Source of the DNA: a virus
DNA: 25,311 nt
Strand: one strand, 5' to 3'
Virus record (IMG/VR): IMGVR_UViG_3300018876_000090
Coordinates: 1-25,311 of that record
Shown here: positions 1 to 25,311 of the stretch, piece by piece
Position numbering within the stretch: position 1 is the stretch's first letter
Layout: the number at the start of each line of letters is the position of its first letter
Made by a program: the position numbers and the translations under genes
Notes under the pieces: model-generated
What the model was told of the DNA's origin: nothing
What the model saw: the letters and a program-made list of their open reading frames with translations, nothing else
Databases searched by the model: none

Positions 1-552
1 GTTGATGCTCGGTCTATTCCTATTCCTGATTATGTTTACGGCGTTACCAAGGTATTTCCAATTGCCGCTGGAACAGGTACATCAAAGTCAATATTCGATT
101 TACAGTACCAACTTCGCTTAAATGATTTGTATGATTTAACCTCTGTTTCAGTTATATACTATAAACAGGTTATGGGTCATTTGGCGTTACTAGATCATAC
201 ATTGAACGGTTCACAGTTGTACCGATTTAATAGACACACTGGAAGATTGTATATCGACGAATCATGGGGAGACAATATTCCCGTCGATTCATACGTTCTA
301 GTTGAGAGTTATAGAGCTCTTGATCCGGCGACTTATCCTGCAGTTTATGGTGATCCATGGTTAAAGCACTATACCACAGCGCTTATTAAGAAACAGTGGG
401 CAGTTAACATAAAGAAATTTAGTGGATTGCAACTTCCAGGCGGCGTTACGATGGATGGAGATAAACTCTATGCAGAAGCCATAGAAGAAATTAAAGAATT
501 AGAAGATACGCTAATCTCAAAATCTGCTCCATTGGAATTTTTCTTGGGATAA
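1..552 (+). CDS. 13: Neck protein gp13, C-terminal part (5' end outside window)
   Basis: The reading frame is open from base 1, so the first in-frame start candidates inside the window are not the true start; 183 residues are visible. T4 gp13 is about 309 residues, so roughly the C-terminal 60 percent is here. The C-terminal segment has the conserved gp13 pattern DPWLKHYTTALIKKQWAVN, then GLQLPGGVTMDG and an amphipathic helix ending close to the stop. In T4, gp13 and gp14 form the neck ring that closes the DNA-filled head and accepts the tail. The gp14 gene follows 3 bases after the stop, matching the usual 13-14 pairing. The family call rests on recalled sequence similarity and synteny; no search was run. 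Confidence 0.88.
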   Translation, partial: VDARSIPIPDYVYGVTKVFPIAAGTGTSKSIFDLQYQLRLNDLYDLTSVSVIYYKQVMGHLALLDHTLNGSQLYRFNRHTGRLYIDESWGDNIPVDSYVLVESYRALDPATYPAVYGDPWLKHYTTALIKKQWAVNIKKFSGLQLPGGVTMDGDKLYAEAIEEIKELEDTLISKSAPLEFFLG

Positions 553-555
553 GTA

Positions 556-1293
556 ATGCGTAGCGTATATTTTTCACATGGAACCAAAAGAGAACAGCTT
601 TTATTAGAAGATCTAATTATTGAAGCTGTTAGAATTTGGGGACAAGACTTTTTCTATATACCAAGGACACTTGTCGGTAAAGACAATATTCTCGGTGAAG
701 ATCGTTTGTCTGAATTTAGACATGCGTATCCTGTAGAGATGTATTTAGAATCGAATACTGGCTTTGAAGGACAAGGTGCCTTTGTAAGTAAATTCGGTTT
801 AATGATGGAGCAGTCTGCAACACTGACTGTCCCTAAAAGAACATGGCAAAGATTTGTTGGACAGTATGGTCAGACAGTTTTGCCAGGTAGACCGGCAGAA
901 GGAGATTTATTATATTTCCCTCTAACTGACGGTCTATTTGAAATCAAGTTTGTAGAGCATCAGGATCCGTTTTATCAACTTGGAAAATTGTATGTATACA
1001 GACTTGAAGTTGAACTCTTCCAGTATGCATCAGAGAAAATTGCAACTGGCATTGAGGAGATCGATGCGTTTGAATCTCTACAATCATTCGATGTAGAGAA
1101 ACAGACATTCATTGATGATCAAGATCGTGTTGCCGATAATAACTTGTACAGACAAGAAGCTGCAGATATTATCTTCGACACGACAAACCCATTCGGTGAT
1201 GTTATTGAAACTGCAAAAGTACGGTACTCTGAAACAGCAGACTCAACATCAATTTTAGTAGATTCGGATCTATTCACAGTGGACTTAGACTAA
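556..1293 (+). CDS. 14: Neck protein gp14
   Basis: This 245-residue protein compares with about 256 in T4. The N-terminus has the gp14 pattern of a short aromatic start, then EQLLLEDLIIEAVRIWGQD, then YIPRTLVGKDNILGEDRLS and the stretch EMYLESNTGFEGQGAFVSKF. These are diagnostic for this family as I know it. It works with gp13 in the head-completion/neck ring, where the tail docks. The ATG at 556 lies 3 bases after the gp13 stop and no strong Shine-Dalgarno sequence is visible, which suggests translational coupling to gp13. The acidic C-terminus is typical of a protein that packs against a partner. Confidence 0.9.
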   Translation: MRSVYFSHGTKREQLLLEDLIIEAVRIWGQDFFYIPRTLVGKDNILGEDRLSEFRHAYPVEMYLESNTGFEGQGAFVSKFGLMMEQSATLTVPKRTWQRFVGQYGQTVLPGRPAEGDLLYFPLTDGLFEIKFVEHQDPFYQLGKLYVYRLEVELFQYASEKIATGIEEIDAFESLQSFDVEKQTFIDDQDRVADNNLYRQEAADIIFDTTNPFGDVIETAKVRYSETADSTSILVDSDLFTVDLD

Positions 1294-1294
1294 C

Positions 1295-2251
1295 ATGGCA
1301 AGACAAGTAATTGAAGTAGGCGCATCAGCAAACGACGGAAACGGCGATACACTCAGAGCCGCCTTTATTAAAACCAACGAAATGTTTGGCGAATTATATT
1401 CGATCCAATTTAGTCGTTTATATACAGATCTAATTGGAGCGCCAGAACTATTTAGCGGATCATATAATGATCTTACTGATGTTCCGCAAACTTCATTTAA
1501 TGATCTTAGTGACCGTCCTGTATTTTTTGACGGTGAATTTTCTTCACTAACCAATCTTCCAACCACTTTGGCTGGTTATGGTATTACTGATGCATTTAAT
1601 GGCTCATATAATAGTCTCGATGATTTGCCAATATTATTCAGCGGATCATATAACGATTTGACAAATACTCCGGATATTCCGGTCCTCGATCAACAGCTGT
1701 TAACTACCTCTGTTCCAGAATTTGCCGGAATTCAATTTGCAGATGGCATACAGTATCGTGCATATTTAGGCCAAGATTTTGGCAAATATGTGTTTACACA
1801 GATAACTGACGTAAGTGTTATCCTTGGCCAAGGAGCTTCAGGATCTTGGAGACCGTATACATATGAACAGGGTTTTGTATCTTCTGCGGCAAGTAATCCA
1901 ACATTAGAACATATTCCTGCTCCAGATAGTACTGGAAAATTTAACGGATTTTACCAGAGCGGCGTATATGAAATTACTGCAGTATTTAGCGCAATAGGCA
2001 ATAATGCTAGGTCTACGATGGCGGTTACTATTAAAGCTGGGGACGATGGAGCTACTGCAAATTTGGGCACAATCGGCACAGAATTTGATGTAGTAAATAG
2101 ATCAACGGCAACACTAAGTACGATTGTTAGATTTACTAGTCCTGTGCTAGAATCAAACCAAATTTGGTTTACAGCTTCAGATACAGAAGTTGATGCTGGC
2201 GCAGTGAGTTATATTTCTAATGTTAACGTGACTATTAAGAAAATTGTCTAA
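1295..2251 (+). CDS. Fibre-like virion structural protein between gp14 and gp15
   Basis: This 318-residue protein is not a T4 neck or tail core protein. The N-terminal block VGASANDGNGDTLRAAF (residues 8-24) continues to FGELY and is a motif I recognise from structural proteins of T4-type phages. Residues 53-126 carry at least four degenerate copies of a tail-fibre-type repeat: FSGSYNDLTDVP (53-64), FDGEFSSLTNLP (78-89), FNGSYNSLDDLP (101-112) and FSGSYNDLTNTP (115-126). Between them is TLAGYGITDA, a very common tail-fibre phrase. The region from about residue 155 to the end is rich in alternating hydrophobic and small residues and could be a jelly-roll (C1q/TNF-like) head; that is inference. 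The gene starts one base after the gp14 stop and its own stop overlaps the gp15 ATG (TAATG), so it is in the neck operon. It may be a neck whisker or side fibre, analogous in place but not in sequence to T4 Wac. Confidence 0.7.
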   Translation: MARQVIEVGASANDGNGDTLRAAFIKTNEMFGELYSIQFSRLYTDLIGAPELFSGSYNDLTDVPQTSFNDLSDRPVFFDGEFSSLTNLPTTLAGYGITDAFNGSYNSLDDLPILFSGSYNDLTNTPDIPVLDQQLLTTSVPEFAGIQFADGIQYRAYLGQDFGKYVFTQITDVSVILGQGASGSWRPYTYEQGFVSSAASNPTLEHIPAPDSTGKFNGFYQSGVYEITAVFSAIGNNARSTMAVTIKAGDDGATANLGTIGTEFDVVNRSTATLSTIVRFTSPVLESNQIWFTASDTEVDAGAVSYISNVNVTIKKIV

Positions 2252-2979
2252 TGTTAAGTAACAATATATATTATCACCAGATCACGCGAAAGATTATCGT
2301 AGCTTTTGGTGCTCTATTCAGTAATATTAAAATTATTCGATCTAACGAAGGGATTGAAGTGCAAGGTATGGAAGTACCTATTGCATACGCTCCTAAGGAA
2401 AAATGGATTATGCGTATCGACCAGGATCCGAATTTGGATTCATATGTCTATACATCTTTGCCGCGGCTTTCATTTGAAATGACCGGTTTAACATACGATT
2501 CAACTCGCAAGGTTAATCGTATGAATTATATTTCGTGTGGTGATGGTACTGATACAGTGCAAAGAATGTATTCTCCAGTTCCATATAATTTCGAAATTTC
2601 ATTATATGTAATAAGTAAAACTCAAGAAGATGCGCTACAGATCGTAGAACAAATATTACCAACATTTTCACCAGAATATACATTATCATTACAACCTATT
2701 ACCGATAATGATTTGGTGGTCGATGTTCCAGTTATTCTAAATAATATTAGCTTACAAGATGATTATGAAGGTGATTTCCAGACTAGAAGATTCATTACAT
2801 ATACGTTAAACTTTACTCTTAAAGCATACATGTATGGACCAATTAAGGATGGTAAAGTTATTACTACTACTGTAGTTGATATGACTAATCCGGATACTGG
2901 TGCAGCTATAGGCAATTATTCTGCAACAGGCGATTCATCAACGGGTGATGTAACAAGTGATCTTTGGAATAACTTTTAA
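2251..2979 (+). CDS. 15: Tail sheath stabiliser / tail terminator gp15
   Basis: This 242-residue protein compares with about 272 in T4. The opening NIYYHQITRKIIVAFGALFS, the segment with VPIAYAPKEKWIMR and the block SFEMTGLTYDSTRKVN RMNY are typical of gp15. A later VPYNFEISLYVISK strand also fits. In T4, gp15 forms a hexamer that caps the finished tail and joins it to the neck. The ATG shares one base with the stop of the preceding fibre-like gene. The C-terminus is Ser/Thr/Asp-rich and low in complexity. A duplicated 31-bp sequence begins right at its stop codon. Confidence 0.9.
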   Translation: MLSNNIYYHQITRKIIVAFGALFSNIKIIRSNEGIEVQGMEVPIAYAPKEKWIMRIDQDPNLDSYVYTSLPRLSFEMTGLTYDSTRKVNRMNYISCGDGTDTVQRMYSPVPYNFEISLYVISKTQEDALQIVEQILPTFSPEYTLSLQPITDNDLVVDVPVILNNISLQDDYEGDFQTRRFITYTLNFTLKAYMYGPIKDGKVITTTVVDMTNPDTGAAIGNYSATGDSSTGDVTSDLWNNF

Positions 2980-3006
2980 TTATTAGTATCTAGAGATACA
3001 TTATAC
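2976..3006 (+). repeat. 31-bp dispersed repeat, copy 1, with small hairpin
   Basis: This stretch matches 13826-13856 at 29 of 31 positions. It begins at the stop codon of gp15, just as the second copy begins right after the stop of the gp3-like gene. It contains the inverted repeat GTATC/GATAC around a TAGA loop (2986-2999), followed by ATTATAC. The terminase ATG lies 3 bases beyond its end. There is no U-tract, so it is not a standard terminator. If ATTATAC were a -10 box, transcription would start beyond the terminase ATG, so promoter use for gp17 looks unlikely. Confidence 0.8.
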
Positions 3007-3009
3007 CAT

Positions 3010-4620
3010 ATGGACCTGAATAAATTAAAAGTTTACAACAGTAATTCGAATCTTAAGGGGGCAGGTCAAGCAATACCGTTCTCCCAGCATGAAATCGAAG
3101 AATATTTGAAGTGTTCGGAAGATCCCGTCTATTTTATTCAGACTTATTGTAAAATTGTAACATTGGACCACGGTTTACAACCGTTCAATCTGTACCCATG
3201 TCAGATTAACAAGGTCAAAGTCATCCATGAAAACCGAAAGGTTATTCTCATGGAAGGACGACAGCAGGGTAAAACTACCACTTCCGCTGCATACATTCTA
3301 TGGTACACTTTATTCCAATCAAATAAGACCGTTGCTATTCTTGCGAACAAGAAAGCAGCAGCTATGGAAGTACTTGATAGATATCAGACAATGTACGAAG
3401 GTCTTCCAAAATGGTTACAGCAGGGTGTTACTACATGGAACAAGGGTGATATTGAATTAGAAAACGGTTCTAAGGTATTCACCGCTGCAACATCTACATC
3501 TGGTATTCGTGGTAAATCGGTTAACTTACTATACGTTGACGAAGCTGCAATTATTCCAAACAATGTTGCCGAATCATTCTTCACATCAGTATATCCTACA
3601 ATCTCTGCTGGTGAGACTACTAAGATTCTATTAAGCTCAACTCCTCTTGGATATAATCACTTCTGGAAATTCTGGACCGATGCTGAACAGGACAAGAACG
3701 GATTCGTTAACTTGTTTATTCCGTACTGGGAGATTCCAGGTAGAGATGAGAAGTGGGCAGAAGAACAGCGTAGACTTCTTGGTGAGATTAAGTTTAACCA
3801 AGAAGTGCTGTGTACATTCCTTGGTTCTAGTTTGACATTAGTTGCCGCGGACACTATTGCACAAATGGCACCGGCAGCTGCCGAGTTTTCTTCCAATGAC
3901 GGATTGGATATATACGAAAAACCTAAAGAAGGTCATGTATACGCTATGGCGGTGGATCCTGCCAAGGGAGTCGGTGGAGACTTCTCGGCAATTGTTGTCG
4001 TAGATATAACACAAGTTCCATATCGCACCGTTGCTAAGTACAGGAATAAAAATATTCTTCCTATGCTATTTCCTACCGTGATACATAAGTTGGGAACCGA
4101 TTATAATCAAGCTTATGTTCTAATAGAATTGAATGCTGGTGAACAAGTTGCCGACATTCTTTATAACGATATGGAATATGAGAATTTAATGTTTGTTACG
4201 CGTGATACTAAAGGTCAGAGCGTTTCAGCAGGTTTTGGTGGAGGTAAAACCCAATTGGGTGTATATACCGACAAGAAAACAAAAAGAATGGGCTGTTTTA
4301 ACCTGAAAAGTCTCTTAGAGGGTAAAAAACTGCTAGTGAATGACGCTGATCTTATATCTGAAATTTCTACTTTCATTGAATCTAAAGGATCGTATGCAGC
4401 CGATGAAGGCTACCATGATGACTTAGTAATGTGTTTAGTTCTGTTTGCTTGGGCTTCTAGTAGTAATTACTTTGAAGATTTAAGTAATATAAATATAAGG
4501 CAAGCGATCTATGAGAATCATATGGCAGCAATTGAGAATCAGTTGACACCCTTTGGTTTTTATAATGATGGTCGAGAAACAGACGAAGAAGCTTCCATCC
4601 GACAGCTTCTTTCATCATAA
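3010..4620 (+). CDS. 17: Large terminase subunit gp17 (packaging ATPase/nuclease)
   Basis: This 536-residue protein powers DNA translocation into the prohead and cuts the concatemer. The ATPase domain has Walker A GRQQGKTT (83-90), Walker B LLYVDE (173-178) with catalytic Glu178, and a coupling motif LSSTP near 208. The C-terminal RNase H-like nuclease domain has the expected acidic residues: VDPAKG with Asp316, Glu373 in IELNAG, and Asp470/Asp471 in YHDDLVM. T4 gp17 is about 610 residues, so this form is shorter. There is no gp16-like small-subunit gene upstream, where T4 has it. Only a weak AGAGA lies upstream of the ATG. Confidence 0.96.
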   Translation: MDLNKLKVYNSNSNLKGAGQAIPFSQHEIEEYLKCSEDPVYFIQTYCKIVTLDHGLQPFNLYPCQINKVKVIHENRKVILMEGRQQGKTTTSAAYILWYTLFQSNKTVAILANKKAAAMEVLDRYQTMYEGLPKWLQQGVTTWNKGDIELENGSKVFTAATSTSGIRGKSVNLLYVDEAAIIPNNVAESFFTSVYPTISAGETTKILLSSTPLGYNHFWKFWTDAEQDKNGFVNLFIPYWEIPGRDEKWAEEQRRLLGEIKFNQEVLCTFLGSSLTLVAADTIAQMAPAAAEFSSNDGLDIYEKPKEGHVYAMAVDPAKGVGGDFSAIVVVDITQVPYRTVAKYRNKNILPMLFPTVIHKLGTDYNQAYVLIELNAGEQVADILYNDMEYENLMFVTRDTKGQSVSAGFGGGKTQLGVYTDKKTKRMGCFNLKSLLEGKKLLVNDADLISEISTFIESKGSYAADEGYHDDLVMCLVLFAWASSSNYFEDLSNINIRQAIYENHMAAIENQLTPFGFYNDGRETDEEASIRQLLSS

Positions 4621-4632
4621 AAACAGTGAAAT

Positions 4633-4640
4633 TATAAATA
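4633..4640 (+). promoter_or_regulatory. T4-type late promoter upstream of gp18
   Basis: This is an exact TATAAATA, the T4 late-promoter -10 element read by gp55-loaded RNA polymerase. It lies in the 63-base gap between gp17 and gp18, 43 bases before the gp18 ATG. A good ribosome site AAGGAG (4671-4676) follows. A gp55 gene is present in this window. Confidence 0.85.
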
Positions 4641-4683
4641 ATAAATCATCCGAGTTGGATTTTTAATAATAAGGAGTTGCAAC

Positions 4684-6996
4684 ATGCCTTTTCTAGTTAG
4701 CCCAGGCGTAGCAGTAGTCGAGAAAGACTTTAGTTCAATTGTACCAGCGGTCTCTTCATCTACCGGCGCTTTTGCTGGCCCATTTTCATGGGGACCAGTT
4801 AATTCACCATTGAGAATTTCTTCAGAAAACGAACTAGTTTCAAAACTAGGAAAGCCTACTGATGCGAATTATCAATCATTCTTTTCTGCAGGCAATTTCT
4901 TAGCCTACACGAATACATTATATGTTAACCGTACTGACGGTGATGGCCTGCTAAACGCTTCTAGCGTACAGTCTGGTCCTGTAGCTTCAGCGGATATTTC
5001 TATCACAGAGCAAGGTAGTGGTTACACTGCTGCTGAAACTCTAACTGCAACAGTAGAATTTGCTGAACCACTTATCGGCGGTTCAACAGCAGAAGGCACA
5101 TTGATGTGGGAAGAGTACGATGCAATTAACGGCCTATGGCGCGTTAGCGGTATTCAACTAACTTCTGCCGGTGGTGGATACGTTAATCCACCAGCAATTA
5201 CTATCAGTGATCCTGCTGCTGGTACTACTGCAACTGCTGCAGTATCAAGAATTGTAAAAACCGGCGTCAAGATCAAAAATATCGATGACTACCAAAATAA
5301 TTTTTCTGAAACGCATTTGCATAACGGAGAGTTTGCTGCTAAGTATCCAGGCACACGTGCTAACGGTGTTACAGTATACTTGATTGATGCAAACAACTGG
5401 GCTTCAATGCCAGTTACAGTTCAGAAACAATTTACTGGCGCTCCAGGTACTTCTGATTACGCTGCTGTAAACGTTGGCGCTAATGCATTAGACGAATTGC
5501 ACATCTTGGTTGTTGACAATTCTAAGGGCTCTTTTACTGGCGTAAGCGGTGCAGTATTAGAGAAGTTTGAATATGTCTCTAAACTAAGTGATGCTAAGAG
5601 ATCTGATGGCACCAATATCTACTATAAAGATATTGTTAATAACCAGTCTAACTACTTGTGGGCACTAGCTACTCCAGCTGCTATTCAGGAAAAAGCTTTA
5701 GCTCTTGGTGTAACTTCCACTACAACAGATGATGCCGGCAATATTACTATTTCTGATAGTACTAAGTTTGCAGAGCTTTCAAGCTTCATGAACGAGTTCA
5801 ATGCATCTAATAGTGCTGTCGAATTCAAACTAAGTCTTTTTGGCGGTTCAAACGAAGGTGTGCACACTATTTCTGGCATTACCACAACTACAGCTAACGA
5901 TGCTATCACTGCATACGTTATTACAGTTACTAGTGAAACTATTGCCGAAACTGCTGCAGTAGCTGTCACTAGCGTTGGAGATGCATATAATTGGGGAAGT
6001 TCTTCTGACATCATAGTTGATAGCGGATTCCAATTGGCCGTTTTAAATTCTACATTTACTGATGGTGTTGCTTTGGCTGGTGGTGCTGATGGTTCAGCTC
6101 CTACTGACGGTCAAGTTCAAGAAGCATATGCAGCTTTTGCTAACACAGACGATTACGAAATCTCTTTAGTTGTTGCTGGTAATGTTTCTACAACGGTTGC
6201 AAACTATCTAATCACATCTTTGGCTGAAGTTCGTAAAGATTGTATCGTATTCATCTCTCCACGCAATGCTAGCGGTAATCATTGGATCACCTCTACTCAA
6301 GCCGGCGTAACCCCAGAAAATGCAGCGATTGCATACAAAAATGCGGTTAACGCTAGCTCTTCATACGGTGTTATTGATTCTGGCTGGAAGTACCAGTATG
6401 ATGCATACAATGACAAGTACCGTTGGGTTCCATTGAATGGTGATACTGCTGGCTTATGTGCTCGCGTTGACTTTACTGCCGATCCATGGTATTCACCAGG
6501 TGGTTTCAACCGCGGTCAGATTAAGAACGTTGTTAAGTTGGGCTACAACCCTAACCAAACTCAACGTGATGCACTATACACAGAAGGTATTAACCCAGTA
6601 GTTATCTTCCCAGGACAGGGAACTGTTCTATACGGAGATAAGACTATGTTAGCTAAACCTTCAGCATTCGATCGTATTAACGTACGTCGCTTGTTCATCG
6701 TATTGGAAAAATCCATTGCTACCGCTGCTAAGTACCAGTTGTTTGAATTTAACGATTCATTTACTCGTGCTCAGTTCCGCAACTTGGTTGAACCGTTCCT
6801 ACGTGATGTACAAGGTCGCCGTGGTGTTGTTGACTTCAAGGTTGTTTGTGATGAAACAAATAACACTGGCGAAGTTATCGATCGTAACGAATTTGCTGCT
6901 GATATCTACATCAAGCCAAACCGTTCAATCAACTTCATCACTCTAAACTTTGTTGCGGCTCGCTCTTCAGTAAGCTTCAGCGAATTAGGCGCATAA
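4684..6996 (+). CDS. 18: Tail sheath protein gp18
   Basis: This 770-residue contractile sheath subunit compares with about 659 in T4. The N-terminus PFLVSPGVAVVEKDFSSIVP is the usual sheath opening, and the C-terminal domain (YQLFEFNDSFTRAQFRNLVE, then DVQGRRGVVDFKV and ADIYIKPNRSINFITL) is classic for sheath proteins. The extra length is partly an insertion at about residues 100-190. That insertion holds two glycine-rich repeats, EQGSGYTAAETL (109-120) and SAGGGYVNPPAITI (161-174), a type common in structural proteins of aquatic T4-type phages. Its own late promoter and AAGGAG site precede it, consistent with high expression. A strong hairpin follows the stop. Confidence 0.96.
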   Translation: MPFLVSPGVAVVEKDFSSIVPAVSSSTGAFAGPFSWGPVNSPLRISSENELVSKLGKPTDANYQSFFSAGNFLAYTNTLYVNRTDGDGLLNASSVQSGPVASADISITEQGSGYTAAETLTATVEFAEPLIGGSTAEGTLMWEEYDAINGLWRVSGIQLTSAGGGYVNPPAITISDPAAGTTATAAVSRIVKTGVKIKNIDDYQNNFSETHLHNGEFAAKYPGTRANGVTVYLIDANNWASMPVTVQKQFTGAPGTSDYAAVNVGANALDELHILVVDNSKGSFTGVSGAVLEKFEYVSKLSDAKRSDGTNIYYKDIVNNQSNYLWALATPAAIQEKALALGVTSTTTDDAGNITISDSTKFAELSSFMNEFNASNSAVEFKLSLFGGSNEGVHTISGITTTTANDAITAYVITVTSETIAETAAVAVTSVGDAYNWGSSSDIIVDSGFQLAVLNSTFTDGVALAGGADGSAPTDGQVQEAYAAFANTDDYEISLVVAGNVSTTVANYLITSLAEVRKDCIVFISPRNASGNHWITSTQAGVTPENAAIAYKNAVNASSSYGVIDSGWKYQYDAYNDKYRWVPLNGDTAGLCARVDFTADPWYSPGGFNRGQIKNVVKLGYNPNQTQRDALYTEGINPVVIFPGQGTVLYGDKTMLAKPSAFDRINVRRLFIVLEKSIATAAKYQLFEFNDSFTRAQFRNLVEPFLRDVQGRRGVVDFKVVCDETNNTGEVIDRNEFAADIYIKPNRSINFITLNFVAARSSVSFSELGA

Positions 6997-6998
6997 TA

Positions 6999-7022
6999 TA
7001 AGCAGGGGGAGACCCCTGCTTA
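6999..7022 (+). other. Strong GNRA-loop hairpin between gp18 and gp19
   Basis: TAAGCAGGGG (6999-7008) pairs perfectly with CCCCTGCTTA (7013-7022) around a GAGA tetraloop, giving a 10-bp stem. No T-run follows, so it is not a textbook intrinsic terminator. A transcript 3' end, a processing site or a stability element for the abundant sheath mRNA are all possible. The next late promoter begins 5 bases downstream. Confidence 0.85.
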
Positions 7023-7026
7023 CTTG

Positions 7027-7034
7027 TATAAATA
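7027..7034 (+). promoter_or_regulatory. T4-type late promoter upstream of gp19
   Basis: This is an exact TATAAATA located 30 bases before the gp19 ATG at 7065, with AAAGGAG (7052-7058) between. It follows the gp18 hairpin directly, so tube expression can be set independently of the sheath transcript. Confidence 0.85.
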
Positions 7035-7064
7035 CATATAACAGTTAAAACAAAGGAGTCTTAA

Positions 7065-7625
7065 ATGGCTAGAATCTCAGATTTTAAGGCACAAATGGGC
7101 GGCGGTGGCGCTCGCGCTAACCAGTTTAGAGTGGAACTATCTTTCCCTTCTTACGTTGGTGTTAGTGCTTCTATCGGCCAATCGTCCCAATTCTTGTGTA
7201 AATCAGCATCATTGCCTGGTTCAACAATCGACAATATGCCGATTAATTACCGCGGTCGTGTTGTTAACATTGCTGGCGAGCGTACCTTTGCTCCATGGCA
7301 GGTTACCGTCTATAATGACACAGACTTTGGTATCCGTAACGCTCTAGAAAAGTGGGCCGATGGCGTTCAAAGCTTGACCGATACTACCGGTTTGACAAGC
7401 CCAGGTGCATATCAAGTAGATCTATTAGTTCACCAGTTAGATCGCAACGGTGCTACACTAAAGACCTATAAATTCGTTGATGCGTATCCAACAGAAATTG
7501 GTCCAATCGCATTGGACTTTGATACAACTAATCAGATCGAAACATTTGATGTCAACTTCACATACAACTACTGGACAACTACTGAGTCCACTGGTTACGT
7601 TAATGTTAACATTGAAATCGGTTAA
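7065..7625 (+). CDS. 19: Tail tube protein gp19
   Basis: This 186-residue protein compares with about 163 in T4. The segment ANQFRVELSFPSYV, the block CKSASLPGSTIDNMPINYRG and AGERTFAPWQVTVYNDTDF are the hallmark of the gp19 tube family. The C-terminus FVDAYPTEIGPIALDFDTTN followed by alternating beta residues completes the fold. It polymerises into the inner tube inside the gp18 sheath. It has its own late promoter and a strong ribosome site. The codons are the preferred set seen in the other highly expressed genes of the window (gp18, gp23). Confidence 0.95.
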   Translation: MARISDFKAQMGGGGARANQFRVELSFPSYVGVSASIGQSSQFLCKSASLPGSTIDNMPINYRGRVVNIAGERTFAPWQVTVYNDTDFGIRNALEKWADGVQSLTDTTGLTSPGAYQVDLLVHQLDRNGATLKTYKFVDAYPTEIGPIALDFDTTNQIETFDVNFTYNYWTTTESTGYVNVNIEIG

Positions 7626-7653
7626 TTAGCAACTTAGATTGGTTTAAAATATA

Positions 7654-9216
7654 ATGAATATATTTGGATTTGAAATCCAGCGTAAAAAGACGGAAGTCCA
7701 ACTTACACCTGTAGCGCCAGCACATGATGACGGCGCTACCGTTGTAACATCCGCTGGTGGTTATTATGGCCAGATGATTAATCTCGAAGCGACGATTCGT
7801 TCAGAAAACGATATCATTCGTCGCTATCGGGAGATTTCGCAGTATCCGGATTGCGATTCGGCAATTGATGATATTGCCAACGAGGCGATTGTATCTGAAG
7901 AAGATGATATCCCTGTTGAGATTGTTCTAGATGATCTTAAAGTGTCTTCTGGAATTAAAAAGAAGATCACTGAAGAATTCTATCAAGTCATGAGGCTTCT
8001 AAAGTTTGACCAAAAAGGTCATGATATGTTTAGAAGTTGGTATATTGATGGTAGAATGTATTATCACATCTTGATTGATGAGAATAATCCCAAGAATGGT
8101 ATTGTAGAACTACGTTATATTGATCCGCGAAAGATTCGTAAAATCAAAAACGTTAAGAAACAAAAGAATGCGAATGGCGTGGAGATAGTTAAGTCTATTG
8201 ACGAGTACTATATCTACAATGATAAAGGCATTCAAGAAGGTGATGTAAAGGGCGTTAAATTACCAATAGATTCAGTAATTTACGTTCCATCTGGAATCAC
8301 AGATCAAAATACAGGTATGGCATTATCATACCTACACAAAGCTATTAAATTAGTCAATCAATTGAAAATGATGGAAGATGCATTAGTCATCTATCGTATC
8401 AGTCGTGCGCCTGAGCGTCGTATTTTCTACGTTGACGTTGGAAACCTTCCTAAGATGAAGGCGGAACAATACGTCAACGACTTGATGAATAAGTTTAAGA
8501 ACAAGGTTGTATATGATGCAACCACAGGTGAAGTACGAGATGATCGTAAACACTTATCAATGATGGAAGACTTCTGGATGCCACGTCGTGAAGGCGGCAA
8601 GGGTACAGAAATTACAACGTTGCCGGGTGGTCAGACGCTTGGACAAATCGAAGATATTGAATTCTTCCAGAATAAACTATTCCAGGCTTTAAACGTTCCA
8701 GCCTCTCGTCTAAAGGGCGAACAAGGATTTAACTTAGGTCGTTCGTCAGAAATTACTCGTGACGAAATAAAGTTTACTAAATTCATTCAACGAATTCGTA
8801 AGAAGTTCTCTAATATATTTTTAGATGCGCTAAGAGTTCAATTGATTGCTAAAGGCATTATCAACCCAGAAGAATGGGATGATATGTCGCAAGATATCCG
8901 CTTTGACTTCCAAAAAGATAACTACTTTGCGGAAATTAAAGAGTCCGAGATTACGCAGTCTAGATTGAATATACTTCAGACCGTAGATCAATTTGCCGGT
9001 AAGTACTACTCTCCAACATGGATCAAGAAAAATATCTTGAAACTAACTGATGAAGAAATTGAAGAGATGGATGAAGAGAACGAAGAGTATAACAAACAGC
9101 AAATGGAACTGCAAAGGCAACAGCTCGAAATGCAACAAGGGCAACAGCAACAGCAGCCAGAATCAGATAATACAGATAATACACAATTAGGAGGTGAAGA
9201 TGTCTACAACCCGTAA
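7654..9216 (+). CDS. 20: Portal vertex protein gp20
   Basis: This 520-residue protein (T4 524) forms the dodecameric portal through which DNA enters and leaves the head. Diagnostic stretches include REISQYPDCDSAIDDIANEA, MYYHILIDENNPKNGIVELR, YIDPRKIRKI, then RISRAPERRIFYVDVGNLPK and ASRLKGEQGFNLGRSSEITR. The C-terminus has a Gln-rich low-complexity tail (about residues 481-501). No obvious Shine-Dalgarno sequence lies in the 28-base gap after gp19 and no TATAAATA precedes it, so it is probably read from the gp19 promoter at a lower translation level. That fits a 12-copy protein. Its last 17 bases overlap the next gene. Confidence 0.96.
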   Translation: MNIFGFEIQRKKTEVQLTPVAPAHDDGATVVTSAGGYYGQMINLEATIRSENDIIRRYREISQYPDCDSAIDDIANEAIVSEEDDIPVEIVLDDLKVSSGIKKKITEEFYQVMRLLKFDQKGHDMFRSWYIDGRMYYHILIDENNPKNGIVELRYIDPRKIRKIKNVKKQKNANGVEIVKSIDEYYIYNDKGIQEGDVKGVKLPIDSVIYVPSGITDQNTGMALSYLHKAIKLVNQLKMMEDALVIYRISRAPERRIFYVDVGNLPKMKAEQYVNDLMNKFKNKVVYDATTGEVRDDRKHLSMMEDFWMPRREGGKGTEITTLPGGQTLGQIEDIEFFQNKLFQALNVPASRLKGEQGFNLGRSSEITRDEIKFTKFIQRIRKKFSNIFLDALRVQLIAKGIINPEEWDDMSQDIRFDFQKDNYFAEIKESEITQSRLNILQTVDQFAGKYYSPTWIKKNILKLTDEEIEEMDEENEEYNKQQMELQRQQLEMQQGQQQQQPESDNTDNTQLGGEDVYNP

Positions 9217-9391
9217 TTTAGTTGATGCTTTAATTAGCGGAGATTCATTGTCAATCGAAACTACGTTTGATGCAGCAATGTCAGAACGTATTTCAGGCGG
9301 CCTAGATGCCATGAAGATGAGCATTGCTAATAGTATGTTCAATCCGGCACCCGAAGCTGTAGAGGCTATTGCCCCAGAAGAAACAGAATAA
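9200..9391 (+). CDS. 67: Small prohead core protein, gp67-like
   Basis: This 63-residue protein sits between the portal and protease genes, as T4 gp67 (80 residues) does. The sequence (RNLVDALISGDSLSIETTF, then AMSERISGGLDAMKMSIANS and MFNP) resembles the gp67-like prohead core peptides of T4-type phages: a short helical segment and an acidic Glu/Pro tail. The start is set by the strong AGGAGGT at 9189-9195, which places ATG 9200 as initiator. The in-frame GTG at 9194 lies inside the ribosome site and is rejected. Start and ribosome site lie within the portal gene. Its stop overlaps the next ATG (TAATG). Confidence 0.72.
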   Translation: MSTTRNLVDALISGDSLSIETTFDAAMSERISGGLDAMKMSIANSMFNPAPEAVEAIAPEETE

Positions 9392-9900
9392 TGAAATTCA
9401 TTAGTTCCATGAGAAAACCAAGTGATGACGTAGCATATAAAGGCCATGTCATCACTATATCCGAAAATAACGTATATGTCGATTCGGAACTAATATTAGA
9501 AGACTGCATCAGCAATGGTGCAGGTAAATTGTATGCTAAGTCATACATTGATTCTATAGTCGTTTTAGAGACTGCCGAAGTTGTTACTACGGAGTCTATC
9601 GTAAATACTGCGATGCGACACCATGGAATCAAGCTGACGAATACATTAGTAGAGTCATATAAAGAGTTAATTCTTGCAGGAGAATTTACTCTAGATCCGG
9701 TTGTATTAGAACTTAAAGAAGGTAAATCTTCTATTTACGGTAAAACCGAATTTATCTTAAATGATAATTCTGTGGTCGCAATCAATGAATCTACTATCAA
9801 AAAATTGCTATCTTTAAATGTAGATAAATATAAATTAGTAGATTTTATGAAACAGTCTAAAGACAACTTTGTTGCTGTAATACAAGAACTTGGAAGATAA
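9391..9900 (+). CDS. Unrecognised protein at the gp68 position
   Basis: This 169-residue protein is translationally coupled to the gp67-like gene by a TAATG overlap. I do not recognise the family. T4 has the 141-residue prohead core protein gp68 at this position, so a core or morphogenesis role is suggested by place only. The first half is beta-rich (KGHVITISENNVYVDSEL; LYAKSYIDSIVVLETAEVV) and the second half alternates helix and strand, with a C-terminal helix (KLVDFMKQSKDNFVAVIQEL). No signal peptide, membrane segment or catalytic motif is visible. Base composition is like its neighbours. Confidence 0.6.
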   Translation: MKFISSMRKPSDDVAYKGHVITISENNVYVDSELILEDCISNGAGKLYAKSYIDSIVVLETAEVVTTESIVNTAMRHHGIKLTNTLVESYKELILAGEFTLDPVVLELKEGKSSIYGKTEFILNDNSVVAINESTIKKLLSLNVDKYKLVDFMKQSKDNFVAVIQELGR

Positions 9901-9902
9901 CT

Positions 9903-10301
9903 ATGGCAAAACACATTTTAAAACTAACAGACAAGAAGGTTGCCGTTAAAGTAAACGGGACTGACGTAACTGAAACAATTACGTTGGCGTCCGATTGCAA
10001 ATTAGCAGCTGAAACTATTGATCAAACACAATCAGTTAGCATTCTATCAATCACATGGATGGGAGCTGCGGGAGCATACGCCACAATCACGCGTGGCACT
10101 TCCGCAGTGCCGATTGCAATTGTTCAAGGCGAGTGCGCAACCACTATCAATTTTGCTGGATCTGAATTTTCTGAATCGGTTACTCCGACGGAAGATATCA
10201 AGATTGTCACTAGTGGCGATATGCAAGTATACTTATTGTTGAGAAAAGATGATGGTTACTCAACCGCCGATCCTCAGCAGTACACAACTATTCCATACTA
10301 A
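9903..10301 (+). CDS. Beta-rich hypothetical structural protein, possible capsid accessory protein
   Basis: This 132-residue protein has no close T4 counterpart that I recognise. It is rich in Thr, Val, Ala and Ile with few charged clusters, and reads as a beta-sandwich: KKVAVKVNGTDVTETITL, SVSILSITWMGAAGAYATIT, then DIKIVTSGDMQVYLLLRKDD. The phrase 'ITW.GAAG..ATITRG' followed by 'VYLLLRK' is a pattern I associate with small virion proteins in metagenomic T4-type phages. It starts 2 bases after the preceding stop and lies 12 bases before the prohead protease, inside the head-assembly operon. A decoration or vertex-associated role is inference. Confidence 0.6.
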   Translation: MAKHILKLTDKKVAVKVNGTDVTETITLASDCKLAAETIDQTQSVSILSITWMGAAGAYATITRGTSAVPIAIVQGECATTINFAGSEFSESVTPTEDIKIVTSGDMQVYLLLRKDDGYSTADPQQYTTIPY

Positions 10302-10313
10302 TAGGAGTATTTC

Positions 10314-10967
10314 ATGAAACTTATTAGAGAAGTAGTTGAATCCGTAAATTTAATTACGGAAAACAAACTAGGACAAGAAAAAGAATACTTCATCGAAGGT
10401 ATTTTTCTTCAATCAGAATTAAAAAACCGTAATGGTCGTATGTACCCAGAGCCTACGATGGATAATGCGGTTAAGAGTTATGTGGAAAATTACGTTAACC
10501 AAAAACGTGCTTATGGTGAATTAGGTCATCCTGATACACCAAGTATCAATCTAGATCGTGTGTCACACATTATCACAGATTTGAGAAAAGAAGGTACAAA
10601 TTGGATTGGTAAAGCTAAAGTACTTGCAACTCCTATGGGACAGATTGCTCGTGGCTTACTAGATGGCGGTGCTAATCTTGGTGTATCTAGCAGAGCGCTC
10701 GGTTCGTTAAAAACCAACAGGGATGGAATACAAGTCGTACAAGACGATTTTGTCCTTTCTACTGCTGCTGATATTGTCGCTGATCCTTCAGCGCCTGATG
10801 CTTTCGTAAGAGGTATCATGGAAGGTCACGAATGGGTTTATGTCGATGGGAAATACGTGGAAAAGCAGATAGAACAAACTCGAAAGTTAATCAAAAGTAC
10901 TTCAACAAAGCACTTGACTGAAGTATCAGCTGTTGCTTTTGAAAAATTCTTGAATTCTTTAAAGTAA
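10314..10967 (+). CDS. 21: Prohead core scaffold protease gp21
   Basis: This 217-residue protein (T4 212) is the maturation serine protease that degrades the scaffold and trims head proteins before packaging. The catalytic His is in GELGHPD (His72) and the nucleophile Ser lies in NLGVSSRALGS (Ser125 or Ser126), both conserved positions of the T4 gp21 group of herpesvirus-type proteases. The N-terminal KEYFIEGIFLQSELKNRNGR leads to YPEPTMDNAV, also typical. AGGAGTATTTC precedes the ATG. The scaffold, a major substrate, is encoded directly downstream. Confidence 0.94.
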   Translation: MKLIREVVESVNLITENKLGQEKEYFIEGIFLQSELKNRNGRMYPEPTMDNAVKSYVENYVNQKRAYGELGHPDTPSINLDRVSHIITDLRKEGTNWIGKAKVLATPMGQIARGLLDGGANLGVSSRALGSLKTNRDGIQVVQDDFVLSTAADIVADPSAPDAFVRGIMEGHEWVYVDGKYVEKQIEQTRKLIKSTSTKHLTEVSAVAFEKFLNSLK

Positions 10968-10973
10968 TAAATA
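10966..10973 (+). promoter_or_regulatory. Candidate late promoter (one mismatch) upstream of scaffold
   Basis: AATAAATA differs from the TATAAATA late element at one position and lies 43 bases before the scaffold ATG. This is the same spacing seen at gp18, across the protease stop. The scaffold and major capsid genes otherwise lack an exact late promoter, which is surprising for the most abundant virion protein. It is AT-rich enough to occur by chance. Confidence 0.45.
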
Positions 10974-10984
10974 ATATTAACACC

Positions 10985-11000
10985 ATTGGATATATCCAAT
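10985..11000 (+). other. Perfect 16-bp palindrome in scaffold leader
   Basis: ATTGGATATATCCAAT is a perfect 16-bp palindrome. As RNA it can form a 6-bp stem with a TATA loop. It lies between the candidate late promoter and the ribosome site TAGGAG of the scaffold gene, so it would be in the 5' leader. Confidence 0.6.
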
Positions 11001-11016
11001 CAATAGGAGATTACAC

Positions 11017-11928
11017 ATGTCAATTGATCAAAAAATCGCTCAGCTAATGGAAGAGTCTGAAAAGCTCCAGGCTGAAGAGTCACAAGAAGTTGTTGCTGAA
11101 GAGGCAACTGAAGAAGTAGTAGCTGAAGAAGCCGCTACGGAAGAGCAAGTTGAAGTTGTTGCTGAAGAAGCCCAAGAAGAAACCGCTGAGTTATCAGTTG
11201 ACGTTTCTGCTGACGTTGCTGCTTTAGTTAACGGCGAAGAACTTAGCGAAGAATTTAAAACCAAAGCTGCTACGATTTTCGAAGCTGCTGTGGTAACTCG
11301 TGTTAAGTCAGAAATGGCTAAACTCGAAGAACAGTTTGAAACTCAACTTGCTGAACAAGTTGAAGAAATCAAAGATGGGTTAGTTGAAAAAGTTGATGGA
11401 TATCTCAACTACGTTGTTGAGCAGTGGATGACTGATAATGAAATCGCCCTTGAAAATGGCTTAAAGAATGAAATCCTAGAAAGCTTCGTAAGCGGCATGA
11501 AGGGTTTGTTCCAAGAGCACTATATCGAAGTACCTGAAGACAAGTTTGACATCTTAGGTGATATGCAGCAAGAGATTGTTGACATGAAATCTAAGCTAGA
11601 CGAGCAACTATCTACTAACGTAGATTTGTCCGCCAAGTTGAACCAGATGGTACGAGTTTCTGCAATTGATGAAGTTTCTTCACAGTTAGCAGATACAGAC
11701 GCTGAAAAGTTCAAAGCTTTAGCCGAAGAGTTATCTTTTGAAGACTCTGAAACTTTTAAAACAAAGCTTGAAACTATCAAAGAAAACTATTTCGGCCAGA
11801 AGCAGCAAACTGCCAAAGTTGATACTGTCGTAACTGATGAACCAGTCGAGCAATTAGACGAGAGCGTAAAAGCTCAAATCGACCCTCGCATGGAAAGATA
11901 CTTAACAGCGTTTAGGTCATCTAAGTAA
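11017..11928 (+). CDS. 22: Prohead scaffolding core protein gp22
   Basis: This 303-residue protein (T4 269) forms the internal core on which the prohead shell assembles and is later digested by gp21. It is very acidic. Residues 8-60 are nearly all Glu/Val/Ala/Gln repeats (EEVVAEEAATEEQVEVVAEE). A predicted coiled-coil helical middle follows, with the gp22-typical block LNYVVEQWMTDNEIALENGL and then EILESFVSGMKGLFQEHYIE and VPEDKFD. Candidate gp21 cleavage motifs of the form Leu/Ile-x-Glu occur, for example in the LSEEF region. It is one residue set longer at the N-terminus than T4. The downstream gene is the major capsid protein, 30 bases away. Confidence 0.93.
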   Translation: MSIDQKIAQLMEESEKLQAEESQEVVAEEATEEVVAEEAATEEQVEVVAEEAQEETAELSVDVSADVAALVNGEELSEEFKTKAATIFEAAVVTRVKSEMAKLEEQFETQLAEQVEEIKDGLVEKVDGYLNYVVEQWMTDNEIALENGLKNEILESFVSGMKGLFQEHYIEVPEDKFDILGDMQQEIVDMKSKLDEQLSTNVDLSAKLNQMVRVSAIDEVSSQLADTDAEKFKALAEELSFEDSETFKTKLETIKENYFGQKQQTAKVDTVVTDEPVEQLDESVKAQIDPRMERYLTAFRSSK

Positions 11929-11958
11929 TCTATTAAATCTTTTAAAGGAAAATATAAA

Positions 11959-13203
11959 ATGGCAACACGTCCAGAATTATTGAAAAAGTGGTCCCCAATC
12001 CTAGAAGCGGAAGGCGTTTCTAAAATTGGTGACCAATACCGTCGTGAAGTTACCGCTCAACTCTTGGAAAACCAAGAGCGTGCGATGCATGAAGGTGCTC
12101 AAGCACTTTTCGAAACTTCTTCTATCGCTAACCAAGGTGGTGGTTCTATCGCTGGTGGACAAGCTAATGCAGCTGGTTCAGGCGTTGACGGCTACGATCC
12201 AGTTCTAATCAGCTTGGTTCGTCGTGCAGCTCCACAAATGATCGCTTATGACATTTGCGGTGTTCAGCCAATGACACAACCTACCGGTTTGATCTTCGCA
12301 ATGAAGAGCCGTTACGAAGACCAAGCAGGTGCTGAAGCATTGTTCAACGAAGCCGATACTGGTTTCGCTGGTACAGGTGCTCATCCAGCTGGTACTGGTA
12401 TGTCTACTGCTTCTTCTGAAGACCTAGGCGAGAACGGTACGTTCGGTCAAATGGCTTTCTCAATCGAGCGTACATCAGTTGTTGCTAAGACACGTGCATT
12501 GCGTGCTGAGTACACTGTTGAACTTGCTCAAGACTTGAAGGCTGTTCACGGTCTAGACGCCGAAGGCGAATTGAGCAACATTCTCTCAACAGAGATCACC
12601 CAAGAAATCAACCGTGAAGTTGTTCGTACAATGTACACAGCTGCTAAAGTTGGTGCACAAAACGGTACAGCCGTTGCTGGTACATTCAACCTAGACGTTG
12701 ACTCTAGCGGCCGTTGGTCAGTTGAGAAGTTCAAGGGCTTGATGTTCCAAATCGAACGCGAAGCTAACTTGATCGCCAAAGAAACACGTCGTGGCCGTGG
12801 TAACTTCATCGTTACTTCTGCTGACGTAGCTTCTGCCTTGGCCATGGCCGGCGTGTTGGATTACACTCCTGCATTGTCTACTGGCTTGAACGTTGACGAG
12901 TCTTCAACAACCTTCGCTGGTGTGTTGAACGGCAAGTACAAAGTGTATGTTGACCCATACTTCAGCACAACTGCTGCTGACCAATTCTTCTTGGTTGGTT
13001 ACAAGGGTACTTCTGCATTCGACGCTGGTATGTTCTACTGCCCGTACGTTCCATTGGAGAAAGTTCGCGCTATCGATCCAGCTACGTTCCAGCCAAAGAT
13101 TGGCTTCAAGACTCGCTACGGTATGGTTGCAAACCCATTCACTAGCTTGTCAGCTGGCGCTAACGTTTACTACCGCAAGGTAACAGTTACTAACTTGATG
13201 TAA
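11959..13203 (+). CDS. 23: Major capsid protein gp23
   Basis: This 414-residue protein is the HK97-fold shell subunit. It is clearly shorter than T4 gp23 (521). The N-terminus LLKKWSPILEAEGVSKIGD is the propeptide region. Candidate protease sites of the Leu-x-Glu type include ILE (14-16) and LFE (50-52). Processing after Glu52 would resemble T4, where about 65 residues are removed. Diagnostic body motifs include DPVLISLVRRAAPQMIAYDI, GVQPMTQPTGLIFAMKSRY, ELAQDLKAVHGLDAE and the C-terminal GYKGTSAFDAGMFYCPYVPL. AAAGGAAAA serves as ribosome site. It uses strongly optimised codons and is followed by an efficient intrinsic terminator. Confidence 0.97.
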   Translation: MATRPELLKKWSPILEAEGVSKIGDQYRREVTAQLLENQERAMHEGAQALFETSSIANQGGGSIAGGQANAAGSGVDGYDPVLISLVRRAAPQMIAYDICGVQPMTQPTGLIFAMKSRYEDQAGAEALFNEADTGFAGTGAHPAGTGMSTASSEDLGENGTFGQMAFSIERTSVVAKTRALRAEYTVELAQDLKAVHGLDAEGELSNILSTEITQEINREVVRTMYTAAKVGAQNGTAVAGTFNLDVDSSGRWSVEKFKGLMFQIEREANLIAKETRRGRGNFIVTSADVASALAMAGVLDYTPALSTGLNVDESSTTFAGVLNGKYKVYVDPYFSTTAADQFFLVGYKGTSAFDAGMFYCPYVPLEKVRAIDPATFQPKIGFKTRYGMVANPFTSLSAGANVYYRKVTVTNLM

Positions 13204-13231
13204 TTGACGAAACCTACGTAGATAGGTATTT

Positions 13232-13260
13232 AAAGGGATCCTTCGGGATCCCTTTTTTTT
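13232..13260 (+). terminator. Intrinsic terminator after gp23
   Basis: AAAGGGATCC (13232-13241) pairs perfectly with GGATCCCTTT (13246-13255) around a TTCG loop closed by C-G, the very stable cUUCGg tetraloop. The hairpin is followed by an unbroken T-run (13253-13260). This is the strongest terminator in the window and closes the capsid operon. Confidence 0.95.
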
Positions 13261-13262
13261 AT

Positions 13263-13270
13263 TATAAATA
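13263..13270 (+). promoter_or_regulatory. T4-type late promoter upstream of the gp3-like gene
   Basis: This exact TATAAATA begins two bases after the terminator T-run. The following in-frame GTG at 13271 abuts the promoter and would lie at or before the transcript start. This argues for the downstream ATG at 13292 as the true initiator. Confidence 0.85.
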
Positions 13271-13291
13271 GTGTATCATGAGGATAATCAT

Positions 13292-13825
13292 ATGACCATC
13301 AGAACTTTAGCCTGTCCATTACCAGCTGGAATAAACTCGTTGTCCCCAGCGGGATACATGTTCAACATTCAAAAATTGCCAGAGTTGACGTACTTCTGTC
13401 AGCAGGTATCATTGCCATCTATTAATCTAGGAAATACTGAATTCATGAACCCATTGGTTCGAGTACCAGTACCTGGAGATACTTTAGACTTCGAACCATT
13501 ACGGATAGAGTTCGTGGTTGATACGGGTATGCTTAACTATCAAGCTGTTTATAGTTGGTTGACTGGTATTGCTTACCCAGAAGATAATTTACAGTTTACT
13601 TCTTTTAAAGCGCAACAGACGTTTCAAACTACTGATGTATCATCTATGGTGTCAGATGCCACTTTAGCCATATTAGATAATAATAACAATAAAAGTGCAA
13701 CTGTTACATTCAAAGATTGTTATCCTTTAAACATAGAGTCATTGACTTTCTCATCTACTATTGATGATGTACAAGTCATGATTGGTGCTGCAACTTTTGC
13801 ATACACGATATATACATTTTCATAA
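13292..13825 (+). CDS. 3: Tail completion protein, gp3-like
   Basis: This 177-residue protein (T4 gp3 176) lies between gp23 and uvsY, where T4-type cyanophages carry their gp3-type tail completion gene. The segment FNIQKLPELTYFCQQVSLPS, then NPLVRVPVPGDTLDFEPLRI and NYQAVYSWLTGIAYPED, is a widespread T4-type pattern in proteins of tail-tube-like fold. Some annotators would call it a tail tube paralogue. The ATG at 13292 was chosen because it has GAGGA (13280-13284) seven bases upstream. The longer GTG start at 13271 touches the late promoter. It probably caps the tail tube. The exact identity (gp3 versus another tube-fold protein) is less sure than the fold. Confidence 0.62.
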   Translation: MTIRTLACPLPAGINSLSPAGYMFNIQKLPELTYFCQQVSLPSINLGNTEFMNPLVRVPVPGDTLDFEPLRIEFVVDTGMLNYQAVYSWLTGIAYPEDNLQFTSFKAQQTFQTTDVSSMVSDATLAILDNNNNKSATVTFKDCYPLNIESLTFSSTIDDVQVMIGAATFAYTIYTFS

Positions 13826-13856
13826 TTAATTATTTGTATCCAGAGATACATTATAC
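13826..13856 (+). repeat. 31-bp dispersed repeat, copy 2, with small hairpin
   Basis: This stretch is identical to 2976-3006 at 29 of 31 positions. It begins immediately after the stop codon of the gp3-like gene and carries the hairpin GTATC/GATAC around CAGA (13836-13849), followed by ATTATAC. A second small hairpin, GAGTAG/CTACTC (13860-13880), follows here but not in copy 1. The remaining gap to uvsY holds an extended -10 promoter and no gene. Confidence 0.8.
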
Positions 13857-13910
13857 TGTGAGTAGCCTATTAAACTACTCGAAGTGGATGAATTAGAATA
13901 TTCCTCCTTG

Positions 13911-13919
13911 TGATATAAT
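13911..13919 (+). promoter_or_regulatory. Extended -10 promoter upstream of uvsY
   Basis: TGATATAAT matches the extended -10 consensus TGnTATAAT and lies 30 bases before the uvsY ATG. No good -35 is seen 17 bases upstream, as expected for extended -10 promoters. It would allow host-sigma (early or middle) transcription of the recombination genes independent of the late structural block. Confidence 0.55.
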
Positions 13920-13949
13920 ATGGTTATTCGTTATGGATAGTGGAAAATT

Positions 13950-14387
13950 ATGACTTTAGATGAACTAATTGATCAATGGGAAAAAGATAGTACAGTCGAC
14001 GGGGACAACCTCGATCGAGAGTCTATACGTACACCCAACATACATTCCAAATACCTTCGTATCATGATGACTTACAAGATGAAGTTGTCTGCATTGAAGG
14101 TGGAATACAGTACCCTACGACAAACTAAATTTCGTTACTATCGTGGCGAGATGGGCAAAGTTGAGCTCGAACAATATGGATGGGAACAGTGGCAAGGTGT
14201 TAAGCCACTTAAGTCTGACATGAACGAGTTCCTTGATGGCGATGCCGACTTGAACAAAATTACGATTAAGTGTCAATACTTGGAAAATATGATCCAAGGC
14301 GTAGAGTCTATGATGAATCAAATTAAAGCTCGTGATTGGCAGATCCGAAACTCCATTGAATGGAAGAAATTCATCACTGGCCAATGA
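13950..14387 (+). CDS. uvsY: Recombination mediator UvsY
   Basis: This 145-residue protein (T4 137) loads the UvsX recombinase on gp32-coated single-stranded DNA. The sequence shows the family pattern: LDELIDQWEKDSTVDGDNLD, then IHSKYLRIMMTYKMKLSALK, the basic aromatic RQTKFRYYRGEM and a C-terminal helix ending RDWQIRNSIEWKKFITGQ. It is followed by uvsW with an ATGA overlap. Such clustering of uvsY and uvsW is also found in T4. UvsX is not in this window. Confidence 0.94.
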   Translation: MTLDELIDQWEKDSTVDGDNLDRESIRTPNIHSKYLRIMMTYKMKLSALKVEYSTLRQTKFRYYRGEMGKVELEQYGWEQWQGVKPLKSDMNEFLDGDADLNKITIKCQYLENMIQGVESMMNQIKARDWQIRNSIEWKKFITGQ

Positions 14388-15862
14388 TTACAATTACTAA
14401 ACTTAACGAATCAACTATCCGTGTTATTGGCGATGATAGCATTGAACAAGAGCTCAGAGACTTCTTTACGTTTGACGTTCCTGGTGCTCGTTATACTCCA
14501 ATGTATAAAGCCAAGATGTGGGATGGAAAGATTCGCATGTATGATATACACCGCAAGACATTGCAAAAAGGTCTGTATAACTACGTGGTTAAGTTTTGTG
14601 AAAAGAACGGCTATAAGTATGCGCACGATGGTGAGGTACTAACTAAGACCGATATTGGTTTACCTAAAGTGCAGGAATTCATACAGTGGTTGAATCCATG
14701 CTCTCGTGGTGTACCAATCACTCCGCGTGATTACCAGATAGAAGCTGTCCACCATGCTATTGAGAATGAAAGAGCTTTGTTACTCTCTCCGACTGCATCA
14801 GGTAAGTCTCTCATCATTTACAGCACTATGCGCTATCATTTGGAACACGATAGAAAGTGTATCATCATAGTTCCAACAACCAGTCTTGTTGAACAGATGT
14901 ATGCAGATTTTGTAGATTACTCTACTGGAAACGGATGGAATGTAGAGAAACATTGCCAAAAACTTTATAGCGGATTTACTCGCGATGTAAGTTCTAACGT
15001 GTTGATTACCACATGGCAATCTGTCTATAAGCAACCAGCAGCGTGGTTTAAACAGTTTGATGTGTGTTTCGGTGATGAAGCCCACTTGTTTAAAGCAAAG
15101 TCATTGACTTCTGCCATGGATAAGATGAGCGAGACTAGATACCGCATCGGTACTACTGGAACTATTGATGCAAAGAACGCAAACAAGCTAGTTCTTGAAG
15201 GTGTATTTGGACCAGTTCACAAGGTTATTACAACCAAAGAGCTTATGGACAATAACCAGGTTGCAGCTCTAAAAATAAAGTGCTTGATGCTGAAGTATGA
15301 TGACGAGTCACGTAAATTGCTCAAGGGTGCTAGCTATCAGAATGAGATGAACTTCATTGTGCAGCATGAAAAGCGTAATAAGTTTATACGTAACCTCACT
15401 ATAAATTGTGAAGGCAATACGTTGTTATTGTTTCAATACGTAGAAAAACACGGCAAGATCTTACATGACATGATTCGTGATAAGGTCGGTGATACTCGTA
15501 AAATTTATTTTGTCTATGGCGGTACCGATGTTGAGGCAAGAGAGGAAGCTCGTAGGATCACGGAAAAGAATGATGATGTTATAATTATTGCATCATACGG
15601 AGTATTCTCTACTGGTATTAACATTCCATCGATTGAGAACGTTATTTTTGCTTCACCATCGAAGTCTAAGATTCGTAACCTCCAGTCGATTGGTCGTGGT
15701 CTACGCCTGAAGAACGGAAAGACCCACTGTAACTTGTTTGATATCTCCGATGATCTTTCTTGGAAGTCTAAGAAAAACCACACATTAAACCACCTAACTG
15801 AACGTCTTAAGATATATTCTGAAGAACAGTTTAAGTATAAACTTATGGAGATAGATCTTTGA
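14384..15862 (+). CDS. uvsW: ATP-dependent helicase UvsW
   Basis: This 492-residue superfamily 2 helicase (T4 about 500) remodels branched DNA and R-loops and shifts T4 from origin- to recombination-dependent replication. An N-terminal substrate-recognition domain (about 1-110, with RYTPMYKAKMWDGKIRMYD) precedes motif I SPTASGKS (135-142), DEAH (231-234), motif III-like GTTGTI and motif VI QSIGRGLRL. The ATG at 14384 overlaps the uvsY stop (ATGA) and is favoured over the in-frame ATG at 14360, which lies deeper in uvsY. The protein then begins ITITKLNESTIRV, aligned with the T4 start. Confidence 0.95.
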   Translation: MITITKLNESTIRVIGDDSIEQELRDFFTFDVPGARYTPMYKAKMWDGKIRMYDIHRKTLQKGLYNYVVKFCEKNGYKYAHDGEVLTKTDIGLPKVQEFIQWLNPCSRGVPITPRDYQIEAVHHAIENERALLLSPTASGKSLIIYSTMRYHLEHDRKCIIIVPTTSLVEQMYADFVDYSTGNGWNVEKHCQKLYSGFTRDVSSNVLITTWQSVYKQPAAWFKQFDVCFGDEAHLFKAKSLTSAMDKMSETRYRIGTTGTIDAKNANKLVLEGVFGPVHKVITTKELMDNNQVAALKIKCLMLKYDDESRKLLKGASYQNEMNFIVQHEKRNKFIRNLTINCEGNTLLLFQYVEKHGKILHDMIRDKVGDTRKIYFVYGGTDVEAREEARRITEKNDDVIIIASYGVFSTGINIPSIENVIFASPSKSKIRNLQSIGRGLRLKNGKTHCNLFDISDDLSWKSKKNHTLNHLTERLKIYSEEQFKYKLMEIDL

Positions 15863-16251
15863 AAGTCGTAATAATTAAACTTATAAACGGAGAAACATTA
15901 CTTGGTGAATATATCGATAAAGACCAAGTGTATATTTCCATCAATCGACCTCTTGAAGTTAAAATGACTCCTAGCGTTGTTGGCGGTCAACTCGTGGAGA
16001 ACCCAGTAATTTCAATGTACAGTCAGTTTGCTAAAGAAGAAGTATTTGACTTCCGCGGAGACCATATACTCTACTGTGTAGAGGCTCTTTCCAAGATTGC
16101 AGATTTTTATATTAAGACCTCGGATGAAATGTATAACGTTGATATCAATGCTATCACTATAAAAGACTTTGAAGCTGGTTCTGAGGAAGAGAAAAAAGAA
16201 GGTATTGATATCGACGCAGTTCTTCAAAATTCAAAAAAGATCATGCATTAA
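15859..16251 (+). CDS. Small Sm-like (LSm-fold) protein, function unknown
   Basis: This 130-residue protein begins with TTG, overlapping the uvsW stop (TTGA). GGAG at 15847-15850, eight bases upstream, supports that rare start. The opening VVIIKLINGETLLGEYIDKD followed by a 'VYISINRPLEV' strand and a later ENPVISMYSQF resembles the LSm/Sm-like small proteins seen near replication genes in T4-type cyanophages. Residues after about 105 form a charged Glu/Lys tail. RNA binding or an adaptor role is plausible but unproven. It sits between uvsW and the late sigma factor, a position with no equivalent that I know in T4. Confidence 0.68.
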   Translation: MKVVIIKLINGETLLGEYIDKDQVYISINRPLEVKMTPSVVGGQLVENPVISMYSQFAKEEVFDFRGDHILYCVEALSKIADFYIKTSDEMYNVDINAITIKDFEAGSEEEKKEGIDIDAVLQNSKKIMH

Positions 16252-16266
16252 TATACAAATATAGTA

Positions 16267-16272
16267 TATAAT
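16267..16272 (+). promoter_or_regulatory. Candidate promoter upstream of gp55
   Basis: A TATAAT lies in the 40-base gap before gp55, 19 bases before the ATG, with TGCATT 17 bases upstream as a poor -35. An overlapping TACAAATA (16254-16261) is one mismatch from the late element, so early, late or mixed control are possible. AAAGGAAC is the ribosome site. Confidence 0.4.
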
Positions 16273-16291
16273 ATATGATAAAGGAACACAT

Positions 16292-16855
16292 ATGGCACAT
16301 TACGTAAACAACGCGGAAATGCTTGCGGCTATTAAAGAATATAAGCTAGCACTCAAGACGGCTAAAGAAAATGATACAACACATCCAAGGATACCTGAGT
16401 ACCTTGGTAAGTGTGTACTTATGATTGCAACAAAACTATCGCATAAACCAAATTTTATTAACTATTCGTATCGTGATGATATGATTAGCGATGGTATTGA
16501 AAACTGTGTTATGTGTATTGATAGTTTCAATCCTGAAAAATCTTCTAATCCATTTGCATATTTTACTCAGGTAATCTATTACGCATTTTTGCGTCGTATC
16601 CAAAAAGAAAAGAAGCAATCTTACATCAAAGGCAAGATGATTCAGGAAATGCCATTTGATTCTTTCGAGACTCAAGATCACGACGAAGGCGAATTCATTA
16701 ATAACTATTTGTCATTCGTTCAGACTCATTCCAATTTTGATGATTCTTTCATTCGTAAGAAGGAAAAGAAAAAACCAGTTACTAAAGATGATCAGTCTTT
16801 AGTAAAATTTATTGATGATGGAGAACCTGTAAATGACGATAGCAGTAATAACTGA
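16292..16855 (+). CDS. 55: Late-transcription sigma factor gp55
   Basis: This 187-residue protein (T4 185) redirects host RNA polymerase to TATAAATA late promoters. The core block RDDMISDGIENCVMCIDSFN followed by NPFAYFTQVIYYAFLRRIQK and EKKQSYIKGKMI is a strong match to the sigma region 2-like part of gp55. The C-terminus is charged and ends near the short segment that in T4 contacts the sliding clamp, whose gene is also in this window. The last 23 bases overlap gp47. Three exact TATAAATA sites in this window are its expected targets. Confidence 0.95.
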   Translation: MAHYVNNAEMLAAIKEYKLALKTAKENDTTHPRIPEYLGKCVLMIATKLSHKPNFINYSYRDDMISDGIENCVMCIDSFNPEKSSNPFAYFTQVIYYAFLRRIQKEKKQSYIKGKMIQEMPFDSFETQDHDEGEFINNYLSFVQTHSNFDDSFIRKKEKKKPVTKDDQSLVKFIDDGEPVNDDSSNN

Positions 16856-17882
16856 TCAACACTTTGGTGCGCGTGGTGATAGTGGACAGTGTCTAGATTA
16901 CTATCAGAAATTCTATGATAATGTTTTCTTCCCTTCCATAGTGGAGAAGGGTGTATCATCTGTATACATCCTAGGTGATACATTCGATCGTCGCAAGTAT
17001 GTCAACTTCAATACTCTTGCTCGCGCGAAGAAAATGTTTTTTGACAAGCTTCAAGAAATGGATATGCCTGTAGTGATGATTGCAGGTAATCATGACACAT
17101 ACTTTAAAAACACCAATGAGGTCAATTCACCAGATCTTCTTTTGGTTGAATATTCAAATATCACGATTATTGATAGTCCTACCACGATTATTGATGGCGT
17201 ATATGTGTGTATGCTTCCATGGATCTGCGCTGATAACTATCAAGCAAGCTTAGAGGAAATCAAGAATACCAAAGCAGAAATCTGTATGGGCCACCTTGAA
17301 ATCGCAGGCTTTACGATGTACCGTGGACATGAGTCTCAGGATGGACTAGATACTTCAATCTTCAACAAGTTTGATACAGTATTTTCAGGCCACTACCATC
17401 ACAAATCTTCTAAAGGCAATATCCACTATTTGGGCAACCCGTATGAGCTAACATGGCAAGACTACAATGATCCACGTGGGTTTCATATTTTTGATTTGCA
17501 GACTCGTGAGTTAGAATTCATTCAAAATCCTTACACCATGTTTGAGCGTTACGAGTACGATGATACACAAGAAGTCATTAATGATTTTTCACGATTCACT
17601 GACAAGTATGTTAAAATCATTGTTGTAAACAAGACTGATCTATATAAATTCGATCTTTTCATCAATGGACTGTATCAAAGTAATCCTCAAGATGTTAAAA
17701 TTGTAGAGGACTTCTCAGAGTTTACCGATGGAGAAGTCGATGAAAATATCAATTTAGAAGATACATCATCTGTATTGATGGATTATATTGAATCACTTGA
17801 GACTGATAGCGACAAAGAAAAGATTAAGAAATTTATGAAGTCTTTGTATATGGAAGCATTGAATACAACAGAACATGATTAA
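16833..17882 (+). CDS. 47: Recombination nuclease subunit gp47 (Mre11/SbcD type)
   Basis: This 349-residue protein (T4 339) is the metallophosphoesterase subunit that resects double-strand ends with gp46. Motifs: DQH (8-10), GDTFDRR (48-54), GNHD (85-88), then GHLEIAGF and SGHYHHK, which supply the remaining metal ligands. It starts within gp55 (23-base overlap) and its end overlaps gp46 by 8 bases, so the three are translationally linked. The C-terminal third is acidic and variable, as usual. Confidence 0.96.
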   Translation: MTIAVITDQHFGARGDSGQCLDYYQKFYDNVFFPSIVEKGVSSVYILGDTFDRRKYVNFNTLARAKKMFFDKLQEMDMPVVMIAGNHDTYFKNTNEVNSPDLLLVEYSNITIIDSPTTIIDGVYVCMLPWICADNYQASLEEIKNTKAEICMGHLEIAGFTMYRGHESQDGLDTSIFNKFDTVFSGHYHHKSSKGNIHYLGNPYELTWQDYNDPRGFHIFDLQTRELEFIQNPYTMFERYEYDDTQEVINDFSRFTDKYVKIIVVNKTDLYKFDLFINGLYQSNPQDVKIVEDFSEFTDGEVDENINLEDTSSVLMDYIESLETDSDKEKIKKFMKSLYMEALNTTEHD

Positions 17883-19587
17883 CTTTAAGCAAATATCTTG
17901 GAAGAATTTTCTATCAACAGGAAATTCTGCAAATACAATCCAATTAAACCGTTCTGCATCTACACTCATTGTAGGTAAGAACGGTGAAGGTAAGTCTACT
18001 GTATTGGATGCAATCACCTTTGCATTATTCGGCAAGCCTTTCCGTAATATTAACAAACCTCAACTAGTCAACTCTATCAATGGAAAGAATTGTCTGGTAG
18101 AGGTAGAGTTCGATATTGGAAGTGTTTCGTACAAGGTTATTCGTGGTATTAAGCCTGGTATCTTCGAGGTTTATTGTAACGGCCAATTGATGAATCAGGA
18201 TGCCGCTGCAAAAGACTATCAAGATGTATTAGAGCGACAGATTCTAAAGCTTAGTTACAAAACATTCACCCAAGTTGTTATCTTAGGTTCTGCATCGTTT
18301 GTCCCATTCATGCAATTGCCTGCGGCACAACGACGTAGTGTAATTGAAGATATTTTGGACATCAGTGTGTTCTCCACCATGAACACCATTCTTAAAGAAA
18401 AGATTGCGAATACTAAAGACGAAATCCAAGCAGTGGATAATCGTATTACTATTTCTAAGAACGCAGTCAATGTTCAAAAACGCATGATCGATACCTTAGT
18501 CTCTTCTAAGAAAGATCAAGTATCTCAGATCGAAAAACAAATCTCTGATAACATTGCCGATATTGCAAAGGCTGAAACACAGTTTAAAGATATCGATAAG
18601 AAAATTAAAGCCATTTCCGTCGATATTGAAGATAACGATGATCTAGATACTTGGATTGCTGCCGCGATTCGTGCAAAATCATCGTTCTCTTCTACAATGG
18701 AACGCAATGAGAAAACTTTAAAATTCTTTGCAAAAAATGAAACATGCCCATCATGTTCTCAAGGAATTCCTCATACCCACAAGGAATCCATCGTCTCTAC
18801 TTTATCGACCGATCAGGAAGAGCTTGAAGCTCAAATTGCAACTATCGAAGATGCACATTCTAAGTTGATCGAACGACAGAAGAAAACTAACAAGCTTAAT
18901 AAAGAAATCACAGTATTAAATTCACAAGCTCATGCTTTGACTATGTCTATTAGTAATCTTGTAAAGCAGAACGAGAAGCTTAAGAAAGATATCCAAGACA
19001 CCCAAGATGATACTGTGAATATTGATGTTGAGAAAGCAAAGCTCAGGGAGATTGCCGAGGAAGCAATGACCCTAGTAAATCGTAAGAACGAACTACTTGA
19101 CGCTAAACAGATACAAGATGTTGCAACCCTTTTGCTCAAAGACACTGGCGTAAAGACTGCAATCATACGTGAATATCTGCCAGTCATGAACAAGTTGATT
19201 AACGGTTACCTGAGTGCAATGGACTTCTATGTTCACTTTGAACTGGACGAATCATTCAATGAGGTTATCAAGTCTAGGTATCGTGATGAGTTTACCTATG
19301 CTTCATTCTCGGAGGGTGAAAAGATGCGTATCGATCTTGCCATCTTGTTCACATGGCGTCAGATCGCAAAGATGAAAAATTCTGTCAATACCAACCTGTT
19401 ACTCCTGGATGAAATCTTTGATTCATCACTCGATGTTGCAGGTACCGACTACTTCCTCACTATCATGAACGCTCTACAGGACAAAACCAACGTGTTCGTC
19501 ATTAGTCACAAGGGAGATCAACTGTTCGATAAGTTTCATAGTGTAATACGTGTAGAGAAGAAAAACGACTTTTCTGTAATACTTTAG
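17875..19587 (+). CDS. 46: Recombination ATPase subunit gp46 (Rad50/SbcC type)
   Basis: This 570-residue SMC-type ATPase (T4 560) pairs with gp47. Walker A is GKNGEGKST (34-42), followed by a coiled-coil arm. The zinc-hook CPSC (291-294) is at the tip, then the returning coiled coil, the ABC signature FSEGEKMR (478-485) and Walker B LLLLDE (508-513). It overlaps gp47 by 8 bases. The complex acts in recombination-dependent replication and host DNA degradation. The gp46 stop lies inside a GTAATACTTT word (19576-19585) that recurs downstream of the next gene. Confidence 0.96.
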   Translation: MINFKQISWKNFLSTGNSANTIQLNRSASTLIVGKNGEGKSTVLDAITFALFGKPFRNINKPQLVNSINGKNCLVEVEFDIGSVSYKVIRGIKPGIFEVYCNGQLMNQDAAAKDYQDVLERQILKLSYKTFTQVVILGSASFVPFMQLPAAQRRSVIEDILDISVFSTMNTILKEKIANTKDEIQAVDNRITISKNAVNVQKRMIDTLVSSKKDQVSQIEKQISDNIADIAKAETQFKDIDKKIKAISVDIEDNDDLDTWIAAAIRAKSSFSSTMERNEKTLKFFAKNETCPSCSQGIPHTHKESIVSTLSTDQEELEAQIATIEDAHSKLIERQKKTNKLNKEITVLNSQAHALTMSISNLVKQNEKLKKDIQDTQDDTVNIDVEKAKLREIAEEAMTLVNRKNELLDAKQIQDVATLLLKDTGVKTAIIREYLPVMNKLINGYLSAMDFYVHFELDESFNEVIKSRYRDEFTYASFSEGEKMRIDLAILFTWRQIAKMKNSVNTNLLLLDEIFDSSLDVAGTDYFLTIMNALQDKTNVFVISHKGDQLFDKFHSVIRVEKKNDFSVIL

Positions 19588-19623
19588 TACTAATTTCTGG
19601 CCAAAAGTAATACTCTGGTTCTA

Positions 19624-19656
19624 TATGTACAATAATTGGTATTTTATTGTACAATA
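19624..19656 (+). promoter_or_regulatory. Promoter/operator region upstream of the CobT-like gene
   Basis: TGTACAATA occurs twice, at 19626-19634 and 19648-19656, 22 bases apart (two helical turns). The second copy is part of a perfect 12-bp palindrome TATTGTACAATA (19645-19656). TACAAT (19650-19655) could be a -10 box, with TGTACA (19626-19631) as the -35 position at 18-base spacing. The related word TATGTWCAA recurs at 21747 and 22006 upstream of the next promoters. The 89-base gap holds no gene. Confidence 0.5.
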
Positions 19657-19676
19657 CACCTATACCGGAGATTATT

Positions 19677-21728
19677 ATGGAATCAAATGACATCCTGGCT
19701 AAACTACTAGCCAACGAGAACATCAATGTTGTACGTGGACAGGTAACCACGGCAAGTTTTAACATTGGCACACGCACTCTAGTTCTTCCGCAATGGAAAA
19801 ACCTGGAGGCAGTGACTGAAGAGATGCTAATCTTGCATGAAGTCGGTCATGCTCTATTCACTACCGACGAGTATGCAGAATCTCAAAAAGACCACCCTCG
19901 TTCATTTGGCCACTATTTGAACGTTGTAGAAGACGCACGAATTGAGCGTAAAATGAAAGACCGGTATCCCGGTGCCCGCAAAACCTTTATTGGTGGTTAT
20001 GCGGACTTGGCAGCACGCGACTTCTTTGAAATTGCCGGCCGCGATTTAACTGCATATAATTTTATTGATCGAATTAATCTGTATTTTAAACTTGGCGCAA
20101 AATGTGGCGTTAAATTTTCAAAATCTGAAATTAATTTCATATATGATATTGAGAAAACGGATAGTATTAAAGATGCAATTGAATTAACTGAACGCCTTTA
20201 TGCATTCTGCAAGCAAAATGCAGAGGAAGAAATTGAAACGTCTAAAATTACACAGAATCTGGATGATGAAGATGATTCAGATGAAGACGATTTAGATGAT
20301 CAATTAGAAGGCAATTACGACTATTCAGATGAAGAAGGCGAAGAAGAGGAATCTGAATCAGATATTAACTCTGGCGAAAATGATATCGAAAAGAAATTGC
20401 AATCTGAAACGATGCAATCATTAGATTCTAAATTGCAAGATAGTGCAGATGTTGATACAGAATTCAATTATTATGAACCTGCATTTCATCAAAACGATTT
20501 AGATGATGAGCTTATTGTTGAATATAAAACCGTATTACGTGAATTAACAGATTCAATAAGCGAAGATTCATTTCAATTTTATTCCAATAAAGCATCTCAA
20601 TTGCGTCGTGATAATGCTTCTATCATTAATAATATGGTAAAAGAATTTGAAATGCGTAAGTCAGCTTCTAATTGGAAGCGTGCTCGCACAGCAAAAACAG
20701 GTCAAATTGATACAAAGAAGCTTTATGGTTATCAAATTAAAGACGAATTGTTTAAGCAATTAACTGTAATTAAAGATGGCAAAAAACACGGAATGCTTTT
20801 CTTGCTGGATTGGTCTGGTTCAATGGGCGACTATATGAACGAAACTATTGGCCAGCTAATTAATCTTGCAATGTTTGCTCGCCGAATTAATATTCCATTT
20901 CAAGTATTTGCATTTACTTCTGCATATCGGAGTACTTATTCGCACCTCGATAAGCCTGAATATGACGAATCCAAAAATATTAAAGGCTTAGGCAATGCTT
21001 ATAATGTGTCATTATTAGAATTGTTTAGTGATCGTATGAACGAATCAGAATTTAATAAAATGGTCACATTTTTAATTTCACGCCCCTATTATTACTCACG
21101 TAATTATGGTTTAGGTGGCACTCCTTTAAATGAAGCATTGTTGTATTTGACTGATTATATTGGAAAATTTATCCAACAACGATCTGTAGAAAAAATGGTA
21201 TTAATTACATTAACAGATGGAGAAGGTGGCAGAATTGTTGGAGAACGCAGATTAGATGTGCGTCAATATAATGTTGAATCTAATAAGCATATTAATGTGC
21301 GTAATTTTATAAAAGATCCTATTACAGGAAAACAATATACTATTACTGATGATAGTAATACACAAACTCGCGTATTATTAACAATTATTAAAGATCGATA
21401 TAATGTTTCAAATATCGGATTTAATTTAGTCTCTAATCGTCGTCACGAATTATTTCGTTTGTCATACTATATTTTAAATAAGGATATTGATTTACATAAA
21501 ATGCAATTAGATTTGCGAGCAAATAGATTTGTCGAAGTTTCAAACGGTGCATATGATCATTATTATGTAATTGATATTAAAGGATTGCGTGTAGAAAATA
21601 ATATAGATCTGTCTGCAGTTAATAGTGATATGTCGGCAGCAAAAGCTTCTAGGGTATTTGCAAAGGCAATTGGAACCAATAAAACATCTCGAGTGGTGCT
21701 CAATCAGTTTGTCTCAGAAGTAGCATAA
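19677..21728 (+). CDS. CobT-like protein: HExxH metallopeptidase-like domain plus VWA domain
   Basis: This is a 683-residue protein. The N-terminus carries a zincin motif HEVGH (54-58) and, 27 residues further, NVVEDARIE (82-90), which fits a gluzincin third ligand (Glu85). Residues 195-240 are an extremely acidic linker. The C-terminal half is a von Willebrand A domain with MIDAS DWSGS (377-381), GGTPL (479-483) and TDGEG (512-516), like CobT, the partner of the CobS AAA+ ATPase in cobaltochelatase-type complexes. A CobS-like gene follows at 22176. The ATG at 19677 has GGAG (19667-19670) six bases upstream; longer starts would overlap the promoter. Codon choice changes abruptly near 20040. 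A role in metal insertion is unlikely to be its phage function; remodelling or proteolysis of a host or virion target is inference. Confidence 0.85.
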   Translation: MESNDILAKLLANENINVVRGQVTTASFNIGTRTLVLPQWKNLEAVTEEMLILHEVGHALFTTDEYAESQKDHPRSFGHYLNVVEDARIERKMKDRYPGARKTFIGGYADLAARDFFEIAGRDLTAYNFIDRINLYFKLGAKCGVKFSKSEINFIYDIEKTDSIKDAIELTERLYAFCKQNAEEEIETSKITQNLDDEDDSDEDDLDDQLEGNYDYSDEEGEEEESESDINSGENDIEKKLQSETMQSLDSKLQDSADVDTEFNYYEPAFHQNDLDDELIVEYKTVLRELTDSISEDSFQFYSNKASQLRRDNASIINNMVKEFEMRKSASNWKRARTAKTGQIDTKKLYGYQIKDELFKQLTVIKDGKKHGMLFLLDWSGSMGDYMNETIGQLINLAMFARRINIPFQVFAFTSAYRSTYSHLDKPEYDESKNIKGLGNAYNVSLLELFSDRMNESEFNKMVTFLISRPYYYSRNYGLGGTPLNEALLYLTDYIGKFIQQRSVEKMVLITLTDGEGGRIVGERRLDVRQYNVESNKHINVRNFIKDPITGKQYTITDDSNTQTRVLLTIIKDRYNVSNIGFNLVSNRRHELFRLSYYILNKDIDLHKMQLDLRANRFVEVSNGAYDHYYVIDIKGLRVENNIDLSAVNSDMSAAKASRVFAKAIGTNKTSRVVLNQFVSEVA

Positions 21729-21742
21729 AAAGTAATACTTTT
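21728..21742 (+). other. Inverted repeat after the CobT-like gene
   Basis: AAAAGTA-A-TACTTTT is a perfect 7-bp inverted repeat around one base, starting at the last base of the stop codon. It could be an operator or a weak terminator (5-bp stem, 5-base loop, ending in T). The word AAAAGTAATACT also occurs at 19603-19614 upstream of the CobT-like gene. Confidence 0.5.
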
Positions 21743-21748
21743 GACATA

Positions 21749-21777
21749 TGTTCAATAATTGGATGTTTTGGTATAAT
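21749..21777 (+). promoter_or_regulatory. Promoter upstream of the 54-residue gene
   Basis: TGGTATAAT (21769-21777) is an exact extended -10 element, with TGTTCA at the -35 position (17-base spacing). The sequence from TTTGG (21767) to the ATG and next codon (21811) is 41/45 identical to 22026-22070. The leader contains the ribosome site CGGAG. Confidence 0.65.
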
Positions 21778-21805
21778 AAACCATAGACGAACAACGGAGA
21801 ACGTT

Positions 21806-21970
21806 ATGAAACTAAAAGAAGCCTTCATGGAATACCTGGAAAATGCCGTAGAAGCAATTGCTTCTGGCGAGGTAGACTCAGACGAGGTTGTACAGGAACT
21901 GGTAGACTTGGGGATGCATATCTCCGTTGCCCGGGACATGGTTTATACAGCAATTGAAAGTAGTACCTAA
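21806..21970 (+). CDS. Small 54-residue acidic protein
   Basis: This open frame starts at ATG 21806 with CGGAG (21795-21799) six bases upstream and a dedicated extended -10 promoter. The translation begins KLKEAFMEYLENAVEAIASG and ends SVARDMVYTAIESST. It is amphipathic and acidic and reads as two or three helices with no membrane segment. I do not recognise a family. The well-formed promoter, ribosome site and clean stop make it a credible gene. It lies between the CobT-like and CobS-like genes and shares its promoter/leader with the next unit, so a small adaptor or regulator of that module is possible (inference). Confidence 0.62.
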   Translation: MKLKEAFMEYLENAVEAIASGEVDSDEVVQELVDLGMHISVARDMVYTAIESST

Positions 21971-21995
21971 GTATTATAAAATAGTATACTTTTTT
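21969..21995 (+). terminator. Weak AT-rich terminator candidate
   Basis: AAGTAT (21969-21974) and ATACTT (21986-21991) form a 6-bp stem around an 11-base loop, followed by T residues to 21995. It starts within the stop codon of the 54-residue gene. The stem is all but one pair A-T, so termination would be inefficient. The central AGTATACT (21983-21990) is also a perfect palindrome and could instead be a protein site. Confidence 0.35.
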
Positions 21996-22007
21996 GGTGT
22001 ACTACTA

Positions 22008-22036
22008 TGTACAAAAAATAGAAGATTTGGTATAAT
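22008..22036 (+). promoter_or_regulatory. Promoter upstream of the 31-residue membrane peptide and CobS-like gene
   Basis: TGGTATAAT (22028-22036) is an extended -10 element, with TGTACA (22008-22013) at the -35 position (17-base spacing). It is the near twin of the promoter at 21749-21777. Transcripts would cover the 31-residue peptide and then the CobS-like gene, 15 bases downstream of its stop. Confidence 0.65.
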
Positions 22037-22064
22037 AAACCATAGACAGACAACGGAGAATATT

Positions 22065-22160
22065 ATGAAATTTATGACTGATCTTACACAAGCTACTTTG
22101 GTTGCCATCTTGATCGGTGCTCCATTTGCCTTCTATTTTGCCTTTATGATGCAACCTTAA
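22065..22160 (+). CDS. 31-residue single-pass membrane peptide
   Basis: ATG 22065 has CGGAG (22054-22058) six bases upstream and the same leader as the 54-residue gene. The product begins KFMTDLTQAT and then has one continuous hydrophobic segment (LVAILIGAPFAFYFAFMM, about residues 12-29) ending at QP. It would span or insert in the inner membrane once, with a short N-terminal tail. There is no cleavable signal pattern. I recognise no family. Its place in the CobT/CobS-like interval suggests it could anchor or target that complex, or act as a small inner-membrane effector; both are inference. Confidence 0.6.
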   Translation: MKFMTDLTQATLVAILIGAPFAFYFAFMMQP

Positions 22161-22175
22161 ACTGAGGATTATATT

Positions 22176-23345
22176 ATGAAACGTGTGACTGACGAATTCA
22201 AGCAAGAATTCATTTCGGGCCTAAATGCAATGTTCCCTGACGTGGTTACATCAGGGCTCGTATCTAACGCTCAGATTACTGAGTATATGAAAAAGACTAA
22301 AGATAAAAAGTGGCCGACGTGGCTCACTCGTCCCGACGCTCGCGCAAGTCGTGGCGTGTATTTTATTACTGCGCAAAAGAAATCAAATGTTGTGCCTATG
22401 AATGTTCCAAAACCCGTGGCAGTAGTGCAATCTACTGACACTAAGCCGCTAGTTCCTGTAAAGGATCCAGCATTCGTACCTTTCGGTATTTACAAAGATG
22501 TTGAAACTATCGTCAAGTCTCGACAGTTTTATCCTGTGTATATCTATGGACCTACTGGTAACGGTAAGTCTACTGCAGTAGAACAGGCTTGCGCAAAGCT
22601 CAAGACTCCGATGATTCGTGTTAACTTAAACATGATGACAGACGAAGATCAATTGATCGGCACTAAGACTCTTGTAGATGGTAACATCGAAATTGTCGAA
22701 GGTCCAGTATTGATTGCGATGCGCGCAGGTATTCCGCTATTGCTCGATGAACTTGATGCGGGTTCTGCAAATACTTTGCTGTGTTTGCAGCCAATCCTTG
22801 AAGGTAAACCGTACTTTTTCAAGTTGAAGAATGAATTGATTATTCCTGCAGAAGGTTTCAACGTCTTTGCTACTGGTAATACCAAAGGCAAAGGTTCAGA
22901 TGATGGCCGTTATATCGGTACAAACATTCTCAACGAAGCTTTCTTGGAACGCTTTGCGATTACTCTAACTCAAGATTATCCTTCAACTGGTGTTGAACGG
23001 AAAATCGTAGAAAATATCATGGGTCAATATGACTGTTACGATGAAGACTTTGCAACATCCCTTGTAAAATGGGCTGATGCAATCCGTCGAACCTTCAATG
23101 ATGGAGGTATCGATGAAAGTGTTACAACTCGCCGACTGATTCACATTGTACGCGCCTTTAGTATCTTTAAAAACAAGACTAAGGCAATTGAGTTGTGTAC
23201 CAATCGATTTGATGAAGTAACACGACAGGCTTTCATTAACCTCTTTGAAAAGGTGAGTACTGATCCGGATTCTGATCTACTTGCTTCTAATGAAAGCGCA
23301 ACTGTTATTATTAATGATGGAATTGATGATGGAGATACACTATGA
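22176..23345 (+). CDS. cobS: CobS-like / MoxR-type AAA+ ATPase
   Basis: This 389-residue protein belongs to the CobS-like AAA+ ATPases carried by many T4-type cyanophages. An N-terminal domain (about 1-65, ending TRPDARASRGVYFI) and a Pro/Val linker precede the ATPase core. The core has Walker A GPTGNGKST (125-133), Walker B LLLDE (188-192), sensor 1 FNVFATGNT and an arginine-finger region AFLERF. CobS/MoxR ATPases work with VWA-domain partners, and a CobT-like VWA protein is encoded just upstream. GAGGAT lies six bases before the ATG. Its stop overlaps the start of the next gene (ATGA). The cyanophage name cobS reflects similarity, not proven cobalamin synthesis. Confidence 0.9.
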   Translation: MKRVTDEFKQEFISGLNAMFPDVVTSGLVSNAQITEYMKKTKDKKWPTWLTRPDARASRGVYFITAQKKSNVVPMNVPKPVAVVQSTDTKPLVPVKDPAFVPFGIYKDVETIVKSRQFYPVYIYGPTGNGKSTAVEQACAKLKTPMIRVNLNMMTDEDQLIGTKTLVDGNIEIVEGPVLIAMRAGIPLLLDELDAGSANTLLCLQPILEGKPYFFKLKNELIIPAEGFNVFATGNTKGKGSDDGRYIGTNILNEAFLERFAITLTQDYPSTGVERKIVENIMGQYDCYDEDFATSLVKWADAIRRTFNDGGIDESVTTRRLIHIVRAFSIFKNKTKAIELCTNRFDEVTRQAFINLFEKVSTDPDSDLLASNESATVIINDGIDDGDTL

Positions 23346-23689
23346 AATATAAAGACATGACATTCACCTACTCTACACTGACACGTATCCAACGTAAAGC
23401 TGTAGATGCATTTATTGCCCTAGATCCTTCTTTAGCAACTGCTAATAGTATTTCGCGCCAACGTTTGGAGGAATTGTTTCTACAAGCTCGTAAAACTGAT
23501 CCTAAGCTTGGTTATCCTGCATTCGTGACCCGATGTGAACGAGTCGCCCGCGGAGTCTATCAATGGCCGAGTCCAGGTGCAGTTGTGAATCTTTCTGCGA
23601 TTAAATCTCCTGAGGTTGCTAAGACGGTAGAACAGACTGAATTTGAAGAAACGTTTGCCAAAGAAATGGCAGATTGTGGTATAATTTAA
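23342..23689 (+). CDS. 115-residue protein sharing the CobS-like N-terminal domain
   Basis: It is coupled to the AAA+ gene by an ATGA overlap. Residues about 21-75 look related to residues 13-64 of the ATPase. Both have a short helical stretch, then 'SISRQRLEELFLQARKTD' (here) against 'LVSNAQITEYMKKTKD' (ATPase), followed by Pro, an aromatic pair, TR, a few residues and RGVY. The rest is a Pro/Val linker and an acidic C-terminal helix. No catalytic motif is present. A stand-alone copy of the ATPase recognition domain would fit an adaptor or inhibitor of the ATPase. The family is otherwise unknown to me. Confidence 0.7.
   Translation: MKYKDMTFTYSTLTRIQRKAVDAFIALDPSLATANSISRQRLEELFLQARKTDPKLGYPAFVTRCERVARGVYQWPSPGAVVNLSAIKSPEVAKTVEQTEFEETFAKEMADCGII
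23677..23685 (+). promoter_or_regulatory. Extended -10 element at the end of the 115-residue gene
   Basis: TGGTATAAT is an exact extended -10 motif, the same nonamer as at 21769 and 22028. It lies in the last codons of the 115-residue gene and would start transcription near 23692, only about 48 bases before the terminator at 23703-23740. TTGCCA upstream is at a poor 19-base spacing. The motif could be coincidence in coding sequence. Confidence 0.45.
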
Positions 23690-23702
23690 ACATGGATTTC
23701 TT

Positions 23703-23740
23703 GCTGGGTGGTTTTGACCATCGGCCACTCAGCTTTTTTT
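23703..23740 (+). terminator. Intrinsic terminator after the CobS-like operon
   Basis: GCTGGGTGG (23703-23711) pairs with CCACTCAGC (23725-23733), 9 bp with one G-U pair, around a 13-base loop. Seven T residues follow (23734-23740). An alternative small hairpin TGGT/ACCA lies partly in the loop. It ends the CobS-like transcription unit. Confidence 0.88.
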
Positions 23741-23769
23741 ATTAGATGGTATTTTAAAATGGAGTTTTT

Positions 23770-24015
23770 ATGACTAAAATTGAACGCTTGAATGCTTACT
23801 TGTCAACCGGTGCCACTGTTACTGCTAAACAGATTGGTAGCATGTTCGGTATCGCAAATCCTACTGCCGCAGTTCATGCCTTGCGCAGTCAAGGTGTTTG
23901 TGTTTATGGCAACAAAGTTACACTACATGATGGTACTCCCTCCACAAAATACCGTGTTGGTGCTCCAAGCAAGAAAATGATCCAAGCTGCACACTCAGTT
24001 GGCGCATTCAACTAA
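23770..24015 (+). CDS. Small winged-helix-like DNA-binding protein
   Basis: This 81-residue protein begins at ATG 23770, with GGAG (23761-23764) five bases upstream. The N-terminal helix KIERLNAYLSTGATVTAKQI, then GSMFGIANPTAAVHALRSQG and the beta-hairpin 'VCVYGNKVTLHDGTPSTKYR' read as a small winged helix-turn-helix: a recognition-helix candidate at about 28-40 and a wing at about 43-62. Similar short proteins are common in T4-type cyanophages, with no known role. It lies between a terminator and a promoter overlapped by a long dyad, so it is a candidate local regulator. Confidence 0.7.
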   Translation: MTKIERLNAYLSTGATVTAKQIGSMFGIANPTAAVHALRSQGVCVYGNKVTLHDGTPSTKYRVGAPSKKMIQAAHSVGAFN

Positions 24016-24030
24016 GCTTAGTGTATTTTA

Positions 24031-24070
24031 AATATAGGCTGATGTATAATATCATATGTCAGCCTATATT
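24031..24070 (+). promoter_or_regulatory. Promoter flanked by a perfect 12-bp inverted repeat
   Basis: AATATAGGCTGA (24031-24042) and TCAGCCTATATT (24059-24070) are perfect inverted repeats separated by 16 bases that include TATAAT (24045-24050). TGTATT (24022-24027) sits at the -35 distance. The arms would cover the promoter spacer and the early transcribed region, the expected place for an operator. Read-through RNA could instead form a 12-bp hairpin. The downstream gene starts at 24090, with GGAG at 24076-24079. Confidence 0.75.
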
Positions 24071-24089
24071 AGTTTGGAGAAGTTATATA

Positions 24090-24419
24090 ATGAAAAAAAG
24101 AATTTTGACGAAGAGCAATGATGTTCCAACAGGTATGAAGTTCGATAACGATAAACTTCGTTACGATCTGATTCCTCCTCTTGCTCAAGCTGAAATGGTG
24201 AAAGTGCTCACATTTGGAGCAGCAAAATATAAACCAAACAATTGGCAACATGTAGATGAAGCACTAGATCGTTATTTTGCAGCATTCGAACGACACGTGT
24301 GGGCGTGGAAGATGGGTGAAACCACTGATCCTGAATCTGGTATCCATCACTTGGCGCATGCCGCATGTTGTTTAGCTTTCCTATACGAGCATGACGTCAA
24401 ATATTCTAAAAAGGATTAA
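24090..24419 (+). CDS. dATP/dGTP diphosphohydrolase-like protein (DUF5664)
   Basis: This 109-residue protein has the ordered motifs of the DUF5664 family: GMKFDNDKLRYDLIPP (15-30), TFGAAKY (41-47) with NNW, ERH near 67-69, then DPESGIHHLAHA (80-91). The conserved acidic and His residues would bind metal and a dNTP. Members are annotated as MazG-like dATP/dGTP pyrophosphohydrolases. The ATG at 24090 was chosen because of its ribosome site; a longer GTG-started frame would begin upstream of the promoter dyad. It ends 2 bases before gp45. A nucleotide-pool role fits the replication neighbours, but the exact substrate is not visible. Confidence 0.72.
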   Translation: MKKRILTKSNDVPTGMKFDNDKLRYDLIPPLAQAEMVKVLTFGAAKYKPNNWQHVDEALDRYFAAFERHVWAWKMGETTDPESGIHHLAHAACCLAFLYEHDVKYSKKD

Positions 24420-24421
24420 TT

Positions 24422-25081
24422 ATGAAATTAAGTAAAGACACACTAACACTAATCAAAAACTTTGCTTCTATCAACGGATCATTGATGCTGAAAGAAGGCA
24501 ATAAGCTTTCTACTATCTCAGAAGCAAAAAACGTCATGGCTAATGGTAGTATTACCGAAACATTCCCACAAGACTTTGGCATCTATGATGTCAATGAATT
24601 CTTGGGCGTTATTAGTTTGTTTGATGATACACATCTTGATTTTAAAGACAAGTATGTAACCATTAGTGACGGTGGCACGTCAAAGATTAAATACTTTGCG
24701 GCAGGTGAAGGCGTTGTGCGTTCTGCTCCAGCTCAAATCAAGTTTCCAGAGGCCGATGTTTCATTCGATCTTTCGCAAGAACAGATTGCAATGATTCTTC
24801 GTACTGCATCAGTACTTAAAGCTAGTGATGTTGCAATCAAGGGTGAAGATGGTGAGTTGAAAGTTCAAGTTAGCGATAAGAAGAATGATACATCTAATGC
24901 TTATGAAGTTACAATCGGTTCTACTGATAAAGAGTTTACCGCAAACTTGAAAGTAGAGAACCTTAAAATGCTAACAGGAAATTACACCGTTGAGGTTTCT
25001 TCTAAGAAGATTTCCAAGTTCACTAATAAAGATATTGATCTCACATATTTTGTTGCTATTGAAGCCGACAGTAAATTCTAA
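24422..25081 (+). CDS. 45: Sliding clamp gp45
   Basis: This 219-residue protein (T4 228) forms the trimeric clamp that tethers the polymerase and activates late transcription with gp55. The start KLSKDTLTLIKNFASINGSL, then LFDDTHLDFKDKYVTISDGG and the terminal DIDLTYFVAIEADSKF agree with the gp45 family. It is followed after 36 bases by the clamp loader gp44, as in T4. It begins 2 bases after the DUF5664 stop with no strong ribosome site, suggesting coupling. Confidence 0.94.
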   Translation: MKLSKDTLTLIKNFASINGSLMLKEGNKLSTISEAKNVMANGSITETFPQDFGIYDVNEFLGVISLFDDTHLDFKDKYVTISDGGTSKIKYFAAGEGVVRSAPAQIKFPEADVSFDLSQEQIAMILRTASVLKASDVAIKGEDGELKVQVSDKKNDTSNAYEVTIGSTDKEFTANLKVENLKMLTGNYTVEVSSKKISKFTNKDIDLTYFVAIEADSKF

Positions 25082-25088
25082 TTTATTG

Positions 25089-25094
25089 TATAAT
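25089..25094 (+). promoter_or_regulatory. Candidate promoter upstream of gp44
   Basis: A TATAAT lies in the 36-base gap between gp45 and gp44, 23 bases before the gp44 ATG. No convincing -35 or TGn extension is present. GGAG (25108-25111) follows as ribosome site. Confidence 0.35.
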
Positions 25095-25117
25095 ATATTT
25101 TTGTTATGGAGTTTAAT

Positions 25118-25311
25118 ATGAGTGAGCAGTATTTATGGGTCGAGAAGTACCGTCCACAGAAAATTGATGAGTGTATTCTGCCCGAATCATTGAAAAAGAC
25201 ATTTAAGGAGTTCATCAATTCTGGTGAACTTCCTAACTTTTTGTTTTCCGGTACTGCTGGTACTGGTAAAACCACGGTTGCTAAAGCACTGTGCAATGAG
25301 GTTGGTGCAGA
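25118..25311 (+). CDS. 44: Clamp loader large subunit gp44, N-terminal part (runs off window)
   Basis: Sixty-four codons are visible before the window ends. The opening LWVEKYRPQKIDECILPESL is the near-universal start of clamp-loader AAA+ subunits. It is followed by LPNFLFSGTAGTGKTTVAKA with Walker A GTAGTGKTT. With gp62 it opens the gp45 clamp and places it on DNA. The ATG at 25118 has TATGGAG six bases upstream. The gene follows gp45, the standard T4 order. Confidence 0.94.
   Translation, partial: MSEQYLWVEKYRPQKIDECILPESLKKTFKEFINSGELPNFLFSGTAGTGKTTVAKALCNEVGA

Follow-up and report, generated by a model that had tools for sequence, protein, structure and literature searches.

Whether the cobS gene of marine T4-like cyanophages and its neighbour serve vitamin B12 synthesis at all is a matter of dispute: cobS, a core gene of these phages, counts as an auxiliary metabolic gene for vitamin B12, and its partner is a 'peptidase' to some authors and a mis-annotated CobT to others. 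The same question is raised by a module in a viral DNA stretch of 25,311 nucleotides (IMG/VR record IMGVR_UViG_3300018876_000090), which we refer to as the window. A preliminary description made from the letters alone had read the module as a complete remodelling or proteolysis machine rather than a cobalamin synthesis system. All five of its frames were found where that description had placed them; the features and the neighbouring genes are listed below.

17875..19587, plus strand: gp46, T4-like recombination endonuclease subunit, the upstream neighbour.
19677..21728, plus strand: zincin-VWA protein, 683 aa (PHROG_459 'peptidase'), with an HExxH metallopeptidase-like N-terminus, an acidic linker and a VWA/MIDAS C-terminus.
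19836..19850, plus strand: HEVGH zinc-site motif, residues 54-58, from motif conservation among relatives.
19920..19946, plus strand: NVVEDARIE, residues 82-90, with E85 as the presumed third zinc ligand, from conservation and the model.
Residues about 207-240, plus strand: acidic linker of the zincin-VWA protein, from the sequence.
20808..20825, plus strand: MIDAS motif DWSGSM (D378, S380, S382), completed by T482 at 21120 and D514 at 21216.
21747..21811, plus strand: promoter/RBS repeat of 65 nt, first copy, preceding p54.
21806..21970, plus strand: p54, a 54-aa ORF without conservation beyond near-identical contigs.
22006-22070, plus strand: second copy of the promoter/RBS repeat (85%), preceding p31.
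22065..22160, plus strand: p31, a hydrophobic peptide of 31 aa, weakly conserved.
22176..23345, plus strand: CobS/MoxR-like AAA+ ATPase, 389 aa (AAA_5, E 2.3e-13; PHROG_249, E 1.9e-102).
22176..22373, plus strand: N-domain of the ATPase (residues 1 to about 66), by alignment a homologue of p115.
22548..22571, plus strand: Walker A motif GPTGNGKS of the ATPase (G125, G128, N129, G130 and K131 invariant).
22737..22751, plus strand: Walker B motif LLLDE of the ATPase (D191 and E192 invariant).
23342..23689, plus strand: p115, a 115-aa protein made of a copy of the ATPase N-domain, a linker and a conserved acidic/aromatic C-terminal motif; its start codon (ATG) and the stop codon of the ATPase gene overlap.
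24422..25081, plus strand: gp45 sliding clamp, the downstream neighbour.

An Rfam scan of the window gave no match. The two large genes lie side by side on the same strand and match PHROG_459 (E 1.5e-158) and PHROG_249, annotated as 'peptidase' and 'porphyrin biosynthesis', respectively, and they thus belong to a pair that is already known in many phages, often under the label of vitamin B12 synthesis. The window VWA protein is about 30-37% identical to those of isolates. The novelty of the module had therefore been overstated, since a cobST pair of tailed viruses (PMC8651126) and, in 2021, a metallopeptidase-VWA plus MoxR pair of group 2.2 jumbo phages (PMC7824862) had been published.

The pair behaves as one linked unit, as a check of co-occurrence and order showed: the zincin-VWA gene stands upstream of the ATPase gene in 69 of 69 testable contigs, and record counts for the two genes in cyanophages are equal (365 and 365, 61 and 61, 24 and 24). 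The ATPase loci of Herelleviridae (Staphylococcus, Listeria) were rejected as the same pair and left out of the pair counts, as the neighbours of these ATPases have neither HExxH nor a recognisable MIDAS.

The architecture ascribed to the 683-aa protein, i.e., an HExxH/NxxED N-terminus, an acidic linker and a MIDAS-bearing VWA domain, is present in full. HExxH is kept in every one of the 69 distinct relatives that cover the position, and also in all further relatives from genome contigs whose sequence covers the motif. Among the 69, N82, E85, D86 and R88 are conserved at 100%, as are D, S, S and D of the MIDAS, with T at 99%. Judged from these alignments, constraint on the zinc and MIDAS sites is strong, and HExxH with a conserved third Glu ligand would place the protein among gluzincin-type enzymes. 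AlphaFold predicted a zincin-like N-domain (pLDDT 92.4), in which the helix bearing E85 (residues 75-96) comes after the HExxH helix (residues 45-61). HEVGH and Glu85, proposed earlier as a metal site, are conserved in the relatives that cover them and lie on two separate helices of the predicted domain. Searching PDB sequences with the VWA-zincin profiles returned no significant relative. In Foldseek, the top PDB matches of the modelled N-domain were zincins, namely minimal metallopeptidases (projannalysin/selecase, abylysin), Wss1 and IrrE/PprI, and all were weak (best E 0.076, all >0.05).

This weakness would suit remodelling without proteolysis, in which the zincin domain would bind both metal and clients, the latter without cutting, and the ATPase would do the work as in the MoxR-VWA and midasin systems. 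VWA partners of MoxR and midasin that have no peptidase do perform remodelling. However, wherever HExxH is covered, its catalytic Glu does not vary, and metal binding alone would not need it; we consider this reading possible, though rather unlikely.

With its Walker A and B motifs and an adjacent VWA gene encoding a full MIDAS, the ATPase appears by its motifs to belong to a MoxR-type AAA+/VWA pair. Among PDB sequences it matches midasin best (2e-36), with CobS behind (3.5e-24), and a Pfam search found no PF12556 match in its N-domain. PADLOC gave weak P-loop matches alone (E>0.001), and a defence system was rejected.

The competing proposal of a viral cobaltochelatase (PMC8651126, repeated in PMC9503304) holds that phage CobS and CobT join the host CobN in a mosaic chelatase that raises cobalamin supply, 'peptidase' being a mis-annotation. 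The ATPase indeed scores on the CobS model TIGR01650 (E 1.3e-27) and aligns with one bacterial CobS at 31% identity, but its 96.9 bits fall far below the cut-off of 558.55. Non-phage HExxH proteins that pass Pfam CobT (PF06213) link the zincin-VWA N-domain to that of CobT, yet the window VWA protein itself matches no CobT model (PF06213 and PF11775 at E<=1; TIGR01651 at E<=0.1). Moreover, the zinc site that is invariant in the phage proteins is missing from two CobT-family proteins. HExxH is absent from the CobT-like L109; a degenerate zinc site in CobT-family relatives is a lead that emerged here. CobN was searched for in ten phage records and was found in none of the ten, some of which are partial, with positive control genomes; in nine of the ten a class I ribonucleotide reductase, independent of B12, is present. 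Because of these last two results, cobalamin synthesis fits less well than remodelling or proteolysis, as originally proposed, and we regard the chelatase as quite improbable.

Bacterial-SSB-like C-termini occur in 29 of 61 distinct ATPase tails, against 0 of 457 other ORFs. The window's own ATPase, which ends IDDGDTL, and the cyanophage ATPase tails examined lack such a tail. The SSB-like tails among the distinct ATPases, a new lead, were counted as support for the remodelling-machine reading, and their absence from the window's ATPase and from those cyanophage tails as a point against it.

The resemblance of p115 to the ATPase N-domain was borne out (hhalign probability 98.4%, E 4e-15). Of 89 relatives, 43 have this gene next to that of the ATPase; no PHROG matched it at E<=0.001, and there was no significant match among 50,697 phage records. 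As far as its sequence tells, p115 is a real family in which the ATPase N-domain recurs as a separate protein; it is conserved and, so far as could be found, undescribed. A fold search gave no significant match, and a winged-helix fold is our guess. The idea that the p115 tail imitates that of phage gp32 (FFxxI/L motif) was also considered and rejected, as scoring put gp32 6th and 9th with negative scores.

The suggestion that the small genes are undescribed thus held for p115, but p54 and p31 are not conserved parts of the module. p54 occurs only in near-identical contigs and had no match in phages, and p31 has a single homologue (32 aa, 47% identical), at the same place in the sister lineage L005/L006 only. 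Most relatives have a mere gap of 40-100 nt at this position, which argues against two tiny genes as components of a complete machine. Both may nevertheless be expressed, since the 65-nt promoter/RBS repeat stands before each.

The usual position of the module is between T4-like gp46 and gp45, with gp46 upstream in 43 of 45 testable loci and gp45 on the downstream side in 68 of 70. This location may be partly historical, since the gp47-46-45-44 block is conserved anyway. Replication genes adjoin the pair in T4-like phages, and its neighbours are primase/helicase in Stenotrophomonas DLP6 and DNA polymerase III alpha in Salmonella SSU5 and a Rhizobium phage. This setting speaks against a chaperone-protease for virion assembly, i.e., a pair acting on structural proteins to fold or process them, a role put forward for jumbo phages and for the MoxR-VWA pair of the Acidianus two-tailed virus (PMC7824862), for in several phage groups the pair stands with replication genes and not with head or tail genes. 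The window contains four exact T4-type late-promoter strings, all at or below 13.3 kb, in the head-gene part, and none near the module; their count is not above chance, and the scan was rejected as a signal. Despite the published proposals, we therefore hold virion assembly to be unlikely.

Taken together, the linkage, the intact Walker, MIDAS and HExxH-Glu residues, the modelled zincin-like fold, the N-domain homology and the position among replication/recombination genes suggest that the module is probably a phage AAA+ remodelling machine with a zinc-peptidase VWA partner. The CobS/MoxR-like ATPase would assemble as a ring, on which the VWA protein would dock through its MIDAS metal site and present a client. 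Once the client is strained or unfolded by the ring, the zinc-peptidase domain may cleave or at least bind it. Free p115, where present, could act as an adaptor that competes with or extends the ring's own N-domains. As the pair stays next to replication genes in diverse phages, we favour a replication/recombination or host-takeover protein as the client over a virion protein.

A bolder version, speculative and on balance unlikely, is an ATP-driven zinc protease tethered to the replisome: by mimicking the C-terminal tip that bacterial SSB carries, the ATPase tail would bring the VWA-protease to SSB-binding replication and repair proteins of host or phage for remodelling or cutting, and CobT of cobaltochelatase would descend from such an active protease or have a common ancestor with one. 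Given the invariant zinc site, the absent CobN and the class I ribonucleotide reductase, the dispute over this common ocean-phage gene pair is directly testable, and the SSB-like tails and p115 offer concrete handles toward the module's target.

Among known systems, the viral CobST, or cyanophage core 'peptidase' and 'cobS', has the same genes, order and synteny as the window module, which represents a distinct lineage, carries p115 and does not support the cobaltochelatase reading. The CobNST cobaltochelatase also combines an AAA+ protein with a VWA partner, but the phage proteins stay below the curated cut-offs, keep the zinc site intact, lack CobN and have another ATPase N-domain. Minimal metallopeptidases, Wss1 and IrrE/PprI resemble the modelled zincin-VWA N-domain in their HExxH helix fold, by weak matches only, and are not paired with a VWA or AAA+ gene. 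By its description, the group 2.2 jumbo-phage pair has the same architecture, an N-terminal metallopeptidase fused to VWA beside a MoxR ATPase; Iyer et al. propose virion assembly for that pair (PMC7824862), whereas the pair described here occurs in T4-like phages among replication genes. Finally, midasin (Mdn1/Rea1) resembles the module as an AAA+ ring that works with a tethered MIDAS domain, but is a single giant eukaryotic chain without a zincin.

The gene pair in the window is of a known phage kind, and we consider the window version to be a new variant of it. The source of the window, an IMG/VR viral contig of 25,311 bases, is a T4-like phage; its gp23 shares 58-61% identity with gp23 of cyanophages and of Pelagibacter phage HTVC008M. 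The five reading frames of the preliminary description were confirmed on the window sequence:

19677-21728, + strand, zincin-VWA protein (683 aa)
21806-21970, + strand, p54 (54 aa)
22065-22160, + strand, p31 (hydrophobic peptide, 31 aa)
22176-23345, + strand, CobS/MoxR-like AAA+ ATPase (389 aa)
23342-23689, + strand, p115 (115 aa)

With T4 gene names assigned from gene order and annotated relatives, the order is gp55, gp47, gp46, zincin-VWA, p54, p31, ATPase, p115, winged-helix protein, dATP/dGTP diphosphohydrolase N-domain protein, gp45 and gp44. The winged-helix (HTH_39-like) protein (81 aa, 23770-24015), between the module and gp45, is kept in most relatives; the short protein at 24090-24419, 5' of gp45, matches the dATP/dGTP diphosphohydrolase N-terminal domain (PF18909, E 1.4e-34).

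In viral contigs retrieved with the VWA and ATPase proteins as queries, together with three annotated phages, the VWA gene lay upstream of the ATPase gene in all 69 loci with enough sequence, which bears out the co-occurrence and order of the two large genes. gp46 preceded the pair in 43 of 45 loci and gp45 followed it in 68 of 70. VWA and ATPase record counts in the phage collection were equal (Synechococcus 365, 'Cyanophage' 61, Prochlorococcus 24). The ATPase family is wider than the pair and extends to Staphylococcus and Listeria phages, where the gene next to the ATPase has neither HExxH nor a recognisable MIDAS; an HExxH-bearing VWA partner, in some cases divergent, adjoins the ATPase in Stenotrophomonas, Vibrio, Rhizobium, Roseobacter, Microcystis and Salmonella phages.

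Among 69 distinct relatives, HExxH was present in every sequence covering the site, N82, E85, D86 and R88 were conserved in 100%, and so were D378, S380, S382 and D514 of the MIDAS (T482 in 99%). In the AlphaFold model of residues 1-206 (mean pLDDT 92.4), HExxH sits in a helix spanning 45-61, and E85 in a subsequent one spanning 75-96. The nearest solved folds were the small zincins projannalysin, selecase and abylysin, followed by ArdC, IrrE and LTA4H, all with E > 0.05; projannalysin was also the top sequence match, not significant (E 0.11). The assignment of the N-domain as a putative zincin draws on the motif, the order of the helices and the weak fold matches combined.

Scanning genome contigs with the family profile revealed chromosomal relatives with HExxH...NIxEDxRIE and VWA matches, e.g., in Halomonas, Pseudovibrio, Allochromatium and Desulfallas, most with an ATPase-family match nearby; several HExxH relatives passed the Pfam CobT (PF06213) cut-off. 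hhalign aligned their N-domain profile both to the phage N-domain (probability 98.9%, E 1.4e-17) and to a CobT-like protein encoded on an Acinetobacter plasmid (98.7%, E 3.8e-16), whose zinc-site positions read QEVAK...EEARVE. A Caballeronia CobT-family protein lacked HExxH and gave no significant alignment to the phage profile. The CobT N-domain may thus be related to a zincin that looks active, and have itself decayed, a lead only, since its basis is two CobT-family proteins, both below the NCBIfam CobT equivalog cut-off. This reading is at odds with PMC8651126, where cyanophage cobT is described as 'mistakenly annotated as a peptidase', as the requirements of a peptidase appear to be kept in the sequence. 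In the Acinetobacter baumannii plasmid (L109:1544-8679), the CobT-like/MoxR pair has a sigma factor and DNA polymerase III alpha as neighbours; these match the neighbours in Rhizobium phage RHph_N2_6, which suggests a phage-plasmid.

The window ATPase scored 97 bits against a CobS cut-off of 558 bits, its best PDB relative was midasin, and the VWA protein gave no match to Pfam CobT or to TIGR01651. Ten phage records, some of them partial, yielded no CobN; a host CobN could still be recruited by the phage ATPase/VWA pair. Both class I ribonucleotide reductase subunits were present in nine of these records, and the proposed link from cobalamin to class II reductase is therefore inapplicable to those nine. 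On present evidence, the module is probably not a cobaltochelatase. With the ATPase below the CobS cut-off, the VWA protein without a CobT match and CobN not found in those records, the earlier preference for remodelling or proteolysis over cobalamin synthesis stands as the best reading, and whatever in it goes further than sequence, model and linkage is what we infer: the module would be an AAA+/VWA remodelling machine whose zinc peptidase part is probably active, and it would act on a client, more likely in DNA metabolism or host takeover than in B12 synthesis.

In 43 of 89 loci, p115 lies next to the ATPase. Over residues 1-80 it shares homology with the ATPase N-domain, as had been proposed (hhalign 98.4%, E 4e-15); a variable linker and a conserved tail follow, the tail reading E-F-F-x-x-L...G-I in most members. 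Since no significant match was found among 50,697 phage records, p115 is, as far as tested, an undescribed family. p54 was confined to near-identical contigs, and p31 had a single homologue lineage (47% identity). A 65-nt direct repeat (85% identical) lies 5' of p54 (21747-21811) and of p31 (22006-22070), both copies with a TATAAT-like box and a ribosome-binding site; it resembles a promoter cassette for small genes.

An intein-like insert immediately following Walker B (LLLDE|C...THN|C) interrupts the ATPase of two relatives (contigs L106:3042-4625 and L105:5384-8530). The L105 ATPase is in two ORFs around a 484-aa possible homing-endonuclease gene, which suggests a natural split intein.

Looking at the sequences, we noticed post hoc that 29 of 61 distinct ATPase C-termini finish, right before the stop codon, with an acidic residue and mostly (I/V/T)PF, a tail found in none of 457 other ORFs with a length of 150 aa or more; because the sequences are related, the Fisher value cannot be read as a probability. 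One 167-kb record has 233 ORFs of 80 aa or longer, and among them only the ATPase ends in PF. The tail was absent from the window ATPase and from the cyanophage ATPases examined. On a 67-row tree the tail label required 12 changes, at least seven of them forced by starred branches, and was present in both deep groups. These 29 tails resemble the tip of bacterial SSB, DDDIPF (PMC5872125).
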